Assembly (NCBI GenBank): GCA_028279685.1
Contig: JANQNG010000059.1
Coordinates: 124,001-188,000, forward strand
Origin: Candidatus Nanoarchaeia archaeon
GTDB taxonomy: Archaea > Nanobdellota > Nanobdellia > Woesearchaeales > SKIA01
Reading direction: 5' to 3'
DNA length: 64,000 bases
Part shown: piece after piece, positions 1 through 64,000 of the stretch
Layout: each line of letters begins with the position of its first letter
How positions within the stretch are numbered: the first letter of the stretch is position 1
Program-made: the position numbers and the translations under genes
The notes under the pieces: generated by a model
The model's input: only the letters and a program-made list of their open reading frames with translations
What the model was told of the DNA's origin: nothing
Database searches by the model: none

Positions 1-1
1 T

Positions 2-178
2 CGTGATAAAGAAATACGTGAAATAAATGTAAAAGAATTATGGTACGATAATAAAACAGATCTTCTCGATGATCCAATACTTGTTGGAGGACATTATTTT
101 AATGATGTAGTTCAACATATAGCAGAACATTACAAAGAGCTAGAAGAGATTTACAAATATAAATTCAATATATGCTGA
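2..178 (+). CDS. C-terminal end of an unidentified protein (5'-truncated)
   Basis: The frame is open from the window edge to a TGA at 176-178 and gives about 58 residues. The peptide is hydrophilic and ends in a helical stretch rich in Glu, Lys and Tyr. Even codon use and the lack of internal stops suggest real coding. The start and most of the gene lie outside the window. The tail overlaps the 3' end of the convergent minus-strand gene by 14 nt. I recognise no domain. Confidence 0.6.
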   Translation, partial: RDKEIREINVKELWYDNKTDLLDDPILVGGHYFNDVVQHIAEHYKELEEIYKYKFNIC

Positions 179-728
179 ACCGCACATCCTCACACATGAT
201 AACGAACAACTGGTCAGCATTGTCTTGCTTCAATATGTCTTTGGTTTTGAAATCCTGTTCGGAAGGCAAACATTTCCTGTAAGGCTGAGAATGCAAATCT
301 ACAATCGTGCCTTCAGGACAGCGTTCAGCAACTACTCTGTGAAAGCTTTGATGTGATGTTTTGGGGATATGCAGCTTATTCACTACATATTTTCCTTTAT
401 CTTTTATCTCACCTATTAAACACGCCTTAAATTCTTGTTCAAGATTAAAATCATAGTACGCAACTAATTCTTCATATGAACCTTCTGTCATAATAACTTG
501 ATGAGTTTCATTGATAAAAATAGTATTACCTTCAATAGTTGTACTGGAAAACAAACTCATAATCACATCAGGAATGCCATAGTTCAGAAAAATGAATGAT
601 AATATAAGTAATCCAATAAGCACACCCATGATTCTTCCATTGAACTTACTTCTTTTTAATTCTTGTTCGAGATCTTCTTCAAGCCCTTCTCGCATCTCTG
701 CGTGAAGTTCATCAGTAGTTTTCTTCAT
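165..728 (-). CDS. Membrane-anchored JAB/MPN-fold protein with degenerate JAMM motif
   Basis: This 187-residue protein has an acidic N-terminal helix (1-30), one membrane segment (about 32-50) and a C-terminal domain like the JAB1/MPN metalloproteases. E107 could be the conserved glutamate. The signature H-x-H-x7-S-x2-D occurs as H146-S-Q148 ... S156-E-Q-D159, so spacing is exact but the second zinc-binding His is Gln. The family cleaves isopeptide or ubiquitin-like bonds with zinc; the substitution may have abolished or altered catalysis. It overlaps the upstream nuclease gene by 4 nt (ATGA) and is probably translated with it. The fold call rests on motif spacing only. Confidence 0.6.
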   Translation of the reverse strand: MKKTTDELHAEMREGLEEDLEQELKRSKFNGRIMGVLIGLLILSFIFLNYGIPDVIMSLFSSTTIEGNTIFINETHQVIMTEGSYEELVAYYDFNLEQEFKACLIGEIKDKGKYVVNKLHIPKTSHQSFHRVVAERCPEGTIVDLHSQPYRKCLPSEQDFKTKDILKQDNADQLFVIMCEDVRFSIY

Positions 729-1477
729 ATATCAATCTCCAAAATTACAGGTGCATGATCTGAGAGATGAGGATGTAGTACGCGAAGATTTTTGACTTTA
801 ATAGTATCTGAACAGATGAAGAGATCGAATGCTTTCTTCGGATTATATGCAGGATATGTTTTATCTGATAGTTTATTTACAATATATAGACCCGTTCTTT
901 TCACTAGAGGATCAAGCTCTTTAAATCCTTTGAAGATATTGAAGTCCCCACAAATAATCACTTTCTTTTTTTTCTCAATAAGTTTTTTAAGCTCTTCGAA
1001 ATCTTGTCTTCTTGTTTTTTTTCGTAAAGGAAAGTGAGCCATAAATAACGTTATATCTTTGTTTATCTTGATTTCGTAGAAGTGTTTTTTTCTTCCGTGT
1101 TTGAAATAATGTTCTTTGAAAGGATGTTTCTTTTTTGCAAGAAAGCCATTGCCATGTGCTCTGAAATAAGGAAGGTGCTGTAGTATTCCTTTTTTGCTGT
1201 ATTTTTTACTGAAATGATATTCTTTGCGTTTCTCATCCGCAAGTCGGTTAAGTTGATTTCCGTTTTTATGAAATGGAGATTCTTTGTCAATTTCAATAAA
1301 GCAGCAGAGATCAGGATCCTCTTGAGCGATCATCTCATGGACTTTTTGAAGAATAATATCTTCTTTTTTCCTTGGTTTCCTAAGGAATCTAAACCAATGG
1401 ATAATATAATTCCTCCATGATCCTGTATGCCCTCTACCATATTCGAGGTTATAGAGTAGTATTTTGAATGATGTCAT
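725..1477 (-). CDS. Endonuclease/exonuclease/phosphatase (EEP) family protein
   Basis: The 250-residue protein has the EEP motif order: an N-terminal YNLEYG strand, a metal-binding EID near residue 63, an HFPLR loop near 148, GDFNI near 177 and a C-terminal SDHAP near 240. These supply the acidic and His residues of Mg2+-dependent phosphodiesterases such as exonuclease III and DNase I. The substrate cannot be read from the sequence. The protein is very Lys/Arg-rich, which fits nucleic-acid binding. No signal peptide is visible. It is the first gene of a two-gene unit with the JAMM-like gene, overlapping it by 4 nt; a TATA-like stretch lies just upstream. Confidence 0.8.
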   Translation of the reverse strand: MTSFKILLYNLEYGRGHTGSWRNYIIHWFRFLRKPRKKEDIILQKVHEMIAQEDPDLCCFIEIDKESPFHKNGNQLNRLADEKRKEYHFSKKYSKKGILQHLPYFRAHGNGFLAKKKHPFKEHYFKHGRKKHFYEIKINKDITLFMAHFPLRKKTRRQDFEELKKLIEKKKKVIICGDFNIFKGFKELDPLVKRTGLYIVNKLSDKTYPAYNPKKAFDLFICSDTIKVKNLRVLHPHLSDHAPVILEIDI

Positions 1478-1499
1478 TTTGAAAGTGATATATGAAATG

Positions 1500-1528
1500 G
1501 ATGAGGCTGTTTGGAGTCAAACCAGCGA
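1500..1528 (-). repeat. Decayed copy of the tRNA-Val 3' end
   Basis: The first ten bases, GATGAGGCTG on the plus strand, match the end of the tRNA-Val gene at 1592-1601 exactly. The following T-arm region is similar with several substitutions. There is no matching 5' half, so it is a tail fragment and not a second tRNA. It lies about 90 bp beyond the 3' end of the intact tRNA in the same orientation. Confidence 0.55.
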
Positions 1529-1586
1529 TAAACTGCGCGCAGTTTATAATCATGCATGCGTTTCGCACTTCGTGCTCAAGCGCATG
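1528..1586. repeat. Perfect 20-bp palindrome and a nested hairpin beside tRNA-Val
   Basis: ATAAACTGCGCGCAGTTTAT at 1528-1547 is a perfect palindrome. Directly after it, CATGCG (1555-1560) pairs with CGCATG (1581-1586) around an inner hairpin GCAC-TTC-GTGC (1565-1575). The two structures fill the space between the decayed tRNA tail and the intact tRNA-Val. They could form in the tRNA read-through transcript as terminator or processing structures, or be protein-binding sites; the sequence does not decide. Confidence 0.55.
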
Positions 1587-1593
1587 GATGTGA

Positions 1594-1695
1594 TGAGGCT
1601 GGCCGGAGTCGAACCGGCGACCTTCGGTGAGTGAGACCAACGTCATCTATGGATCTAGCCGTTATTGGCTTGATAAGCCACTAGACCACAGCCTC
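1594..1695 (-). tRNA. tRNA-Val(CAC) with a probable D-loop intron
   Basis: The acceptor arm GAGGCTG/CAGCCTC is perfect, with discriminator A. The T arm is GCCGG-TTCGACT-CCGGC. The anticodon arm TTGGT-CTCACTC-ACCGA places CAC at 34-36, reading GUG Val codons; U at position 37 is unusual. The locus is 102 nt, about 28 too long. Removing roughly 1645-1672 restores a D arm that starts GTCTAGTGG and closes with GAC, as in other archaeal tRNA-Val. The extra bases contain CTAG complementary to the CTAG of the D arm. Exact splice sites are not resolved. A TATA box at about 1718-1730 on this strand supports expression. Confidence 0.7.
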
Positions 1696-1790
1696 TTGTG
1701 TTATCATGATTTAATAAGGTATTTATATATATTATGGCACAGGACATCTTCTCAACATACTTTTATAAATCGCTTCTGATTGGCAATAAC

Positions 1791-3386
1791 ATGGCCAAAA
1801 GCACAAAGATAGCCTCTTTATATAATAATGTTGTTGTGGATATAGCCATGGATACGATGGGTATGAGGAAACAAGCTTTAGTGTTTGTCAACACGAAGAA
1901 ATCCGCTGAGGTTGAAGCAGAGCGTATTGCCAAAAAGAGAAAACTGGAAAAGAATTCCACAGAAGAATACCAATTAAAGATCTTATCAGAAGAGATACTC
2001 AAAGTATTATCTTCCCCTACAAAGCAGTGCAAACGCTTAGCAGCATGTGTTGCAAAAGGAACAGCATTTCATCATGCAGGATTAGCAGCTAAGCAAAGAG
2101 AGTTAGTAGAGGGGAATTTCAAGAAAGGAGTAATTAGAATTATTTGCGCCACGCCAACTTTGGCCGCGGGCATAAATTTACCAGCGTTCCGTGTTGTTAT
2201 AAGAGATCTTTCAAGATTTGAGCCTCGGAGAGGAATGGCAAGAATTCCTGTGCTGGAATATCATCAGATGGCTGGTCGTGCAGGTCGTCCAGATTTTAAT
2301 GATGAATATGGTGAAGCAATCTGTATTGCACAAACTGAATCACAAAAAGAAGGCATTATTAAGAAATACATCCATGGAGAACCTGAAGAAATCTATTCGA
2401 AGCTAGCAGTTGAGCCTGTTCTCAGAACATACTTACTTTCGCTTATTGCATCGAATTTCGTTAACACCATAGAGGAAATCATGGATTTTTTTGGACGAAC
2501 ATTTTATGCACATACTTTTGGAAACACAGGAGAGCTTGAAAGCATAATCAGAAGAATGCTGAATCTTCTTGCTTCCTGGGATTTTATAGGATTAGGTAAT
2601 ATTGAGAATGATTTTACCAGTGCTGATGAACTAGAGAATGACAGCAGCATGATTAAAGCAACTCCTCTCGGGAAAAGAGTAGCTCAATTATATCTTGATC
2701 CATTAACGGCGCATGAACTCATTAAAGGAATTGAAAGAAGCAAAGAATTAATTATTATGCCCTTTACGCTTCTCCATCTTGTGTGCTCTGCATTAGAGAT
2801 GCGTCCTTTGCTCAGAGCAAAAACTGCGGAGTACGAAACAATCCAAGAAAAAATAAATCTCTACAATGAGCGAATGCTGCAAAAAGAACCTCCTTTGTAT
2901 GAATCTGAGTATGAAGATTTTCTCAATGCAATCAAGACAACAATGCTGTTGGATGAATGGATTGATGAGCGCAATGAAGATTATTTATTAGAAACATACT
3001 CTGCTACTCCTGGAGAATTGAAATACAAAATTGATATTGCTGACTGGTTACTATACTCTTGTGTTGAGTTAGCAAAACTACTCCCTCATGTAAAATTTGT
3101 TGCGGAATGTAATAAATTAAGATCACGATTGAAATACGGTGCACGTGAAGAACTCTTGCCATTATTGAAACTAAAGAATATTGGAAGAATCAGAGCAAGA
3201 AAATTATTTGCTAATAGGATAAAAGATGTCGGAGATGTCAGAAAAGCTGATTTTATTGTGCTGACACAATTGATTGGCAGAGCTACTGCGATTGATATCA
3301 AGAAGCAAGTCGGAGAAGATATTTCCAAACTCAAGGTTAAGAAGAATAAACGAAAAGGCCAGATTAGTTTAAATGATTATAAGTAG
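1791..3386 (+). CDS. hel308: Hel308-type helicase, C-terminal half only
   Basis: Hel308 is a 3'-5' superfamily 2 DNA helicase of stalled-fork repair, usually about 700 residues. Only the second RecA domain onward is here: FHHAGL, the ATPTLAAGINLP segment and motif VI QMAGRAGRP, then winged-helix and ratchet domains and a C-terminal helix-hairpin-helix. The first RecA domain with Walker A and DExH is absent and is not in the upstream DNA. ATG 1791 is preferred over 1734 because a TATA box at 1761-1770 sits about 25 nt before it; the TATA further upstream serves the divergent tRNA. The C-terminus Q-I-S-L-N-D-Y-K resembles a PCNA-binding box. It is either half of a split enzyme or a truncated gene. 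Confidence 0.8.
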   Translation: MAKSTKIASLYNNVVVDIAMDTMGMRKQALVFVNTKKSAEVEAERIAKKRKLEKNSTEEYQLKILSEEILKVLSSPTKQCKRLAACVAKGTAFHHAGLAAKQRELVEGNFKKGVIRIICATPTLAAGINLPAFRVVIRDLSRFEPRRGMARIPVLEYHQMAGRAGRPDFNDEYGEAICIAQTESQKEGIIKKYIHGEPEEIYSKLAVEPVLRTYLLSLIASNFVNTIEEIMDFFGRTFYAHTFGNTGELESIIRRMLNLLASWDFIGLGNIENDFTSADELENDSSMIKATPLGKRVAQLYLDPLTAHELIKGIERSKELIIMPFTLLHLVCSALEMRPLLRAKTAEYETIQEKINLYNERMLQKEPPLYESEYEDFLNAIKTTMLLDEWIDERNEDYLLETYSATPGELKYKIDIADWLLYSCVELAKLLPHVKFVAECNKLRSRLKYGAREELLPLLKLKNIGRIRARKLFANRIKDVGDVRKADFIVLTQLIGRATAIDIKKQVGEDISKLKVKKNKRKGQISLNDYK

Positions 3387-3416
3387 ATTTATATAATAAT
3401 AGGAGTTATATATCTT

Positions 3417-3581
3417 ATGGCAAAGTGCAGCATTTGCGGAACAAAGATACAAGAGACCTTCATGAAGAAAATGATAGGTACTGTGGTGAAGGATGAGAAA
3501 GGAAAGAAACACATAGTATGCAATGCTTGCCAGCAGAAATTCTCAAATGATAAAGCAGAAATGCTAAAAGCAAAGAAATAA
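3417..3581 (+). CDS. Small zinc-ribbon protein
   Basis: This 54-residue Lys-rich protein has two knuckles, CSIC near the N-terminus and CNAC in the second half, about 30 residues apart. That is the layout of a single treble-clef or zinc-ribbon fold. A TATA-like sequence at 3388-3397 lies about 25 nt before ATG 3417, so the mRNA is probably leaderless. It sits between the helicase and tRNA-Thr and has its own promoter. Nucleic-acid binding is likely from composition; the function is unknown. Confidence 0.7.
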   Translation: MAKCSICGTKIQETFMKKMIGTVVKDEKGKKHIVCNACQQKFSNDKAEMLKAKK

Positions 3582-3625
3582 GACTGCAAAACCTTTAAAA
3601 ACGTCTTCTATGTCCAGTTTTTATC

Positions 3626-3700
3626 GCTTCCGTAGCTCAGTCCGGCTAGAGCGGCTGCCTCGTAAGCAGCAGGTCGAGGGTTCAAATCCCTCCGGGAGCT
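3626..3700 (+). tRNA. tRNA-Thr(CGT)
   Basis: The 75-nt cloverleaf is complete. The acceptor GCTTCCG pairs with CGGGAGC through one T-G wobble, with discriminator T. The anticodon arm GCTGC-CTCGTAA-GCAGC gives anticodon CGT for ACG codons, and the T arm GAGGG-TTCAAAT-CCCTC is standard. CCA is not encoded and there is no intron. A TATA-like element at about 3591-3603 is correctly placed upstream. Confidence 0.95.
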
Positions 3701-3704
3701 TTCT

Positions 3705-4757
3705 TCACTTCTTCAATGGCTTTATCCCTTCAGGAAAATAGGTGTATTTATACTCTTGGTAGGCAATTAAAGTATCATAGCTCCTGATAATATCAGGAAA
3801 TTGTTTTCTAATTTCTATAATAGTGTCATGAAATTCTTCTTGGTTCTTAGTGAGCAAATATAATAACACATTCCACTTACCTAAGGTGTTAGTCGCCCAG
3901 AGTACGTTTGGCTGCTGCCGTATGAATTCGCAGAATATTTTCTCATTTTCTTCGCTAATATTTTGCAACTTGAACAATACTGCATGGATTGAATATCCTA
4001 ATGCATGATAGTTAATCACAGGCCTAAATTCGATGATTACATTTTGCCTAATCATTTTTTTAATTCTATAGGCGACAGCATCGGGAGAAAGTTTTGTTTT
4101 TTTAGAGATTTCAGCTAATGTTGCGCGCGCATTGTTTGCAAGTTCTCTTAATACTTTGAAATCAGTTTCATCCACGTCAAGATCATCGTCTTTTTTCTTC
4201 ATGAAATCCTTAAAGAAACTTGAATCATTTCTTCCAGTTTCTTCTTTAATGGAAACATTATCAATAAAAGCCTCTGTCAAGGTAGCGCTTTTTATTGTTT
4301 TAAGTAAGATGATCATTTCACAATTCTGTAGCACTTTTGTTTTATTGATGATGCGTTTCATGATGTTATCAAACTGATCGACATTTTTCGCCATGATTGC
4401 TATTTCATAATCTAGTCTTCCGCTAAATTTGAGAATAGCATTGATGTTTTCTTCTAGCTTCATGAAATCGATCAACTGTTTTTCATCTTCCAAAGAACTA
4501 TGAAAATCCAGAAATAAGTGATATGATTGATAACCTAGTTTTTTAGCGTTAACTAATGTCCTATATCCTTGGATAAGCCCATTCTTTTCATATTGTTGAA
4601 TTCTATATTTAATAGCATCCCTGGTTAATCCTACATGATCTGCTATTTTTGCGTAGCTGAAACGAGCATTCCTAGTAAGCATATATAATATACGCTTATC
4701 TTTCATATCGAGCTTCAATTGAGGAATTTCCTGATTTTCACCTGTTAAAACCTTCAT
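3705..4757 (-). CDS. Lrp/AsnC-family regulator with duplicated HTH-RAM units
   Basis: The 350-residue protein has two Lrp-like halves. Residues about 15-65 form a first winged helix and about 75-150 a RAM-like ligand domain. Residues about 197-250 form a second helix-turn-helix, followed by a second RAM-like segment. Typical Lrp proteins are about 150 residues with one copy of each, so this is a tandem fusion that may carry two half-sites in one chain. It is divergent from the metallo-beta-lactamase gene across about 120 bp, so it may control that gene and itself; no palindrome stands out between them. It ends just after tRNA-Thr. The effector is unknown. Confidence 0.85.
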   Translation of the reverse strand: MKVLTGENQEIPQLKLDMKDKRILYMLTRNARFSYAKIADHVGLTRDAIKYRIQQYEKNGLIQGYRTLVNAKKLGYQSYHLFLDFHSSLEDEKQLIDFMKLEENINAILKFSGRLDYEIAIMAKNVDQFDNIMKRIINKTKVLQNCEMIILLKTIKSATLTEAFIDNVSIKEETGRNDSSFFKDFMKKKDDDLDVDETDFKVLRELANNARATLAEISKKTKLSPDAVAYRIKKMIRQNVIIEFRPVINYHALGYSIHAVLFKLQNISEENEKIFCEFIRQQPNVLWATNTLGKWNVLLYLLTKNQEEFHDTIIEIRKQFPDIIRSYDTLIAYQEYKYTYFPEGIKPLKK

Positions 4758-4880
4758 TCTTTATTGAAATACTAAACTAATTTATATATTTTTCGGAAAA
4801 CAATGAAATATGGCTAAAAAGTTTTTTATATTCCTTTCACTATAACAACATTGTGCTGAAAAAGCATGGAGGCAAAAATA

Positions 4881-5891
4881 ATGACAACCGTCACATTGAA
4901 TGGAACAAGAGGTTCCGGACCTGCACCAATGACGGGACAGCAACAAGAAACATTAGACAACAAGATACAGAAAGCTGCTGAGCAAATAGCGGCTGAAGGA
5001 AAAGCTGGTTTTTATCATCATCTGGAAGCGTATGCCATGGCTGATGTGATTAATCTTATAGATAGAAAAGAAACTGAAGAGCTCTATCAACAGCTGAAAG
5101 CAAATATTCCAGTTTATGGAGGAAATACAACATCATATACCATCAAAACAGATAACGTCACACTCGTCGTTGATGCAGGGACGGGATTACGTTCTGAAGG
5201 TGCTCCGGCATCTTCAGAGCCTATCCATATTGCACTGACGCACACTCACAGAGATCATTTAGATGGCTTTGACATCTGGGGCCCTATCTATTTTGCACCT
5301 ATTACTATATATGGCAGGCGAAATAATGGCAAGTACCTTGAGGAAACACTGCATGATTTATTTTCGGATGATAAATGGCCTGTTGATCCATTCACGGTCA
5401 ATCCAAATACAAAGATTAAAGAAATTGATGATGAAGGAATTATTGAAATAGGTGATTTGAAAGTTGAATACAAACACAGCGATAAATCATTCCATCCATT
5501 ACATGGCATAACAAGCTATAAAATTACCACTCCAGAAAATGCAAAGATAGTGATCATGACTGATATAGAACTCAATGGCAAATCTGATAAAGAACTTGCA
5601 TCACTTGAAGCATTTGCACACGATGCAGATATGTTATTAATTGATGCACAATATACTCCTGAAGAATATGCTATGAAAAAAGGTCAGGGTCATACAACAT
5701 ATGATGTTGCTGTTGAGTTTGCAAGAAAAGCAGGAGTAAAAAATACAATATTGACGCATCATGATCCAACACATGATGATTTTGATATTTGGAAGAAAGA
5801 ACAACTAGCTAATCAATATCTTGAAAAGATTGGTAGACCAGAAGATATGACTATGGCTTGTGCATATGATGGTATGAGGGTTGATCTGTAA
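4881..5891 (+). CDS. Metallo-beta-lactamase-fold hydrolase
   Basis: About 336 residues with the zinc motif HTHRDHLDG (H-x-H-x-D-H), an upstream VVDAGTG strand, a later MTDIE metal-bridging Asp and a C-terminal THHDPTHDD His segment. The order resembles beta-lactamase-like phosphodiesterases of the PhnP/RNase Z clan, but substrate specificity cannot be assigned. ATG 4881 is chosen because GGAGG (4868-4872) lies 8 nt before it; an in-frame ATG at 4866 would put that ribosome site inside the gene. The first 80 residues, before the fold, are an Ala/Gln-rich helical extension. It is a single gene divergent from the Lrp regulator. Confidence 0.8.
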   Translation: MTTVTLNGTRGSGPAPMTGQQQETLDNKIQKAAEQIAAEGKAGFYHHLEAYAMADVINLIDRKETEELYQQLKANIPVYGGNTTSYTIKTDNVTLVVDAGTGLRSEGAPASSEPIHIALTHTHRDHLDGFDIWGPIYFAPITIYGRRNNGKYLEETLHDLFSDDKWPVDPFTVNPNTKIKEIDDEGIIEIGDLKVEYKHSDKSFHPLHGITSYKITTPENAKIVIMTDIELNGKSDKELASLEAFAHDADMLLIDAQYTPEEYAMKKGQGHTTYDVAVEFARKAGVKNTILTHHDPTHDDFDIWKKEQLANQYLEKIGRPEDMTMACAYDGMRVDL

Positions 5892-5962
5892 GAAAACAAA
5901 AATACCGAAGAGAAACTCTGTGATAATATAGTTTTAGCCAAGATTATTTGATTTTTTTTCTC

Positions 5963-5992
5963 TGATAAAAAAACAGATTTATGTTTTTATCG
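5963..5992 (+). terminator. AT-rich hairpin after the MBL-fold gene
   Basis: TGATAAAAA pairs with TTTTTATCG around a 12-nt loop and follows a run of eight T. It lies between the hydrolase stop and the topA promoter, where an end of transcription is expected. Such hairpins occur by chance in AT-rich DNA, so the call is weak. Confidence 0.3.
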
Positions 5993-6066
5993 GAAAAAAA
6001 TAAAATCGTGTATTTCCCGATTTTTCTTCAATTAACTTTTTAAACCGTCGTTCATTTTGATAGTTG

Positions 6067-8301
6067 ATGGGTTATGCTTTAATCATTACTGAAAAGCCAT
6101 CGCAAGCATTGAAAATAGCGACGGCATTAGCAGACAAATCTCCAAAAAAAGTGAATGAGAAAGGAGGAGTATATTACTTTGACCTTACACATAACGGGAA
6201 AAGAGTGATTGTTTCCTGTGCTGCGGGACATCTTTTCAGTGTTGCTGAGAAAGAAAAATCATTCAAATATCCTAGTTATGATATAGATTGGGTGCCTTCT
6301 TATAGAGATAATAAAGGTGCAGCATTCACAAAAAAATATGCTGATACTATTAAGAAATTAGCAAAAGACGCTTCTGAATTTGTTGTTGCTTGTGACTTTG
6401 ATATAGAAGGAGAAGTCATTGGATTGAATATTTTGAGGTTTCTTTGCAATCAAAAAGACGCTAATAGGATGAAATTCTCAACATTGACAAAGAATGAATT
6501 GATCAAGGCGTTTGATACAAAACAAGATCATCTTGAATGGGGACAGGCAAAAGCAGGAGAAACAAGACATTTTCTTGATTGGCTTTATGGTATTAACTTA
6601 TCAAGAGCAATGATGCTTGCTGTAAAGAAAGCAGGATCATTTAAAGTATTGAGTATAGGGAGGGTGCAGAGTCCCGCATTGAAGATCATTGTCGACAAAG
6701 AGAAGGAGATCAGAGCATTTGTTCCAGTGCCATATTGGCAATTACAATTATTATCGGATAAAAATTCAATTATGATAGAGTCTTGGCATAAGGATGACAA
6801 GATCTTTGAAAAAGAAAAAGCAGAGGAAATTAACAATAAATGCAAAGGAAGAGATGGTGACGTTGTTGAAATAAAAACATCTGAATCTAAACAACAGCCA
6901 CCAACACCTTTTGACTTAGGTTCTTTACAAACAGAAGCGCATAAATTATTTGGTTACAAGCCAAAAAGAACATTAGAAATAGCACAAGCTTTGTATTTAG
7001 ATGGCGTCGCTTCATATCCTAGAACATCATCTCAGAAATTGCCAACAGAGTTAGGACTAAAGAATATTCTTGAAAAACTAAAAAAAATGAAGAAATATGA
7101 AGCATTAGCTGGAAAAGTTTTATCATTTAAGAAATTAAAACCTCATGAAGGTAAAAAAACAGATCCTGCACACCCTGCAATCCACCCAACAGGAGAATCC
7201 CCTGGTAATCCTCTCAATGATCAGGAAATAAAAATCTATGATTTAATTGTTAAAAGATTCTTAGCTACTTTTGGAGAACCTGCAAAAAGAGAAACAATGA
7301 CAGCAACTATTGAAATAGAGAAAGAACCTTTTATTGCTAAAGGTACAAGAACAATATTCAAAGGATGGCATGAATTATATGATCCTTATGTCAGATTAAA
7401 GGAAGTTGAGCTTCCTGAATTAAAGAAAGGAGAAACATTGAAAACAAAGGAATTAAATCTGTTGGAAAAAGAAACACAACCTCCAAAAAGATATACACAA
7501 TCTTCAATTGTTAATGAACTTGAGAAAAGAGGTCTTGGTACAAAAGCAACACGAGCAGATATTGTTGATAATCTTTTCAAAAGAGGTTATGTTATAGGTG
7601 AAAACAACATTGAAGCGACTGAATTAGGAATAAAAACTATAGATGTAATTGAAAATCATGTTAAAGACATTGTTGATGAGGAATTGACAAGACAGTTCGA
7701 AGAAGAGATGGAAAAGATCCGCGAAGAAAACAAGACTCCTGAACAGATTCTTGAGAAGGCAAAATCAACATTGACGAAAATATTAGAAACCTTCAAGAAA
7801 GATGAGCAAGCTATTGGAGAAAAATTGCTGCAATCATATAGAGAATCTTTGGAAGCAGAGAATACTCTTGGCAAATGTCCGAAATGTGATGGTAATCTGA
7901 TGATTAAACGAAGCAAGTTTGGCAGATTTATTGGGTGTAATAAATATCCTGATTGTAAATATACATTGAAAATTCCCCAAGGGGGCAGAATCAAATGTAC
8001 TGAAGATCTCTGTGAGGAATGTAAGATGCCTATTATTATAATAGGGAGTGGCAAAAGACAGCAGAAAGTATGTGTAAATCCTGATTGTTCTACAAAAAGG
8101 ATCGGTGAAAATGCTGCTGAACAAGAGAAGATAGAAAAAGAGGCTGCTGGCAGGAAATGTCCTAAATGTGGGAAGGATCTTGTGATTAGAAAATCAGTCT
8201 ATGGTGAATTCTTAGGATGTTCAGGGTTTCCGAAATGCAAGCATACTGAAGCATTAAATGGAAATAATGGAAAGAATAATAATACGAAAAAAGAATCATA
8301 A
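6067..8301 (+). CDS. topA: DNA topoisomerase I (type IA)
   Basis: The 744-residue enzyme relaxes negatively supercoiled DNA through a transient 5'-phosphotyrosine. The TOPRIM domain starts at residue 1 (ITEKPSQA) and includes the DFDIEGE acidic motif. The catalytic tyrosine is Y317 in SYPRTS. Residues about 603 to the end hold three zinc-ribbon units: CPKC...CNKYPDC, CEEC...CVNPDC and CPKC...CSGFPKC. This is a full-length topoisomerase I, not reverse gyrase, as no helicase domain is attached. ATG 6067 follows an in-frame TTG; a TTTTTAAA box sits about 28 nt upstream. The gene overlaps the convergent downstream gene by 6 nt. Confidence 0.95.
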   Translation: MGYALIITEKPSQALKIATALADKSPKKVNEKGGVYYFDLTHNGKRVIVSCAAGHLFSVAEKEKSFKYPSYDIDWVPSYRDNKGAAFTKKYADTIKKLAKDASEFVVACDFDIEGEVIGLNILRFLCNQKDANRMKFSTLTKNELIKAFDTKQDHLEWGQAKAGETRHFLDWLYGINLSRAMMLAVKKAGSFKVLSIGRVQSPALKIIVDKEKEIRAFVPVPYWQLQLLSDKNSIMIESWHKDDKIFEKEKAEEINNKCKGRDGDVVEIKTSESKQQPPTPFDLGSLQTEAHKLFGYKPKRTLEIAQALYLDGVASYPRTSSQKLPTELGLKNILEKLKKMKKYEALAGKVLSFKKLKPHEGKKTDPAHPAIHPTGESPGNPLNDQEIKIYDLIVKRFLATFGEPAKRETMTATIEIEKEPFIAKGTRTIFKGWHELYDPYVRLKEVELPELKKGETLKTKELNLLEKETQPPKRYTQSSIVNELEKRGLGTKATRADIVDNLFKRGYVIGENNIEATELGIKTIDVIENHVKDIVDEELTRQFEEEMEKIREENKTPEQILEKAKSTLTKILETFKKDEQAIGEKLLQSYRESLEAENTLGKCPKCDGNLMIKRSKFGRFIGCNKYPDCKYTLKIPQGGRIKCTEDLCEECKMPIIIIGSGKRQQKVCVNPDCSTKRIGENAAEQEKIEKEAAGRKCPKCGKDLVIRKSVYGEFLGCSGFPKCKHTEALNGNNGKNNNTKKES

Positions 8302-9147
8302 ATCTTTTTGCTTTTCTTGTATGTTTATTTTTGCTTGTTCAATAGAATAGGTTATCTGGTTCATGAAGATAAGTGAGGTTTCGCTCTCAGGATTGTCCTG
8401 TGCGTTTTTGTGTGTAATTGCTGCTATGAGTTCACTACGTTCATGCTCTGTAAATATATTTGCTTCTGTAAGTATTTCTTCAGCTAGATAAGGTCTTATT
8501 GTTTGACCATTTCCTCTTTCTATGTTGATGTTATATGGTGTTTTAGGAACAAGTAATTCGTTGGATGCTCTAATCTCTATTTCTATTTTTTCGCAAATGC
8601 TATCGCTTCTGAGCAATTTAGCAATGGTGTCTAGCCAGTTTTTGTAAAATTCTCCTGATTCTCTATAATCAGGATAGTTAAATTTTCTTTTCCCTATGCG
8701 TTCTTCTCTTAGAACATATGATGCTATTCGTTCATGAACATTTTTGTTGTTGACTAAATAGTCAATCGATTCTCCTAAAAAAAATAGTGGCCCTATACTA
8801 TCTCCTAGTTCAACAGGTGTTTGTTTTGGTTTTCCTCTTTTTTTTGTTTTTTTCTTTTGTATAGGAGACTTTTTTTGTTCTTCAATAGTTGGCTCAGGTG
8901 ATTTTGTTTCTTGAACAGGAGGTTCTAGCTTCTTTTTTTCGACAGGGGGTGGGGGAGTATATGTTTTTCCTGCTTGTTCAACTTCTTCTCTGTCATAGTA
9001 GATGCTCTTTCCTTCCCATCTGATCAATCCTTGTTCATTATCTATAAAAAGCCGCTTATTGATTTCCTCAGAAGGCAAATTTGCTTTTTCTAAGATTGCT
9101 TTCGCTTCTTTTCGAGTAATTCTGCTGTTGACAATCTCACTACCCAT
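8296..9147 (-). CDS. Unknown protein with HTH-like N-terminus and Pro/Lys-rich linker
   Basis: I do not recognise this family. From ATG 9147 it is about 283 residues. Residues 1-60 look like a helix-turn-helix region; a low-complexity linker with PPPP and many Lys/Glu follows (about 65-115), then a charged helical C-terminal domain. ATG 9147 is preferred because a TTTATAAA box lies about 26 nt upstream; a GTG at 9192 would add 15 residues. It is convergent with topA, overlapping it by 6 nt. No membrane segment or catalytic motif is visible. Confidence 0.65.
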   Translation of the reverse strand: MGSEIVNSRITRKEAKAILEKANLPSEEINKRLFIDNEQGLIRWEGKSIYYDREEVEQAGKTYTPPPPVEKKKLEPPVQETKSPEPTIEEQKKSPIQKKKTKKRGKPKQTPVELGDSIGPLFFLGESIDYLVNNKNVHERIASYVLREERIGKRKFNYPDYRESGEFYKNWLDTIAKLLRSDSICEKIEIEIRASNELLVPKTPYNINIERGNGQTIRPYLAEEILTEANIFTEHERSELIAAITHKNAQDNPESETSLIFMNQITYSIEQAKINIQEKQKDL

Positions 9148-9257
9148 TTTGAAGGGAAATACTAAATCATTTATAAACCTAGTTTTAACCACTATATAGT
9201 GGTTTATTTATAAAGAAATTCCATAAGATTTATATACCTTAGGGCGTTACCTTACCT

Positions 9258-9560
9258 ATCATTCACATGGGTCCTTGGTGAGTTGAGTCATATGACAGGA
9301 CAATGAAACTAAGACACGCGTGATTGATTCAGCCCGTCACGAGAGTACTCGGGGGAGCATACGGTGAACACCAGGCGATGATTTCCGGGAGTTAGTGTTT
9401 CGGGCGTCATGTTCATATTCATTTGATCATGATTCAGGGGACGATTGTGTCCCGAATGGCAGAAGCCAGAAAAAAGCATGAACAAGCGTTCATATCACAT
9501 TCACAGCACGTTTTTGTGCATTTTAACAATAATACTATATCGCATAGACGCGCTTGTTCT
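9258..9560 (+). ncRNA. Candidate structured non-coding RNA upstream of dnaG
   Basis: The roughly 450-bp gap before dnaG has a strong TATA box (TTTATATACC, about 9229-9238) but no convincing gene after it. The expected transcript is full of stems: CGTGA/TCACG near 9320-9342, CGAG-AGTA-CTCG near 9340-9351, GGTG-AA-CACC near 9363-9372, GGGAC/GTCCC near 9438-9453, TGGC-AGAA-GCCA near 9457-9469, and GAACAAGCG (9480-9488) with CGCTTGTTC (9551-9559). It lacks the SRP helix 8 core and the RNase P core sequences I can recall, so I leave it unnamed. The strand follows the TATA box; ends are estimates. Confidence 0.5.
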
Positions 9561-9643
9561 GAAGAAATACAACATAGATTGAGTACAATAATACAGACGT
9601 ATTGAATCGCTCACTCTATGTAGCTATATAAGGAGGCATTACA

Positions 9644-10897
9644 ATGGGAAAAATAAGCCAATTATCGTCAAAGTACATAGTGCAGTCTTCAATCACTATT
9701 GATGGTGTTGTAGACAGACCTGATGTGGTCGGCGCTATTTTCGGCCAGACAGAAGGACTTCTTGGTGAGGATCTTGAATTGCGTGATCTGCAAAAATCAG
9801 GAAGAATAGGAAGAATTGAAGTTAATCTCAACACGCAAGGAGGAAAGACTTCAGGAGAGATTATTATTCCTAGTTCTTTAGACAAAGCAGAGACTGCAAT
9901 TATAGCATCTGCATTGGAAGTTATTGAACGAATTGGACCATGCAATTCGAAAATCAAAGTACAAAAAATAGAAGATGTTAGAATATCCAAGAGAAAAGCA
10001 GTGATCGACAGAGCAAAAGATCTCTTGAGGACACTCATGGATGAGGTTCTACCTGATTCTTCAGAATTAGCAGGAGAGGTTGCCGAAGCAGTTCGTGTAT
10101 TTGAGATTGGAGAATATGGTAAAGACAGATTAGCAGCAGGCCCTGCTATTAAGGAGTCTGATGAGATCATTGTTGTTGAAGGCAGAGCAGATGTGGTGAA
10201 TCTGCTTAAGCACGGATTCAAGAACGCTATTGCGTTGAACGGTGCTTCAGTACCTCAAACAGTTATTGATTTAGCCAAGGAAAAAACGGTTGTCGTTTTT
10301 GTAGATGGTGATCGCGGCGGTGATTTAATTATCTCTGAACTACTTGCTGTTGCTGATATTGATTTTGTGACGAAAGCACCTGACGGAAAAGAGGTTGAAG
10401 AGATTACGAAGAAAGAGATCCATAAAGCGCTGCGTTCAAAGATCACTGCAGAACAAGCAAAACTTGAATTGAAAGATCTTAAGGAGAAGATGGAGAAACA
10501 TAAGCCAATGATTGGTGGAAAAGGTGCTCCAAAGAAAGGACCTCAAAGATCTGCTCCGAAAAGCCCTGCGAAGACATCGACAAAACCTGTTCGATTGAAG
10601 AATCCTTCACCCAAAGAGAAGGAGACATTCAATAATCTTGTCGAAGACTTAATAGGTACCAAAGGCGCTTATGTTCTTGATCAGAAACTCAATATTTTAG
10701 GAAAAGTTCCAATTACAGAATTACAGACTACTATTAAGAGTTTAAGTTCAGGCGTATATGCAATTCTTGTTGATGGTGCGGTTGACAGAGACTTAGCAGA
10801 GGTTGCCGAGAGAGTTGGTGTTGCATTCATCATAGGTATGTCTACAAAGGTGAAATCTAACAAAGTCAACATTATGACGGTGGATGCACTTGAGTAG
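9644..10897 (+). CDS. dnaG: Archaeal DnaG-type primase / exosome-associated DnaG
   Basis: The 417-residue protein matches archaeal DnaG. The conserved N-terminal domain covers residues 1-165, and a TOPRIM domain has VVEGRADV near 178 and DGDRGGD near 221, the metal-binding Glu and Asp-x-Asp. A Lys/Pro/Ala-rich linker (about 285-330) leads to a C-terminal domain. Bacterial DnaG makes primers with a zinc domain at the front; the archaeal protein lacks it and is known mainly as a poly(A)-preferring exosome subunit with primase activity reported in some species. The start is set by GGAGG about 10 nt before ATG 9644. It stands alone downstream of the candidate RNA. Confidence 0.93.
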   Translation: MGKISQLSSKYIVQSSITIDGVVDRPDVVGAIFGQTEGLLGEDLELRDLQKSGRIGRIEVNLNTQGGKTSGEIIIPSSLDKAETAIIASALEVIERIGPCNSKIKVQKIEDVRISKRKAVIDRAKDLLRTLMDEVLPDSSELAGEVAEAVRVFEIGEYGKDRLAAGPAIKESDEIIVVEGRADVVNLLKHGFKNAIALNGASVPQTVIDLAKEKTVVVFVDGDRGGDLIISELLAVADIDFVTKAPDGKEVEEITKKEIHKALRSKITAEQAKLELKDLKEKMEKHKPMIGGKGAPKKGPQRSAPKSPAKTSTKPVRLKNPSPKEKETFNNLVEDLIGTKGAYVLDQKLNILGKVPITELQTTIKSLSSGVYAILVDGAVDRDLAEVAERVGVAFIIGMSTKVKSNKVNIMTVDALE

Positions 10898-10967
10898 AGT
10901 TTTTTTTATTTCTATTTATTTAATATTAAAACATAACTTATTTAAGTTTTAAAACAATCCCGAAGTT

Positions 10968-11390
10968 ATGTTAGAAGATAATTTAAAAAACTCCGATGTC
11001 ATTTTAGACTGTATTTTTTGGACTCCTAAAAAAAATTTTCCTAAAGTGAGAGAGTATTTAATGAATGAAGGTAGATTGGTTCTGCCAAAACAATATCCTA
11101 AAGCAAAAACAGACCCTAAAGATTTTGAGTGGGATTTAAAGAAATATCTCATCTATGAAGATCCAGAACTTGTTAAAGGGCAACTAAAAGGAATATTCAA
11201 GGTTTATTTTAATGATTCTCACAAAGAGGGTGATTTTATTTTATTCGCTTATTATATGAGGGAGTTTAACAACACTATATTGCAATTAGATCCTATGAAG
11301 AGAGTTATGAAAAAAGTGTATAGCATGCTTGATGAAGTCAGAGTTACTGATTTTTATCTCAGACCTATGGGTTTGAGTGTATTTGAGTAA
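10968..11390 (+). CDS. Hypothetical protein, 140 residues
   Basis: I do not recognise this protein. It is soluble, rich in Lys, Asp and aromatic residues, with no signal peptide or membrane segment. The middle carries a charged segment (about 40-60) and the C-terminal half predicts as mixed alpha/beta. A TATA-like ACTTATTTAAG lies about 30 nt upstream of ATG 10968 and there is no clear ribosome site, so the mRNA is probably leaderless. It stands alone between dnaG and the anchored lipase-like gene. Confidence 0.6.
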   Translation: MLEDNLKNSDVILDCIFWTPKKNFPKVREYLMNEGRLVLPKQYPKAKTDPKDFEWDLKKYLIYEDPELVKGQLKGIFKVYFNDSHKEGDFILFAYYMREFNNTILQLDPMKRVMKKVYSMLDEVRVTDFYLRPMGLSVFE

Positions 11391-11448
11391 TACTTATTGA
11401 CATGAAAAAGTCGTAATATTAATAAGTCTCCTCATCTTAGCTTATCTT

Positions 11449-13878
11449 ATGGGGAAAAAGAGGTTTCATTGGGAGAAAGGGAAAGGGCTTTCTAAGAAGA
11501 AGAAATTCATCATTATTGCAGCGATAGTTCTTGTCATATTGGCTGCTTTCGTGTTGCTCGGTGTTGGCTACATAGGTATTCTCTTAGGTGACGGACTTGT
11601 CTTATCAGTGAAGCCAATCCATACGGTTGTCGATGCAGAATACGATGAGCTTGTTGATTTTGCTTTTGATGTTTCTATAAGTAATGAAATGCTTTGTAAT
11701 GCTAGATGCAATTATTCATTTGTTGATGTAAGTGATAATCGTTATATAGATTCTGGAATGTTTGAAGCAGGGAATCTCAAGTTTTTTTCAAAAAAATATG
11801 AAGTTATGGCAGGAAAGAGAGGGTCTGGCCAGAAAATATATCGTTTCAGAGTTGAATGCGGTACGTTTGGAAAGTCATGCATTGCTCAAGAGAGAAGTGC
11901 AACGGCAATTGGTATGCTAAACTATCAACTTAGTAATAGAGAAGAAGGCCTTAAAAAAATGTTTGCTGAACGTCTTCCAGGAGACTTCCAGAAAATTAAT
12001 ACATTGGTAATACAACAAGATGAGCTTCTCAAAAAGAAAGCGCTTCTCACAGGAAAAGTAATATTTGATGAGGAACTTATTATTCCTACTGGAAAAATAG
12101 AAGAAATAGTGCTTCAGGCAGAAATGATCAGAACTCTCTGGAATGAAGAGCAATATCTGGCTATTGATGAGCAGTATGATAAGTTCAAAGAACGCATGCA
12201 ATCTATAGAAGCGTCACTCACTCTCTTTGATACCGCTATAACAGAAGCTGTCACGGAAAAGAACACATTAATAGATCTTTATAATGATCTCGCGCAAGAA
12301 CAATTTTATTTGATCACAACAGTGAGAGAAGCGTCAGAACAAGTTAATGATCTCACTTTGCGGTTGAATCGTGCAGCGAGGTTGCTCGAGGAGAACCAGT
12401 ACGATATGCTTTTGAAGGAATTAGAAAGCATAGAAGAGTCCCAACGAAATATATACGAAGAGGTTAAACAAGATTATCTATTCAGAACACTTCAACAACA
12501 ATATGCATTAACTATCGAGGAAAATCTGCAGAAAATGTTGCTTGATCAAGAGGTGCACTTCACAATTGATCCTATGAAGGAAAATTATGCTTCAGTAATT
12601 GCAGGAAATGTTACACCTTCATCCTGTGGTGCACTAACATCGTTATCAGTACCTGTAGAAGAGAATGTGACGATAGAGGCTGCAAAACTTCTTGAGAATA
12701 TCACCATGCGAAATGCAGTGCTTTCAATGATTGTTGCATTGAGGGAAACTATTATCCAAGATTATCAAACATTGCTTGATGGAGATGAAAAATTCGTGAA
12801 TATATCAAAATCAATACTTCAACCATCTCTTGTTGCTTATTCTGTTGAAAATATATCAGAAGATTATTTCAATAAACTCAAAGTGTATGTTATCTACGCA
12901 TTTGCGCCTCTTACAAAAGATGCTCTTGCTAACTGTTCAATGCCTGTCGTCAATCAGCTTGAACATAACCAACTCGATATTCTTGAAGATATTGTTGTCG
13001 TTGATGAAAAAGAGACACTCAATATGACATTTTCGGAAAATCTTCCTTTGTGTTGTATTCTTGGTAAATGTAAACCTTGTTGTGTCTTGGATGAATGTAA
13101 AGAAGCGTTTCCTGTGTTGTTTCTTCACGGGCACGCTTTTAGTGAGAAAAGAATGCCTGATTTCTCTCTGTATAGTTTCGATAAGCTGCAAGAGGCATTG
13201 CATCATGATGGATTTCTTGACTTTGGAACGATCACCCATCTTGACGGAAGTCTTGGTGAAGGAGTGTGGCAACACGCTTCTCCTTTAACCCTGAAAGCGA
13301 GTTACTATTATGATAGCTATTACAAAGGAGAATATATTATTGTGCCTAGAAAAACAGAGAACATAGACACGTATGCTATCCGTCTTAAAGAGATGATTGA
13401 TATGACGAAGCTTCTGACAGGAAAGGATAAGGTTGTAATTATTGCACATTCAATGGGAGGTCTTGTTGCAAGAAGATATATGCAGATTTTTGGAGAGCAT
13501 GATGTTGACAAACTGATTATGATGGGTACTCCAAATTTTGGTATTAAAGGAAGGATTTTGAAATTTTGTGATGTGTTTGGTGCTACAAAAGAATGCCAGG
13601 ACATGGCTGCGGATAGTTTGTTTATCAATAAACTCAATGATCCGAAACGACAACCTACAAGGACAGAAACATATATGATTATAGGTACTGGTTGTGATAT
13701 GTCTGGGGAAGATGGTGATGGTGTGGTGACAAAAGCAAGTGCTACATTATTTGGCGTAGAGAATCACTATATTGAAGGGAGCTGTGATGAATTATTGAAT
13801 ACTTTGCATTCTGATTTGCTCGATATTAGCAAGTACCCTGAGGTCTATGGGATTATTATGGAAATTCTTAGGGAATAG
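11449..13878 (+). CDS. Membrane-anchored protein with long helical stalk and C-terminal lipase-like alpha/beta-hydrolase
   Basis: The 809-residue protein has a basic N-terminus, one membrane helix (about 24-46), a Cys-containing beta-rich segment, a long mostly helical Glu/Gln/Leu-rich stalk (about 160-420) and an alpha/beta-hydrolase domain from about 555. The oxyanion strand is VLFLHGH and the nucleophile elbow AHSMGGL has S668. Candidate triad partners are D755 or D757 (DGDGVV) and H787 (LHSD). Triacylglycerol lipases share this pattern. The topology puts the hydrolase outside, tethered to the membrane, so it may act on surface or host lipids or esters. Two CxxC pairs just before the hydrolase may form disulfides. 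TATA about 27 nt upstream; single gene. Confidence 0.75.
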   Translation: MGKKRFHWEKGKGLSKKKKFIIIAAIVLVILAAFVLLGVGYIGILLGDGLVLSVKPIHTVVDAEYDELVDFAFDVSISNEMLCNARCNYSFVDVSDNRYIDSGMFEAGNLKFFSKKYEVMAGKRGSGQKIYRFRVECGTFGKSCIAQERSATAIGMLNYQLSNREEGLKKMFAERLPGDFQKINTLVIQQDELLKKKALLTGKVIFDEELIIPTGKIEEIVLQAEMIRTLWNEEQYLAIDEQYDKFKERMQSIEASLTLFDTAITEAVTEKNTLIDLYNDLAQEQFYLITTVREASEQVNDLTLRLNRAARLLEENQYDMLLKELESIEESQRNIYEEVKQDYLFRTLQQQYALTIEENLQKMLLDQEVHFTIDPMKENYASVIAGNVTPSSCGALTSLSVPVEENVTIEAAKLLENITMRNAVLSMIVALRETIIQDYQTLLDGDEKFVNISKSILQPSLVAYSVENISEDYFNKLKVYVIYAFAPLTKDALANCSMPVVNQLEHNQLDILEDIVVVDEKETLNMTFSENLPLCCILGKCKPCCVLDECKEAFPVLFLHGHAFSEKRMPDFSLYSFDKLQEALHHDGFLDFGTITHLDGSLGEGVWQHASPLTLKASYYYDSYYKGEYIIVPRKTENIDTYAIRLKEMIDMTKLLTGKDKVVIIAHSMGGLVARRYMQIFGEHDVDKLIMMGTPNFGIKGRILKFCDVFGATKECQDMAADSLFINKLNDPKRQPTRTETYMIIGTGCDMSGEDGDGVVTKASATLFGVENHYIEGSCDELLNTLHSDLLDISKYPEVYGIIMEILRE

Positions 13879-13945
13879 AGGCTTATAAAGGCTTCCTCGC
13901 AAACTTTATAAAAAGGATTCTTATCCTAGAGATAGGTGGCGTGTG

Positions 13946-15871
13946 ATGGGAAAACCTGAAGCAAATGACGAGCACAGGCTTGTGCAGGAAAGAATACGAA
14001 AACTCAAAGAATTACAGGAGATGAAGGTAGAGCCATATCCTCACATCTTCAAAAAAAGTAATGATACTAAAGAGTTGCAGATAGAGTTCGAGCGCCTTAA
14101 TAAACAAGAAGAAACTAAAGAAACGGCAACTGTCGCCGGCAGAATTATGCTTCTGAGGAATATGGGCAAATTAGCTTTTCTTACAATACGTGATGGGACT
14201 GGCGATATTCAAATTTGCATGAAGAAAGATGTGCTTAACGATAAGTATAAGATTATCAAAAAACTCGACTTAGGAGATTTTATTGGTATTGAAGGAATTG
14301 TTTTCAAGACAAAAACAGGAGAGGTTACTGTCTTGGCAAAAAAAGTGGAATTACTCTGTAAAGCATTACGCCCGTTGCCTGAAAAATTTCATGGATTGAA
14401 AGATATCGAAACACGATATAGAAAACGTTATCTTGATTTTTTCATGAATCCTGAAGTAAGACAGGTCTTTGAAAAAAGAGCAAAGATTATCAAAGCAATT
14501 AGAGAATTTCTCGATGAAAGAGGATTTCTCGAGGTGCAGACGCCTATTCTTCAACCACTGTATGGAGGAGGATTAGCGCGTCCTTTTGTTACAAAAATCA
14601 ATGCATGGGATATGGATATGTATTTGCGAATCGCCTATGAAATTTATCTTAAGAAGATGATTGTTGGAGGATTCGAGAAAATCTATGATCTCAGCTATTG
14701 CTTTAGGAATGAAGGTGCTGATAAAACGCATAATCCTGAATTCACCATGATGGAAATTCAATGGGCTTTTGCTGATTACTATGATGCGATGGAATTGACA
14801 GAACAACTATGGGAGTATGTTGCGAAAAAAATCAATGGATCAACAAAAGTTACCTTTGGAGGAAATGAGATTGATTTCAAAGCTCCTTGGAAACGATTAC
14901 GTGTTGTTGATGCACTCAGAGAGCTTGCAGATCTCGATGTCGAAAAGATGGACGATGATGAGATGAAGAAATTACTTAAAACGCACAATATTACCTGTCC
15001 TGGAAAATATTCAAGAGGAGTTGCTATATCGTTGCTCTTTGAAGAGCTTTGTGAACATAAATTAATACAGCCAACACATATTATTGATCATCCTGTTGAG
15101 ATCTGTCCTCTTGCAAAAGTGCATCGCGATGATGCTCGTTATGCAGAACGATTGGAACCATTCGTTAACGGCATGGAGATCGGCAACTGCTATACAGAGC
15201 TGAATGATTCGCAATTGCAGCGTAAGCATTTTGAAGAGCAAATGAAAGAGCGCGAAGCAGGAGATGATGAAGCGCATCCTATGGATGAAGATTATATTGA
15301 AGCATTAGAATATGGATTACCTCCTAACTGCGGTATTGGCATCGGTGTTGACAGAATGGTTATGCTGATTACTGGAGAAGAATCCATCAGGGATGTGATT
15401 TTATTTCCAACCATGAGACCAAAAGACTTTGTTGAAGAGGGAAAAGCAAAAGAAACGAAGATTGCCATTGCTGTTGTCAATAAAGGATTAGGTCTAAAGA
15501 GATGGGAAGAAATGAATACTGTTGCACATCTGAATGCTGCGTTTGCTGCGCGAATGGGAAGGAATCTTTTAATGCAAGATGAAATCACAACTAAGGATGA
15601 TGTTAAGATTAAGTTGAACATTCAGCATGCAATTATGATTAAACAAACAGATTCAAATAAGATATTAATTGACCTTGCGAAGATAGCAAAAGAAAAGCAT
15701 TTTGAGGTAAGTGAATTCACAAGAGAGATGATAGAAACTACTGATGATCGAAAAGTAGTTGATTGGACTAGGCAAAAAGATCAAAAAGATGTTGAATATC
15801 TCGGTGTATTGATCTTTGGAAAGAAGTCTGGTGTTGAAAAAATAACAAAAGAATTTAAACTTTACGAATGA
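13946..15871 (+). CDS. lysS: Class II lysyl-tRNA synthetase with C-terminal DUF2000/Pth2-like domain
   Basis: Residues 1-500 are a standard class II LysRS: an anticodon-binding OB fold (about 60-150), motif 2 FRNEGAD and motif 3 GIGIGVDR. It charges tRNA-Lys with lysine. Many archaea use the unrelated class I enzyme, so the class II form is informative. Residues about 503-641 are an extra domain; the segments VAHLNAAFAARMG and YLGVLIFGKK match DUF2000, a relative of peptidyl-tRNA hydrolase 2. Ordinary LysRS ends near residue 500. AGGTGG about 7 nt before ATG 13946 favours it over the GTG one codon earlier; a TATA box lies near 13904. First gene of an operon, overlapping the next by 4 nt. Confidence 0.93.
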   Translation: MGKPEANDEHRLVQERIRKLKELQEMKVEPYPHIFKKSNDTKELQIEFERLNKQEETKETATVAGRIMLLRNMGKLAFLTIRDGTGDIQICMKKDVLNDKYKIIKKLDLGDFIGIEGIVFKTKTGEVTVLAKKVELLCKALRPLPEKFHGLKDIETRYRKRYLDFFMNPEVRQVFEKRAKIIKAIREFLDERGFLEVQTPILQPLYGGGLARPFVTKINAWDMDMYLRIAYEIYLKKMIVGGFEKIYDLSYCFRNEGADKTHNPEFTMMEIQWAFADYYDAMELTEQLWEYVAKKINGSTKVTFGGNEIDFKAPWKRLRVVDALRELADLDVEKMDDDEMKKLLKTHNITCPGKYSRGVAISLLFEELCEHKLIQPTHIIDHPVEICPLAKVHRDDARYAERLEPFVNGMEIGNCYTELNDSQLQRKHFEEQMKEREAGDDEAHPMDEDYIEALEYGLPPNCGIGIGVDRMVMLITGEESIRDVILFPTMRPKDFVEEGKAKETKIAIAVVNKGLGLKRWEEMNTVAHLNAAFAARMGRNLLMQDEITTKDDVKIKLNIQHAIMIKQTDSNKILIDLAKIAKEKHFEVSEFTREMIETTDDRKVVDWTRQKDQKDVEYLGVLIFGKKSGVEKITKEFKLYE

Positions 15872-16215
15872 AAATGACGCCGCGAATAATGCTCGGATTG
15901 GTTGAAGATGTGATAATCCATGCTGATAAAGAGACAGAGGTTAAGGCAAAGATCGATACAGGAGCAACATACAGCAGTATTGATATTAGATTTGCAGCAA
16001 AGCTTAAATTAGGGCCTATAACTGATACTATTAGGATAAAGAATGCCAATGGTATGAATCTGCGTCCAGTTATACTTACAAAGATCACAATAAAAGGAAA
16101 AGAGTTCGAAGCTAAATTTAGTTTGGCAGATAGGAGCAACCTAAAATATAAAATGCTTATTGGTGTTGATATCTTGAAGAGAGGTTTTCAGATTGACCCC
16201 GCAGAAAAAGCCTAA
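15868..16215 (+). CDS. RimK-associated retropepsin-like protease (RimB-type)
   Basis: The 115-residue protein has the aspartyl-protease signature IDTGAT with D30, and matches the short family named ATP-dependent zinc protease (PF05618) that accompanies RimK ligases. In Pseudomonas the RimB member trims glutamate tails that RimK adds to ribosomal protein S6. It overlaps lysS by 4 nt and rimK by 23 nt, so the three are co-translated. Retropepsin-like enzymes act as homodimers and one Asp per chain fits. The substrate here is inferred only from the neighbour. Confidence 0.85.
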   Translation: MKMTPRIMLGLVEDVIIHADKETEVKAKIDTGATYSSIDIRFAAKLKLGPITDTIRIKNANGMNLRPVILTKITIKGKEFEAKFSLADRSNLKYKMLIGVDILKRGFQIDPAEKA

Positions 16216-17314
16216 AGTTCCTAAGAATACCATGAGGGCAGCTGTTATTAGCCTCGGCAGTGTAAGTTCTCAGTGGACTGCGAAAGCGATGAGAACTTAC
16301 TTTTCTCAGGTTGATGAGCTTGATATTAGAAAAATTGATATTAATTTTTCCGGAGGAGAATCAGAGGTATTATATGATGGTAAACCTATTAAGAAATATG
16401 ATTGCATTCTTGCAAAAGGATCTTTTAGATACGCGCAAATTTTAAGTTCTGTGACGGCAATTCTTGAAAAGCAATGCTATATGCCATTCAGATCAACGGC
16501 ATTTTCTATTGGGCATGATAAATTATTGTCACAATTAACGTTGCATCAGTTCAACATTCCAATGCCCAAAACATATCTCAGTGCAACACCTGATGCAGGA
16601 AAAGAAATTTTGAAAAAAGTTAATTATCCTATTGTTATGAAATTCCCTCAGGGAACGCAGGGAAAAGGAGTGATGTTTGCTGATTCTTTTGTAAGCGCAT
16701 CATCTATGCTTGATGCATTGTCAGCAATTAGACAATCATTCATTATTCAAGAGTATGTTGAAACTGAAGGCATGGATATACGAGTGATTGTCGTCGGTGA
16801 TCAGGTTATTGGAGCGTATAAGCGAATTGCTCAAGAGGAAGAGAGGCGCTCAAATATTCATGCAGGAGGTAAGGGAGAAGCATACACTCCTGATGAAGTA
16901 ATGAAGAAAATTGCTGTCAAAGCAGCAAAAGCTGTTGGTGCAGATATTTGTGGTATTGATATTCTTCCTTCAATGAAAGGACCTGTGGTACTAGAAGTGA
17001 ATTTGAGTCCTGGATTGCAAGGTATTAAGAAATATGCGAATATTGATGTTGCTGATGCTATTGCTAAGCATTGTTTTGATGTTTGTTTTGGACGTAATGC
17101 AAAAAAGAAGAAGGCACAGGTCAAAGCTATTATGGAGAACGTCGATTCAGAGAAATCACAGCAGCTGATTTTATCGCTTGATTTCAGAGCTAACAGAATT
17201 TTACTACCTGAATTAATTACAAAGATCACAAAATTCAGAGAGGATGTATCTTATTTGATTAAAGTCGGACATGAACAACTTCAAATCAAAGAGTATGATG
17301 TGAATAATACGTAA
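16193..17314 (+). CDS. rimK: RimK-family ATP-grasp ligase
   Basis: RimK enzymes add glutamate or related amino acids to protein C-termini or small substrates using ATP. The ATP-grasp core is clear: the HDKLLS entry, the KFPQGTQGKGV nucleotide-binding strand near residue 150, the EYVE hinge near 185 and the metal-binding EVNLSPG near 265. Residues after about 300 form a 70-residue C-terminal addition beyond the core. TTG 16193 has GAGG 8 nt upstream; ATG 16232 is the alternative and would start right at the N-terminal domain. It overlaps the protease gene, forming a writer-eraser pair behind lysS, and tgt follows 5 bp later. Confidence 0.88.
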   Translation: MTPQKKPKVPKNTMRAAVISLGSVSSQWTAKAMRTYFSQVDELDIRKIDINFSGGESEVLYDGKPIKKYDCILAKGSFRYAQILSSVTAILEKQCYMPFRSTAFSIGHDKLLSQLTLHQFNIPMPKTYLSATPDAGKEILKKVNYPIVMKFPQGTQGKGVMFADSFVSASSMLDALSAIRQSFIIQEYVETEGMDIRVIVVGDQVIGAYKRIAQEEERRSNIHAGGKGEAYTPDEVMKKIAVKAAKAVGADICGIDILPSMKGPVVLEVNLSPGLQGIKKYANIDVADAIAKHCFDVCFGRNAKKKKAQVKAIMENVDSEKSQQLILSLDFRANRILLPELITKITKFREDVSYLIKVGHEQLQIKEYDVNNT

Positions 17315-17319
17315 TTACG

Positions 17320-18453
17320 ATGTCGTTTGATCTTTTATCTACTGATGGTGATGCTCGCTATGGTATGTTGAAAACACGTTCTGGTAAAGTGAAAACTCCT
17401 TTTTTTATGCCTGTCTGTACAAGAGGAACAGGAAAATTTATTGGAATAGATGATTATAACAAAATAAAATCACAGTGTATCATCAACAATTCTTTGTTGT
17501 TAAGTCTTAGGCCTGGTGGTAAACTGATTAAGGAAATGGGAGGATTGAATAAATTTATTGGGTTCAATGGCTCGACATTTACTGATTCAGGAGGATTTCA
17601 AGCTTCTTCACCAGGATTATTTGTTATGAAGAGTAAACGTGGTATTCATTTCAGAGATCCTTTTACGACAGGAAAGCACATGATTACTCCAAAACAATCG
17701 ATGAAGATACAGCATGATATCGGCGCAGATGTTGCCATGGCCTTTGATGATATGCCTAATTACGGTGAGACTCAAAAAGATTACGCATTAAGTATGGAGC
17801 GTACACATGCATGGGCTGAAATTTGTTTGAGAGAACATATTGCTTTGCAAGAGAAGAAAAACAGACAGTTATTGTTTGGCATTATTCAAGGAGGATTCTA
17901 TCAAAGATTACGAGAACAAAGTGCACAAGTAATCAGAGATATGGAAGTTGATGATAGAGGATTTGATGGTATTGCTACTGGTGGTTTAGCTATTGGAGAG
18001 CCTACTGATGAAATGTTTAAAGTAGTGGATTGGGTTCGACCTTATCTTCCTGAAGATCGATGTAGATATTTTATGGGTTTAGGTACGCCTGTAGATATTA
18101 TTGAAGCTGTGAAAAAGGGTTATGATTGTTTTGATAGTATTTACCCTACTCGTTCAGCAAGACATGGAAATATGTTTACCTGGAAAGGATTCCTTGATTT
18201 GACTCGAGGGAAATATGCAAAAGATGAAACTCCTCTCGATCCTGATTGTCAATGTGAAGTGTGCAGGAATCATTCAAAGGCATATTTAAGACATCTGTTT
18301 AAGATTGATGATCCTGAAGGGAAGCGTCTTAGACAGCATCATAATCTTTATTTTTTGAAGGAATTCATGGAAGAGATAAGGAAAAGAATTAAGGAATGTT
18401 CTTTAGATAAATTCCAGAAAGAGTTTAGTGCTTTATGGAAGAAGAAGTTGTGA
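17320..18453 (+). CDS. tgt: tRNA-guanine transglycosylase, bacterial (queuine) type
   Basis: This enzyme swaps a guanine in tRNA for a 7-deazaguanine base. Catalytic Asp candidates are D89 in TDSGGFQ and D272 in FDSIYPTR. The zinc site is C310, C312, C315 and H341. Motifs (GGLAIGEP, PTRSARHG, CQCEVC, AYLRHLF), the 377-residue length and the absence of a PUA domain are those of bacterial/eukaryotic TGT acting on anticodon position 34. The archaeosine enzyme acts at position 15 and is longer. Archaea usually carry the latter, so horizontal acquisition is likely. It is the fourth gene of the lysS operon, which gathers translation and modification functions. Confidence 0.92.
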   Translation: MSFDLLSTDGDARYGMLKTRSGKVKTPFFMPVCTRGTGKFIGIDDYNKIKSQCIINNSLLLSLRPGGKLIKEMGGLNKFIGFNGSTFTDSGGFQASSPGLFVMKSKRGIHFRDPFTTGKHMITPKQSMKIQHDIGADVAMAFDDMPNYGETQKDYALSMERTHAWAEICLREHIALQEKKNRQLLFGIIQGGFYQRLREQSAQVIRDMEVDDRGFDGIATGGLAIGEPTDEMFKVVDWVRPYLPEDRCRYFMGLGTPVDIIEAVKKGYDCFDSIYPTRSARHGNMFTWKGFLDLTRGKYAKDETPLDPDCQCEVCRNHSKAYLRHLFKIDDPEGKRLRQHHNLYFLKEFMEEIRKRIKECSLDKFQKEFSALWKKKL

Positions 18454-18463
18454 GGTGTGTGCT

Positions 18464-18694
18464 ATGAAATTGAACAGATTGCTTACAAAACTACATAAGA
18501 TTGCTGCATGGTTATTATTTCCGATGATTATCTTGTTTTTTATTACAGGTTGGAGTATGACTGGCAGAGTACCTATTATGGATAGAGGAGTAGCACATTG
18601 GATTCATACTACTTTATGGGTTTTGGTATTAATCTTCTTCGTTGTGCATGCAGGTATTCAAATATATTTCTGGTTCAAGAAAAGGAAGAAATAG
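18464..18694 (+). CDS. Small His-rich two-helix membrane protein, cytochrome b-like
   Basis: The 76-residue protein has two membrane helices (about 13-33 and 47-70). H11, H45, H48 and H62 lie at helix ends or inside, a pattern seen in small heme-b membrane proteins such as DUF4405 or cytochrome b561 relatives; heme binding is inferred. ATG 18464 is used because GAGGTG precedes it; an upstream in-frame start would overlap tgt and add a non-membrane extension. It follows tgt by 10 bp but may belong functionally with the HxlR-ferredoxin pair downstream. Confidence 0.6.
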   Translation: MKLNRLLTKLHKIAAWLLFPMIILFFITGWSMTGRVPIMDRGVAHWIHTTLWVLVLIFFVVHAGIQIYFWFKKRKK

Positions 18695-18695
18695 T

Positions 18696-19052
18696 TCATA
18701 GAGTACATTTTTCACAGCTTGTAGAATTACAATGTGTGCTTTTTATTCTCCACTTCAGAGCCCACGATTTCACATCTTGAATAATATTGATGAATGCATT
18801 CCCGCTGTTTGTTAATGCATACTCGCATTTGATCGGGAAAGTTGTTGTGTCTATCTGTTTGGTAATTAGTTTTTCCTGTTCTAATTCTTTTAATCGTAAT
18901 GAAAGAAGCTTAGGTGTTATTTGAGGAAGATTCTTTTTTAGCTCTGAATAACGCTGTTTATTTTTCCCTTTGTGAAGCTCGAAAAGTATGAGTAGAGTCC
19001 ATTTCTTACCGATAAAACCTGCTATATTGTATAATGTGCAATCTTGGTGCAT
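18696..19052 (-). CDS. HxlR-family transcriptional regulator with terminal cysteines
   Basis: The 118-residue winged-helix protein has the HxlR pattern: N-terminal C5, GKKWTLLILFEL in helix 1, the recognition region TPKLLSLRLKELE and a wing ending in CEYALTNSG. HxlR proteins often sense reactive electrophiles or oxidants through Cys near the N-terminus. Here C5 and a CEKC at the C-terminus could form a redox or metal switch. It is divergent from a ferredoxin gene, with a perfect inverted repeat between them, so autoregulation and control of the ferredoxin are likely. Confidence 0.88.
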   Translation of the reverse strand: MHQDCTLYNIAGFIGKKWTLLILFELHKGKNKQRYSELKKNLPQITPKLLSLRLKELEQEKLITKQIDTTTFPIKCEYALTNSGNAFINIIQDVKSWALKWRIKSTHCNSTSCEKCTL

Positions 19053-19085
19053 GGTATCGTTTAGGAAACTATCGACTATTTAAAT

Positions 19086-19104
19086 AAGTATCTATTAGAT
19101 ACTT
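19086..19104. promoter_or_regulatory. Inverted-repeat operator between HxlR gene and ferredoxin gene
   Basis: AAGTATCTATTAGATACTT has perfect 8-bp arms around ATT. A further half-site AGATACT lies at about 19115-19121, just before ATG 19125. HxlR-family operators are known to contain GTAC/GTATC-type dyads. The position in the 72-bp divergent promoter region fits repression of both genes. Confidence 0.7.
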
Positions 19105-19124
19105 AATATCAAAAAGATACTAAA

Positions 19125-19934
19125 ATGGTAAAGAGAGATATTGTTGAAATTAATGAAGAACTTTGTGATGGTTGTGGATTATGTGTACCAAATTGTCATG
19201 AAGGTGCTTTGCAGATAATAGATGGGAAAGCAAGACTCATTAGTGATTTATTCTGTGATGGTTTGGGAAATTGTTTGGGGCATTGTCCCAAGGATGCTAT
19301 TACTATTGTGAAAAAAGATGTTGAACCGTATGATGAAAGAAAAGTCATGGAGCTTATTGTTCCAAAAGGAACAAACACATTGAAAGCACATTTACAACAT
19401 CTCAAAGATCATAGTGAAACTAAATTTCTTAATGAAGCATTTGAATATATGAAAGAGCATAATATTGAAAATCCTTTGGAGGGAGATACTATGAAAAAAG
19501 AATTACCGTGTGGATGTCCTGGAAGTGCAATGAAAGAGATAAAACCATCTGACGTTTCTGCTGGGGGAGGATCTGCTTTAAGTCAATGGCCTGTGCAGTT
19601 GAATTTATTATCGCCGATGGCTCCTTTTTTTGATAATGCACATTTACTTGTTGCAGCTGATTGTGTTCCTTTTGCGATGGGTGATTTTCATGCTAAGCTA
19701 TTACATGGAAAAGCATTAGTGATTGGATGTCCTAAGCTTGATGATATTGAAGAGTATCAGGAAAAACTGACAGCTATTTTTGAGATGAATAATGTGAAGA
19801 GCGTTACCGTAGCAATAATGGAAGTGCCTTGTTGTCATGGGATGTACTCTGCTGTGGAATCTGCAATTGAGTCAAGTGGAAAAAAGATACCTTTGATTAA
19901 AGAAGTTATTGGTGTTAATGGTTCTATTAAATAA
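19125..19934 (+). CDS. Ferredoxin-domain protein with C-terminal cysteine-rich domain
   Basis: The 269-residue protein starts with two iron-sulfur motifs. The first, C-x2-C-x2-C-x3-C, is complete (residues about 14-24). The second reads C-x5-C-x3-CP, so one ligand is replaced by Leu and it may hold a three-iron cluster or none. The rest has CGCPG near 130 and conserved Cys residues at VAADCVP, VIGCPK and EVPCCHG, typical of ferredoxin-like proteins of anaerobes whose role is unsettled. No membrane segment is present. Regulation by the divergent HxlR protein is likely, which suggests an electron-transfer or redox-stress role. Confidence 0.82.
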   Translation: MVKRDIVEINEELCDGCGLCVPNCHEGALQIIDGKARLISDLFCDGLGNCLGHCPKDAITIVKKDVEPYDERKVMELIVPKGTNTLKAHLQHLKDHSETKFLNEAFEYMKEHNIENPLEGDTMKKELPCGCPGSAMKEIKPSDVSAGGGSALSQWPVQLNLLSPMAPFFDNAHLLVAADCVPFAMGDFHAKLLHGKALVIGCPKLDDIEEYQEKLTAIFEMNNVKSVTVAIMEVPCCHGMYSAVESAIESSGKKIPLIKEVIGVNGSIK

Positions 19935-19937
19935 AAT

Positions 19938-20843
19938 TCAATCAAGCTTTGTCGTAATAACAACTTTATCTAACACCAAGAAAGAATGTTCTGATTGGCT
20001 AATATGACATCCTCGTCCAGCTTGATCTGGTAATGGAGGATATTCTTTGATAATTTCTTTCTGAATGAGTTCTCTAAGTGCAAATCGTGTTTTAGGGATG
20101 CCTAGCTCTTTGCTAATCCATCTCGTGGTGAATGGTAATCCGTTAAATTTCTTTATTATTTTTAATGCTTCTCTTGCAAAAGGAGAACGTACAGGCTTTG
20201 CTTGTTTGAATCCAAATACTGTAGCAGGTTCTGTTTCATGAATAATACCTTTTCCTGTTGATGCAAAAGGTTCGCAAGCACAAGCCATCCCTTCTTCAAG
20301 AATAGTAGATTCTCCTGTATTGAAATTAGGAATAGTAGGTTTTGTATGAACAACAAAATGATCCAAACCATGGCCTGAAAGATTTCGGATAGGAGCAAAA
20401 CCGTAAGAGGTTATGGTTTCCTGAATAATTTTTCCCATATCTGCTACTTTGACACCAGGAGCTGCAAGTTTTAATGCATTATTTCTTGCTTCTTTGCTTG
20501 CTTTGATCAAGTCTTTGAATTTTTCATTTGGAGTAAGATCTACGGTTAATGCGTTATCTCCAACATAGCCATTGATATGAGCTCCAACATCTAATTTGAC
20601 AATATCATTCTCAGTAAAAATAGTAGGGTCATCCTCTTCAGGACAGAAATGAGCTGCAATATGATTCATGCTAATCTGTGCAGGAAAAGCAATGCTTGCT
20701 CCTTTAGATCTGATGAACTCCTCTGTTTTATCCAATACATCAACTACTTTAGAGCCTACCTTGATAAGTTTGCCGCCATATTCTAGTGCTTCCCTCGCAA
20801 TACGGCCTGCTTTCTTGTAGTCTTCTATGACGGATTTGTCCAT
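19938..20843 (-). CDS. map: Methionine aminopeptidase, type II
   Basis: Removes initiator Met from nascent proteins. The 301-residue pita-bread fold carries five metal ligands: Asp in KLDVGAH, Asp in VGDNAL, His in SGHGLD, Glu in CEPF and Glu in SEHS near the C-terminus. A helical insertion between the His and the last Glu (about 210-275) marks type II, the archaeal and eukaryotic class. A TATA element about 26 nt upstream of ATG 20843 suggests a leaderless mRNA. It is convergent with the ferredoxin gene, 3 bp apart. Confidence 0.95.
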   Translation of the reverse strand: MDKSVIEDYKKAGRIAREALEYGGKLIKVGSKVVDVLDKTEEFIRSKGASIAFPAQISMNHIAAHFCPEEDDPTIFTENDIVKLDVGAHINGYVGDNALTVDLTPNEKFKDLIKASKEARNNALKLAAPGVKVADMGKIIQETITSYGFAPIRNLSGHGLDHFVVHTKPTIPNFNTGESTILEEGMACACEPFASTGKGIIHETEPATVFGFKQAKPVRSPFAREALKIIKKFNGLPFTTRWISKELGIPKTRFALRELIQKEIIKEYPPLPDQAGRGCHISQSEHSFLVLDKVVITTKLD

Positions 20844-20938
20844 TGTATAATCAAAAAAACTCTATCTTTTTTAAATACTCTTCTTTTATAAAAGAATAAT
20901 CCACAATGTTTATATGTTTTCTTTACTAGCTTTTTTCT

Positions 20939-21310
20939 ATGGATAATAGAACGAATTTGGAAATATTTAGGGAAAGAGAGGAACTTCCTTATTTTCTTGA
21001 TTCTTCTCTAGGAAGTTACGTTAGCTTAAGAACGGCAAAAAATAAAAATCTTTTAGAAAAAACTCTTCACTATCTTAAACAAAAAGGACCAGAATATGTT
21101 CTTGCTTCATGGATAAGCCCTCCTTTTAACAAAATAGTAGGATATGGTATTTATACTGAGGAAGAAGCAATGATGCTGTCTGAAAGATCTAAGACAGAAC
21201 ATTGGGGATTTCCAAGATTTGGAAGGCTTTATCGTCAAGGAGACCTTGAGAAGAAAATTAAAGAAAAACAAATACAATGTGAGTTAGATTATCAATCCTT
21301 TCTCGAATAA
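20939..21310 (+). CDS. Hypothetical protein, 123 residues
   Basis: Not recognised. It is a soluble, charged protein with a central Gly/Pro-rich stretch (SPPFNKIVGYGIY near 60-72) and an amphipathic Lys/Glu-rich C-terminus. A TTTATATG box about 25 nt before ATG 20939 supports a leaderless transcript. Its 3' end overlaps a convergent membrane-protein gene by 27 nt. No catalytic motif is visible. Confidence 0.6.
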   Translation: MDNRTNLEIFREREELPYFLDSSLGSYVSLRTAKNKNLLEKTLHYLKQKGPEYVLASWISPPFNKIVGYGIYTEEEAMMLSERSKTEHWGFPRFGRLYRQGDLEKKIKEKQIQCELDYQSFLE

Positions 21311-21643
21311 TATTAGAAAAATAATTCCTAAGAGCAGTATTAATCCAAGGAAGACCATAAGAAATAATGTCATTTTCTTTTCTTTATTATCGAGATGTTT
21401 CCATGTTCTCCTGTTCTTTTTCCATTTATCTTTGTTCTTTAGTCCTATTATGGCGAAGACAAGACCTACGATAGAGAGAGCGTAGTTTTCTAAAGGAATA
21501 CCGATGATCATCCAAATTAATCCTATGGTATAGAACGCATAGTAGTCAGTTGGGTATTTCTTTTTTCCTCTTGTCTTCCAAAGTATGGCGGTGAAGATCA
21601 GTCCGAGGATGAGCAATGCCAGTACGATCCAAAGGATTACCAT
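21284..21643 (-). CDS. Small polytopic membrane protein
   Basis: The 119-residue protein has about four hydrophobic segments (3-22, 36-53, 55-67, 91-115), separated by a Lys/Arg-rich loop at 68-90 that should face the cytoplasm. I do not recognise a family. The gene begins 23 bp after the SdpI-like gene on the same strand, so the two are probably one transcript. Partnership with that protein is inferred from proximity only. Confidence 0.6.
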   Translation of the reverse strand: MVILWIVLALLILGLIFTAILWKTRGKKKYPTDYYAFYTIGLIWMIIGIPLENYALSIVGLVFAIIGLKNKDKWKKNRRTWKHLDNKEKKMTLFLMVFLGLILLLGIIFLILFEKGLII

Positions 21644-21666
21644 ATGCTTTTCTTTGGAGAATGTGT

Positions 21667-22011
21667 TTATAAATTTTTTGAGCGTTTCATCTCGTTAGAA
21701 ATTCTCAAGCATTTGATCCAAGAGATAATGATGCCTAAGAACATAGCTATAAGTGCTAATGTGGAGAAGAGAATACTTGCTTCTTCAACAAGAAAACCTA
21801 CTAAAGAGAGTAGAGATGTGGTTAGTCCAATAAGCAGCATATGCTTTCCTCCTACTTCATTAACTTTGTACCAAATATGGTCATAGGTCATGACTGCTTT
21901 GCTTATTCTATATCCATAGAAATGATTGCGTTTAATTTTTCTTTTTGCTAAGGGGTATCCTAAGATAAAGAGAAGAACACCTATGAGAAATGTTGATAGC
22001 GTATGAATCAT
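21667..22011 (-). CDS. SdpI-like small membrane protein
   Basis: The 114-residue protein has three or four membrane helices and, between the first two, the SdpI-family signature: NHFYGYRISKA followed by W and VNEVGG. SdpI in Bacillus is an immunity and signalling membrane protein against a toxic peptide; homologues of unknown role are widespread. A TTATAAATG box about 25 nt before ATG 22011 supports a leaderless start. It leads a two-gene unit with the next small membrane protein. Function here is not established. Confidence 0.7.
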   Translation of the reverse strand: MIHTLSTFLIGVLLFILGYPLAKRKIKRNHFYGYRISKAVMTYDHIWYKVNEVGGKHMLLIGLTTSLLSLVGFLVEEASILFSTLALIAMFLGIIISWIKCLRISNEMKRSKNL

Positions 22012-22211
22012 AATAGAATATTATTGTTCTCATTTATAAGGATTTCGTGATTATTGTGGGTTTAACCGGAAGATATTCTTGTTTTTCTAAGTAATCCCTT
22101 ATGCTTCTCTGTTATCTGGTCTTCAAGTTCTTATTACAAATGATTCCACTGCTTCAATAGATTCATTATTAATAGAAAATTAAAAGATGAATAAAGCTTG
22201 GTTTGATGTAG

Positions 22212-22631
22212 CTAAATATGGCTTCTAATGTAGTTTATTGATGATTTTCCTATTTCGTAAACTAGTGATAAAGCGTTGGGAATTCCCATAATCAACCCGA
22301 AATTTGTTAATGAATCTCCTATGTTGTTTGCTTCAAGTATCTTAGCAGAAAGCAGTGCTAAAGATGGTGGCGCGAGAATACAGCTTGCAAGCTTTGTATA
22401 TGTTGCTATTCTTGGTTTTCCTTCTTTATTGTGTTTGTAAGGATCTCTTCCGAATTTCCTTTCGTATTTTCTAATTTGATCTTCATGACCGTTATATATT
22501 TGCCGGAATACTGTTGGAAGTACAAATCCTCCTGGAATAAAGAATGGATTAAATTCTGTATGTTCAAAAGACCAGTCTCGTAGTTTTTGACCTAGAGTCC
22601 TGTTATCTTCTTCAGGGTTATTTTCGTTCAT
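22212..22631 (-). CDS. Hypothetical membrane-associated protein, 139 residues
   Basis: Not recognised. The N-terminal 75 residues are polar with several Pro/Phe pairs and a basic segment near 55-75; residues about 78-125 contain two weakly hydrophobic helices. It is divergent from the TrmB-family gene and shares the 110-bp intergenic region that holds a long dyad, so the TrmB protein may control it. The 200 bp beyond its 3' end, up to the SdpI-like gene's promoter, hold nothing I can identify. Confidence 0.55.
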   Translation of the reverse strand: MNENNPEEDNRTLGQKLRDWSFEHTEFNPFFIPGGFVLPTVFRQIYNGHEDQIRKYERKFGRDPYKHNKEGKPRIATYTKLASCILAPPSLALLSAKILEANNIGDSLTNFGLIMGIPNALSLVYEIGKSSINYIRSHI

Positions 22632-22676
22632 AATATCACTTTGTGCTATTTCAAAATGACTAATTAATATTTATTA

Positions 22677-22704
22677 TTTACTTACTCTGTACAGGGTGAG
22701 TAAA
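22677..22704. promoter_or_regulatory. 28-bp dyad operator upstream of TrmB-like gene
   Basis: The dyad is centred on the perfect palindrome CTGTACAG, with outer arms TTTACTTAC and GTGAGTAAA (8 of 9 positions complementary). It ends a few bases before the TATA box AATTTATAAAAA of the gene starting at 22742, and it faces a divergent gene. Likely the binding site of that TrmB-family protein. Confidence 0.65.
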
Positions 22705-22741
22705 TGAAAAAATTTATAAAAACTAAAAGATCAACCTCTCT

Positions 22742-23476
22742 ATGCATGAAATTAATCAACTTATCGATCTGGGATTAACTCCTGGAGAAGCAAAAGTATA
22801 TCTTGCCTTGCTTGAACTAGGCTCTACGAAAGTTGGACCTGTAGTAAAAAAATCAGAAGTTGCACAATCGAATGTATATTGGATTCTTGAACGTCTTAAA
22901 GAAAAAGGGCTAGTTAGTTATACTGTAAAAAGTAAAATAAAATACTTTCAAGCTGCAAGCCCTAAGTTTCTTTTAGAATATTTGCAAAATAAACAAAAAG
23001 CATTAGCAGAACAAGAAAAATTATTACATTCTTTTCTTCCTAAATTACTTGCAATAGAAGAACAATCTCCAAAACAAGAAGTAGAAGTATTTACAGGTAC
23101 AAAAGGTTTACGTTCAGCTTATGAAAAATTACTTGAAGAAGGAGAAGAATTATTGCATTTTTATGAACATAAAAAAGAATACGCGAAAGTATCAGATCTT
23201 TTTTATTTTAACATTATGGATATTTTAAAAAAAGTTCCCGCAAAAGGAATTGTTAATAAAGCATATAAATCTTCTTCAGTAATAAAAAAAGCAAATTTTG
23301 TTAGTTATCGTTTTGTTTCTTTTCCTATTCCAGGAAATATTGAATTTTGTGCTGATAAAGTTCTTATCATTTCTTGGAAAAAACCGATTGTAGGTATTCT
23401 CATTCATTCAGAAAGTATTGTAGGAAGTTTAAAGACATATTTTAATGCAGTTTGGAGGCAAGCAAAAGATCTTTGA
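22742..23476 (+). CDS. TrmB-family transcriptional regulator
   Basis: The 244-residue protein has an N-terminal TrmB winged helix (residues about 3-70; GLTPGEAKVYLALLE and the recognition helix at VAQSNVYWILERLKEKG), a coiled-coil linker (about 80-110) and a C-terminal domain of the type found in one-component TrmB regulators. TrmB proteins of Thermococcales sense sugars; the ligand here is unknown. A TATA box about 25 nt upstream and a dyad just above it suggest leaderless expression and autoregulation. Confidence 0.85.
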   Translation: MHEINQLIDLGLTPGEAKVYLALLELGSTKVGPVVKKSEVAQSNVYWILERLKEKGLVSYTVKSKIKYFQAASPKFLLEYLQNKQKALAEQEKLLHSFLPKLLAIEEQSPKQEVEVFTGTKGLRSAYEKLLEEGEELLHFYEHKKEYAKVSDLFYFNIMDILKKVPAKGIVNKAYKSSSVIKKANFVSYRFVSFPIPGNIEFCADKVLIISWKKPIVGILIHSESIVGSLKTYFNAVWRQAKDL

Positions 23477-23622
23477 AAAGTATATTTGATTCTTAAAGAA
23501 TAAAATAGGCAAATAAGCAGGTAAGACGAGAATATTTAGTTGAAATTCAAGTTTATCAAGGAATAAAAAATGAGTCCCATAAAAGTTGAGATTTAGGTAT
23601 GGTCCGCCCGCGGCGCATATTG

Positions 23623-24096
23623 TCAATAATCTTGAAGTTCAGGAATGATACCTCGTACTCCTCCTCGAGGATTAGAAACATCTCCTTTGTAGCGAGGAAT
23701 GATATGAATATGGAGATGAGGAACGCTCTGTCCTGCGACTATCCCTTGGTTAATACCAATATTGAAACCTTCCGGTTTTTTTCCCAGAGAGGGATGTTTT
23801 CGCATCGCTTCGTAGAATTTTAGTGCTGAATCAGGAGCATAATGAGGTGGGTTTTGGGCGTAAAGAGATTCTAAATTAGTATAATCAAGAACACCTTTGA
23901 GTGTTTCAAGAGAAGATACTATTTGTATTCGCTCATCTTCGTTCAAGTCGAATAATGTTGCAATGTGTCTTTTTGGAATTAATTCAACATGTCCTGGACT
24001 AACAGGCACAGCATCGAATCTTCCGAAGAAGAAATTATCTTCATAACAAAGATCCCATCTTTTTTCATAAATTTTACAAAAAATACAATCTTCCAT
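23623..24096 (-). CDS. HIT-family nucleotide hydrolase
   Basis: The 157-residue protein has the HIT triad H127-x-H129-x-H131 (HLHIHIIPR), which hydrolyses or transfers nucleotidyl groups, and the N-terminal zinc-binding pair C4-x2-C7 typical of this superfamily. Members cleave Ap4A, AMP-lysine or related adducts; the exact substrate cannot be told. A 25-residue stretch between the core strands is longer than in the shortest HIT proteins. The gene stands alone, ending next to a short tRNA-tail-like sequence. Confidence 0.9.
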   Translation of the reverse strand: MEDCIFCKIYEKRWDLCYEDNFFFGRFDAVPVSPGHVELIPKRHIATLFDLNEDERIQIVSSLETLKGVLDYTNLESLYAQNPPHYAPDSALKFYEAMRKHPSLGKKPEGFNIGINQGIVAGQSVPHLHIHIIPRYKGDVSNPRGGVRGIIPELQDY

Positions 24097-24143
24097 ACAG
24101 AGAGAATTCCGTCTGTATTTAAAATTGTATCTCTTTTATGAGA

Positions 24144-24401
24144 TCAATTTTGCGCATCATCAGCTTGACATTCGCCTTCATATGCTATTTCTACATCGCC
24201 TGCTGTACATCGATTGCCATACGTTTTGCCATCTATTCCACAAACAGGGGCCCATTCCATGGTGCAGATTCTTGGAGATTCTTCCTCTGGAGAAAAGGTA
24301 TTTTCTTCAATTTGGTTTGCTTCTCCAGGAACTTCTGTGCAAGCAATAGATACAAAAGTAATGACCAATATCAATCCAATGATGATTGTTGCATATTTCA
24401 T
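24144..24401 (-). CDS. Lipoprotein with a Kazal-type protease-inhibitor domain
   Basis: The 85-residue precursor has a signal peptide with a lipobox-like end (VSIAC, C21), an acidic linker (22-43) and a Kazal-like domain with the diagnostic WAPVCGIDGKTYGNRC segment and a final CEG-C spacing near residue 77. Kazal domains inhibit serine proteases through the loop before the PVCG strand. It would be anchored outside the cell. Archaeal examples are few in my knowledge; possible roles are protection from foreign proteases or cell contact. GAGGTG precedes the ATG. Confidence 0.8.
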   Translation of the reverse strand: MKYATIIIGLILVITFVSIACTEVPGEANQIEENTFSPEEESPRICTMEWAPVCGIDGKTYGNRCTAGDVEIAYEGECQADDAQN

Positions 24402-24541
24402 AATTATTCACCTCGATATTGTGTAGGCTGTGCTTCTATTTAAATACAGCGAAGACTGCAAGATTTATTGCAGTTTTGTATTTAGCAGTGTTCTCGGAAA
24501 ATTTAAATATGATCTTTTCCCAGATAGTATAGGTGATAAAT

Positions 24542-24754
24542 ATGGGGTTACTTAAATGGATTGAGAGAAAAGGTAAGAAGTTCAAATGGTATGATTTTTC
24601 GTTATTGAAATTATCGATGTTCTTCTTTACGCTGTTTTTAGTTGCAGTGTGGCCTGGATTTAGAAATCTAGTGCTGAGCATTGATTGGTATTGGTATCTG
24701 ATTGTGTTTGTGGTAATCAGCATACCTCTGATGAAAAAAATGTTCGGGAAATGA
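24542..24754 (+). CDS. Small two-helix membrane protein
   Basis: From ATG 24542 the protein has 70 residues, with a basic N-terminal 15 residues followed by two hydrophobic segments (about 24-42 and 47-64). AGGTGA lies 5 nt upstream, favouring this ATG over the in-frame GTG at 24533. It overlaps the next small membrane-protein gene by 4 nt, so the two are co-translated and may form a complex. No family recognised. Confidence 0.6.
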   Translation: MGLLKWIERKGKKFKWYDFSLLKLSMFFFTLFLVAVWPGFRNLVLSIDWYWYLIVFVVISIPLMKKMFGK

Positions 24755-24903
24755 ATCCTAAAAAAGTAGTTGCTCTTTTTTTAGTTATTATATTAGTTGC
24801 TAATGTGATCTTCTTTGCACTCGGACTGATAGAGCCAATACTATTTTGGATTATTATAGGAGTTGGATTTATTGGAAGTTATTTAATGAAAAAAAAGAGA
24901 TGA
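24751..24903 (+). CDS. Very small membrane protein
   Basis: A 50-residue protein of two membrane segments (about 6-24 and 27-45) with basic ends (N-terminal NPKK, C-terminal KKKR). Its ATG overlaps the stop of the preceding small membrane protein (ATGA), the usual sign of translational coupling. No family recognised. Confidence 0.55.
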   Translation: MNPKKVVALFLVIILVANVIFFALGLIEPILFWIIIGVGFIGSYLMKKKR

Positions 24904-24932
24904 ATATATTTAAAGTTCATTTTCTTAGCTAA

Positions 24933-25124
24933 TTATTCAAGGCATTTTTTTTCGAAGAGAGTGCAGTATTTTCCATAATCTACATCTTCAGGCATCTCAG
25001 CCCATATGCCTTCTCCTACTGGCGTTAATTGTTTACTCTGGAGATGGCGTTCTGCCTGCTCTTTTTCGTTAAAAATCTCCAAAGCAGCCTCATCCCACTG
25101 TATAACTATAAATACCTGTTTCAT
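24933..25124 (-). CDS. Hypothetical protein, 63 residues
   Basis: Not recognised. It is an acidic, soluble protein with one beta strand (VFIVIQW) followed by an amphipathic helix. The promoter TTTAAATATA on this strand lies about 25-30 nt before ATG 25124, inside a 55-bp region shared with the divergent winged-helix gene, which may control it. Confidence 0.5.
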   Translation of the reverse strand: MKQVFIVIQWDEAALEIFNEKEQAERHLQSKQLTPVGEGIWAEMPEDVDYGKYCTLFEKKCLE

Positions 25125-25179
25125 GCTTACTGCAATATGGTGAGGTAGTTATATTTAAATCTTACGATTATATAGCAGT

Positions 25180-25434
25180 ATGCCAAAAAGAACATCGTAT
25201 CAGGTGAAGAAGAATATCTTGCTTGTGTTGAAAGAAAGAGCTGCAACCTACGCAGATTTAGAAAGAAAGGTAAATACAGGATTCAGGACAGTGAAATCAA
25301 ATTGTGAAGAGCTTAAGGAATTTGGTCATGTGCGTATTGATGAAATTAACAAGCATCCTTCAAATGGGAGGAAAGCACATAAAGTATCACTTACTAAAAG
25401 AGGAATGCAATTCTTGGAAAATAAACATCCGTGA
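25180..25434 (+). CDS. Small winged-helix DNA-binding protein
   Basis: The 84-residue protein is a single winged helix: helices near 6-18 and 22-30, recognition helix near 33-46 (FRTVKSNCEELKEFG) and a basic wing ending in HKVSLTKRGMQFL. Small archaeal transcription regulators have this form. TATATTTAAAT lies about 25 nt upstream of ATG 25180, a leaderless layout. It is divergent from a 63-residue hypothetical gene. No ligand domain is present. Confidence 0.7.
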   Translation: MPKRTSYQVKKNILLVLKERAATYADLERKVNTGFRTVKSNCEELKEFGHVRIDEINKHPSNGRKAHKVSLTKRGMQFLENKHP

Positions 25435-25488
25435 TTTCTTCGGAAAAAAGCAGGAAATGCTTATGAAGAAGTAGTTTTTTGTTCTACT

Positions 25489-26157
25489 ATGCGTATAAAA
25501 GAGATGCTTCCTGATCAAAGGCCTCGAGAAAGGTTAATAAGACAAGGAGTTGCTGTGCTTTCTGATGCTGAATTGCTGGCGATTGTGTTGCACAAGGGAA
25601 CGCGGCAAGAAAATGTAATGGAAATAAGCAATAGACTCATTGCAAAATATGGTTTGGTGCAACTTTCTTCTTGCTCTTTATCTGAGTTGCAGATGATTAA
25701 AGGGATAGGAGAAGTAAAAGCAGCTCAGGTTCTTGCATCATTCGAACTTGGCAGAAGACATGCAATTGGTAATTGTGTGGATAGATGTTTTTCTTCTTCA
25801 AAGGAAGTATTTGCTTATTTTCTGCCAAAGTTATCCTGGCTGAAAAAAGAGTATTTTATTGTTGTTCATCTTGATACAAGGAACAGAATGATAAAAGAAG
25901 AGGTGATTACTGTTGGCATTCTGGATAGTCTTATAATTCATCCAAGAGAAGTTTTTCGTTCTGCGGTAAAAGAAAGCGCATATGCTTTGATCTTTGTGCA
26001 TAATCATCCTTCAGGAGATGCTGCACCTTCAGTTGAAGATCAGCAGATTACACAGCAGCTTGCGAAAGCAGGAGAATTATTTGGTATATCTGTGTTAGAT
26101 CATGTAATCATAGGAAAAGATTCGTATTATAGTTTTAAAGATGCAGGGTTATTGTAA
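25489..26157 (+). CDS. radC: RadC-family JAMM protein
   Basis: The 222-residue protein has the RadC layout: an N-terminal UPF0758 region, a helix-hairpin-helix (MIKGIGEVKAAQ, about 69-80) and a C-terminal JAMM domain with intact H171-N-H173-P ... S181-x2-D184. RadC is abundant in bacteria, its role is uncertain, and an early link to DNA repair was withdrawn. It is uncommon in archaea, so transfer from bacteria is plausible. It contrasts with the degenerate JAMM protein at the left end of this window. Single gene with no strong ribosome site. Confidence 0.9.
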   Translation: MRIKEMLPDQRPRERLIRQGVAVLSDAELLAIVLHKGTRQENVMEISNRLIAKYGLVQLSSCSLSELQMIKGIGEVKAAQVLASFELGRRHAIGNCVDRCFSSSKEVFAYFLPKLSWLKKEYFIVVHLDTRNRMIKEEVITVGILDSLIIHPREVFRSAVKESAYALIFVHNHPSGDAAPSVEDQQITQQLAKAGELFGISVLDHVIIGKDSYYSFKDAGLL

Positions 26158-26163
26158 AAGCAT

Positions 26164-26505
26164 TCAGTTTCTTCCAAAATATGATAGAAATTTCTGGAGG
26201 GCTTTATTTACTGGATGTGGCTTACCATATATTTGTCCAGAAACTAAATATGTATTACCTTCAAATACGTCGAAGACTATGCGTTCAATTTCAAGTTCCG
26301 ATATATGGGTTGCTCTTGGGAAATCTCTTTGTACCTCTTGAGCAAAGAGATAAGTGGCTTCATTCATATGTCTTTCTAGAGTGTCATTGGCACAATGACG
26401 AACAGTAATTTCCCTGCAATCTTCGTCATAGAGAAGATCCAATCCTTCTTCAGTTATTTTTGATTCTGGTAATTTATCCGCTCTTACATTTTCATGAAGT
26501 TCCAT
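26164..26505 (-). CDS. Hypothetical protein, 113 residues
   Basis: Not recognised. It is an acidic soluble protein with a central helix rich in Glu and Arg, and no signal, membrane segment or metal motif. A TATA-like TAATAAATACC about 25 nt before ATG 26505 suggests a leaderless mRNA. It is convergent with radC, 6 bp apart. The 120 bp upstream hold an imperfect dyad at 26563-26582 (GGAAATTAT and ATAATTCC arms). Confidence 0.55.
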   Translation of the reverse strand: MELHENVRADKLPESKITEEGLDLLYDEDCREITVRHCANDTLERHMNEATYLFAQEVQRDFPRATHISELEIERIVFDVFEGNTYLVSGQIYGKPHPVNKALQKFLSYFGRN

Positions 26506-26629
26506 AAGGATGGGATGCAGAGGGTATTTATTAATGTTTTGGTAGATTATTCAGTTCTACACGGAAATTATTCGATAATTCCTGAGGAAGACACTTAAAG
26601 AATTCTTAATTTTGTAAAAATAAAGAAAA

Positions 26630-26700
26630 ATGGACGCCTAACTGGCGAGCACCTGACTCAAACAGTCCATTACCCAACGAAATACAATCTGAAAGGTTTC
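26630..26700 (+). pseudogene. Decayed tRNA-Leu copy (or tRNA-like RNA) upstream of tRNA-Leu
   Basis: TGGACGCCTA and TTACCCAACGAA here are identical to the D-arm and variable-arm parts of the tRNA-Leu 95 bp downstream and occur in the same order, with a CTCAA anticodon-loop remnant between. It has no acceptor partner and no D-loop insertion. The copy can still fold: ATGGAC pairs with GTCCAT and encloses GCC-TAACT-GGC and GAG/CTC stems. A TATA-like ACTTAAAG lies about 30 nt upstream, so it may be transcribed, alone or with the tRNA. Confidence 0.5.
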
Positions 26701-26725
26701 CGGATTATTTAAATTTTTTTATTAT

Positions 26726-26932
26726 GCCGTGGACGCCTAGTTTGGTTCTTACCGAAGGTAAGTTCAAACGCTAGTTTGTATTGGCGCCCGCCTCAAGAGC
26801 GGGTTCGTTACCCAACGAAGCGAAGGTTCGAATCAAAAACTCTGTAGAGTTTTTGGTCCAAAAAAGCAATGAAATTGCTTTTTTGATATCATCAATGGTT
26901 AAACCTTGAGGGCGAAGATCCCTCCCACGGCG
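26726..26932 (+). tRNA. tRNA-Leu(CAA), apparently interrupted twice
   Basis: The acceptor GCCGTGG/CCACGGC is perfect. The anticodon arm CCCGC-CTCAAGA-GCGGG gives CAA, and a long variable arm TTCGTT-ACCC-AACGAA marks a class II tRNA. The locus is 207 nt against about 88 expected. Removing 33 nt from the D loop (about 26747-26779; hairpin CTTACC-GAA-GGTAAG) and about 86 nt from the T loop (about 26834-26919) leaves GCC-TAGTTTGGTATT-GGC and GAAGG-TTCGAAT-CCCTC, with one A-C mismatch. Discriminator G is odd for Leu. Both insertions look like introns at positions known in other archaea, but splice motifs are unresolved; a decaying gene is the alternative. Confidence 0.55.
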
Positions 26933-26943
26933 CATGTTATTTC

Positions 26944-28332
26944 TCATTTATTCTTTGAGCAAAACAACATGTTTATTCCAATTATAAATAATGATGCGGA
27001 TACGAGTATGTGTGCACTATTGACAATGTTCCCATAAATAAATAATGGAACTCCCACAATAAAAGAAAAAAGTATTCCCCAAAAAACTCCTTTCTCTGAT
27101 AGATGTTTTTTATATAGGCTTGCCAATGTAGGAACTAAAATACATGCTGCAATAGTGTTGAAGATCCACCATAAATGCTGTAATCCGAATTCTGGAATAT
27201 GTTCAACTGCTAAAGCAATAACAACACTTATCAACATTATAATTATCATCCCCCATCTTGCATATTTAACTTTCTTTTTATTCATAATATCAATAATCCA
27301 TAATGAACTCCCTGCTGCTAATCCTGAATCTAATGTTGATGTTAGTCCTGCAAGAAGCATAATGACAAATAACATTACTGCCCATGATGGGAGCAATTGG
27401 GCAACTGTCTGCACACCAATCATTGAAACATCTAATCCTTCAGGCAAACTAATTCCTAATGAAGGATTTGCTGCAAGAAAACCCAAACTTGATAATGCTA
27501 TTGGTACTATGCCAAAAAGTAGTGCTCCAAAAATAAATGCTGCAATTATTTTTTTCTTTTTTAATGCAAATGTTCTTTGCCAATACTGTTGATCAGAAAT
27601 AGCTCCTGCAATAAGTCCTATTGATGTTACAATGCCAAATGAGAATGCTACTCCAGGATCAAAGATATTTCCTATGTTTTCTATACCTTGAAGATTAAAT
27701 CCTCCTGTTGCTGTAGTTAATGTCATGGGAATAATAATGATTCCGATGATAAATATTAATGCTAATTGTAAAACATCTGTAATTACTGATGCAGCTAATC
27801 CTGAGATTAAAGTATATATTAATGCAATAATTGCTAATGCGAAAAGAACTTTCATAAAAGGAATTCCTGTTAGCAAAGAAACTAGATGTCCTCCAGCAAA
27901 CAATTGTACAGTTACAGCCATAATTTGATAGAACATATACGGGATGATGTACATAATATGAGTTCTCTTGCTTTTGAATTTTTCTTTAATGAATTGTGGG
28001 AGTGTATATCCTTTCGGCATTAATGATCTTATTTTTGGCGCTAAAAATGCAAAGATTGCTAATGCTATAATGTTTGGCAGAGTAAACCAAAATATTCCTG
28101 CTAATCCTTTTTGATATGCAATTTGTGAACTAATAAATAATGCGGGTGCCCAGATCCAGGATGCTGCAATGCTTATTCCTCCATTAAACCATCCTAGTTT
28201 TCTGTTTGCTACTAGGAAAGCATCTTTTGTATTTTCTTTTCTTAGTTTTGCGAAAATCCCTGTTATGAATATCATTGTTAATCCGAAGCATATCAGGAAG
28301 ATCCATCCTTGAGTTGTTGTTATGAATGCCAT
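26944..28332 (-). CDS. Sodium/solute symporter (SSS family)
   Basis: The 462-residue protein has about 12-13 membrane helices in the LeuT-like SSS arrangement. Family marks include the N-terminal cytoplasmic LVANRKLGWFNGGISIAA segment near 40-58, the Q-YWQR motif near 230 and the helix with TSTLDSGLAAGSS near 315. It takes up an organic solute, a sugar, amino acid or osmolyte, with Na+; which one is not visible. GGTGATAAC before ATG 28332 serves as ribosome site. Upstream lies a 16-bp element almost identical to one before the TrmB gene at 29666, which suggests control by that regulator. Confidence 0.88.
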   Translation of the reverse strand: MAFITTTQGWIFLICFGLTMIFITGIFAKLRKENTKDAFLVANRKLGWFNGGISIAASWIWAPALFISSQIAYQKGLAGIFWFTLPNIIALAIFAFLAPKIRSLMPKGYTLPQFIKEKFKSKRTHIMYIIPYMFYQIMAVTVQLFAGGHLVSLLTGIPFMKVLFALAIIALIYTLISGLAASVITDVLQLALIFIIGIIIIPMTLTTATGGFNLQGIENIGNIFDPGVAFSFGIVTSIGLIAGAISDQQYWQRTFALKKKKIIAAFIFGALLFGIVPIALSSLGFLAANPSLGISLPEGLDVSMIGVQTVAQLLPSWAVMLFVIMLLAGLTSTLDSGLAAGSSLWIIDIMNKKKVKYARWGMIIIMLISVVIALAVEHIPEFGLQHLWWIFNTIAACILVPTLASLYKKHLSEKGVFWGILFSFIVGVPLFIYGNIVNSAHILVSASLFIIGINMLFCSKNK

Positions 28333-28386
28333 GTTATCACCACTTTGTTGTTACTATAGGGTGATAGGAACTACTTAAATCTTGGC

Positions 28387-28402
28387 GGTGGTCTTTATCA
28401 CC
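28387..28402 (-). promoter_or_regulatory. Shared TrmB-type operator upstream of the symporter
   Basis: On the minus strand GGTGATAAAGACCACC lies directly upstream of an ATTTAAG TATA-like box. It differs at one base from GGTGATAAATACCACC at 29617-29632. The arms GGTG and CACC form a dyad. A second GGTGATA/TATCACC pairing (28360-28366 with 28396-28402) brackets the TATA box. Confidence 0.7.
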
Positions 28403-28459
28403 TCAGTAATGTAATAAATATAGCAATATTTATATATTAATATATAATTATAAATATAT

Positions 28460-29317
28460 ATGAATAGAAATTTATGTAAAAAAATCATTGAAAACAAAGA
28501 GAAATTCAAGGCATTGTTCGCTTCAAGGCAAATAGAAATCATTGAGAAATATCAGAATAACGTTCAATTATCAAATACTGAGAAGACATATTTCTATGCA
28601 ATAGTCAAGAAAAAAATAGAAGCTTTACTGCTGCTAAAAGAAGATTTTCATATCAATGGACAACAGATGATACCAAAAAGAATAGAAGAATCAAAAAACA
28701 TTCTTAGAAACATAAACAAAAAGGCTTTCATATCTGGATCATTTTTATTCAAAGAAGAATACAACGATATTGATATATTCGTGATATCAAAAAAAAGAAG
28801 GTCATTCTTTGAAGGGAAAAAGCATTATACTTATATCACAGAGAAAGACCTAAAAAAGCCAATACTTAACTCTTCATTGCAATATTGTGTTGCTAATTTT
28901 TCTATAAATATTCCAAAGCCTGAAATAAAAAGACCAGAATACAGAGATGTAATCTTTGCATACCAGCAGGCAATAGCTGAGATACTTAATGATGAAGATC
29001 AAAAAACGATAAGATCTCTTGTTTTTGAAAATTTTCTGGTCGAGAACGTAAATGTTCCGGATTCTTATACAACGTACTTATTAATGATTGATATTCTCGA
29101 ACTTCCAAAGCAAAAAAGAATAGAAAAAGTCAATGAAATCACAAAAAATCTACTTAAAAAGATGTTTTCGAAGAAGTATTTGTACAGGGAAATACTTACT
29201 CTTGATAAGCAGTACGATAATGTGATAGCAGAATGGAAAAAGCACGACAATATACTAATTTACAAAGAGATGATAAAGGATGTCAAGAATAGCTGCAGAT
29301 CTAAAATCGAAACTTAA
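28460..29317 (+). CDS. Nucleotidyltransferase-fold protein
   Basis: The 285-residue protein carries the polymerase-beta-type signature SGSFLFKEEYNDIDIFV near residues 92-108: Gly-Ser followed by Asp-x-Asp. The third catalytic Asp is not obvious. The rest is helical and Lys/Ile-rich, with a distinctly higher A content than most neighbours. The next gene overlaps by 38 nt, a tight pair. Such pairs can be toxin-antitoxin or RNA-modifying systems; neither partner matches the HEPN-MNT or AbiE types clearly, so the role is open. The promoter region is extremely AT-rich. Confidence 0.7.
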   Translation: MNRNLCKKIIENKEKFKALFASRQIEIIEKYQNNVQLSNTEKTYFYAIVKKKIEALLLLKEDFHINGQQMIPKRIEESKNILRNINKKAFISGSFLFKEEYNDIDIFVISKKRRSFFEGKKHYTYITEKDLKKPILNSSLQYCVANFSINIPKPEIKRPEYRDVIFAYQQAIAEILNDEDQKTIRSLVFENFLVENVNVPDSYTTYLLMIDILELPKQKRIEKVNEITKNLLKKMFSKKYLYREILTLDKQYDNVIAEWKKHDNILIYKEMIKDVKNSCRSKIET

Positions 29318-29609
29318 GGATATTTTTGGCGGACAGATAATCTTCAATAAAGAATTCGACAAGCTTAGCAGGAATATAAAGAATATAAATAAAAATTTGA
29401 TCAACTGGTGTATTGATGTTAAAAAGCAGAAGATAATTCCTCAACCTGCAAAAGATGAAGTAGTTTTTATTAAGAAAATAGGATCTTCTAACAGATGCAT
29501 CATAATAAAAGTTGTAAACGGAGAATTCAAAGAGATACATCTCGGAGACCATAAGTATTACGATCAATTACGATTAAGGCTTGGATTGAAGAAAAGCAGC
29601 GTAAACTAA
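29280..29609 (+). CDS. Partner protein of the nucleotidyltransferase
   Basis: A 109-residue basic protein. The N-terminal 60 residues are helical and Lys/Asn-rich; the C-terminal half alternates strands (VVFIKKIG, RCIIIKVV, KEIHLGDH) and ends in a helix, loosely like RelE-type or RNA-binding folds. I do not recognise the family. It overlaps the nucleotidyltransferase gene by 38 nt, so both proteins are probably made together and act together. Codon bias is like its partner's. Confidence 0.55.
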   Translation: MSRIAADLKSKLKDIFGGQIIFNKEFDKLSRNIKNINKNLINWCIDVKKQKIIPQPAKDEVVFIKKIGSSNRCIIIKVVNGEFKEIHLGDHKYYDQLRLRLGLKKSSVN

Positions 29610-29616
29610 TGCTAAA

Positions 29617-29632
29617 GGTGATAAATACCACC
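29617..29632 (+). promoter_or_regulatory. Shared TrmB-type operator upstream of the TrmB gene
   Basis: GGTGATAAATACCACC directly precedes the AAATATTTAAAGG TATA box of the gene starting at 29666. It matches the element before the symporter gene at 15 of 16 positions. Placement upstream of BRE/TATA fits activation, as reported for TrmB-like proteins in Thermococcales, though repression cannot be excluded. Confidence 0.7.
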
Positions 29633-29665
29633 AAATATTTAAAGGGGTGTTTTTTAAAAGAATAG

Positions 29666-30400
29666 ATGTATGAAGAGATCTTAAGGGATATTGGATTGTC
29701 TTTGAATGAATCAAGAGTCTATGAAGCTTTATTGTCTAGGGAAGCAAATGTGCAAGATATATCCCTTCTCTCTAAGGTACATAGACGTAATGTGTATGAC
29801 GCTTTGGCTAAATTATCTGAGAAGGGATTATGTTCAGAATTGTTTGTCAAAGGAGAAAAAAGATTTAGAGCAATAAATCCAACAAGATTATTGGCATTAT
29901 TGAAAGAGAAGGAAGAGAAAGTTAATTCAATATTGCCTGCGATGGAGGAAAAACTTAAAGCGGTTGAAGAAAAAGAGGAAGCATATTTCTATAAAGGAAC
30001 AGAAGGTTTCAAGAATTATTTACAGAGTATATTGGATACTAATGAAACTGTTTATTTTATTGGTGCAAAAGCATTTTGGTTAGATGAACGATTAAAGCAT
30101 TTTCTTCCGAGATTTGAAAGAGAAAGAAAAAAGAAAGGAATAAAGTTTATGCATTTATTTGATCACGAAGTTAAGACTGATAAACCAGATATATTGAAGT
30201 TAGTTGGAAAACCTTACAAATTCTTACCACCAGATTATTCTAGTTTAACTGCTGTAGATATATTTGGTCCATATGTTGTAACATTTGTAGGTGTGAAACC
30301 AGGAGAATTAGATCAAGAACCAATACAATTTGTTATGAAATCAAGAAGACTGGCAGACGGATATAGAAAGTTCTTTCAGTTTATGTGGGATAATTGCTGA
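29666..30400 (+). CDS. TrmB-family transcriptional regulator
   Basis: The 244-residue protein has an N-terminal TrmB winged helix (GLSLNESRVYEALL, recognition region VHRRNVYDALAKLSEKG), a Lys/Glu coiled coil (about 85-112) and a C-terminal sensor domain including YFYKGTEGFKNYL near 110. TATA about 25 nt before ATG 29666, with a 16-bp dyad immediately upstream. The same dyad precedes the sodium/solute symporter gene about 1.3 kb away, so this protein most likely regulates itself and the transporter, perhaps sensing the transported solute. Confidence 0.87.
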   Translation: MYEEILRDIGLSLNESRVYEALLSREANVQDISLLSKVHRRNVYDALAKLSEKGLCSELFVKGEKRFRAINPTRLLALLKEKEEKVNSILPAMEEKLKAVEEKEEAYFYKGTEGFKNYLQSILDTNETVYFIGAKAFWLDERLKHFLPRFERERKKKGIKFMHLFDHEVKTDKPDILKLVGKPYKFLPPDYSSLTAVDIFGPYVVTFVGVKPGELDQEPIQFVMKSRRLADGYRKFFQFMWDNC

Positions 30401-30423
30401 TTAGTGTTTTAAACGTTTTTTCT

Positions 30424-31425
30424 TCACAGCCTGAAATCCTTCACGAATTTTGTGACGGTCTTGTATTTCTTGAGGAAGTCTTTTCCTCTCTTTGTTATGG
30501 TTAGAAATTTCTTCTTGTCTTTTTTCATGAATTTGTTTTTTAGCAGTTCATTAAAGCATTCCATGAACTTTTTATGAGGTGCATTCACCCAAGGTAAATC
30601 CTCGAAAGCTATCCCTTTCTTATCATGCAGGTTTATAAGTATCTCCCTCATGATCTCAAGAGTATGCTTTCTCTCCACCCCAAACACATCTTTGGCTAAT
30701 TCTTGAATGCCTGTACTAAATGAGTCTTCAGGATATTTATCTATCCAAATGTGCTCTGATTGTGCTAGCATTAAATCTTCTGAAAAAGGCAATGTTACAG
30801 GAACATCCACCTTGAACACTTTAGAGATTTTTTTCTTTAATTGGCTCATATTCAGTTTTTTATGAACTCTATTCAAAACAATATAGTTTTTTAGTTTAAA
30901 CTTTTTAGCAAGATCAGAAGTAACTTCTAATCCTTGGTAATCTTGATTATCAGGCCTAATAATATTAAAAAGAATATCTGCGTCTTCAAGCATTGCTATG
31001 AAATCTGCATTCAGTCCTGGATGAGTATCAACAAGCACATAATGTGGCTTGTATTCTTTCTCTACTTTTCTAAAAGCCTTGACGATTTTGGCAATACGCT
31101 TCTTCTCTTCTTGTAGTAATTCAACAATATTGCTTTTTACAATAGATGAAGGGACAATATGTAGTGCTCCTTCCCGAAGAAGCAAGGACTCAGAAATATC
31201 ATAGATGATATCTCTTATATCGCATTTACCTTTTACATAATCAGTTAATGTGTGTTCAAAGCTTTCAGAATCAAATCCAAACATTGCATGAATGCCAGGA
31301 CTTATAATATCTCCGTCAATAATAATAACGCGATTACCCATTGACGCTAAGTAAAGAGCTAAGTTGCTCATTACTGTTGATTTTCCAGTTCCTCCTCTGA
31401 ATGAGTTAGTTATTACAATAGTCAT
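30424..31425 (-). CDS. MinD/ParA-like ATPase with C-terminal winged-helix-like domain
   Basis: The 333-residue protein has the deviant Walker A FRGGTGKST near residue 9, switch I IIDGDIISPG near 35 and switch II VLVDTHPGLN near 131: a MinD/SIMIBI-class ATPase. Residues after about 255 form a small basic domain with winged-helix character. MinD proteins dimerise with ATP at membranes and position partners. It is the last gene of a four-gene operon that also encodes an RND/MMPL exporter, overlapping the 7-helix gene by 4 nt, so it may place or energise that membrane complex. Confidence 0.82.
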   Translation of the reverse strand: MTIVITNSFRGGTGKSTVMSNLALYLASMGNRVIIIDGDIISPGIHAMFGFDSESFEHTLTDYVKGKCDIRDIIYDISESLLLREGALHIVPSSIVKSNIVELLQEEKKRIAKIVKAFRKVEKEYKPHYVLVDTHPGLNADFIAMLEDADILFNIIRPDNQDYQGLEVTSDLAKKFKLKNYIVLNRVHKKLNMSQLKKKISKVFKVDVPVTLPFSEDLMLAQSEHIWIDKYPEDSFSTGIQELAKDVFGVERKHTLEIMREILINLHDKKGIAFEDLPWVNAPHKKFMECFNELLKNKFMKKDKKKFLTITKRGKDFLKKYKTVTKFVKDFRL

Positions 31426-32108
31426 TTTGTAAGCTTAATTACTTTGTATGTTAATTTAATAAATAGCAGCATCGCAACACCCCATGTGAATAATTCAGCA
31501 GAAGGAATAAATACTGTGATGATTTCTCCTAAAAAGAAAACAATGAAAATAACTAAGGATACTAGTAGAGTAAGATGTTGCGCATCGAATTTTATTTTTT
31601 TCTTCTTTCTACCTAAAGAAAGTGCAATAATCAACAGTATTAGTTGAACGCCAAAGAAGATGTAGCTTTCTTTTTGTTGATAAACAATATGGGCAAGCAT
31701 CTGAAAAAAAGCAACTAAAGTGGCTGCAATTATCACTATAGCTCTTTTTTCTCCAAGGCAATGGCATGATATTGCAACCTCTTTGAATCTTCTTCTTATG
31801 AAACTATATGCCATATATAATGTTCCTAAAGTATGGAATCCATATGTAAAAAAAGTAAGAATTATTCCGAGCAAGGTTTTTTGGCAGTCTAAAATAAATA
31901 TGCAGTGGATCTTAAGCACAAGAAGCAGTACGAAACCAATGCAAAAAAAGAAGAATGCTCTGGAAAGGTTAAGTATTCCTCTGTGTCTTGATAGAACGTA
32001 CATGGTTCTTATTCTTTTATGGGTTATGAATGCTAATACCATAAATAATGCTGCGTAAATAGCAACTATCAAATTTGAATTAGCTATGCAAAACTCATTC
32101 AAGCCCAT
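31422..32108 (-). CDS. Polytopic membrane protein (about seven helices)
   Basis: The 228-residue protein has about seven hydrophobic segments (roughly 13-30, 47-68, 76-103, 122-143, 147-165, 177-197, 201-222) joined by short basic loops such as GRKKKKIKF. No catalytic motif is visible and I do not recognise the family. It lies between the anchored surface protein (6 bp gap) and the MinD-like gene (4-nt overlap), so it is part of the same complex or pathway by context. Confidence 0.65.
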   Translation of the reverse strand: MGLNEFCIANSNLIVAIYAALFMVLAFITHKRIRTMYVLSRHRGILNLSRAFFFFCIGFVLLLVLKIHCIFILDCQKTLLGIILTFFTYGFHTLGTLYMAYSFIRRRFKEVAISCHCLGEKRAIVIIAATLVAFFQMLAHIVYQQKESYIFFGVQLILLIIALSLGRKKKKIKFDAQHLTLLVSLVIFIVFFLGEIITVFIPSAELFTWGVAMLLFIKLTYKVIKLTK

Positions 32109-32114
32109 ATTCTA

Positions 32115-33389
32115 TCACCTTTTTTTATCTAAATAACTTTTTCCATATCTTCCTATTGCTTTCTTCACTGTTGGTTTATTTCGTTTCCTTCTATTATTCA
32201 CGATCATAACAATAATGACTATTGCGATGATCACAGCAAATACAATGACATATTTCCATGGATTATTTGGTTTAGGATTACTCACTTCTATCTCTACTTT
32301 CTTGTCATACGTTATTACTTCGTCATTGACAATATTCTTTATTTCAATATCGAGGAAATATTTTTGCAGGCTTGCGTCATCATCAATATCAAATTTTATT
32401 GTTCCTTGTCCTGTTTCATCAACATCTAAAGATGAAGCTATGAAATCGTTCGATTTATCGAATTCAAACGGTTGCTCTGTTTTCCCATAAGCTTTGAGTC
32501 TAACAGATTCTCCTTTCTTTTCACCTATGTTTTTAACAGTGATAGTTATTTCAACATCATCATCTCCTGCAGTAAGAATTTCGGGATTTATTCTTACATC
32601 AGTGATTTCATAAAGAGGTATTGATTTTACTGCCAGTGTCAGAGGTATGATTTTCTCTTCTAAGATATATTCATCTTCATCTTCTTCTGGCTTGTATTTG
32701 TAGCTTATTTTTATTCCTGTTTTATGTTCTCCTGGCTTAACGTAGTCTTCAATATCCACATAGTATTTAGCTAATGCTGTTGCGTCTGCATTGATGTTTC
32801 CAAGTAATTCAGTTCCTGAATAGCTCTCAGATAAAGTTATTCCCTTTGGAAGATTCACTAATTCAGTCCGGACATTCCTTGCTACTCCATCTCCTAAATT
32901 TTGTATAGTGACTTCTAATTTGACGTTTTCATCAGAAGGCTTTATTCTTGAAGGGTCAGACTCAACGTCCCCTACTTGAAGGTCAACTTCCTTAAAATCT
33001 TTGTCTGTAACTTCTATAGAAAGATCTGAGCTTACAGGAGAGTTATCTTTGTACAACACAACTTCGATAGCGTGAGATCCTTTGAATGCATCATCATTGA
33101 CAAGAAGTCTATACTGTATTGTTTGTGAACTTCTTCCACCTATTATTCCGACAATTTTTCTTGCGGGTTCTCCAGAAGTCAATCTTAAGCCGTCTTTAGG
33201 AATAATTTCAATTTCTATGTCTTGCTGTGGCTCGTTAAGAGGATTGTCTATTTTAAACCAAACGTTGACAGCTTTACCAGCTTCTGCAGGTTTTGGATCG
33301 TAGTCATTCACAGAAACTTCTGCTGCTGCTACAAAGCTCACAATACCTAGTAACAGTAGCAATATGATCAATATGCTTTTTTTCATCAT
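32115..33389 (-). CDS. Secreted, C-terminally anchored CARDB-like surface protein
   Basis: From ATG 33389 the protein has about 424 residues: a signal peptide (KKSILIILLLLLGIVSFVAAA), three or four Ig-like beta domains of the CARDB/COG1361 S-layer type (repeated pattern VTIQNLGDG, VTVKNIGEKKG, WFKIDNPLNE), and one membrane helix (about 385-405) with a basic tail. GGAGGT before the tandem ATGs sets the start; the in-frame ATG 15 nt upstream would contain that site. Gene order RND, CARDB, 7-helix, MinD is seen in other archaea in my knowledge. It may be an external adaptor for the exporter. Confidence 0.78.
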   Translation of the reverse strand: MMKKSILIILLLLLGIVSFVAAAEVSVNDYDPKPAEAGKAVNVWFKIDNPLNEPQQDIEIEIIPKDGLRLTSGEPARKIVGIIGGRSSQTIQYRLLVNDDAFKGSHAIEVVLYKDNSPVSSDLSIEVTDKDFKEVDLQVGDVESDPSRIKPSDENVKLEVTIQNLGDGVARNVRTELVNLPKGITLSESYSGTELLGNINADATALAKYYVDIEDYVKPGEHKTGIKISYKYKPEEDEDEYILEEKIIPLTLAVKSIPLYEITDVRINPEILTAGDDDVEITITVKNIGEKKGESVRLKAYGKTEQPFEFDKSNDFIASSLDVDETGQGTIKFDIDDDASLQKYFLDIEIKNIVNDEVITYDKKVEIEVSNPKPNNPWKYVIVFAVIIAIVIIVMIVNNRRKRNKPTVKKAIGRYGKSYLDKKR

Positions 33390-33410
33390 TTTATGTACCT
33401 CCATCAGATA

Positions 33411-35714
33411 TTAATGTTTTTTCTTTTTTAGTTTATATTGTATGGCCATAGCCGCAGGAACTATAAGAATACTGGCAAAAAAAGTGCACAGTATTCCCAG
33501 AGCCAATGTCCAGCCTAATCTCATAGTATTTACAAGAGTAGCAAATGATAAAGCCATAAATCCAATAACTGTTGTGATTGTTGTTGTTGATATTGCCTGG
33601 CCTGTACTGACAACTGCTTCAGGAATAGCCTTAGTCAAATCATCATATTTTTTTATTTTCTCTTTAATTCCATGAATCAAATGAATACTGAAATCAATAC
33701 CCATACCCATAAGTATTGCTAGCATTCCTGTTGTTAGCACCGTAAAAGGCAAATCAATATAGCCCATAACACCAACAGTCCACAAGATTGCGAATACGAT
33801 AGGAAAGAATGCAGTTAATCCTGCTATGATTGATGCATAGAACAAAGATGCAAGCACAACTATAAGAAGGAATCCTATCGATGCTGTTTTTATTGTGTCA
33901 TTTGCCATCAGTTGTTCAAATTCAATATCTTCAGGTACAGAACCTTGGGGTGTTATTGTTATTTCTTCAGGAAACGTTACTCCATCTAGTTCTTCCATGA
34001 GAGCATAATATTCTTCTCTGTCTATGCTATCTGCTCTTGGCGTAAACAATGCAATGCTATAATCTTTGTTGAATCTTCCTCTTGCATTTGGATCATATTC
34101 AATGATTTCTTTTATATCATCTATGTTCTGAGGAACCCTTCCATTATTGTTCTGCTTTATCCAAATAGAAGGAGAGTCAACTGAATTAACCCATTGTAGG
34201 TCTTCTACGAGATTATCGAGTTGTGATAATGGAAGAAGAAATCTCGGATCTCTGAGATCATGAACAGCGTTAGGATCATATTCTTTTTGGTCCAGCATAA
34301 AGATGAGGTTCATAGACTCAACTCCTCCGAAATTGTTAGCTATATTCATATATCCTTCAAATACATCATCTCCATCAGGTATCCAATTTTCTCCATCTGT
34401 ATCCATATACACAAGCCCGAATCCAGGGAGTATGAGAACTGTTATAATGATGACAGCGATAAGAACAAACACAGGTCTTTTTGCCTGAATTCTTGCTATG
34501 AAGTACAAGAATCTGTCTATGATGCTTTTCTTTGTAGAAAGATCTTTTTTTCCGACTATGGTAAAGATGGCTTCATCGAGTCTTGAATAGAGATATTTTC
34601 TCTGAAGTATCATCAGAGGAGGGAGTAAAACAATAGAGATGATGAATGCATACACTATTCCTATTGCCAGTACGGTTCCTTGCGTCACGGAGTTAGGGCT
34701 TATTCCTAGAGTCATTGCCAGGAATCCTGCCATCGTTGTTATAACTGATGCAAATAATGCAGAGCCTACGCTGGTTACGGTGTCTTTAGATGCTTCTTTG
34801 TGGCCTTCTTTTACATTTTCATGATATCGATGAGTTAGATGTATGGCATAATCAACAGACATTCCAATCATCATAGCTCCAATACTTGCAGTGATTACCG
34901 TGATTCTAATGCTGAGCAAATACATTGTTCCGCTGAGCCAAATTAATGTGAATATTGTAGGAATACTACTAAGCAGGGCAATTTTCCATGATCTGAAATA
35001 AAACCACAAAACTAGAAAAACACCGAGTATTGCCAAAAAGATTGTTTTGATATTGTCGTCGATTAAGTATGTTAGTATGACATTATAAAGTACTGGCATT
35101 CCTGTTAGCTCAGCTTTGACTCCTATAGGAAATGGTGTTTGTTCAATTTTTTCTTTAATGTTGTTTTCTATTTTTTTCATTGTGCCAGGAGTGCTTTCTA
35201 TACTGGCACTAATCATCAAATTTTGATAAGTTAAATCTTTACTGAGAAATCTGTTGAGGTATGACTCTTTGATAGGCTTTGGAAGGTTAGTAATCATCTC
35301 TTTTGATTCTTCTAACGTTGTTGGTAGTTTTCCATAGGCGTATTCTAGAAGATCCGCAAGGCTTATTGTTGATGCAACAAAAGTTTCTGTTTCTAAAGAT
35401 TGCTGAAGTGCTTTCATCGCTCTGATTACATCAGGATGTCGTATGTCTTGAGTGCGTAGTTTATCATTAATTTCAGGATCTATTTTCGCGAGTACAAACA
35501 TAGTGTCTGTTCCGCCGAATTCATTATCAAGAAGTCTCGTCAATATCATAGATTCAGAATCACTTCTATACATAACGTCAAAATTAGAATCAGTTTCTAT
35601 CCTGGCTGCGTAGTATAAGAAAAAAGTTGTGATCATAAGAACAAAGAGAATTGTCAGCAAAGGATATTTTTTTTGGAAATCTGCTAGTTTTCTCAATAAC
35701 CTCTTCAACACCAT
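33411..35714 (-). CDS. MMPL/RND-family exporter
   Basis: From ATG 35714 the protein has about 767 residues with the RND layout: helix 1 near 20, a large external loop, five helices, then a repeat with helix 7 near 420, a second external loop and five helices. Each half has the Gly/Asp-rich fourth helix of MMPL proteins (GMSVDYAIHLTHRY and GMGIDFSIHLIHGI). These pumps use the proton gradient to move lipids or hydrophobic molecules. CTTTATATACC about 25 nt upstream supports ATG 35714 over a start 63 nt earlier. First gene of the four-gene operon. Confidence 0.9.
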   Translation of the reverse strand: MVLKRLLRKLADFQKKYPLLTILFVLMITTFFLYYAARIETDSNFDVMYRSDSESMILTRLLDNEFGGTDTMFVLAKIDPEINDKLRTQDIRHPDVIRAMKALQQSLETETFVASTISLADLLEYAYGKLPTTLEESKEMITNLPKPIKESYLNRFLSKDLTYQNLMISASIESTPGTMKKIENNIKEKIEQTPFPIGVKAELTGMPVLYNVILTYLIDDNIKTIFLAILGVFLVLWFYFRSWKIALLSSIPTIFTLIWLSGTMYLLSIRITVITASIGAMMIGMSVDYAIHLTHRYHENVKEGHKEASKDTVTSVGSALFASVITTMAGFLAMTLGISPNSVTQGTVLAIGIVYAFIISIVLLPPLMILQRKYLYSRLDEAIFTIVGKKDLSTKKSIIDRFLYFIARIQAKRPVFVLIAVIIITVLILPGFGLVYMDTDGENWIPDGDDVFEGYMNIANNFGGVESMNLIFMLDQKEYDPNAVHDLRDPRFLLPLSQLDNLVEDLQWVNSVDSPSIWIKQNNNGRVPQNIDDIKEIIEYDPNARGRFNKDYSIALFTPRADSIDREEYYALMEELDGVTFPEEITITPQGSVPEDIEFEQLMANDTIKTASIGFLLIVVLASLFYASIIAGLTAFFPIVFAILWTVGVMGYIDLPFTVLTTGMLAILMGMGIDFSIHLIHGIKEKIKKYDDLTKAIPEAVVSTGQAISTTTITTVIGFMALSFATLVNTMRLGWTLALGILCTFFASILIVPAAMAIQYKLKKKKH

Positions 35715-36019
35715 TGATTTTGCGGTATTAGGAGGGTATATAAAGTTTGTTAATAGATTTGTGAGGGTAAGAACCAATACAGAGAGAATATTGCTTTTAA
35801 ATATCTTTAAAAATGACTAATCCCTCCCAATCGCATGACTCCAGCCAGAGCACGTACACATTCATAAGAGCTTATTCTAGTACATTGGCTTAGATTATGA
35901 TATATGCATTATTTGTTTGTTTTTTGCACTAACTGCCTTATCTTTCTTTCGTGGCTCAGCCCAGTCTGATAAGGCCTTCATAATAATATTAAAATAAAAA
36001 ATCAGATGAGGATACAAAA
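35715..36019. other. Intergenic region with promoters and a tRNA-tail-like sequence
   Basis: The left part holds the minus-strand promoter of the exporter. On the plus strand, a TTTAAAAAT box near 35805 is followed by ATCCCTCCCA and CGCATG (about 35820-35838), which resemble the 3' end of the tRNA-Leu at 26918-26936. GTGGCTCAGCCCAG near 35950 resembles a tRNA D arm but has no partner. GAGGAT before ATG 36020 is the ribosome site for the next gene. No protein gene is apparent. Confidence 0.4.
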
Positions 36020-36958
36020 ATGGAAACAGTAAAAGATTTTCAATGGAAAAAAGGAATTACAGTCAAGGATTATGTTGATAGACTTGGAAATGTCGGATTT
36101 CAATCAATTGAACTCAAAAGAGCTTCAGAAGTAATTATCAAAATGAAGAAAAATAATGCAAAAATATTTCTTACATTCACATCCAACATGGTTACTTCAG
36201 GATTAAGAGGATTCTTTGCTCAAATTGTGGAGAAAAGAATTGCAGATATAATTGTAACTACAGTTGGCGGCATAGAAGAAGATATAATGAAAGCATTAGG
36301 TGAAAAGTTTCGCATAGGAAAGTTCGATGTAGACGATGTTGAATTACACGAGCAAGGTATTAATCGAGTAGGAAATTTGCAGATCACGACAGAATCATAC
36401 ATGCGATTTGAAGATTTTTTGCAACCATTACTGAAGGAACTCTACGATAAGCAAAAAAGATGGGCAGTATCTGATTTATTGAGAGAGATAGGATTGAAAT
36501 TGGATGATGAAAACTCAATTTTATATCAAGCAGCAAAGAATAATGTGCCTATTTTTTGTCCTGCAATAACCGATGGATCATTCGGATTCCATTTATTCTT
36601 ATTCCAGCAGAAATATAATGACTTTGTTGTTGATGTTGTAAAAGATTTTGGAAATATCTTGTACAGTACGAGCCATGATGAGAAGAAAGGTGTGATAGCT
36701 TTGGGGGGGAGTATCAGCAAGCATCATGCTATCCTCAGCACACTTCTCAATGGAGGTGCAGACTATGCCGTCTATATGACAACTGCACATAAGACTTCGG
36801 GAAGCATGTCTGGTGCTACAACGCAAGAAGCAAAATCTTGGGGTAAAGTAAAAGATGAATCTGACATTGCAACTGTTAATGGTGATGTTACTATTATGTT
36901 TCCTTTGGCAATGATTAGAGTATTCGAAGTGTTGCAGGAAGAGAATCTTTTGGAGTGA
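36020..36958 (+). CDS. dys: Deoxyhypusine synthase
   Basis: Transfers the butylamine group of spermidine to a lysine of aIF5A, using NAD. The 312-residue protein has the NAD and substrate segments TFTSNMVTSGLR near 52-63, GGSISKHH near 235, NGGADYAVYMTTA near 252 and the catalytic-lysine motif SWGK near 280. Length and motifs match archaeal DHS. It precedes a PLP decarboxylase by 5 bp; together they look like a polyamine and hypusine operon. A second DHS-like gene lies at 55052-56140; this one is closer to canonical DHS. Confidence 0.9.
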   Translation: METVKDFQWKKGITVKDYVDRLGNVGFQSIELKRASEVIIKMKKNNAKIFLTFTSNMVTSGLRGFFAQIVEKRIADIIVTTVGGIEEDIMKALGEKFRIGKFDVDDVELHEQGINRVGNLQITTESYMRFEDFLQPLLKELYDKQKRWAVSDLLREIGLKLDDENSILYQAAKNNVPIFCPAITDGSFGFHLFLFQQKYNDFVVDVVKDFGNILYSTSHDEKKGVIALGGSISKHHAILSTLLNGGADYAVYMTTAHKTSGSMSGATTQEAKSWGKVKDESDIATVNGDVTIMFPLAMIRVFEVLQEENLLE

Positions 36959-36963
36959 TTATA

Positions 36964-38148
36964 ATGGCTAAGTTTGTTATTTCAAAAGCGAAAGTTTTGG
37001 AAAAATATGAAGAAGCCCGGGCATTGGCTGATATGTTGTCATATAGCTCTAAAACAAACCAACAAATAACTCCGATACTTGAAGAGAATACTGATTGCTT
37101 GTTCTCAGTGCACTTCGAGAATGAATTGAAGCATATTAAAGATATGTCTCGAGTGATATTCTTAGCGCAAGCATTAGATAAGAAACGATTAGATAATTTG
37201 TTGAAGTTAGGTATTCGTTGGTTTATTGTCGATAACACTACTGATTTAGATTTCTTTGTTGATTATCTTGATAAGCATGATATCTCTGGCAAGATCGCTG
37301 ATCGCTCTAATAGCCGCACTGATTGCTCTAGTAAGGTCGCTGATACCCTTCACCATAATAATTCAGATGAACGATCGAATAATAAAAATAATATTATGAA
37401 AGTGAACATAGGGAGGATGCTAGAGCAAAGAGAGGAAAGCAAGATTAATCTTCTTCTGCGAATGAAAATCAAAGAGGCGACAGTGAGAACAGAGAAGTAT
37501 TTTGTTTTTGGGATGAAAGCTGATATAATTAATGAGAAAATAAAGGAATTAAGGAACAACGAGAACATAAACAAGTTAGGCATACATTTCCACATCAAGA
37601 CACAGAATATGGCAGAATGGAATATTCAATATTTATTAGAAGAAGCCTTAACGGAAGAAACATTGCAAGCAATAGATTTAGTTAATACTGGTGGAGGTTT
37701 GCCTTCTATTTATGCTAATACTAATGATAATGTTTTACCTTCTATTAAGAAGAAAATAACTGAACTAAGGACGTGGTTATCAGAGTATAAGGTTAAAACC
37801 ATAATCGAGCCAGGAAGATTTATTGCAGCAGAACCTGTGAAATTAGTAACCACAATATTAATGATTCATGATAATGAAATCACTGTAGATGCTTCTGTTT
37901 ATAATTCTGATATGGATGCGTTAGTGGTGCCTGTGAAATTACTCGTCGAGAATGAGCTCAAAGACAAAGAAGGAAAACCTTATGTCATCAAAGGGTTGAC
38001 TCCTTGTTCTTTAGACCTATTCAGATATAGGGTTTATCTTAAAAATCCAAAAGTCGGAGATGAATTGGTCTTCATTAACGCAGGAGCATACAACTTCACT
38101 ACAGATTTCTGTGACTTAGAAAAAATACCGTCTAAAATAATCAAATAG
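36964..38148 (+). CDS. PLP-dependent ornithine/DAP/arginine decarboxylase-family protein
   Basis: The 394-residue protein belongs to fold-III decarboxylases. Marks are SYSSKTNQ near 28 (PLP lysine), GIHFHIKTQ near 200, NTGGGLPS near 238, IEPGRFIA near 278, GLTPCSLDLF near 345 and AGAYNF near 380. It probably decarboxylates a basic amino acid or a carboxypolyamine. Residues about 105-145 are a Ser/Asn/Asp-rich insertion, encoded by DNA with internal repeats (GATCGCTGAT and GGTCGCTGAT). GGAGTG 6 nt before ATG 36964 sets the start. It follows dys by 5 bp, so it likely supplies or modifies polyamines for hypusination. Confidence 0.82.
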   Translation: MAKFVISKAKVLEKYEEARALADMLSYSSKTNQQITPILEENTDCLFSVHFENELKHIKDMSRVIFLAQALDKKRLDNLLKLGIRWFIVDNTTDLDFFVDYLDKHDISGKIADRSNSRTDCSSKVADTLHHNNSDERSNNKNNIMKVNIGRMLEQREESKINLLLRMKIKEATVRTEKYFVFGMKADIINEKIKELRNNENINKLGIHFHIKTQNMAEWNIQYLLEEALTEETLQAIDLVNTGGGLPSIYANTNDNVLPSIKKKITELRTWLSEYKVKTIIEPGRFIAAEPVKLVTTILMIHDNEITVDASVYNSDMDALVVPVKLLVENELKDKEGKPYVIKGLTPCSLDLFRYRVYLKNPKVGDELVFINAGAYNFTTDFCDLEKIPSKIIK

Positions 38149-38211
38149 TAATTATTTAAGAGTAGTTACAAAAAAGAAAGATTTATAAAGTATTTTTTAT
38201 TTCTGTGTCTT

Positions 38212-38943
38212 ATGTCTTTGGTCTATTTAGTAGGTACGGTTCATTGGGATATTAAAGGTCCAGAAAGGTTGAGGAAGTTCTTAGATTTTGCCAGGCCGTC
38301 AACAATATGTCTAGAGTATTCAGAAGAGTTAGTTGAACAAAAGCTAAAGGATAGAGAATTAATAATTGAAAAAATAAAAGAAATAGAAGCGCTTGATAAC
38401 GCTATGATGAAGCTATCAAATGCATTGAATTTACAATCAGAAAAGCCAGAGGATGATTTCACTCTTAAATTTTTAGAGATTCAAGGCTATGAAGTGTGGA
38501 CTTCTTATGAATATAAGAGAGAAAATCCTGATTCCGTAATATATCCGATTCATGATCATAAATTTCTTGTTGAGGAAGGTACGAGAATATATAGGAAAGG
38601 TTTTGGAGAAAGTAGAATTGATGATGAGGGGAATTTTACAGAAGAATTTGTGAATGGAGTTGGAGACTCTGATAAGGATAAATTCCAAGAATGGGTAGAT
38701 GAGGTGTACTTCACAGATGAATCTGCAATTCATGAAATTTCAGAGTTAATGCCAGTAATTAGAGAGGCTGATAATATTATGGAACCAAAAATAAGAGAAG
38801 TTATAGGAAATGGTTTTGATGGAACTGCAGCTATTATTGCAGGTAATAAACATTTCTTTGGAGGATATGGAAATAACTTGTATGATCGATTACAGGATTT
38901 TTCTCCAAATAGAATCATGCTTCCTGATGTTGATAAGTTTTAG
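38212..38943 (+). CDS. TraB/Tiki-superfamily-like protein
   Basis: The 243-residue soluble protein starts with VYLVGTVHWD, followed by CLEYS near 35 and, near the C-terminus, AIIAGNKHFFGGYGNNLYDRL. The GxxH, Glu and second GxxH pattern is that of the TraB/Tiki/PrgY superfamily, some members of which are metal-dependent peptidases. The membrane tail of typical TraB proteins is missing, so this is a cytosolic form. TATA (ATTTATAAAG) about 26 nt before ATG 38212 suggests a leaderless mRNA. Substrate unknown. Confidence 0.7.
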   Translation: MSLVYLVGTVHWDIKGPERLRKFLDFARPSTICLEYSEELVEQKLKDRELIIEKIKEIEALDNAMMKLSNALNLQSEKPEDDFTLKFLEIQGYEVWTSYEYKRENPDSVIYPIHDHKFLVEEGTRIYRKGFGESRIDDEGNFTEEFVNGVGDSDKDKFQEWVDEVYFTDESAIHEISELMPVIREADNIMEPKIREVIGNGFDGTAAIIAGNKHFFGGYGNNLYDRLQDFSPNRIMLPDVDKF

Positions 38944-39029
38944 ATCTCTTATATGATTTGAATAATTTCCGACGAGCACTGGACATTTATGGCGGAATTG
39001 TTTAAATAATTTTAATTATTTACTAAGTA

Positions 39030-39350
39030 ATGGCTTATGAAATACATGAAACTGAGTATTTTGAAAAAAAGTTTCATAAAATAATTCCGAAGAACTTACA
39101 ACCTCAATTTAGAAAACAAATGGTTAAAGCTTCGGAAGATCCTCTCCATAAAGGAAAACCTCTTGGTGATAAATATTTCAGAGAAATTAAAATAAGAGGA
39201 TTTAGATTATATTATTTTGTATGCGAAAATGAGATAATTATGCTTTTGATTAATGTTAGCAATAAAAAATTACAGCAAAAAGTAATTAACACTATAAAGA
39301 AAGATATGATGAATTTAAGAGAATATATAAAGAAAATCAAAAAATATTAA
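39030..39350 (+). CDS. RelE/ParE-family toxin
   Basis: The 106-residue basic protein has the RelE-fold order: helical hairpin (EYFEKKFHKIIPKNLQ), DPLHKGKPLGD, then central strands (FREIKIRGFRLYYFVCENEIIMLLINVSNK) and a Lys-rich end. RelE-type toxins cut mRNA on ribosomes; ParE members poison gyrase. A 39-residue acidic-helical gene follows 14 bp later with a strong ribosome site and is a likely antitoxin, giving the toxin-first order known from HigBA. The AT-rich promoter just before ATG 39030 probably controls both. Confidence 0.8.
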   Translation: MAYEIHETEYFEKKFHKIIPKNLQPQFRKQMVKASEDPLHKGKPLGDKYFREIKIRGFRLYYFVCENEIIMLLINVSNKKLQQKVINTIKKDMMNLREYIKKIKKY

Positions 39351-39364
39351 AGGAGGGAGGTACT

Positions 39365-39484
39365 ATGATATTTATGGATGAAAAAGAGAGAAAACTGATG
39401 GAAGAACAGAACGAATTATTAAGAGAGTTAGTAGCTTCTTTGAAAGATGTAAAAGAAGGAAGAGTAAAGAGATTTAAAGAATAA
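39365..39484 (+). CDS. Small helical antitoxin candidate
   Basis: A 39-residue protein (or 36 from the internal ATG 39374) consisting of one long amphipathic helix rich in Glu and Lys with a basic end. A very strong ribosome site, GGAGGGAGG, lies just upstream, which would allow more antitoxin than toxin to be made. It has no DNA-binding domain, so it would neutralise the toxin by binding. The assignment depends on adjacency to the RelE-like gene. Confidence 0.6.
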   Translation: MIFMDEKERKLMEEQNELLRELVASLKDVKEGRVKRFKE

Positions 39485-39486
39485 GT

Positions 39487-39999
39487 TCATATTCTATAAC
39501 TATATGTGCTTCCAATTGATTCTAATCCTTGAGTTGTTGTTCTATAGATCTTATTTCTTACTTTTTTATTTCTAATTGCTTGATTAATACTAATTGCTTC
39601 TACATAAAAAAGAAGATCAGTAAGTATGCTAGCAGAAATCATACTCCATGGACTATCAACCAATGTTGCTGCTTGATGCATTCCTGTACGAATAACAGTA
39701 TCCAACAATGCAGGACCCCCTGTCTCTGCAATAATTAATCCCATATCTTTCGCTAATTCTTTTGCAATATTTTTTTTATTTTTTATTGATCTATAAATCG
39801 AAGTAACAAATTCTTGTCCATACAATGTTCCAAAATACGCAACAGTACCTGCGCTTTGTGAAACAACAGCAGACACATGCTCATTCAGCCCTAATTCTCT
39901 TGGAACAACATATCCAATATAATTAGCAGTCTTTGCAGTAACTTCAGCAGGCCCGTATCTTTTCAGATAATAGATTGTTGTTTTTAATTTCGGATTCAC
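39487..39999 (-). CDS. Hypothetical membrane-associated protein, 170 residues
   Basis: Not recognised. From GTG 39999 it has 170 residues with several mildly hydrophobic, Gly/Ala-rich helices (about 45-65, 95-112, 128-142) and a basic loop near 75-90. GGAG about 7 nt before the GTG supports that start; a longer frame would overlap the upstream gene by 50 nt. It is in tandem with the 208-residue membrane protein and convergent with the antitoxin, 2 bp apart. Confidence 0.6.
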   Translation of the reverse strand: MNPKLKTTIYYLKRYGPAEVTAKTANYIGYVVPRELGLNEHVSAVVSQSAGTVAYFGTLYGQEFVTSIYRSIKNKKNIAKELAKDMGLIIAETGGPALLDTVIRTGMHQAATLVDSPWSMISASILTDLLFYVEAISINQAIRNKKVRNKIYRTTTQGLESIGSTYSYRI

Positions 40000-40000
40000 T

Positions 40001-40627
40001 TTATCTCCTTTTGTAAATGTTTTTCTTAACAAAATAATCCCTGTATACATTATTCATAAAAAAATCTGCACTTTTTGCACTATCTTGTAACTTTACGAAC
40101 TCTCTTAATTCATAATTTGTGCTTTTAGGTTCGGGAGTTTTGTAAATCATAGTTATTAAGCCCACAATACCTCCTGCACCAATAATGCCTCCGGAAATTG
40201 CCGTTATGAGATTTCCATCAGATATTCCAGAAGAACAACCCACCCCTCCTAAAATTATCGTAGAAAGTACTCCATAAACAGCAATCCTAGATATACATTT
40301 TCTCGATGGAGAATGCCATCTCTTATAATCATCTCTTACAGAAGCATACCCTAATTTTTCTAAATCAAAGTTTTCTTCATTAAAATTTTGAATGGTATTA
40401 ATTAGATTTTTTGGTACTCCTTTTGTTATTTCAGATTCTTCTTCAATAAAATTATATTCTCTTATAATTCCTCCTCTGGGAATAACTCTTATCCAAGTAG
40501 ATATTTTGTAAAAGTTTTCAATTTCTCTTTCAAAACTAGTTTCTTTAGCTATCACTTTTTTTATTAAAGAGTCCTCTTCCATTCTTTCTATAATCGAAAT
40601 GAGTTTTTCATTTGTATTTTCAAGCAT
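40001..40627 (-). CDS. Hypothetical membrane protein, 208 residues
   Basis: Not recognised. Residues 1-110 are polar and charged; two Gly-rich hydrophobic helices follow (about 113-132 and 139-162), with a Cys pair CSS in between, then a basic C-terminal tail. The downstream gene starts 1 bp after its stop, so both are one transcript. It is divergent from an HTH regulator; the operator there lies between the two and could govern this pair too. Confidence 0.6.
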   Translation of the reverse strand: MLENTNEKLISIIERMEEDSLIKKVIAKETSFEREIENFYKISTWIRVIPRGGIIREYNFIEEESEITKGVPKNLINTIQNFNEENFDLEKLGYASVRDDYKRWHSPSRKCISRIAVYGVLSTIILGGVGCSSGISDGNLITAISGGIIGAGGIVGLITMIYKTPEPKSTNYELREFVKLQDSAKSADFFMNNVYRDYFVKKNIYKRR

Positions 40628-40683
40628 GTTTCCACCTTAATTATCATTACTAGTTAATAGTCAATGAACATAGATAAATCCTT

Positions 40684-40703
40684 GGTTCAAATAAAATTGA
40701 ACC
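40684..40703. promoter_or_regulatory. Inverted-repeat operator upstream of HTH regulator
   Basis: GGTTCAAATAAAATTGAACC has perfect 7-bp arms around a 6-bp spacer. It lies just before the AGTTTAAAAATG TATA box of the gene starting at 40740, in the region shared with the divergent membrane-protein pair. A partial half-site GTTCAA occurs again next to the ATG. A likely binding site for the adjacent regulator. Confidence 0.7.
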
Positions 40704-40739
40704 AAAAAGTTTAAAAATGCAATTAAACTTCTGAGTTCA

Positions 40740-41594
40740 ATGATAAAGCTAGCTCTCCCAATAGGCAAAGAAGACGACCTGAGAAGCCTGATTTTCACTA
40801 TCTTAACAAAAGAGCATCCTTTGAAGACAATTACATTGCTTAATCACATCAGAAAGAGATATGGAAAATCAGTCACATATCAAGCTGTAAGAAAGGCAAT
40901 ACTCCAATTAATAGAAAACAATGTCCTCAAACAATCAGAAAACAAATACGAAATAAACAAAGAATGGCTTATTCAGGCAAAAAAAGAATTAGATAGTATA
41001 TATAATGACATAACAAAGAAAACAGAAAAACCAACAAGCATAGATAGCATCAAAGGAGAAGTATCTGTTTTCGAATTTGATTCAGTAAACTCAATGATGA
41101 AGTTCTGGGAAGATCTGATTGATGATTGGTTTGAAAACTTCAAAAAAGGAGATCCCAATATTAACTGTTTTCAAGGCGCACATTCATGGGAAGGATTATT
41201 GCATGCAGATAGAGAACAAAATATGATGGGTCAACTAAAAAAGAAAGGAATAATTTCTTATGTATTAAATGTTGGCAACACCCCTCTTGACAAATACATT
41301 GGGAAATTCTATAAAAGTGTTGGATTAAAAGTAGGGTTTCACCCATCTACATCTTCTTTTGATAAATCATACTATGTGGCAACTTATGGAGAAACAATAG
41401 TACAAGTCACATATCCTGAAGAACTAGTTAAAGAACTTGATAATTTCTTCAAGAAACACAATAGTATTGAAACAATGAATCTCAAGAAACTTTCAGATAT
41501 TGTCAATAAAAAAATTCCCATCAAATTAACTGTCATAAAGAATCTCAAGATGGCAGAACAAATAAATAAGTCAATTATCGAGAATATAGTGTGA
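40740..41594 (+). CDS. Transcriptional regulator with N-terminal winged helix
   Basis: The 284-residue protein has an N-terminal winged helix (about 14-75; recognition region SVTYQAVRKAILQLIENNVLK) and a C-terminal mixed alpha/beta domain with aromatic-rich segments (FWEDLIDDWFENF near 120, CFQGAHSWEGLL near 142) that resembles the sensor half of TrmB- or ArsR-related archaeal regulators. TATA about 25 nt before the ATG and a perfect inverted repeat just above it point to autoregulation. Ligand unknown; no metal motif is evident. Confidence 0.75.
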   Translation: MIKLALPIGKEDDLRSLIFTILTKEHPLKTITLLNHIRKRYGKSVTYQAVRKAILQLIENNVLKQSENKYEINKEWLIQAKKELDSIYNDITKKTEKPTSIDSIKGEVSVFEFDSVNSMMKFWEDLIDDWFENFKKGDPNINCFQGAHSWEGLLHADREQNMMGQLKKKGIISYVLNVGNTPLDKYIGKFYKSVGLKVGFHPSTSSFDKSYYVATYGETIVQVTYPEELVKELDNFFKKHNSIETMNLKKLSDIVNKKIPIKLTVIKNLKMAEQINKSIIENIV

Positions 41595-41642
41595 AAAAAT
41601 ATATAAATAATTATAACTATTATCAATCAAAAGAGGTATACG

Positions 41643-42515
41643 ATGCTTTGGGTTTTTTTTGCGTTGCTTTCAGCAGCGGCATGGGCTGTTGAGGAGATAA
41701 TAAGGAAGAGGGTTCTCAAAGTAGATACTCCTGTCGAATTCAGTACAGAACGTGGATTCTTCGTTATTATCATACTCCTTTGCGTCATTCCTTTTCTCAA
41801 ATGGTCTTCAATTTCGACAGAATTCATTCTTGCTTCATTATCTATTTCTATTATTCTTACACTTGTGGTTTATCTTTCATCTAAAACATTGAAGCTTGGA
41901 GATGTTTCAGAGATTGCTCCTATGATGAATTTGAGTCCCTTATTTCTCTTGCCTTTAGCAGCAATCTTTCTTGGTGAACATCTTACTAGCATGCAATGGT
42001 TAGGAGTGATTGCTTTGATTATAGGCACCTATGTTCTTGAACTTCATCACAATCAGCATGATGTTTTAGCACCTTTCAGAAAGCTCTTCAAAAGTAAATA
42101 CTTTATCTATTTATTCCTCTTGTTAATCATAATGTCAATTGCAGCGCTTGTTGATAAAACCAATATCAACAAAGGATATGATATCTTGACATATATGTTC
42201 TTTGTTTGGATGTTTATTAGCATTCAATTCTTTATTATTGATTGGTTTGCGACGCGCCTGAAGAATTTTACGAAACACATAAGAAAGAAAGGAGGACTCA
42301 TCTTTGTTAATGCAATGGCATCAGTGTTCAGCACTTTTTTCGTTCTTTCGGCAATGGCTGTGGGGCCTGTCAGTCTTGTTATACCTATTAGACGGTTAGG
42401 TACATTAGGTAGTGCTGTTATTGGGGGGAAGATAGAACACGAACGTGATTTGATGAGAAAAGCCATAGCTTGTCTGATTATGATCATAGGAGCGGTGTTC
42501 ATTTCAGTATTCTAA
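41643..42515 (+). CDS. EamA/DMT-superfamily transporter
   Basis: The 290-residue protein has ten membrane helices in two five-helix repeats, the EamA layout. The end of the first repeat carries the typical P-L-AAIFLGEHLTSMQWLGVIALIIGTYVL pattern and the second has PVSLVIPIRRLGTLGSAVIGG. These carriers export or import metabolites; the substrate cannot be predicted. AGAGGT about 6 nt upstream is the ribosome site. It precedes the glycosylation-type cluster but has its own space on both sides. Confidence 0.85.
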   Translation: MLWVFFALLSAAAWAVEEIIRKRVLKVDTPVEFSTERGFFVIIILLCVIPFLKWSSISTEFILASLSISIILTLVVYLSSKTLKLGDVSEIAPMMNLSPLFLLPLAAIFLGEHLTSMQWLGVIALIIGTYVLELHHNQHDVLAPFRKLFKSKYFIYLFLLLIIMSIAALVDKTNINKGYDILTYMFFVWMFISIQFFIIDWFATRLKNFTKHIRKKGGLIFVNAMASVFSTFFVLSAMAVGPVSLVIPIRRLGTLGSAVIGGKIEHERDLMRKAIACLIMIIGAVFISVF

Positions 42516-42555
42516 AAGACACTAAATATTTAAATCACACGCTCCTAGATGTTCT

Positions 42556-44046
42556 ATGGCTAAGAAAAATTACACTCGATGGATACTTCTTTTCCTCTTT
42601 CTTCTTTCCTTAACTATCAGACTTTTGTTTGCGTTTCAAACTCCTTATCTTGACCATGACAGTTATTTTGAACTTCGACAAGTCGAACATATCAAAGAGT
42701 ATGGCTATCCTGCGTTTCATGACGAATTGAGCTATGGGGAACGTACTTATTATTTTAGTCCTTTTTTTCATTATTTCATCACTTTTCTTAGCCTAGCTTT
42801 TCCATTGGAGATAATAGTGAAAATAATTCCGAATGTTCTTATGGCAGCATTAGTATTCCTTGTGTATGATCTCTCTTTTATTCTTACTAAAGATAAAGCA
42901 GCAAGTCTCATTGCATCAGCAATGTCAATCTTCCTTCCAATGCTGTTTGCTAATACATTCAATGCATTGACTCCCTATACACTTATTCTCTTCTTGTCGT
43001 TGATGATTACGCACTACTTTATTAGATTACGATTTACAACAGATCGTAGAGAGATTCTGCTTGTTGTTACTATACTTATTGTTTTTACGCATTCATCTTC
43101 GTTGCTACTTGCATTAGGTCTCGTATTCTACATGATTCTTTCAAAGATCATGAAGAAACGTATACCGACGGCACAGGCGGAATATACGCTCTTCTTTTTT
43201 TTTCTCTCTGTTTGGGCAAACTTTATCATCTTCAAGAAATCATTTCTCATCCACCAAACAAGAATATTTTGGCAAAATATTCCGATGGCATTACTTGACA
43301 ACTATTTCACAGACATAACTGTTGTGGCCATCGTATATGCAATAGGACTTATTCCTGTTTTATTAGGGATTTACGCAATGTATCGAATGAGTATCAAAGA
43401 GAAAAATCCTGATGCCTTATCGATTGTTAGTATTCTCATTGTTTTTGGTGTTGTCGCATTGCTTAAACTTATCCCTCTTCAAATTGGGATATTTTTCCTT
43501 TCAATCTATCTTGTCACGATAGCATCACAATCATTCGTTCTCTACTTCAAAACTGTGAAAAATAGTAGGCTCGAATTCCTCAAGCCAGTAATAGTGTTGG
43601 TTGTGGGGCTCATCTTCGTTTTCACTTCTATACTTCCAACTATTGCTTATGCACACAACACAATTGCAGAGGCCCCGACTGAAGATCAAGTAACAACATT
43701 TCAGTGGATAGAAAAAAATACACTTCCCGAACATACAATAGCAGCGCCATTGGTTTATGGGCATCTTATCACGTCCTTTTCAAGACGACAGAATGTTATC
43801 GATAATATTTTTCTTAATGTACTTGACGCAGCAGAACGTTATAAGGATATTAATAATCTCTATATGGTAAAGTTTGAAACCCATGCGTTGCAACTTTCTC
43901 AGAAATACAGCATAGACTACATCTATCTTGATAATACTATTAAAGAAGAATATGATATAGACTCACTCTTCTATATAGATAGCTATTGCTTTAATGATGT
44001 GTTCAACACTTCAACTACACAACTCTACGCGGTGATCTGCGGATGA
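42556..44046 (+). CDS. Polytopic GT-C-like membrane protein, probable glycosyltransferase
   Basis: The 496-residue protein has about 12 membrane helices. After the first, an external loop reads YLDHDSYFELRQVEHIKEYGYP, with the Asp-rich motif that marks GT-C enzymes such as oligosaccharyltransferase and ArnT; a periplasmic-type soluble domain of about 110 residues ends the chain. GT-C enzymes use lipid-linked sugars on the outer face. TATA about 25 nt before ATG 42556 suggests a leaderless start. It overlaps the following related membrane gene by 4 nt; a GT2 enzyme comes next. Confidence 0.7.
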   Translation: MAKKNYTRWILLFLFLLSLTIRLLFAFQTPYLDHDSYFELRQVEHIKEYGYPAFHDELSYGERTYYFSPFFHYFITFLSLAFPLEIIVKIIPNVLMAALVFLVYDLSFILTKDKAASLIASAMSIFLPMLFANTFNALTPYTLILFLSLMITHYFIRLRFTTDRREILLVVTILIVFTHSSSLLLALGLVFYMILSKIMKKRIPTAQAEYTLFFFFLSVWANFIIFKKSFLIHQTRIFWQNIPMALLDNYFTDITVVAIVYAIGLIPVLLGIYAMYRMSIKEKNPDALSIVSILIVFGVVALLKLIPLQIGIFFLSIYLVTIASQSFVLYFKTVKNSRLEFLKPVIVLVVGLIFVFTSILPTIAYAHNTIAEAPTEDQVTTFQWIEKNTLPEHTIAAPLVYGHLITSFSRRQNVIDNIFLNVLDAAERYKDINNLYMVKFETHALQLSQKYSIDYIYLDNTIKEEYDIDSLFYIDSYCFNDVFNTSTTQLYAVICG

Positions 44047-45374
44047 ATAAAACACTAGGCACCATTATTTTGATTGCGTTTATTGTTATTATGATTCCCC
44101 TTGGTGTCAGAGATTTTGTTACGAATCATTATCCTGCTTTTGAGTCGAGCTATGCTGCGTTGAACAACTTCAATGAAGCACTCGAGGTCAGCACTTTTCA
44201 TGCGATCACGCAAGATCCTTTCATGGCAATTACCTATTTTTTAACAGAAGGATGGTTTGGATGGGGATTTGCGATTAATGTGATCCTTGCAGCAGCTTGC
44301 ATTTTTCTTTGTTTTCTGCTCCTTACGAGATATACCAAAAAAATACAGCGCATCACTATTACTTGCATCATTCTTATGTTAACGCCGATGTTCATCTCGG
44401 TATTTACAGGCATAAGGAGTATGGCTTGGTATTTAATTATCATACTCGGTGCAGCATATACTGCGGAGAGGAAACAATACAAGTTGATGTTATTACTGTT
44501 GATCCTCCTCGGATTTGGTAATTTTATACTCTTTTTTGCTACTTCTATGATATTGTTCTTATTGATTTCATTCAAACAACCTAAGCAATATTGGTTATTT
44601 TTCATTATCCCTTTACTTTGGACGTTGTTCCTTAAAATAGTCATTAACGGCTATTCAATAGTGTCATTAATCACTCCAGAATTCGGTTATCTTACAAATA
44701 TATTCTATGTTTTTGGATCCACAGGTACAACATTCTTTATTTTTATCAACGGATTATTTGGATTATATCTTTTTTCGGAAAAATCACGCAAAAATAACAT
44801 GATTATTACAATAGCATTAGCTTTGTTTGTGTTAGCACTCTTTTACCCTTCAATCGCCGTTCTTTTTACAGTAGTGTTTGCGTTTTTTGCAGGTATTGCC
44901 ATACAATTCTTTGATGAACGAGAATGGCATCTTAGCAATTTCAAAAGCATCACTATGATTCTCATTTTTTGCGCTCTCATTTTTCCTGCTGCAGTGTTTA
45001 TCGGAGAGATTATTGATGCTGAACCATCAGATGAACGCATTCTTACCTATGATGAACTTACTGATGTAGTGCTGGCATCTCCTGAGAATGCAGAGCGCAT
45101 AACCTACTTTACTGGATTGAAGACAGTTTCTTTTTCTGAAGTAGACCAAGAACTTATCGAAACGAGAGATCTTGATCAGTTCATTACATTCCTCAGTCAA
45201 TATGATATTACTGAGATTTATCTTGATGATGCAACTATAGATGCTTTTTTCAAGAGCGATGATGATCATGGCAGTCTTTTATTGCTGCAGAACAGCGAAA
45301 GCTTCTTCATCACCCATAATGACAACGTAGCAACCATCTGGAAACTGAACAGTAACCTTTATAATGGTCGTTAG
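44043..45374 (+). CDS. Polytopic membrane protein, partner of the GT-C-like protein
   Basis: The 443-residue protein has about ten hydrophobic helices and a soluble C-terminal domain (about 330-443) with the same style of ending as its upstream neighbour (Asp/Thr/Ile-rich strands, IYLDDAT near 400). The first loop has no clear DxD. It may be a divergent GT-C enzyme or a catalytically dead partner. Its ATG overlaps the upstream stop (ATGA). The GT2 gene begins 12 bp after its end, so the three form an operon for surface glycan or lipid glycosylation. Confidence 0.65.
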   Translation: MNKTLGTIILIAFIVIMIPLGVRDFVTNHYPAFESSYAALNNFNEALEVSTFHAITQDPFMAITYFLTEGWFGWGFAINVILAAACIFLCFLLLTRYTKKIQRITITCIILMLTPMFISVFTGIRSMAWYLIIILGAAYTAERKQYKLMLLLLILLGFGNFILFFATSMILFLLISFKQPKQYWLFFIIPLLWTLFLKIVINGYSIVSLITPEFGYLTNIFYVFGSTGTTFFIFINGLFGLYLFSEKSRKNNMIITIALALFVLALFYPSIAVLFTVVFAFFAGIAIQFFDEREWHLSNFKSITMILIFCALIFPAAVFIGEIIDAEPSDERILTYDELTDVVLASPENAERITYFTGLKTVSFSEVDQELIETRDLDQFITFLSQYDITEIYLDDATIDAFFKSDDDHGSLLLLQNSESFFITHNDNVATIWKLNSNLYNGR

Positions 45375-45386
45375 CGTTCTTTCCCT

Positions 45387-46634
45387 ATGGATTTTGGACA
45401 GCTACTAATCTATGTCATCTGTTTCTTTGGATTATATACATCAATATTTTTTCTTATCACTATTTATGAAAATAGGAATAACAAAAAGCCAACAAAAAAC
45501 AGACGATTTCCAAAAGTTGCAGTGATTGTTCCTGTGTTCAACGAAGAAAGCACGGTGATGAAAACTTTACAATCACTTTTCAAACTTCAGTATCCAAAAT
45601 CAAAATTAGATATAATTGTTGTAGATGATAATAGTACTGATAAGACTTGGCAGATTCTTAAAAACGTTAATGATCCTAGACTTAGAGTATTTCGTAAACC
45701 AAAAGACATTCCTAAGGGGAAACATTATTCTTTGAATTTTGCGTTGCAAAAGACTGATGCAGAATTTGCAGGAGCTTTAGATGCAGATTCTTTAGTTAAT
45801 CCGAATACGCTTGAACTCATCATAAGACATTTCAAAAATAAAGAAGTTGCTGCGGTTACACCGAGTATGAAAATATATAAACCTCATACTTTTCTAGGTA
45901 GGGTGCAGAGCATGGAATATTTAATCGGATTATTCTTGAGGAAAGCATTTACTTTCATAGGTAGTCAGCATGTTACACCAGGACCCTTTACTATTTATCG
46001 GAAATCATTCTTCGAAAAATACGGTTATTACAGAAAAGCGCATAATACAGAAGATATCGAGATTGCCCTGCGAATTCAGAAGCATAATAAGATTATTGAT
46101 TATGCGCCTGATGCATATGTCTACACTATGGAGCTTGAATCCTTTAAGAGCCTTTACAAACAGAGATTGCGCTGGTACCACGGATTTATCTGCAATCTAA
46201 TTGATTATCGATGTCTTTTTGGGAAAAAACATGGTAACTTAGGGATGTTTGTATTGCCATCAGCACTTGTTTCTGTAGCTCTTGTTATTGCCAGTCTTGG
46301 TTATGCGATCTATAAGACAGGAGATCTCTGGATACAACACATCAAGAATTTTATTGCATTAGATTTTGATATTATACGGCTTTTTACTTTTGATCCTGAT
46401 CTTTTTTTCATCAACACTACAGGAGTGATGGTGCTGTCATTTGTCACTCTTGTTCTTGGCCTTGTGGTGGTGGTTATGGCTGTACGGATTGGTAAAGAGC
46501 AAAATGTTACATTCTCTTATGTGCTTTTTGCATTGACGTATTGGTTTCTCTTTGCGTTCTGGTGGATTGCTGCGATATTAGCGAAGCTCTTTGGTAGAGA
46601 AGTACGTTGGGGTCATAAAACAGACCAATGCTAA
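45387..46634 (+). CDS. Processive GT2-family glycosyltransferase
   Basis: The 415-residue protein has an N-terminal membrane helix, a GT-A domain with VIVPVFNEE, VVDDNSTD, the metal-binding ALDADSLV, a TED motif near 225 and the acceptor motif QRLRW near 262, and a C-terminal set of about four helices. This is the cellulose/hyaluronan-synthase-like GT2 class, making or extending glycans at the membrane from nucleotide sugars. Third gene of the cluster started at 42556. The adjacent thioredoxin-like gene has its own promoter inside the 3' end of this region. Confidence 0.88.
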   Translation: MDFGQLLIYVICFFGLYTSIFFLITIYENRNNKKPTKNRRFPKVAVIVPVFNEESTVMKTLQSLFKLQYPKSKLDIIVVDDNSTDKTWQILKNVNDPRLRVFRKPKDIPKGKHYSLNFALQKTDAEFAGALDADSLVNPNTLELIIRHFKNKEVAAVTPSMKIYKPHTFLGRVQSMEYLIGLFLRKAFTFIGSQHVTPGPFTIYRKSFFEKYGYYRKAHNTEDIEIALRIQKHNKIIDYAPDAYVYTMELESFKSLYKQRLRWYHGFICNLIDYRCLFGKKHGNLGMFVLPSALVSVALVIASLGYAIYKTGDLWIQHIKNFIALDFDIIRLFTFDPDLFFINTTGVMVLSFVTLVLGLVVVVMAVRIGKEQNVTFSYVLFALTYWFLFAFWWIAAILAKLFGREVRWGHKTDQC

Positions 46635-46665
46635 TATTTTTAAACAAATCCAACATTCCGACGGC

Positions 46666-47352
46666 ATGCAAAGAAAAAAACGCATCAATCCTATGAAATA
46701 TTTTTTAGTACTTGTTATCACGCTAGCTGTTTTTCTTTCTGGAATCTATCTTGGAAACTATTCATCAAATCAGAAAATAGAGTTAATAGGAGATATGCAA
46801 AATGATCTCAGAATTAAGACTTTAGGAGTTGAGCTTCAGTATGAAATTCTCGCAGAGAATCCATGTTTGCAGATCAATTCGACGCCATTGACGGAAGAGC
46901 TTAACAGTATTGCTGAACGTCTTGACTTCATGGAGAATCAATTAGGAGAGGACAATATCCAAGTGATTAATACGAAAGAGTACTATTCATTGTTACAGAT
47001 CAGGCATTGGTTGCTTTTGAAGCGAACAAAGGAAGAATGCAAACATAACACGCTACCTATTTTTTACTTTTATTCAAATAGGGGAGATTGCCCAGATTGC
47101 GATGAGCAAGGAATTATTCTGACTGCTATGAGGAAAAAATATGACTTTGTCAGAGTGTATCCATTCGATATCAACATCCAGAATCCTGCTATTTCTACGT
47201 TACGGAGCATGTATGCTGTTGAGAAAGCTCCTACGTTAATTATTGATGATCAATTTTTTGACTATTATCTCCCAAAATTGCTCATTGAGGAGATGATAAC
47301 GAATTATTCGAAGATGATCAGCAGGCCTAATATTATTGTAAAAGAAGAATAA
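46666..47352 (+). CDS. Membrane-anchored thioredoxin-like protein
   Basis: From ATG 46666 the protein has 228 residues: a basic start, one membrane helix (about 13-32), a helical region with a single Cys (about 68), and a thioredoxin-like domain from about 140 with active-site CPDC (FYFYSNRGDCPDCDEQG) and the cis-Pro strand KAPTLIIDD. The CxxC should face outside and may form or reduce disulfides in surface proteins. TATTTTTAAAC about 25 nt before the ATG supports this start; an upstream in-frame start would overlap the GT2 gene. Confidence 0.8.
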   Translation: MQRKKRINPMKYFLVLVITLAVFLSGIYLGNYSSNQKIELIGDMQNDLRIKTLGVELQYEILAENPCLQINSTPLTEELNSIAERLDFMENQLGEDNIQVINTKEYYSLLQIRHWLLLKRTKEECKHNTLPIFYFYSNRGDCPDCDEQGIILTAMRKKYDFVRVYPFDINIQNPAISTLRSMYAVEKAPTLIIDDQFFDYYLPKLLIEEMITNYSKMISRPNIIVKEE

Positions 47353-47429
47353 TTTCCTTATTTATCTAGAAAAGAGAAACTCAAATCATCATCGTAATAT
47401 TTAAATAAAAACTTCTATTTACAACCTTG

Positions 47430-48590
47430 ATGAGCACAGATTCTGAGACGAAAGAGCTTTCAAAAAAAGAACTTGAAAACGTGATATATAATTATACGCT
47501 GAATGCTAACGAGCTTGAGGAGGAGAACAAAGTTCTCAGAGAGACAATAGGTAGGCTCACAGCGGAACTTGATAGGCTCAAATCTCCTCCACTCATGGTT
47601 TGTGAGGTTAGTGAGGTTGTCGATGGTAAAGCCATTATCAGAGTGCCGAATGGGAATAAGTTCTTTGTCAATATTTCAGATGATTGTAAGCGTGTTGTTG
47701 CAGGGAATACGGTGTTGGCAGATCAAAAGAATCTTATGGTGCTGAGTAAGATTACAAAAAACAAGAGCTTTGATGTAGAGCGCTTTGTTATTCTCGAGAA
47801 GCCAAAAGTAAAGTGGAGTCATATAGGGGGGTTGAAAGATCAAATCACAGAATTGAAGGAAGTCGTTGAGTTACCTTTAACGAAGCCTGATTTGTTTAAA
47901 AAATTAGGTATACAGCCTCCAAAAGGAATATTACTCTATGGGCCTCCAGGAACAGGAAAGACGTTATTAGCTAAGGCCATTGCTACTTCAACAAAATCTA
48001 ACTTTATTGAAGTGGTTGGATCAGAATTGGTGCAGAAATTCATCGGAGAGGGTGCTAAATTAGTTAGTGAAATATTCCAGTTAGCAAGAGAAAAAGCGCC
48101 GTCAATTGTTTTTATTGATGAGATTGATGCATTAGCTGCAAAGCGAATTGAATTAGGTACATCAGGGGAGAGAGAAGTGCAGAGAACATTCATGCAGTTT
48201 CTTGCAGAGCTTGACGGGTTTAAGCCATTAGGGAACATAAAGGTAATAGGATGCACCAACCGCATGGATATCTTAGATCCTGCTATTCTTAGACCTGGAA
48301 GATTCGATCGAGTCATTCATGTACCACAGCCTTCTTTAGATGGAATTAAACAGATTTTCAAAATCCATTCAAAACAGATGAAGCTCAACAAAGATGTCAA
48401 GATGGATAAGCTTTTCAAAAGAATGGAAGGGATGTCTGGTGCAGAGATCAAAGCAGTATGTACTGAAGCAGGATATTTTGCTATTAGGGACAATCGTTTT
48501 ACGATCAAACAGAAGGATTTCAAGGATGCCATTGGAAAAGTAAAAGGCGGAGATATAAAATCAGGCGACCATAAGAAGATGTTTGGATAG
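47430..48590 (+). CDS. pan: Proteasome-activating nucleotidase (PAN)
   Basis: AAA ATPase that unfolds substrates for the 20S proteasome. Residues about 8-52 form the coiled coil, about 55-110 the OB domain, and the AAA module has Walker A GPPGTGKT (about 171), Walker B IVFIDEIDA (about 228), an arginine-finger segment RPGRFDR and sensor 2. The C-terminus is K-M-F-G: an HbYX-like ending (hydrophobic, aromatic, any) with Phe in place of Tyr. ATG 47430 has an AATATTTAAATA box about 26 nt upstream. Single gene, convergent with the M50 protease by 2 bp. Confidence 0.93.
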   Translation: MSTDSETKELSKKELENVIYNYTLNANELEEENKVLRETIGRLTAELDRLKSPPLMVCEVSEVVDGKAIIRVPNGNKFFVNISDDCKRVVAGNTVLADQKNLMVLSKITKNKSFDVERFVILEKPKVKWSHIGGLKDQITELKEVVELPLTKPDLFKKLGIQPPKGILLYGPPGTGKTLLAKAIATSTKSNFIEVVGSELVQKFIGEGAKLVSEIFQLAREKAPSIVFIDEIDALAAKRIELGTSGEREVQRTFMQFLAELDGFKPLGNIKVIGCTNRMDILDPAILRPGRFDRVIHVPQPSLDGIKQIFKIHSKQMKLNKDVKMDKLFKRMEGMSGAEIKAVCTEAGYFAIRDNRFTIKQKDFKDAIGKVKGGDIKSGDHKKMFG

Positions 48591-48592
48591 TT

Positions 48593-49171
48593 CTACAATC
48601 CTGTATTAATAATAAGCAGCAATACTCCGACAGCTACAATAATACCATATGCTGTCTTATTCCAGGCTAGTATTTTTCTTCCGTCGAACATACCAAAAGG
48701 AATAAGATTGAATAATCCAATGAATGCATTGATGTAGAATCCGTATCTTCCAATAAGACTCAAAATAGGCAGTCCTGAGAGAGTCAATGGTAGAAATACA
48801 ACAAGTGCCAAGAGCATATTCGTTGCAGGGCCTGCTAAACTAATAATACCATTCTGTTTCCTTGTGATATGTCCTCTGATGTAAACTGCCCCTGGAGCAG
48901 CAAACAGGAATCCGAAGAAAGAAAATACAACAGCTAATAGCAGCATCTTGTTATCAGCAACAAATTCTGCTTGGCAATGATATTTTTGAGCGAAATACTT
49001 ATGGGCAATTTCGTGCAAAAGAAAACCTACGCCTGCAGTTAGTGCTGCAATCACAAAAATAATGCCCGCAGCAGCGGTAAAACTTATTCCTGTATAAAGA
49101 ATGGTGAACGCCAAACTAATAACAATCCATGCCTTTGCTAATTCTTTGATCTCGTGTTTTGAAAAGTGCAT
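48593..49171 (-). CDS. Site-2-type membrane metalloprotease (M50)
   Basis: From ATG 49171 the protein has 192 residues and about six membrane helices. The zinc motif HEIAHK lies at 53-58 in a helix, and NLIPFGMFDG near 160 supplies the third ligand Asp. This minimal archaeal form lacks PDZ and CBS domains. Such proteases cut transmembrane segments of anchored regulators or signal remnants. CCTTTATTAAG about 25 nt upstream supports this ATG over one 12 nt earlier. Convergent with pan. Confidence 0.88.
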   Translation of the reverse strand: MHFSKHEIKELAKAWIVISLAFTILYTGISFTAAAGIIFVIAALTAGVGFLLHEIAHKYFAQKYHCQAEFVADNKMLLLAVVFSFFGFLFAAPGAVYIRGHITRKQNGIISLAGPATNMLLALVVFLPLTLSGLPILSLIGRYGFYINAFIGLFNLIPFGMFDGRKILAWNKTAYGIIVAVGVLLLIINTGL

Positions 49172-49273
49172 AAAGCTAAGCATATGCTTCTCTTAATAAA
49201 GGTTAAGAATTAGCCTTCGGTAACCATGAATCATATAGTCCCCCCACATAAAAATTAAGTAAAAAAAATAAAT

Positions 49274-49681
49274 TTATTCTTCTTCAGCTTCCTGTTCGGC
49301 CTCTTCTACCTGTTCGTAGTAGATTCTGTAATACGAATCAAGCCTATAATCTTGCCTGTCAGGATCCATGGTTTCTTGCTGTTCAGATTCTTCCTCAATA
49401 GGTTCTTCGATAGTATCTTCAACTTCGCTGAATGCAGTCACTTTCACACCAAAGAGAATTATTTTTTTTGGAATTTTTGCTAATTTTCCGTTCTCAAGAA
49501 TGCCTTGACTCTCAGCATATGTGAGGATATCTTCCTTGAACGCAGTAGGAATATCGTTTGCTCTCAAGAAGTCATCTGTTGCAGTGGCATCAGTAATTTT
49601 GACACTTTGATAACCGAATGCGAACGCAGAGACAGCCACTATAGAGACCAAAAGCAAACCAATAAACATTTTTTTGTCCAT
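49274..49681 (-). CDS. Secreted small protein with acidic tail
   Basis: From ATG 49681 the protein has about 135 residues: a signal peptide or anchor (about 5-24, IGLLLVSIVAVSAFAFG), a central polar domain (about 30-90) and a very acidic C-terminus rich in Glu, with Tyr-containing repeats. A run GGGGGGA just before the ATG gives a strong ribosome site. I do not recognise a family. It is probably exported and either free or anchored at its N-terminus. It shares its upstream region with the divergent DUF3467-like gene. Confidence 0.6.
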   Translation of the reverse strand: MDKKMFIGLLLVSIVAVSAFAFGYQSVKITDATATDDFLRANDIPTAFKEDILTYAESQGILENGKLAKIPKKIILFGVKVTAFSEVEDTIEEPIEEESEQQETMDPDRQDYRLDSYYRIYYEQVEEAEQEAEEE

Positions 49682-49846
49682 ACAAATCCCCCCTATTTTT
49701 TTTGAACATCTCACCAGTATTTATCCTGCAGTAGAAACTGTTTATTTATAAAGTTTTTGACTTTTATCCATTCTCGAGTAGAAATTAATTGCTCGAAGGA
49801 AAATATTATAAATGAGCGTGCTTTGTGAGAAAATGAGGTGCTTCAT

Positions 49847-50215
49847 ATGGAAGAAGGAGAGAAAAAACAAGTTAGTTTTGCGATCAACGATGGTGAAAGC
49901 TTTTTTGCGGATGAGGTCTCAATCACTAACAACCCAATAAAGTTCATTTTCGATTTCAAGAACAATACACCACGTATTGATATTAGAAGTCAAGAAACAC
50001 TTCCCATTGTGATTAAGCATAGTGTTGTGGTGATGGATATGTATCTTGCGAAGGTATTTTCGAAGTTGCTCAATGAACATATTCAGAAATATGAGCAAGA
50101 GTTTGGTGAGATCCATAAACCTGATGCAATAGCTAAAGTGGAGCAAATGCTCAAGGAGAACAAGAAGAGTCCAGTGACCTCTACGGTCGATGATCATCCA
50201 ACTTATTTTGGCTGA
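49847..50215 (+). CDS. DUF3467-like small protein
   Basis: From ATG 49847 the protein has 122 residues, resembling the DUF3467 family in its N-terminal FADEVSITNNPIKFIFDFKN segment, VVMDMYLAKVFSKLLNEHIQKYEQEFGEI helix and predicted beta-alpha arrangement. Members occur in bacteria and archaea and their function is unknown. GAGGTG precedes the ATG and a TATTATAAATG box is upstream. It runs directly into the next gene (3 bp gap), which encodes a membrane-anchored protein. Confidence 0.72.
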   Translation: MEEGEKKQVSFAINDGESFFADEVSITNNPIKFIFDFKNNTPRIDIRSQETLPIVIKHSVVVMDMYLAKVFSKLLNEHIQKYEQEFGEIHKPDAIAKVEQMLKENKKSPVTSTVDDHPTYFG

Positions 50216-50218
50216 ACA

Positions 50219-50869
50219 ATGGGAGAAGAGCATTCTGAAGATAAAGGAAGAGGTGCGGGTCCTTTCTTGGTACTTATTGCTATTCTTGCTTTCGTGGTTA
50301 TTATTATGCTGATTACACCTAATCTGACGAAAGTGATCACAAAGGATCCGAGAATACCAACATATGATGATATTCTTCCTCATGGGGCAGCTACAGGAGG
50401 TGCTGTTAATATTGCGGATCCTAAGTTTATTCCGGCAGTGGTCAAAGAGAATAATCCTTTGATGGTTCAAGTGGTGGAGAACATAGAATCCTATATGGGT
50501 TGTGGGGATGATCATTTTTGTGCAACTCAAGGATTCTATTCATTCATGAACATGAGAATAGACCTTGTAGTGGCAAGAACAAGTAATTATATTCAGCATC
50601 CTTCAAAAACAATGCTTATCAGAGAAGGTCGTGATGCTGATAGAGCCGTTTTGCTTGCTGCATTGTATTATAACTTTGATCCCTCCATTAAACAAAGAAT
50701 TCTTTATACAGAGAAAGATGAATATGCTTTAGAGATTTGGTATCGGGCCAACCGCGATGAAGAAGAACAATGGGTCATGCTTAATGTTGACTGTGAAGTT
50801 TGTAAGTATGGTGGGGAAGGAACTCCTCTGCAAGGAGAGAGAATAACGTATGTCGATATTGTGAGTTAA
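50219..50869 (+). CDS. Membrane-anchored protein, possible transglutaminase-like fold
   Basis: The 216-residue protein has one membrane helix (about 15-34) and an external domain with Cys residues (CGDDHFC near 96-103; CEVC near 195). The segment LIREGRDADRAVLLAALYYNFD near 138-160 resembles the Cys helix of transglutaminase-like folds but lacks the Cys, so enzyme activity is doubtful. It follows the DUF3467-like gene by 3 bp and overlaps the convergent polB by 4 nt. The CxxC pairs may form disulfides outside the cell. Low certainty of function. Confidence 0.6.
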   Translation: MGEEHSEDKGRGAGPFLVLIAILAFVVIIMLITPNLTKVITKDPRIPTYDDILPHGAATGGAVNIADPKFIPAVVKENNPLMVQVVENIESYMGCGDDHFCATQGFYSFMNMRIDLVVARTSNYIQHPSKTMLIREGRDADRAVLLAALYYNFDPSIKQRILYTEKDEYALEIWYRANRDEEEQWVMLNVDCEVCKYGGEGTPLQGERITYVDIVS

Positions 50870-53211
50870 TAATCAAGCAATCCCTTCTGTGTATTTCCTT
50901 CGAGCACTTCCTCGAATGTTTTGTTATAGAAACTCAGTACAGAATCAGCTATGGGTTTAATTTGTTTTTCGATATAATGATCGTAGTCAATTTGCGAGTG
51001 CAATGCTTCTGTAGGTTCAGGACCATCTGTTGTTATAACATACTCTATGATGTTTGACGTTATTTTCTTAAGTTTTCTTGCAGCTTTCACATGAGGAGGT
51101 GTTGTTTTTGTATAAGCATCAGGGCTCTTCCGCAATGCTTTTCGGTAGATTAAAAGATTGTCATACTTTCCTTTCTTGAGATTCTCGATAAATTGTTTTA
51201 CGTAATCTGCAATCTCTTTCCTGTGAAAAATCAAATCTAAGAGTTCTAATTGGAATTTTTTGCTTAATTCTGTCCAGTCTCTTCTCACGAATTCCAGTCC
51301 TGTAAAATCCATTTTGCGTCCTTTGAGGTTATCAATTACCATCAATCCTGCATAGCGCTTTTTGCTTCCTATATCAGATCCTCTCACAGTAGGTAAAAGA
51401 AATCGTTCATAGATTTTTTCAAACTCAAGCTCAAGAAAGCTTTCCCTTCCATAATTAGTTTTCACATACTTGGTGATGGTGTTGTTCATTTCTTCTGCAA
51501 TTTTTTTTCCTAGTGTATTTGCTTCTTCGACTGATGTCACATTTATGTTTACGAATACACTATCAGTATCTCCGTAGATAACTTCGTAACCTTTCTCTTC
51601 AATATGCTTAATAGTCATCTTGATAAAATGTTGGCAGGTTTTTGTGATGCTATTAGCCATATCCATCGAGAAAAATCTGCATCGTGGAGAAGCTAATGCG
51701 CCCCAGAAAGAATTCATGACAACTTTTAACGCATAGATGGATGTCTTATTTTTTTTCTTTTTCATTTCATCACGAGATTTCCAGATGTCTGCTAACAATT
51801 TAGGGAGGATGCCTTGTTCATTCTTGTATATTGCATTTGTAGGAGTAATAACATATTTTTTCTTGTTAGTGTATTTCGATTTAGTTTTTTCTGTTACTGC
51901 AGTGATAAAACTCATTGGATCAATATTGAAAGTTCTCATCACCGAAGGATACAGGCTCTTGAAATCACAGACAATAACATAGTCATAGATGCCAGGTTTT
52001 GAGTTCATTACATATCCTCCTGTGATGGGATTCTCTTTTTCAGCATAGACTAGTGTAGGTGCGACATACCCTCTTTTTCTCATCTCTCTCAGATAGAGAG
52101 AATCTAATGAAGCAATACTTGCACTCACTCTATTGAGTTCCATTCCAGTTAATAATGAACGATGAATGGTTAATGCCAGTGTTCCTTTGTCAAGAATATC
52201 GTAGACGAGCTTTGCATCTTTTATGTTATAGTCAATGAGCTCTTCTGGTGCTTCATGGTATCTGCGTTCAATCTCTTCTCCTTTTGCTACTGTAGTGATT
52301 AATTTTTCTTCTCCAAGAATTGTCTTTGCTGCTGTGTTGAGCTTATAATCATCCAGTTTCACAAATGATGTCCTGAGAATATGAATGCCATCTAATACTT
52401 GCCGTCCAGGAATCTCTGCTTTTGATTCTCTCATGAATTCCTCGCTGATATGTAATTTACAGTCCCATTCTGCACGGCCTAACTGAAAAGGAATGTTGTA
52501 TTCTTTGAATTTATTTCTTAAGATCTTCAGATCAAAATCAATAAGATTCCAGCCGGTGATGATATCCGGATCAATCTCCTGAATGTGCTCTTTGAACGCC
52601 ACTAATAATTTTCGTTCATGGTCGTAGTTTTTTGCGTTTTTTACTGGTTTGTCTTTGACGATCATTGCTTCTTGTTTAGTTGATGCGCCTTCATTCCAAT
52701 ATAATGCAATGGAGAATAAGGTATTTGCTTTTTTATCAGTCTCGATATCGAATGACAATGTTTTCAATGTTGGGGTCCATTGTGCAGGATATAGTTGAAT
52801 GTTTTCATAGATGCGATTGACATAGTTGCCTTTCTTGAAATGTTCATCTTTGATTTCGAAACTTCCTAGGAGATCATAATCCATCAGTTTTCTGCTTGTG
52901 AAAAGAATATCTGCTTCATAACATTTTATGTCGTGGTCAATTAAATGTTTTCGTATGCTGGGCACATCGCCTGGTTTTGTGGTAATTATTTTTACAACAG
53001 GTTCTTCCTGCATATTTTTGAGCTTTGTCGATTCATGCTTCAAGGTTAGTAGTTTTAGCGCTTTTTTGAGATCAGATTCCTTAATGAAGAAGTAAGGATC
53101 TTCTCTGTTTCGTATAAGACAGGATTCTCCATTATCTAATTTGGCAAAGATGTAGAGCCACGTTTCATTATCGATAATTCTATAGGTGGAATGGATGATA
53201 AAGCCTTTCAT
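50866..53211 (-). CDS. polB: Family B DNA polymerase
   Basis: Replicative polymerase with proofreading, 781 residues. The exonuclease domain has FDIETDKK (about 158), NLIDFDLKI (about 225) and YNIKDAKLV (about 333). Polymerase motif A is DFKSLYPSVM (about 420), motif B is KVVMNSFWGAL (about 500) and motif C is YGDTDSVF (about 560). No intein and no split are seen. The C-terminus Q-K-G-L-L-D-Y looks like a PCNA-interacting box, similar to the Hel308 terminus in this window. Single gene, convergent with the anchored protein by 4 nt. Confidence 0.95.
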   Translation of the reverse strand: MKGFIIHSTYRIIDNETWLYIFAKLDNGESCLIRNREDPYFFIKESDLKKALKLLTLKHESTKLKNMQEEPVVKIITTKPGDVPSIRKHLIDHDIKCYEADILFTSRKLMDYDLLGSFEIKDEHFKKGNYVNRIYENIQLYPAQWTPTLKTLSFDIETDKKANTLFSIALYWNEGASTKQEAMIVKDKPVKNAKNYDHERKLLVAFKEHIQEIDPDIITGWNLIDFDLKILRNKFKEYNIPFQLGRAEWDCKLHISEEFMRESKAEIPGRQVLDGIHILRTSFVKLDDYKLNTAAKTILGEEKLITTVAKGEEIERRYHEAPEELIDYNIKDAKLVYDILDKGTLALTIHRSLLTGMELNRVSASIASLDSLYLREMRKRGYVAPTLVYAEKENPITGGYVMNSKPGIYDYVIVCDFKSLYPSVMRTFNIDPMSFITAVTEKTKSKYTNKKKYVITPTNAIYKNEQGILPKLLADIWKSRDEMKKKKNKTSIYALKVVMNSFWGALASPRCRFFSMDMANSITKTCQHFIKMTIKHIEEKGYEVIYGDTDSVFVNINVTSVEEANTLGKKIAEEMNNTITKYVKTNYGRESFLELEFEKIYERFLLPTVRGSDIGSKKRYAGLMVIDNLKGRKMDFTGLEFVRRDWTELSKKFQLELLDLIFHRKEIADYVKQFIENLKKGKYDNLLIYRKALRKSPDAYTKTTPPHVKAARKLKKITSNIIEYVITTDGPEPTEALHSQIDYDHYIEKQIKPIADSVLSFYNKTFEEVLEGNTQKGLLDY

Positions 53212-53296
53212 ACCATAGATAAGAAGAATTCATATTTAAATATGATGTGAGAATATGTCTAGTCAGCATGTTTCTTGAAGACTTGACTGAGCACCA

Positions 53297-54205
53297 CTAT
53301 GCTATTCTATCTTCTATTCGATCTAAATAGCGCGTTCCTAATATAGGAATAAGATATACTTTTTGAGAACCTTCAAGTGCCTGCTCAATATTCTTCTCAA
53401 TGCTTACTATATGATCTGTGCAATAGGTATTTTTTGATAGAATGTAATGATTTAGCATAGTATGAATTATCTCAGAGGCTTTATCAGTATCCATAGTGGG
53501 AAGTAATTCTTTATTGACAAGTAATTTTCCTTCAGGTGAAATGACTTCTCCAGGCGTTTGCAAATAGTGATCGATCAACCCATCTCCAATACTTGATATT
53601 GCTGGTAGAAGAGGAACTATTGGCTGTGGCTCATCGTTTACTAATATTCCTGGTTGTGCATATGGAATAATAGAAATATCATCTTCTTTTATGGTGACTG
53701 CGCAACCTGCTCCTGAAACATCATTGTGGAATTTTGGTCGTATAGAATCTCTCATAGAATCTTCATATGTGCCATCAGAACGTAAAGGTTTTGGCTGTTC
53801 AATTTCCAAAAACATAAAATCAGGAGAGATGTTGTGAATAGTGTCTTGCAGTATTGCTTTATGGATTATTCTTCCAATACCTTTGTTACGCCATTTTGGA
53901 TCTGTCGCTACATACCCCCATAATAATAGACTGAAATCACTTTTTTTTATTGTAGTGAATGTGGTCATAGCTCTGACTTTCCCATCGGCTAATGCTACGA
54001 GGTAATTATAGTTTCCTCGTTTGCTTAACCCATGAGCTGATCTATGAATATGTTTTCTTAAAAGATGACCATGTTCTCTTTCCTCTTTAGGAAATGAACT
54101 GACATAGATTCTTTGAGCTTCTGAGAATAATTTATCGAACAATTTCTTATCTTGTCTATAAATATTTACAAGATTCTCTGTTCTAATATCGATGTCGTTT
54201 TTCAT
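53297..54205 (-). CDS. GNAT-family N-acetyltransferase with C-terminal extension
   Basis: The 302-residue protein has a GNAT core in residues 25-170: the acetyl-CoA loop VATDPKWRNKGIGRIIHKAI near 105 and the following strand FMFLEIEQP. About 130 residues follow the core and are mainly helical with no recognised domain. It lies 10 bp after the ureohydrolase gene and is probably co-transcribed with it and the DHS-like gene, so its substrate may be a polyamine; that is only an inference. Length is nearly twice a minimal GNAT. Confidence 0.78.
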   Translation of the reverse strand: MKNDIDIRTENLVNIYRQDKKLFDKLFSEAQRIYVSSFPKEEREHGHLLRKHIHRSAHGLSKRGNYNYLVALADGKVRAMTTFTTIKKSDFSLLLWGYVATDPKWRNKGIGRIIHKAILQDTIHNISPDFMFLEIEQPKPLRSDGTYEDSMRDSIRPKFHNDVSGAGCAVTIKEDDISIIPYAQPGILVNDEPQPIVPLLPAISSIGDGLIDHYLQTPGEVISPEGKLLVNKELLPTMDTDKASEIIHTMLNHYILSKNTYCTDHIVSIEKNIEQALEGSQKVYLIPILGTRYLDRIEDRIA

Positions 54206-54215
54206 TTCTTAATCA

Positions 54216-55082
54216 CTAATCCTTCTTGAAAATCTGGCTTAGCATGACATAGATTAATTTTGCAGCCAAGAAATCAGGAGCTTTATTTTTTGTCGGAGCT
54301 AATTCAACAATATCAAAGCCAACTACTTTCTTCTGTTTTATTACTTCCTTAAGCAGATTAGTTACCTCATACCAATCTAATCCACCAGGTTCTGGTGTTC
54401 CTGTAGAAGGCATGATGCTTGGATCGAATACATCAAGATCTAATGTGATATATACTTCATCAGATAATTGTGCTACTGTTTTTTCAATCCAATTAGGATC
54501 TTTTTTTATTTGATGTGCAAAGAATATCTTGGCTTTGTTGATAGAAAGTATTTCAGAGGAATCCATGCTTCTGATGCCGACAGAGACGACATTATCAACA
54601 AATTTTTTCACTCTTGCCATAACACATGCATGATTATATTTGCTTCCTTCATACGTGTCTCGTAAATCTGTATGTGCATCAAGTTGTAACACACTCATAT
54701 TAGGAAATTCTTTTGCATATGCTTTGATAGGCGCATATGATATTGAATGCTCTCCTCCGAGAGTAATTACGAACTTTCCATCATCGAGAAACTTCTTTGT
54801 CTGTGCGCATCCTGCATCAATCATTGCTTCAGAGGTTTCTTCTTCAATAGGATCTGCAGTAAATATACCTTCTGTATATACTTCAGAATCTGTCTCAATA
54901 TCATACAATTCAAGATTGTAGGATGCATCGAGAATTGCTGCAGGTCCTTTATCAGCGCCTTTTCCCCAAGTACTTGTTTTGTCAAAAGGAATAGACTGAA
55001 TAACAATTTTTGCAGTATCATAATCAGTGAATTCTGAAAGTTCTAAGTCAATTAGTCCGAGGTAATCAATTTTTCTTTCCAT
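54216..55082 (-). CDS. speB: Ureohydrolase (agmatinase family)
   Basis: Hydrolyses a guanidino group to urea; in this family usually agmatine to putrescine. The binuclear Mn2+ ligands are present: GGEHSIS (about 98), DAHTDLRD (about 123) and TLDLDVFDPS (about 210) with the GTPEPGG substrate loop. The 288-residue length is normal. Its start lies inside the 3' end of the DHS-like gene (31-nt overlap), and a GNAT gene follows 10 bp later. The grouping supports a polyamine pathway from arginine. Confidence 0.9.
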   Translation of the reverse strand: MERKIDYLGLIDLELSEFTDYDTAKIVIQSIPFDKTSTWGKGADKGPAAILDASYNLELYDIETDSEVYTEGIFTADPIEEETSEAMIDAGCAQTKKFLDDGKFVITLGGEHSISYAPIKAYAKEFPNMSVLQLDAHTDLRDTYEGSKYNHACVMARVKKFVDNVVSVGIRSMDSSEILSINKAKIFFAHQIKKDPNWIEKTVAQLSDEVYITLDLDVFDPSIMPSTGTPEPGGLDWYEVTNLLKEVIKQKKVVGFDIVELAPTKNKAPDFLAAKLIYVMLSQIFKKD

Positions 55083-56140
55083 TCTACTTTTTCTTCCTGT
55101 TCTGAAGGTGATATCTGATTTTTATCAAGCATTGCATTATAGTTGTAAACTGCTCTTTTCCAATCTTGCTTATGCAATACATAGCTTGCAAGTAAAGGCA
55201 AGGCTAATGTTGCTTCAGCATAAACCATCTGCTCGTTATTGTCATCAACTTTCCCCCAAGAATGAGCTTCTTTCAAAGTAGAACCTGATAATGCGCCATC
55301 ACGTTCATCTGCAACAGTAATTTGAATAGTGTACTTATGCATATGCACATCTTTTTTTCCAAGAATCTCTGCTGCTACCGTCGTATCTTGAGCAAAGTTC
55401 TTTGGCACACCCCCTGAAAGCATTACTAATCCAGTATCTTTTGCACGCATTTTGATCTTTGTCAATTCAAGAAAATCCTTGACGGAATCAATACTTACTT
55501 TTGGTTCATCTCCGCGTTCATGTTGGTGATGCACTAATCCGAATCCTGCACTGCAATCAGAGAATGCAGGCACAAAAATGGGTACGCCTTTCTCATACGC
55601 TAACCGGATAATAGAATCTTTACCAATGTTTTTCTTCTGAAGATATTTTGCTATCTCAATAATAAATTCTCTTGAAGAATACGGTTTTGGTTCAATGTTG
55701 TTTGCGATCTCGGCAACAACCATATCGCATTCTTTTAATTCATCTTCATCAATGAAGGTGTCGTAAATACGATCAACATGATTTTTCATAAGATCACTAT
55801 CATCTACAAAAGGAGTTCCTTGGTAATGAAAGAATCCTAATGCTTCAAAGAAATCCTGATCAACAATATTTGCGCCATTTGAAACAATGGCATCGATCAG
55901 ATTGTTGTCAATTAAATCATAAATCACTTTCTTCATACCTGCGCTGCATAATGATCCTGCTAAGCAGAGAATAATGGTGCAGTCCTTCTCAGAAAGCATC
56001 TTGCAATAGATCTTTGCTGCGGTAGCCAGATTTCTTGCCTGAAAGGCAGTATTTTGGAACTGCTCAATCAACGGAACGGCGTTAAATGCCTTAATATCAA
56101 GATGTTTAACCTTTTTCTTAAGATAGTCAGATTTCTTCAT
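55052..56140 (-). CDS. Deoxyhypusine synthase-like protein
   Basis: The 362-residue protein shares the DHS fold: CLAGSLCSAGMKK near 60, SGGVPKNF near 245 in place of GGSISKHH, SGSTLKEAHSWGK near 287-299 with the putative catalytic lysine, and the ALPLLASYVL end. It is longer and more divergent than the dys gene at 36020. DHS-like relatives can act as homospermidine synthases or on other polyamine acceptors, so paralogue function is open. It leads an operon with speB and a GNAT. A TACTTATAAGTA palindrome (56201-56212) lies upstream of its TATA box. Confidence 0.82.
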   Translation of the reverse strand: MKKSDYLKKKVKHLDIKAFNAVPLIEQFQNTAFQARNLATAAKIYCKMLSEKDCTIILCLAGSLCSAGMKKVIYDLIDNNLIDAIVSNGANIVDQDFFEALGFFHYQGTPFVDDSDLMKNHVDRIYDTFIDEDELKECDMVVAEIANNIEPKPYSSREFIIEIAKYLQKKNIGKDSIIRLAYEKGVPIFVPAFSDCSAGFGLVHHQHERGDEPKVSIDSVKDFLELTKIKMRAKDTGLVMLSGGVPKNFAQDTTVAAEILGKKDVHMHKYTIQITVADERDGALSGSTLKEAHSWGKVDDNNEQMVYAEATLALPLLASYVLHKQDWKRAVYNYNAMLDKNQISPSEQEEKVEWKEKLITSD

Positions 56141-56200
56141 AATGTCGCCTCATTTATAAAGCAGAAAATCACCACCCTTTATAAAACTTACTATTTTTAG

Positions 56201-56212
56201 TACTTATAAGTA
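56201..56212. promoter_or_regulatory. Palindrome upstream of the DHS-like operon
   Basis: TACTTATAAGTA is a perfect 12-bp palindrome about 15 bp upstream of a GTTTTATAAAGG TATA-like box of the operon starting at 56140. The location fits an operator. Short AT-rich palindromes arise by chance, so it is a weak call. Confidence 0.35.
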
Positions 56213-56235
56213 GAAACAACAAAAAGGTTTTTCAC

Positions 56236-57021
56236 TTATTTCAGCTCTTTTCCACAATGAGGACATTTATCATGACGATACTTGCGTTCTATCTTCTCGG
56301 AAAATGCTGCTGCTAATACTCCTGTAGGCAACGCAAAGAATCCAATGCCAAGAATAACCATGATGGCTGCTAAGAATTTACCTAGAGGTGTAATAGGAAA
56401 TACATCACCATAACCTACTGTGGTCAATGTAGCAGTACCCCACCATAATGCTTCAGGTATTGAGGAAAATGCTTCAGGTTGTGCTTCATTCTCAACGTAA
56501 TACATAACGCTAGAGGAAAGCACTAACATTACCAAAATTGAGAACAGCATAATAAGCAACTCTTCTTTCTTTGATTTGATTACGCTACCTAGCAATTGTA
56601 TTGACGAGTTATATCTGCCAAACTTCAGCATTCTGAATAACCTGAACATCCTTAATGATCTAATGAATCGCAAATCAGTCTTGATGAGCAACGGCAAGTA
56701 AAACGGTACTATGGCTAATAGATCAATTAATGCCATAGGTGTTATCATATATCGTAATCTTCCCCAGAGAGGATGCTTGTATTTTTTGTCGCAAGTACAA
56801 CTCCACACTCTAAATACATACTCCAAAGAGAATACGAGGACAGAAAATACTTCAAAATAGTAAAACACAAGACTGTATTGTTTTGCAATAGGTTCTACTG
56901 TTTCGATCATCACAGCGAGAATATTCACGCCAATTAATGTCATGATAAAGATATCAAAAAATTTGCTTATCTTATCGCCGTCTGCGGCAGGATTTAGCCA
57001 TCGATAGATTGTTTTTTTCAT
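56236..57021 (-). CDS. Voltage-gated potassium channel
   Basis: The 261-residue protein has six membrane helices: S1-S3 (about 24-112), an S4 with spaced Arg (R118, R121, R124, R127, R130), a pore loop with the selectivity filter TVGYGD (201-206), and S6 with a Gly hinge. This is a compact Kv-type channel. The C-terminus after S6 is short and ends CPHCGKEL, half of a zinc knuckle, so a tetramer could share metal sites. It follows the 509-residue unknown gene by 4 bp and seems to be in that operon, which is unusual for a channel. Confidence 0.9.
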   Translation of the reverse strand: MKKTIYRWLNPAADGDKISKFFDIFIMTLIGVNILAVMIETVEPIAKQYSLVFYYFEVFSVLVFSLEYVFRVWSCTCDKKYKHPLWGRLRYMITPMALIDLLAIVPFYLPLLIKTDLRFIRSLRMFRLFRMLKFGRYNSSIQLLGSVIKSKKEELLIMLFSILVMLVLSSSVMYYVENEAQPEAFSSIPEALWWGTATLTTVGYGDVFPITPLGKFLAAIMVILGIGFFALPTGVLAAAFSEKIERKYRHDKCPHCGKELK

Positions 57022-57025
57022 TGTA

Positions 57026-58555
57026 TCAGCTCATTTCATAGAAGGAGATTCCTGCTCGCTTCGAGATGTCATTTTGCGCTGTAGATAACCAGTAATTCAC
57101 GACAAGATTGTTCTGGTTCTCGAACTTCAATTGCTTATCGGTGTTGATAAGCAGTCGCATCTGATCGTCCTCGCCCAGAGTTGAAAAGTGTTCAATGAAT
57201 CTTCTTGTATCATTGTACAGTTCTATTTCTTCTACATAACAGCACCGAGAAATTAGATCACAGACTAATTTATCTTCTGCTTCTGATCGTGGGAAAATGA
57301 TTTTTGCCTTGACGGTTGGATCTAATGAACGAACATACTGGCCACGCATTGCTTCTAATTCGTTTGTCTGGCCGAGTACTTCGTAGCCAGAAGCAATTTT
57401 TTCTCTGACTTTTGCAGGATCATCTAAACGCAAAGTCATAGCAATATCATTCAGTTCATGCCATTCAGGAGACAACTCACTTGGCTTTCCTCCTGCCATA
57501 GCTTTTAATCCTCCAAGAATATTGCCTACTTTTGTTTTTCCGTAACCATCACGAACTGATTCTGCAAATTCAACAAGATAATCAACAACCTGTAAATCAA
57601 GTAGATGATTGACTGCTCGTGAACGATCATTACCATTCAGAATGATGAAATCTCCATGCAATACATCTTCAATTCCAGCATTTTCATCTGCAGTGAAGAA
57701 GAGAAACAAAGGCTTGTGCCCGGTCTTGAAATAATATAATTCTAGCTCATTATCTCCATATCGGAAACATTCTACGCCATAATGCAATGGTTGCTTTGTT
57801 GGTAGTTGCAGATCGCCAAGTTTCTTATGCACATCTTTCAATTCAGAAGAGATACTATATAGCACTTCAAGTGTTTCCATATCAGCCGCATAGTTAGCAT
57901 TGCTGCTAATAGCATCTGTTCCTTCCTTGAGTGTTGCTAATTGTGTCAAAGCATCACTTGCTGTAGAAAGTGAAACGTTAATATCGATGGAATCTTTTTC
58001 CTTGTACATTTCTTCCCTGAGGAACTTCTCAACACCTTCGTTGATGACTTTGTTGCTGATATCGCCAATCAATGCCTCTGCTCTTGTGAATGTTTCTATC
58101 GTGTCTGAAAATTCCCTATACACCTGATCCATTAATCTTGTTAAAAAAGAATAACGAGGATGTACAACAGAAACTCCTGATTGTTGAGGAGATAAGATAA
58201 TAAAACGATTCTGCAGATAGTCTTCTGGCAGATCATTTGCTTCTATTGCGAGCTCAGGACAGTATCCTGTGCGATCAATATAGTATATCTTTTTATCGTC
58301 TAAAGAAACTTCAATACCAATATGCTGTAATGCATCTTGATAAAGTTCAATTGTTCGTCCATCGATAGGAAATAAACGGGGAATAGCAAGCTTTCCTTTC
58401 TTTGCTCTCCTTGTTTGATTCAATCGCGTAGTTAGAAGATCTTGCTGCGTCCTTAGAGCAACCTCTCCAGAAGTATCCTGCTCGGCTTTTTTTGTCTTTA
58501 TGCCGAAAGATCCTTTTTTTCCGTCTTGTTTGAGTTTGCTCGGGTCGAACGCCAT
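57026..58555 (-). CDS. Unknown 509-residue protein in the K+-channel operon
   Basis: I recognise no family. The N-terminus is basic and Gln/Thr-rich (about 1-55), followed by an alpha/beta region, a long acidic-helical middle (about 150-250) and a Phe/Leu-rich C-terminal half with strands such as LFLFFTADEN. There are no membrane helices and no visible catalytic motif. It lies 2 bp from the upstream gene and 4 bp from the channel gene, so all are probably translated from one message. A regulatory role for the channel is only suggested by position. Confidence 0.65.
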   Translation of the reverse strand: MAFDPSKLKQDGKKGSFGIKTKKAEQDTSGEVALRTQQDLLTTRLNQTRRAKKGKLAIPRLFPIDGRTIELYQDALQHIGIEVSLDDKKIYYIDRTGYCPELAIEANDLPEDYLQNRFIILSPQQSGVSVVHPRYSFLTRLMDQVYREFSDTIETFTRAEALIGDISNKVINEGVEKFLREEMYKEKDSIDINVSLSTASDALTQLATLKEGTDAISSNANYAADMETLEVLYSISSELKDVHKKLGDLQLPTKQPLHYGVECFRYGDNELELYYFKTGHKPLFLFFTADENAGIEDVLHGDFIILNGNDRSRAVNHLLDLQVVDYLVEFAESVRDGYGKTKVGNILGGLKAMAGGKPSELSPEWHELNDIAMTLRLDDPAKVREKIASGYEVLGQTNELEAMRGQYVRSLDPTVKAKIIFPRSEAEDKLVCDLISRCCYVEEIELYNDTRRFIEHFSTLGEDDQMRLLINTDKQLKFENQNNLVVNYWLSTAQNDISKRAGISFYEMS

Positions 58556-58557
58556 TT

Positions 58558-59262
58558 TTAACGATCTCTTGCTGCTATCATTACCTGCTCAAGTTGATCA
58601 TCAGTTAGATCTGTCTCTGCAATCGCTGCTCCTCCGAGATATCGAGCAAAGAATTTATCTGAGCGCAATTCCTGCTCCCAGTTCTCAGCTACATCATCGA
58701 ATACGCCTGTGAACATATTGATTACCATATTTGCTTGGTAAGGATTGATTTCATCAAAACGCATTGCGATAAAGCGAAGGTCATCTCCATCATCGTGATC
58801 GAATTCAATAAATTGATCATCAACATATGTATTTGCAAAAATCTCGTATTTATCGATGTAATATTGATTCTCATCTTCAGTTTCTGAAATGAATCGCTCT
58901 CCTTGATTAGTCAATCTCAAGTGAATGCCATCTGCATCTTCATCAGTGGTGATAAGATTCTTCATTACACAGTAATCTACTGCTTCCTTGATCTCTCCTG
59001 TATGTTGTGCAGCAGTGATCATATCAAGACCGTGGTTTGCTATCATGTAATGCAGGAACATTCCTCTCCATTGCTTTTTATCATTAGCAAGAGCTTCATG
59101 GTCGGTATAATCTTTGAATGGTGCTTCGTAAAGATCCATTACAAGATGAAAAATCTTGAATGATTCTTCTGAATCTTCTTCGAAGGTGAGTGCTGCATGA
59201 TCATTTACTTTTTCCTCAAGATTAACATTAGCCGGGCCGAAATTGACGCTCCAATCAGTCAC
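58558..59262 (-). CDS. Unknown acidic protein, possibly the 3' part of a frameshifted PaaK-like gene
   Basis: From GTG 59262 this is 234 residues: acidic, helical, with two winged-helix-like segments (near 90-130, including a strand HLRLTNQGERFI). The same frame stays open upstream to a TGA at 59365-59367, across the whole 61-bp gap and the tail of the previous gene, with coding-like content (ETHIYPELSELYEHFAEP). So it may be the continuation of the preceding gene after a +1/-1 frameshift near 59360. Alternatively it is a separate gene starting at the weak GTG (GGAAA upstream). Confidence 0.55.
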   Translation of the reverse strand: MTDWSVNFGPANVNLEEKVNDHAALTFEEDSEESFKIFHLVMDLYEAPFKDYTDHEALANDKKQWRGMFLHYMIANHGLDMITAAQHTGEIKEAVDYCVMKNLITTDEDADGIHLRLTNQGERFISETEDENQYYIDKYEIFANTYVDDQFIEFDHDDGDDLRFIAMRFDEINPYQANMVINMFTGVFDDVAENWEQELRSDKFFARYLGGAAIAETDLTDDQLEQVMIAARDR

Positions 59263-59323
59263 AAGATTTCCTTTTCGTTCTTCATCAACAGGCTCTGCAA
59301 AATGTTCATATAGCTCACTCAGT

Positions 59324-60211
59324 TCAGGGTAGATGTGTGTTTCTAAGCTGTTGATTCTTTCCTGTCACTGTTCCTCTATCTGCAGTCTGAAACCTTATTT
59401 TTGGTTGTGTTTCATCATAGGTAGAAGTTAGTATTAATTGCTGATTTTCATTTTCTTCGATATGAAAGAACCAAGAACAATAGAGATGACAATCTTCATC
59501 AGCATTTCTCATAGCGACAAGACCAAAAAGAGGATGTGTATACAAATCATGATACATTATTCCACTTGGAGCTTCTTTTAATAACTCTTGCCTGTTAAAA
59601 TGATAGACATCATTTACGGAACCAGGATATACTTCGTTAGGAAATGCTCTGTTAGTAGCATTGAAAAACATGGTTGGTTGGAATCTATTCATTATTTTTC
59701 TTATTTCTTGATCTGAGTGATCTGCAATACTCATAGTTAACAGAGGGGTATCAAACCCACTGAAACAGAATATCATCTCATTCAAACCGATAAGTGAATG
59801 TACATCACCAGCAACCATAATTTTTTCTTTGCTCAGATCACGATTTTCTAGTTCTAACGTGTCATAAATAACATCGTATTCTGTTCTGGCTTCTTCAATA
59901 CTAACTATCCTGATTGTTTTTGTTTCTGGAAAATATGCACGAATAGGGCCTCTTGTCTCGAACATGTCTTCAACATTAGTCACTACAGTAGATATGTGCT
60001 CTCTTCCATATATGGTGTTGGTCACTCTTGGTAGTTGAGCGAAATCATCTAATGATTGGATATCGGTATTTACGTTCTTGTAGATTTTATTATAGAAGGG
60101 AACGTTTGCTTCTGCATGAGCCACTATCTCCTTTAGATATTCAATCTTTGGTCTTATTGATATTTCTGTTTTTTCTTCCTGTTTTATAAGTTCTGCTGCT
60201 GCTTCTGGCAT
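59324..60211 (-). CDS. PaaK/F390-synthetase-like adenylating-fold protein, probably frameshifted
   Basis: The 295-residue product resembles phenylacetate-CoA ligase relatives: ILKEIVAHAEANVPFYNKIYK near 25, the LPRVTNTIYGREH segment near 60, and an RFQTADRG end near 275 like the RYRTGD motif of PaaK. Catalytic Ser/Thr-Gly ATP loop is weakly conserved. A PaaK is about 430 residues, and this one stops just where the C-terminal domain should begin; the expected continuation is in the next frame (see neighbour). It follows the amidohydrolase gene with TAATG overlap and has GGAGGC upstream. Read as one gene it would be about 550 residues. Confidence 0.55.
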   Translation of the reverse strand: MPEAAAELIKQEEKTEISIRPKIEYLKEIVAHAEANVPFYNKIYKNVNTDIQSLDDFAQLPRVTNTIYGREHISTVVTNVEDMFETRGPIRAYFPETKTIRIVSIEEARTEYDVIYDTLELENRDLSKEKIMVAGDVHSLIGLNEMIFCFSGFDTPLLTMSIADHSDQEIRKIMNRFQPTMFFNATNRAFPNEVYPGSVNDVYHFNRQELLKEAPSGIMYHDLYTHPLFGLVAMRNADEDCHLYCSWFFHIEENENQQLILTSTYDETQPKIRFQTADRGTVTGKNQQLRNTHLP

Positions 60212-61077
60212 TAGTCTTTGCCTCCTTTCACTTTTATACTGTTATTATCAATATCAAGATTGTAAAACCGTATTGCATTATTTCTAAAAATATCTGGCAA
60301 ATCTCCCTCCAACATTTTGTATGTTTGAAAGAAATCTTTGATCCAAGTTATTGCTTCGATAGGTTTGAGATATGGTCTATCGCTTCCGAACATGATGTTA
60401 TCGATATTTTCAAGATAGCAAAATGCTTCCTTGAGATTGCTATTCAAGACAGATATGTATACATTTTCTTTTGGATTTGCATCTCCTTCGAATAATCCTG
60501 AAAGATCAGCGTGAAGATTTTCCTTATTCTCGAGAACCGGGGCTAAACTTAGGAAATGAGGTGCATTGAAATGAGCTGCTGATACTTTCAATTCAGGATA
60601 GCGATAGCACACTTCATCAATCTCATAAGGATTCATACAGAACTTCAATCGTGATACTACGCATTGTGCAGGTGCTCCTGTATGGAACATTACAGGTACA
60701 TTATTCTTTTCTGCATAAGCTAGCAAAGGCCGAATCTTTTCATCTGTCGGTAAAAAATGCTGGTATCCAGTAAAGAATTTGATTGCTGCAATCTGCTTTT
60801 GGTTTGCTAGCTGCTCAAGAATGTCTATTGATTCATCAACATAATCATAATCAAAGCATCCAATAGGGAAAAGTCTTGGAAATTTTTCAAGAATCTCCAC
60901 TAATAGTTCATTGTCTTTTTTTGGATGATGACCTTCATCAAGATCAGACATAACTAGCGCATAATCAATTTCTGCTAGGTCTAGATCTTCAATCAAAGTA
61001 TGGCATTGTTTTATGCAATCATTCTTTTCTATCGTTTCGACATGGGTGTGAACATCAATTATAGGGGTTAATTGCAT
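60211..61077 (-). CDS. Amidohydrolase 2-family metal-dependent hydrolase
   Basis: From ATG 61077 the protein has 288 residues in a TIM barrel: DVHTHVE near 8 (HxH metal ligands), MFHTG near 135, SAAHFN near 165 and the late GSDRPYLKP near 232 with the catalytic Asp. The family decarboxylates or hydrolyses aromatic and lactone-type acids. GAGGAGG about 6 nt before ATG 61077 marks the start; a TTG 15 nt earlier contains that site. It leads a possible five-gene unit with the PaaK-like, unknown and K+-channel genes, hinting at metabolism of a carboxylic acid; unproven. Confidence 0.82.
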   Translation of the reverse strand: MQLTPIIDVHTHVETIEKNDCIKQCHTLIEDLDLAEIDYALVMSDLDEGHHPKKDNELLVEILEKFPRLFPIGCFDYDYVDESIDILEQLANQKQIAAIKFFTGYQHFLPTDEKIRPLLAYAEKNNVPVMFHTGAPAQCVVSRLKFCMNPYEIDEVCYRYPELKVSAAHFNAPHFLSLAPVLENKENLHADLSGLFEGDANPKENVYISVLNSNLKEAFCYLENIDNIMFGSDRPYLKPIEAITWIKDFFQTYKMLEGDLPDIFRNNAIRFYNLDIDNNSIKVKGGKD

Positions 61078-61231
61078 AATAGGCCTCCTCAAGATTGTTA
61101 TTACTGTGTAGAAATAATACGTGTTATATAAAGGTTTCGCTTAGTTACTACTTACAGCGAGTACTTTTTCTTATTTTCAAAGAAGACTATCAATAAACAT
61201 CTTTAAAAACAACTCTGCGTTCTCTAACCCC

Positions 61232-62182
61232 ATGAAAATACTTCATATGGTCTCATTTGGCGTTTTGGTGTTCGATGAGCAGTTCAAGCTTGTAGAGCAT
61301 GAGCCCTGGAATCAAGGACAGATCATCGCAAATGCAGGGCTTTCAGATGATGAAAAAAATGAGATATTGCAGAAGTATCTCAAACAATATAATGCTCAAT
61401 TACCTGATGCTGCTCAGTTGAAGCGAATTCTTAGATTTCTCAAGGAAGGAGATTACACTGCAGATTTCAGAAATGCCGATATGCTTGTTACGAAGATGAA
61501 ACTCAGGCAAGCTGTTGGTGATGATCAAATGATCATCAATGCTGTAAGTGCGATAGATGATTATGATATGTTAATCAATAAATTAGCAAAAAGACTGCGT
61601 GAATGGTATGAATTATATTGTCCAGAGTTTTCAAAAAACGTAGCTGATAATGTGTCTTTTGCTAAACTTATATTGACTAAATCAAAAGAGGAACTGATGA
61701 AGGAGATTAACTGCACTCTTAGTATGGGTGCTGATATAGAAAATGAAGATCTTCAGGCAATGCTTTCGCTTGCGGATGAAGTGCAAAGCTTGAGCAGAAT
61801 GCAGACAAAACTTATGGAGTATTTAGAGGAGAAAATGAAAACATATTGTCCTAATATATTGGCTGTTGCTAATGCTACTATTGGTGCTAAATTACTGAAA
61901 GAGGCAGGAAGTTTGAAAAGACTATGCACCTTCCCTGCATCGACAGTTCAGTTATTGGGTGCAGAGTCTGCATTGTTCAGGCATCTTACTTCAGGAGCAA
62001 GAAGCCCGAAACATGGCCATATTATCAATCACCCTTTAGTAACGCAGGCTGAGAAGAAACAGAAGGGAAAAGTTGCGAGAAGATTAGCAGATAAAATTAG
62101 TATTGCAGCAAAAGTTGATTATTTCAAAGGAAAATTTGTCGGTGATAAACTCAGAAAAGAATTAGAGGGGATGTTCACATGA
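61232..62182 (+). CDS. nop5: Nop5/Nop56-58 C/D-box RNP protein
   Basis: The 316-residue protein is the scaffold of archaeal C/D-box sRNPs, which guide 2'-O-methylation. The N-terminal domain binds fibrillarin (about 1-110), a coiled coil follows (about 110-230), and the Nop domain has the signature TVQLLGAESALFRHL near 250 and the GHIINHPLV segment. The basic Lys-rich tail is present but short. TCTTTAAAAAC about 26 nt upstream supports ATG 61232. It overlaps the fibrillarin gene by 4 nt, the normal archaeal arrangement. Confidence 0.92.
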   Translation: MKILHMVSFGVLVFDEQFKLVEHEPWNQGQIIANAGLSDDEKNEILQKYLKQYNAQLPDAAQLKRILRFLKEGDYTADFRNADMLVTKMKLRQAVGDDQMIINAVSAIDDYDMLINKLAKRLREWYELYCPEFSKNVADNVSFAKLILTKSKEELMKEINCTLSMGADIENEDLQAMLSLADEVQSLSRMQTKLMEYLEEKMKTYCPNILAVANATIGAKLLKEAGSLKRLCTFPASTVQLLGAESALFRHLTSGARSPKHGHIINHPLVTQAEKKQKGKVARRLADKISIAAKVDYFKGKFVGDKLRKELEGMFT

Positions 62183-62832
62183 TTCCGAATATTCTCTTTG
62201 AGAGGAAAAAGAAGAAAGAACTCTCGACGGTATCAGCGTATCCTGGAACAGTGCATTTTGAAGAAAGAACATTCAAGAAAGGAGGCAAAGAACATCGTTC
62301 TTGGGATTTCAGAAGAAGTAAACTAGGTGCAGCAATTATTAAAGGTGTGAAAGAAACAGGATTGAAGCAAGGGAGTTCTGTTTTGTATTTAGGAGCCTCG
62401 CACGGATTTACTCCTTCGTATGTTTCTGATATTGTTGCGAAACATGGTGTTGTTTTTTGCTTAGATTTTGCTCCTCGCGTAGTTCGTGACCTAGTGTTTA
62501 TTTGTGAACAAAGAGATAATATGATTCCTTTGTTAGAAGATGCAAATCATCCAGAATCATTTGCTGATAAAGTACACGAAGTTGATGTTGTTTATCAGGA
62601 TATCGCGCAACGTAATCAAGTGGAGATATTTGTTAAGAATTGTGAATTGTATTTGAAGAAAGGAGGTTTTGGATTGCTTGCGTTGAAGGCGAAGAGTGTG
62701 GATGTTACGAAAAAGCCTAAAGATATCTATAAAGAGACAGAAAAACAATTGAAGAAGAAACTTACTATTGTAGAAAAAACAGTTCTTGATCCATTTGAGA
62801 AAGATCATATGTTCTTTGTAGTCAGGAAATAG
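62179..62832 (+). CDS. flpA: Fibrillarin-like 2'-O-methyltransferase
   Basis: The 217-residue protein methylates ribose 2'-OH of rRNA and tRNA with SAM. The methyltransferase fold shows LYLGASHGFTPSYVSDIV near 72 (SAM loop), FCLDFAPRVVRDL near 98, VYQDIAQ near 138 (catalytic Asp) and LALKAKSVD near 170 (catalytic Lys). The N-terminal beta domain is the usual archaeal form without the Gly/Arg-rich tail of eukaryotes. It starts in overlap with nop5 and works with it, L7Ae and C/D-box guide RNAs. It is followed by a convergent gene 0-1 bp away. Confidence 0.95.
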   Translation: MIPNILFERKKKKELSTVSAYPGTVHFEERTFKKGGKEHRSWDFRRSKLGAAIIKGVKETGLKQGSSVLYLGASHGFTPSYVSDIVAKHGVVFCLDFAPRVVRDLVFICEQRDNMIPLLEDANHPESFADKVHEVDVVYQDIAQRNQVEIFVKNCELYLKKGGFGLLALKAKSVDVTKKPKDIYKETEKQLKKKLTIVEKTVLDPFEKDHMFFVVRK

Positions 62833-63591
62833 CTATGCCGCCATCTTATTGAAGAAATGCTCTAAATGTTCCACAAATGTGCTAATCTCTCTAGGGAATT
62901 GCTTTCCCATCTCTTTCTGCAACACATACGTCCTCCCTAAGAACCAGTTATTTTTTCCATGAAGATGTTTCATCATATCTTTCATTGTTCTTATTGTTTC
63001 GCTGATATTTTCAACCAATGTGCTCTCGTCGTTGATCTTGATCTCCTCTCCTTTTTGCGTCTGGATGATTTGTTTTCCTTCTTTGTTTCTCCATTCGAAG
63101 AATTCGTCGCACACATATGTCATTGCAGCTAATGTAGTATCAGCATTATGGATAAAAAAATGTTTTATGATAGTAGAATAATCTTCGATACGAGCTTTTT
63201 GTTTCATTCTATGCTCTATTTGTTCAATAAAAGCTCTGTCATTGTCGTTGAAATTCAATATTCGAAATAATGCTGAAATAGTTTGCACACAAGTGAAAAA
63301 AAGCTCACTTTCTTTTCCGAGCTTTCCTGTTTCTAATGCTTCATTAAAATCAATTTGCGCTTGGCAGAGAAGTTCCGATGCTTTCTCTGCTGCTTGCTGT
63401 ATGGTGTTATCATATCGTGTAAAGAGGGCATCTATCTTAATAGAAAGAGTTCTCTGTTGGACTTTTGCTGCAAAAGCTTGCTTCATAGCATTAAGATTGT
63501 GAAAAAAGCGATGATCGAGTGCGTTGCTTTCTACGAGTGCTCTCGCATCTTTCAGCTGCTTTTTCCATTTCTTTTCAGGATTTTTTGCCAT
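62833..63591 (-). CDS. Hypothetical helical protein, 252 residues
   Basis: Not recognised. From ATG 63591 the protein has 252 residues and is nearly all alpha-helical, with long amphipathic segments and few Gly or Pro. The N-terminal 25 residues are basic. A CTTTATTAAAG box about 25 nt upstream of ATG 63591 supports this start; an in-frame ATG 75 nt earlier would add a hydrophobic leader and would overlap that box. It is convergent with flpA. A structural or nucleic-acid-associated role cannot be told from sequence alone. Confidence 0.6.
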   Translation of the reverse strand: MAKNPEKKWKKQLKDARALVESNALDHRFFHNLNAMKQAFAAKVQQRTLSIKIDALFTRYDNTIQQAAEKASELLCQAQIDFNEALETGKLGKESELFFTCVQTISALFRILNFNDNDRAFIEQIEHRMKQKARIEDYSTIIKHFFIHNADTTLAAMTYVCDEFFEWRNKEGKQIIQTQKGEEIKINDESTLVENISETIRTMKDMMKHLHGKNNWFLGRTYVLQKEMGKQFPREISTFVEHLEHFFNKMAA

Positions 63592-63714
63592 GAAGGGGTA
63601 TTGAGATGGTGCTTTAATAAAGTTTTTTATTGTCTGGCAAAGGATTAATATTGTAAATATAACCAAAGACGATAATCATTGAAAGTTTAATGTCTCTGAA
63701 CTCAAAAGAAAGGA

Positions 63715-64000
63715 CTACTTGAGAGCTAGAGGTTCAGGGGATTTATTAATTTGATCTCTAAGTTTAGCAGCATATTCATAATTTTCATTTGAGAGGGCAA
63801 CATTCAATTCCTTTCTCATTTCCCATGTGGCAGGATATTTTTTTTGATTGTAAGGTATTCTGGATTCATTAATTTCTTCAGCTTGTTCTTTTTCTGATTC
63901 ATCCTCGTAATACAACTGGACTATTTTTGAGCTATCAACAGAGTTACCCAAAGGATCAGCTGATTTGGTCCATTTGTGATCAATATGTCTTATGTCGATC
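63715..64000 (-). CDS. C-terminal part of a protein with UVR-like motif (5'-truncated)
   Basis: The frame ends at TAG 63715-63717 and stays open to the window edge, so the start is outside. About 94 residues are visible. The last third, MRKELNVALSNENYEYAAKLRDQI, matches the UvrB/UvrC-type UVR motif that mediates protein-protein contacts in nucleotide excision repair and in clamp-loader-like adaptors. The part before it is acidic and Tyr-rich. The full identity cannot be decided from this fragment. Confidence 0.6.
   Translation of the reverse strand, partial: IDIRHIDHKWTKSADPLGNSVDSSKIVQLYYEDESEKEQAEEINESRIPYNQKKYPATWEMRKELNVALSNENYEYAAKLRDQINKSPEPLALK

Follow-up and report, generated by a model that had tools for sequence, protein, structure and literature searches.

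On the reverse strand of the window (the whole 64,000-nucleotide stretch of DNA that was analysed), positions 1594 to 1695 contain a tRNA-Val(CAC) gene, the 102 nt precursor of which, counted with the discriminator base A at 1594, had all its stems intact (7/7 pairs in the acceptor stem, 5/5 in the anticodon stem, one of them G-U, and 5/5 in the T stem), together with a D loop about 29 nt over the normal size. The anticodon CAC (1631-1633, reverse strand) was followed directly on its 3' side by an unusual U37, at a position where a purine is almost universal. U37 beside a Val anticodon was observed at 1630 of the window (CAC) as well as at L014, L034 and L135 (GAC), in several genomes of the order. 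A TATA-like box (TATATATAAATA, 1720 to 1731, reverse strand) was recognised by sequence inspection 25-36 nt 5' of the gene, and the fold of the precursor strand was better than 200/200 shuffles (z = -3.7).

ARAGORN, when given the intron-removed sequence, called Val(CAC) over its full length. This call and the completeness of the other arms bear out the preliminary description of the locus, which had named a tRNA-Val(CAC) with an overlong D loop. Neither ARAGORN in default mode nor the Rfam tRNA model at its cut-off, both applied to the whole window, found the gene; the sole tRNA that they reported window-wide was a tRNA-Thr at 3626-3700. Two other annotations of the locus were rejected: a tRNA-Trp(CCA), called by ARAGORN with introns allowed, was a misparse of tRNA-Val(CAC), and an Rfam tmRNA match (23.6 bits against a cut-off of 47) was an artefact of the long tRNA. 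At 1500-1529, 62 nt past the gene, part of the 3'-end of tRNA-Val was repeated in degenerate form (24/30 identical), possibly a scar of integration or of tandem duplication.

The source genome, that of a DPANN archaeon as yet uncultured, was assembled to 1.9 Mb in 80 contigs with a completeness of 92%, and its order also includes MAGs labelled Nanoarchaeota or Woesearchaeota. It gave 26 tRNA matches, most of them longer than a normal tRNA; these are covariance-model matches, and heavily interrupted genes may be missing from the list. Besides Val(CAC), at least five tRNAs, when parsed by hand, had D-loop introns, namely Val(TAC), two Leu, Ser(UGA) and Gln(CUG). In these five the central helix had 4/4 pairs, and the parsed cut geometry was the one described below for Val(CAC). 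Lys(CTT) likely has a D-loop intron too. Such introns hide tRNA genes from standard finders or cause them to be misnamed, so that the tRNA sets of these genomes look incomplete. The window also contained a gene resembling tRNA-Leu(CAA), about 200 nt long (26732-26932, forward strand), with a D-loop insertion, a long variable arm, some 80 nt of hairpin-rich sequence breaking up the T arm, and the 3' acceptor strand CCACGGC at 26925; its D-loop insert, as parsed, lay outside the geometry of the other introns.

Boundaries of the probable D-loop intron

Removal of a 29-nt segment, UAUCAAGCCAAUAACGGCUAGAUCCAUAG (1647 to 1675, reverse strand), from the interrupted gene left a normal tRNA, made up of a 5' exon (1676 to 1695, reverse strand) that ends in ...GUCUAGUGGCU and runs through position 20a, and a 3' exon (1594 to 1646, reverse strand) that begins with AUGACG (A21). 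The intron is placed in this way between 20a and 21, just 5' of A21 and outside 37/38. Among all 29-nt excisions, this one gave the best match to two intronless references, with 59/73 matches to the Val(CAC) gene of genome G003, which belongs to the same family, and 53/73 to the Val(GAC) of the genome itself (L004), and each one-base shift lost one match with both references. It restores GTCTAGTGGCT-ATGACG, and the restored D arm, GTCTAGTGGCTATGACG, was identical to that of both references. Furthermore, two BLAST matches to intronless relatives began at the first base of the 3' exon (query 95, which is precursor position 50).

This comparison strongly supports the non-canonical D-loop intron proposed in the preliminary description, but not the boundaries given there (1645-1672, 28 nt), which leave one extra T in the D loop with respect to the uninterrupted relatives. 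An intron spliced with cuts 1-3 nt off 1647-1675, as in that example, would still leave the D loop at an acceptable size, and Val(CAC) was the ARAGORN call for all such variants. However, besides its one-base advantage with both references, 1647-1675 led to identity with the uninterrupted D arm of the relatives and would have each cut follow the second nucleotide of a bulge, the arrangement parsed in the genome's other D-loop introns too, making shifted cuts unlikely.

Predicted splice motif and its recurrence in the order

With the D stem kept, the minimum free energy fold of the precursor (-37.3 kcal/mol) had the four-base-pair helix between exon and intron that is expected of an archaeal bulge-helix-bulge (BHB) intron. 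This central helix H was formed by GUGG in the exon (1678 to 1681, precursor positions 15-18) and CCAU in the intron (1649 to 1652), and a 3-nt bulge, CU/U (1675 to 1677, the stroke marking the putative 5' splice site), lay below the intron hairpin h' (1653 to 1674, AUC:GAU and AGCC:GGCU with the loop AAUAAC), all of them on the reverse strand. The putative 3' splice site, AG/A (1646 to 1648, reverse strand), sat in a 2x4 internal loop with no clean 3-nt bulge, and the strict hBHBh' motif did not form in this fold. Because the internal loop separates the exon-side helix (the D stem, GUC:GAC) from the central helix, the motif modelled for the 102 nt is a BHB of the relaxed HBh' class only. A CTAG:CTAG pairing between the insert and the D arm, which had been suggested earlier, was rejected, because GYGG:CCRY, or its wobble equivalents, is the pairing found in both the constrained fold and the comparative set; the CTAG of the intron sits inside the intron's own hairpin, and the splice-spanning helix is GUGG:CCAU. 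The unconstrained minimum was at -41.7 kcal/mol, 4.4 below the constrained fold, and it kept most of the central helix and the hairpin, while the 5' strand of the D stem paired around the 3' splice site and hid it. This hidden site was counted against an intron, as were the unusual U37 (found also in the Val(GAC) of some relatives) and a sole EndA of a type described as narrow.

For comparison, 288 genomes of the order were searched for the D-arm halves with spacers of 0-30 and 31-61 nt, the insert being left unconstrained. Among the listed matches, the same Val D-arm sequence was uninterrupted in 109 cases and interrupted at exactly the same point in 20, and these 20 genes, spread over 16 genomes and 12 families, had inserts of 16 to 48 nt that mostly differed in sequence. 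They formed 79 of the 80 central-helix pairs (shuffled inserts formed 37 on average, and 0/5,000 reached 79), and the hairpin started after exactly three bulge nucleotides in 19/20, spacings of 2, 4 and 5 giving little. Over the 12 distinct rows, 97.9% of the central-helix cells were paired, and sliding the partner lowered the pairing from 98% to 27-75%. The variable position of the helix was U-A, U-G or C-G with one mismatch, C-G standing for U-A in three distinct rows; covariation alone was not above the column-shuffle control (160/500 shuffles reached the observed score). What supports the central helix is its almost complete pairing and its constant geometry. Two further matches were rejected, one in G031 as an artefact spanning two tandem tRNAs and one in G070 as not being a tRNA, as it had neither T arm nor acceptor stem; the latter was left out of the statistics first for its missing geometry, and its flank was examined afterwards.

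An exact-pattern motif scan of 84,980 species, which informs on distribution and not on pairing because CCAY was fixed beforehand, gave 13 places, all of them tRNA-Val in archaeal records (labelled Nanoarchaeota, Nanoarchaeia, Woesearchaeota, Aenigmatarchaeota, one Euryarchaeota and other archaea) and several with further introns. In the closest relatives, belonging to the same family, the Val D arms were uninterrupted, and therefore the intron was either gained here or lost there.

A decaying pseudogene hit by a random insertion, with Val(UAC) reading the GUG codons, would fit the unusual U37, the partial copy at 1500-1529 as a mark of a rearranged locus, and the presence of a Val(UAC) gene (L022). 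We judge it improbable, given that the stems are all intact with the TATA-like box in place, that no second Val(CAC) was found in the 92%-complete genome, that GUG is used 175 times in the long ORFs of the window, and that 19 other genes share the same insertion nucleotide and pairing geometry. Retention of the 29 nt, which would give the mature tRNA an enlarged, structured D arm, agrees with the unconstrained fold, where the 5' strand of the D arm is lengthened into a long hairpin. We give it hardly any credence: uninterrupted D arms are found beside the interrupted ones (109 against 20) and the inserts vary in length and mostly in sequence, many of the same genes also have anticodon- and T-loop insertions, whose removal is required, and the central helix occupies the G18G19 region, which the T loop needs in the mature tRNA.

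Very probably, then, what interrupts the gene is a BHB-type archaeal tRNA intron, located at a non-canonical D-loop site (20a/21) and spliced in the following way. The GUGG of the exon (G15-G19 region) would pair with the CCAU just 5' of the 3' splice site, a pairing that would leave the 3-nt 5' bulge CU/U below the intron's own hairpin; EndA would cut after the second nucleotide of this bulge and after CCAUAG, and RtcB would ligate the two exons, so that a standard D loop results. From the sequence we infer that the tRNA-Val(CAC) precursor is transcribed, cleaved and ligated.

Other introns were observed in the tRNA-Val genes of the order. Four loci of three families (L132, L138, L139 and L140) had Val D-loop introns built around a core resembling AAAATCAGAGATTTTGGCATCTCTGG; both Val(GAC) and Val(CAC) genes are among them, and this shared core suggests intron spread or a conserved role. 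T-loop introns were seen in the tRNA-Val of relatives (L064, L068, L069, L070 and L138), some of which also had anticodon-loop introns, with up to three per gene.

Splicing enzymes

The genome encodes both an EndA endonuclease (PF01974, 3.3e-26) and an RtcB ligase (PF01139, 2.9e-170). Looking up the type of EndA, as had been recommended, gave one gene above the cut-off, on contig C36 at around 27962-28222, coding for a 230 aa alpha-type protein with the Tyr/His/Lys catalytic triad, whose nearest solved chain by sequence was the Nanoarchaeum equitans catalytic subunit (3iey_A). The genome yielded no beta subunit, this alpha-type EndA being its sole PF01974 gene above the cut-off, and a second EndA candidate (L058, E 0.44) was rejected as having no Pfam domain. 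The search should have revealed a beta subunit resembling the N. equitans one, because the genome's own EndA matches 3iey_B at 3e-15, but a very divergent or short one may have been overlooked. Sixty relatives had nearly always one EndA gene. All 16 intron-bearing genomes had exactly one PF01974 gene above the cut-off (with sub-threshold extras in four), and neither a second (beta) subunit nor fused units were found in them. A CSL/ASL insertion with lysine was absent in 16/16 in the alignment over the ASL site, where ASL was compared directly and CSL only via its reported equivalent position, and the C-terminus carried a conserved Trp-x-(Arg/Lys)-Pro in 16/16.

In archaea, both D-loop introns and relaxed motifs are well documented (PMC6379350, PMC8450103, PMC12397907), and the literature links non-canonical introns to heteromeric or loop-bearing EndA, alpha4 enzymes being narrow and broad specificity going with (alpha-beta)2 or epsilon-2 forms and CSL/ASL loops (PMC6379350, PMC4033280, PMC12397907). 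The expectation that cleavage at this site needs a broadened endonuclease finds no backing in the gene content, which comprises one alpha-type EndA with no ASL/CSL-type insertion. Three explanations come into view: this enzyme may exceed the specificity usual for its class, cleavage may need no more than the 5' half of the motif, which is near-canonical, or a divergent subunit may have escaped detection. As a tentative but serious possibility, a single-subunit alpha-type EndA without CSL/ASL, widespread in the order and with a conserved terminal Trp, may remove relaxed D-, anticodon- and T-loop introns. If true, a broad single alpha-type EndA would break the rule that alpha4 cuts only canonical BHB motifs, as well as the rule that a special loop or second subunit preceded the spread of non-canonical introns. 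With many D-loop introns beside a single plain alpha-type EndA, the lineage lends itself naturally to a test of the co-evolution model, and enzyme and substrate are both small enough for in vitro testing. It is well supported by the comparisons that the intron itself would be of a known archaeal kind in a little-studied lineage, the enzyme question being the interesting part.

The D-loop BHB introns of Thermoproteales and other Crenarchaeota are likewise outside 37/38, with relaxed BHB motifs and several per gene (PMC6379350, PMC8450103, PMC4033280); however, crenarchaeal lineages have an (alpha-beta)2 EndA with a Crenarchaea-specific loop, whereas one alpha-type EndA and no such loop were found here. 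Intron-rich tRNA sets with non-canonical positions are also known from metagenome-derived genomes of the Asgard Atabeyarchaeia and Freyarchaeia (PMC11291895), a different lineage, and the endonuclease is absent from the main text of that paper. N. equitans, whose EndA provides the nearest solved chain, processes disrupted tRNAs at relaxed BHB sites, but its enzyme is (alpha-beta)2 and no beta subunit was found here; the nanoarchaeon Nst1 reportedly has alpha4 only and lacks split tRNAs (PMC4033280). The epsilon-2 EndA of ARMAN-2 is a broad-specificity enzyme from an ultrasmall archaeon, with Arg and Trp recognition residues (PMC12397907); a C-terminal Trp is also found here, and the conserved terminal Trp of the order's EndA is as in broad-specificity enzymes, but the ARMAN-2 protein is a three-unit fusion with ASL, in contrast to the single-unit proteins without ASL described here. 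A limited literature search combining 'Woesearchaeota' with 'tRNA introns' gave only PMC6125680, on group I introns, which is no proof of novelty.

Flanking sequences

A 27-nt stretch with palindromic surroundings (1561-1587 of the window) had a 96% identical repeat elsewhere in the same genome (C24:60858-60884). On the forward strand, 1734-3386 encodes a Hel308-like helicase that starts at the second RecA domain, and the missing DEAD-domain half was observed as a 226-aa ORF on another contig (C44:10704-11189, L153). Frames of the C-terminal helicase part, about 515-575 aa long, occur commonly in the order, and therefore the split Hel308-like gene seems to be general there. Four Hel308 relatives (G001:C2:2933-6013, G002:C41:1623-4688, G041:C1:237227-240226 and G010:C5:3744-6881), with open frames of about 1000 aa, had about 500 extra residues at query residue 145, possibly an intein or other insertion.

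Follow-up and report, generated by a model that had tools for sequence, protein, structure and literature searches.

A class II tRNA-like gene with a predicted T-loop intron and its relatives, a family of mostly serine-like archaeal tRNA genes with anticodons for NUN codons

The window analysed here is a 64,000-nucleotide stretch (positions 124,001 to 188,000 of contig JANQNG010000059.1) from Candidatus Nanoarchaeia archaeon, a member of the order Woesearchaeales whose assembly (GCA_028279685.1) spans 1.9 Mb and is 92% complete. On its forward strand, positions 26726-26932 hold the precursor gene of a class II tRNA-like molecule, matched by two covariance models built from its relatives, R1 (six genes, four of them from the window's genome; 60.2 bits) and R2 (50 sequences; 52.6 bits). 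The 7-bp acceptor stem is formed by 26726-26732 and 26925-26931 and is followed by the discriminator G73 at 26932. By alignment, the anticodon CAA, with A at position 35 (A35), lies at 26794-26796 and the long variable arm at 26804-26821. The T stem, 5 bp in length, consists of GAAGG (26822-26826) and CCCUC (26920-26924), the latter placed by the splice-motif parse, and forms four of its five pairs, the fifth being an A-C mismatch. The acceptor, anticodon and variable arms are intact and in order, as the original prediction had them, and the extra DNA that it placed in the D loop (33 nt) and in the T loop (86 nt) is present at both places. The whole of 26726-26932 folds with a z-score of -6.38 against its shuffled versions, none of 200 being as good.

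Upstream on the same strand lie an A-rich tract (26610-26629), also seen by eye in many relatives, a partial copy of the gene (26632-26681), and a putative TATA-like promoter, GGATTATTTAAATTTTTTT, at 26702-26720, proposed from its sequence and position; a similar element precedes the paralogs. Downstream, the opposite strand carries a transporter gene (26944-28332), which we take to be sodium/solute-symporter-like. Its eight best named relatives, which belong to CPR bacteria (e.g. Magasanikbacteria), a Kiritimatiellales bacterium and Woesearchaeota, share 63-68% identity with it, and this points to horizontal exchange. Among the matches listed in a DNA similarity search of 60 genomes with the gene as query, those outside the locus were short and fell mostly on its AT-rich hairpins.

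The 86-nt insert of the T loop (26833-26918) is a predicted intron at tRNA position 59/60, framed by a BHB motif, a 4-bp helix between two 3-nt bulges. The 5′ strand of its centre, UUCG (26827-26830, T-loop positions 54-57), forms all four pairs with the 3′ strand CGAA (26913-26916). The bulges are AAU (26831-26833) and GAU (26917-26919), and the predicted cuts fall after the second base of each (AA/U and GA/U). Taking the insert out leaves a normal T loop, UUCGAAU. The window gene and its paralogs share one layout: behind the T stem stands UUCG, replaced by UUCA in one gene; a 3-nt bulge then leads into the insert, which is followed by CGAA or a variant of it, a second 3-nt bulge and the 3′ T strand. 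Relatives whose T loop has UUCA carry UGAA on the other side. Once the predicted intron is removed, family members measure 81-98 nt (median 84), the window gene keeping an overlong D loop.

In an alignment of 50 sequences, which was fitted to the structure and thereby leans towards pairing, 96.5% of 1441 pair cells are formed, and both partners vary in 24 of 29 pairs. At the innermost BHB pair, 31 sequences have A-U and 19 have G-C. None of 500 shuffles did as well, and registers slid along the alignment were 40-46% paired. The window's genome, in which many ordinary tRNA genes contain introns, has one match to the EndA family (PF01974, E 3.3e-26). When the window gene was scanned for BHB motifs by itself and without guidance, the 59/60 site did not appear among the six best T-region candidates listed, so that the intron claim rests on comparison with relatives. 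On this comparison, a real non-canonical archaeal intron at 26833-26918 is well supported, and from it we infer the splicing itself.

Introns at 59/60 of the T loop are common in this archaeal order, where a strict pattern for them matched 19 of 193 genomes and the reversed control pattern 2; the match in G055 is a chance one that spans an intact tRNA. By eye, the hosts are tRNAs for Lys, Ala, Gly, Arg, Pro, Asp, Gln, Glu, Leu and Ser, besides the family described here. The point of the original prediction that two non-canonical introns in one tRNA are rare outside Thermoproteales is thus not supported for this lineage. In the window's genome, a Leu(TAG) gene (L356, C78:38188-38331) has an anticodon-loop insert and, again by eye, an intron at 59/60 of the T loop that is built in the same way.

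The D-loop insert (26746-26778) contains a hairpin and a near copy of TAGTTTG. Enumeration of BHB motifs in the window gene found none that leaves a D loop of normal length; in the same scan, taken as a control, a D-loop BHB ranked first in the Leu(TAA) gene L003 and second in L023. Both insertions had been proposed as introns whose removal restores normal loops, and this is confirmed for the T loop and not for the D loop. The two Leu(TAA) genes, which belong to the window's genome, carry the D-loop motif GGTC/GACC or GACT with 3-nt bulges AAA or AGA, and by eye also an anticodon-loop insert, which makes two introns per tRNA. Elsewhere, in G115, the D loop of one family gene (L142) harbours a 41-nt palindrome that is nearly repeated in the T-loop intron of a second gene (L140). 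A closely similar gene of G059 (L164) is without it, and hairpin insertion is therefore one possible origin of the window's D-loop insert.

At E ≤0.001, R1 gave nine matches in the window's genome, the E-values of models R1-R3 being rough. Eight of them, the window gene included, belong to one family with unexpected anticodons (seven CAA, one GAT), and the ninth (on C57) reads as an intron-bearing Ser tRNA and was dropped. At E 1e-14, R2 matched 56 of 371 genomes of the phylum, namely 53 in the order, with the window's genome among them, and 3 elsewhere in the class; the latter three, like some matches within the order, are genuine tRNA-Ser genes that share the intron, and R2 matches accordingly comprise Ser tRNAs as well as A35 genes. 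Part of the survey matches were read individually, and at most 20 or at most 10 candidates were scored per genome, so copy numbers are lower bounds. Genome G084, which is 100% complete, holds at least 12 A35 genes by alignment reading. Standard tools see little of this. ARAGORN called a tRNA-Thr at 3626 as the sole tRNA of the window; the Rfam tRNA model did not reach E 1 within 26000-27600, did not list the locus among its matches to the whole genome at E 10, and places four family members of G084 below its cut-off. The family is thus easy to overlook.

Pooling yielded 111 distinct class II genes with a T-loop intron, nearly all from one order: 94 with A35, 14 with a Ser anticodon and 3 odd ones (CTC, GCC and an 8-base loop). 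By anticodon, the A35 genes divide into GAA (25), GAT (15), CAA (14), CAG (13), GAG (10), AAG (9), GAC (4), TAG (2), AAC (1) and TAA (1), all of which match NUN codons (Phe, Leu, Ile, Val). AAG and AAC have A34, which is unusual in archaea, and U33 is missing from some anticodon loops (C33 in 6 of 64 parsed). A35 genes served to train R1 and R2, whose matches therefore lean towards A35; the 14 Ser genes were recovered nonetheless, and a pattern blind to the anticodon gave 22 matches in 17 of 352 genomes, all 22 of them A35 in alignments. Thirteen further A35 genes known from alignment lie outside the pool, and another G73 class II gene with a T-loop intron (L139) has the anticodon CCT. That these genes form a real family, mostly with a Ser-like body, is well supported at the level of sequence, and the covariation of their stems shows the cloverleaf and the splice motif to be under selection.

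Several observations concern the surroundings of family members. At L058 and L059, truncated copies lie downstream, with the D arm joined to the variable arm and the anticodon arm missing, and each is followed by a TATA-like box. Genome G165 has a single SerRS gene, and three family genes are found within 7 kb of it (C2:117300-131000, L136). The SerRS gene of the window's genome is located on a contig that carries none of the eight family genes.

The original prediction called the locus a tRNA-Leu(CAA), and the identity elements contradict this. According to PMC9976931, archaeal Leu identity needs A73, whereas Ser identity depends strongly on G73 and then on G30-C40, and not on the anticodon. 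The window gene has a Leu anticodon and a long variable arm and lacks A73; it has the Ser elements G73 and G30-C40, but its anticodon is not a Ser one. G30-C40 is found in 64 of the 94 A35 genes, and G73 in 116 of 118 aligned family rows (Ser rows included). G73 had been taken, together with the T-stem mismatch, as a possible sign of decay. Both features are real, and the discriminator proves to be a trait of the family rather than of decay. In overall identity, 108 of the 118 rows (true Ser included) resemble the Ser tRNAs of G084 more closely than its Leu tRNAs; the window gene is undecided (Leu 0.69, Ser 0.67), as are most of the divergent paralogs in its genome. A Leu model gives the window gene 15.5 bits against 52.6 with R2; for four real Leu genes from this genome, the two scores are 67-75 and 17-27 bits, respectively. 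Since R2 rewards the intron, these scores support family membership rather than charging specificity. The Leu model is without T-loop introns, yet L356, intron-bearing by eye, scores 75.2 bits with it. A tRNA-Leu(CAA) with two introns was rejected, as the D-loop insert has no BHB and the identity is unlike Leu.

A search for a second Leu(CAA) gene, suggested with the original prediction, turned up no Leu(CAA) with A73 in the 92%-complete genome, where Leu TAG, GAG and two TAA genes were found, but did yield six more family genes with CAA. In G084, A73 is borne by Leu genes CAA, TAG, TAA and CAG, Ile genes GAT and TAT, and Val genes TAC, GAC and CAC, and G73 by Ser genes TGA, CGA, GGA and GCT; its four Leu and four Ser genes are free of T-loop introns. 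With ordinary Leu, Ile, Val and Ser genes in place, the A35 genes of G084 are extra. This tRNA list comes from ARAGORN, which is blind to T-loop introns and was used for parsed genes only; tRNA-Phe is absent from it.

A single SerRS above the cut-off was found in each of 16 genomes (16/16), and a duplicated SerRS was dismissed on this ground, four weak matches below the cut-off being set aside. The nine TTG codons of the organism's own SerRS fall in six hydrophobic and three mixed columns and in no conserved Ser column, so that a reassignment of UUG to Ser finds no support in this one gene. Reading the anticodon loop shifted by one (positions 33-35) gives Ser-like UGA or CGA for many members and fails for CAA, CAG, AAG and TAG; it was likewise discarded.

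Two further features recur in the family. At the end of the intron, GAGGG (26908-26912) forms a second T-stem 5′ strand that pairs 5/5, by eye, with 26920-26924 and is present in the fold centroid, making it a candidate for a competing T arm. Such a strand, made up of the five intron bases that directly precede the BHB centre, is found in 37 of 94 A35 genes and 0 of 14 Ser genes; at other offsets its frequency is 0.4%. The second feature is the partial copy upstream, recognised by eye at the window locus and by statistics across the family. At 26632-26681 it comprises the D arm, part of the anticodon arm and the variable arm, with the T arm and the 3′ acceptor strand missing, and by eye it shares mainly the variable arm TTACCCAACGAA with the gene. 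Many members have an A-rich tract and a partial copy of their own 5′ part upstream, and the shared piece ends mostly about 35-67 bases 5′ of the gene (86-87 in three), near the TATA box. In members of a second set that have no copy, the A-rich tract often stands directly before the gene, as judged by eye.

In a first set, 40 of 64 genes share at least 10 nt of the anticodon arm with their own upstream DNA, against 1.0% of 4032 cross pairs. Eight of the 61 rows of alignment A2 had been removed by hand from this set (ordinary or intron-bearing Ser and other tRNAs, an antisense match, a cut match and the CCT gene L139). The automatic parse read A35 in 62 of the 64; the exceptions, L144:768 and L179, are A35 by alignment, and the calls for L037 and L142, mis-registered by D-loop inserts, are CAA in the alignment. 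In the second set, an upstream match of at least 10 nt was present in 16 of 51 A35 genes, in one of the 14 Ser genes and in none of the 3 odd ones, with 0.24% for cross pairs; the one Ser match is probably chance, and many A35 genes are evidently without an upstream copy. The two sets overlap partly (e.g. in G115 and G110), and the pool of 111 counts distinct sequences only.

The reading that we favour, tentatively and at somewhat less than an even chance, is that the family encodes splice-gated tRNAs that are charged with serine and read hydrophobic codons. The gene would be transcribed from its own TATA box, EndA would cut both bulges and a ligase would join the exons. The single, anticodon-blind SerRS would then charge the spliced tRNA with serine by way of G73, G30-C40 and the long variable arm, and serine would be put at NUN codons (UUG for the window gene), the product being a natural missense tRNA that stays silent until spliced. 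In a subset that includes the window gene, the T strand of the intron can pair with the 3′ T strand instead and could hold the precursor in an unspliceable fold; the upstream partial copy may, at a guess, be a control element or a second RNA. Serine at hydrophobic codons should be very harmful, which counts against this model, and as UUG appears not to be reassigned in the one gene tested, the output would have to be low, conditional or not translational. The broader proposal is doubtful: an order-wide arsenal of splice-gated seryl-tRNAs for NUN codons, controlled by the competing T fold, the anticodon-repeating copy or both, and allowing a switchable, proteome-wide mistranslation for stress diversification or for poisoning in defence.

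The family might instead consist of tRNA-like regulatory RNAs outside translation, whose working molecule would be the precursor, unspliced and with its T arm extended, together with the upstream copy (a decoy, a guide or a two-RNA switch). The copy tracks the anticodon arm of its neighbour far above chance, the intron contains the competing T arm, the A34 anticodons and C33 loops would be poor decoders, and in G084 it is the A35 genes that keep T-loop introns while the Ser and Leu genes have none. However, the splice motif, the canonical mature T loop, the stems and G73 are conserved as in a working tRNA, and true Ser tRNAs carry the same intron; we hold such a role to be somewhat unlikely. 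The prevalence of A35 (94 of 111) and the failure to find an A73 Leu(CAA) in the window's genome would also fit ordinary extra isoacceptors, charged with Leu (or Phe, Ile or Val) by G73-tolerant synthetases and decoding normally or exchanging one hydrophobic residue for another; A35 is common to the Leu isoacceptors of E. coli (PMC9976931). This reading is unlikely in our judgement, given that G73 is nearly universal in the family while the Leu, Ile and Val genes of G084 have A73, that G084 already holds Leu CAA and CAG, Ile GAT and Val GAC, that the window gene scores far below the four real Leu genes with the Leu model, and that the family sequences are mostly Ser-like.

A question of its own is whether the window copy still works. 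The original prediction kept decay as an alternative, and it stays live: with its T-stem mismatch and D-loop insert, the gene may be a weakened or decaying member. That it is an outright relic, its insert and A-C mismatch being products of decay and its upstream copy a worn tandem duplicate, is a serious possibility towards which we do not lean, and one compatible with any reading of the family. The D-loop insert has no BHB, the upstream copy matches weakly in its anticodon part, and the R1 score of the gene is the lowest of the eight A35 copies in its genome (72.8-109 bits for the others; four trained R1). Against this, the acceptor, anticodon and variable arms are intact, the BHB centre pairs 4/4 and the fold is far better than that of shuffled sequences; decay of this copy is also silent on the family, whose stems covary. 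It is improbable that the A35 genes and half copies are by-products of a mobile or att-site system, a small element that copies tRNA parts beside tRNA genes. Among ordinary tRNAs of the window's genome, 10 of 31 share at least 10 nt of their 3′ end with downstream DNA, as do 25 of 930 cross pairs; the match of L026, counted among the ten, is just the neighbouring tRNA gene. In G115, moreover, the 41-nt palindrome of a D loop is nearly repeated in another gene's T-loop intron. But the copies beside A35 genes cover the 5′ part, lie upstream and keep a similar distance from the gene, and covariation reflects selection on the genes themselves. Two viral pattern scans, which cover part of the family only, returned 1 and 18 stretches, and the family model matched 0 of these 19 at E 1e-4; a viral origin was set aside.

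At L005, L006, L010 (two genes), L013, L030, L032 and other loci of the window's genome, hairpin-rich DNA lies some 95-125 nt 3′ of an ordinary tRNA gene and closes with a repeat of that gene's own 3′ end. These 3′-end copies look like an att-type duplication or the work of a small tRNA-targeting element.

If the family is charged with serine, as in the model that we favour, many members of an archaeal order keep genes that swap serine for hydrophobic residues, and their cells carry a switchable misreading of their own genetic code, which would allow programmed mistranslation, and the retention of such genes, to be tested directly. If its role is not translational, the family would be a sizeable class of tRNA-derived RNAs for which we found no name.

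In the literature searched, which covers few subscription journals, we found neither a multi-gene archaeal A35 family with a T-loop intron, a competing strand and an anticodon-tracking copy, nor a paper joining Woesearchaeota, tRNA introns and the anticodon. Two of the ingredients are already known in kind, non-canonical BHB introns (PMC4033280, PMC8450103) and Ser-type tRNAs with foreign anticodons (PMC7609411, PMC11415595). Allo-tRNAs (PMC7609411) resemble the family in their class II-like body, Ser identity elements and many non-Ser anticodons, and their host function is described as unclear. They differ in being bacterial, in their 8/4 or 9/3 acceptor and T arms and in anticodons that extend over 35 codons. 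The family is archaeal, its arms are 7/5, its T loop holds an intron and nearly all of its anticodons have A35; the window gene shares the Ser elements and the non-Ser anticodon and does not have the 12-bp acceptor domain (8/4 or 9/3) of allo-tRNAs. Natural mistranslating tRNAs, tRNA-Ser(CAG) of the CUG yeasts among them, are likewise Ser-type molecules that read a Leu codon by virtue of an anticodon-blind SerRS (PMC11415595). The yeasts employ one codon, whereas the family covers the NUN column with several genes per genome and an intron, and the single gene examined here showed no reassignment. Thermoproteales are the best-known hosts of non-canonical BHB introns, which lie outside position 37/38 and have two 3-nt bulges and a 4-bp helix, a motif cut by the archaeal endonuclease (PMC4033280, PMC8450103); the introns of the family belong to another archaeal lineage and occupy one site, 59/60, across paralogs of an odd tRNA. 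Finally, the 14 archaeal tRNA-Ser genes with a T-loop intron found in this study resemble the family in intron position, motif, G73 and class II form, and differ from it in having Ser anticodons, no competing T strand (0/14) and, save for one probable chance match, no upstream 10-nt match (1/14).
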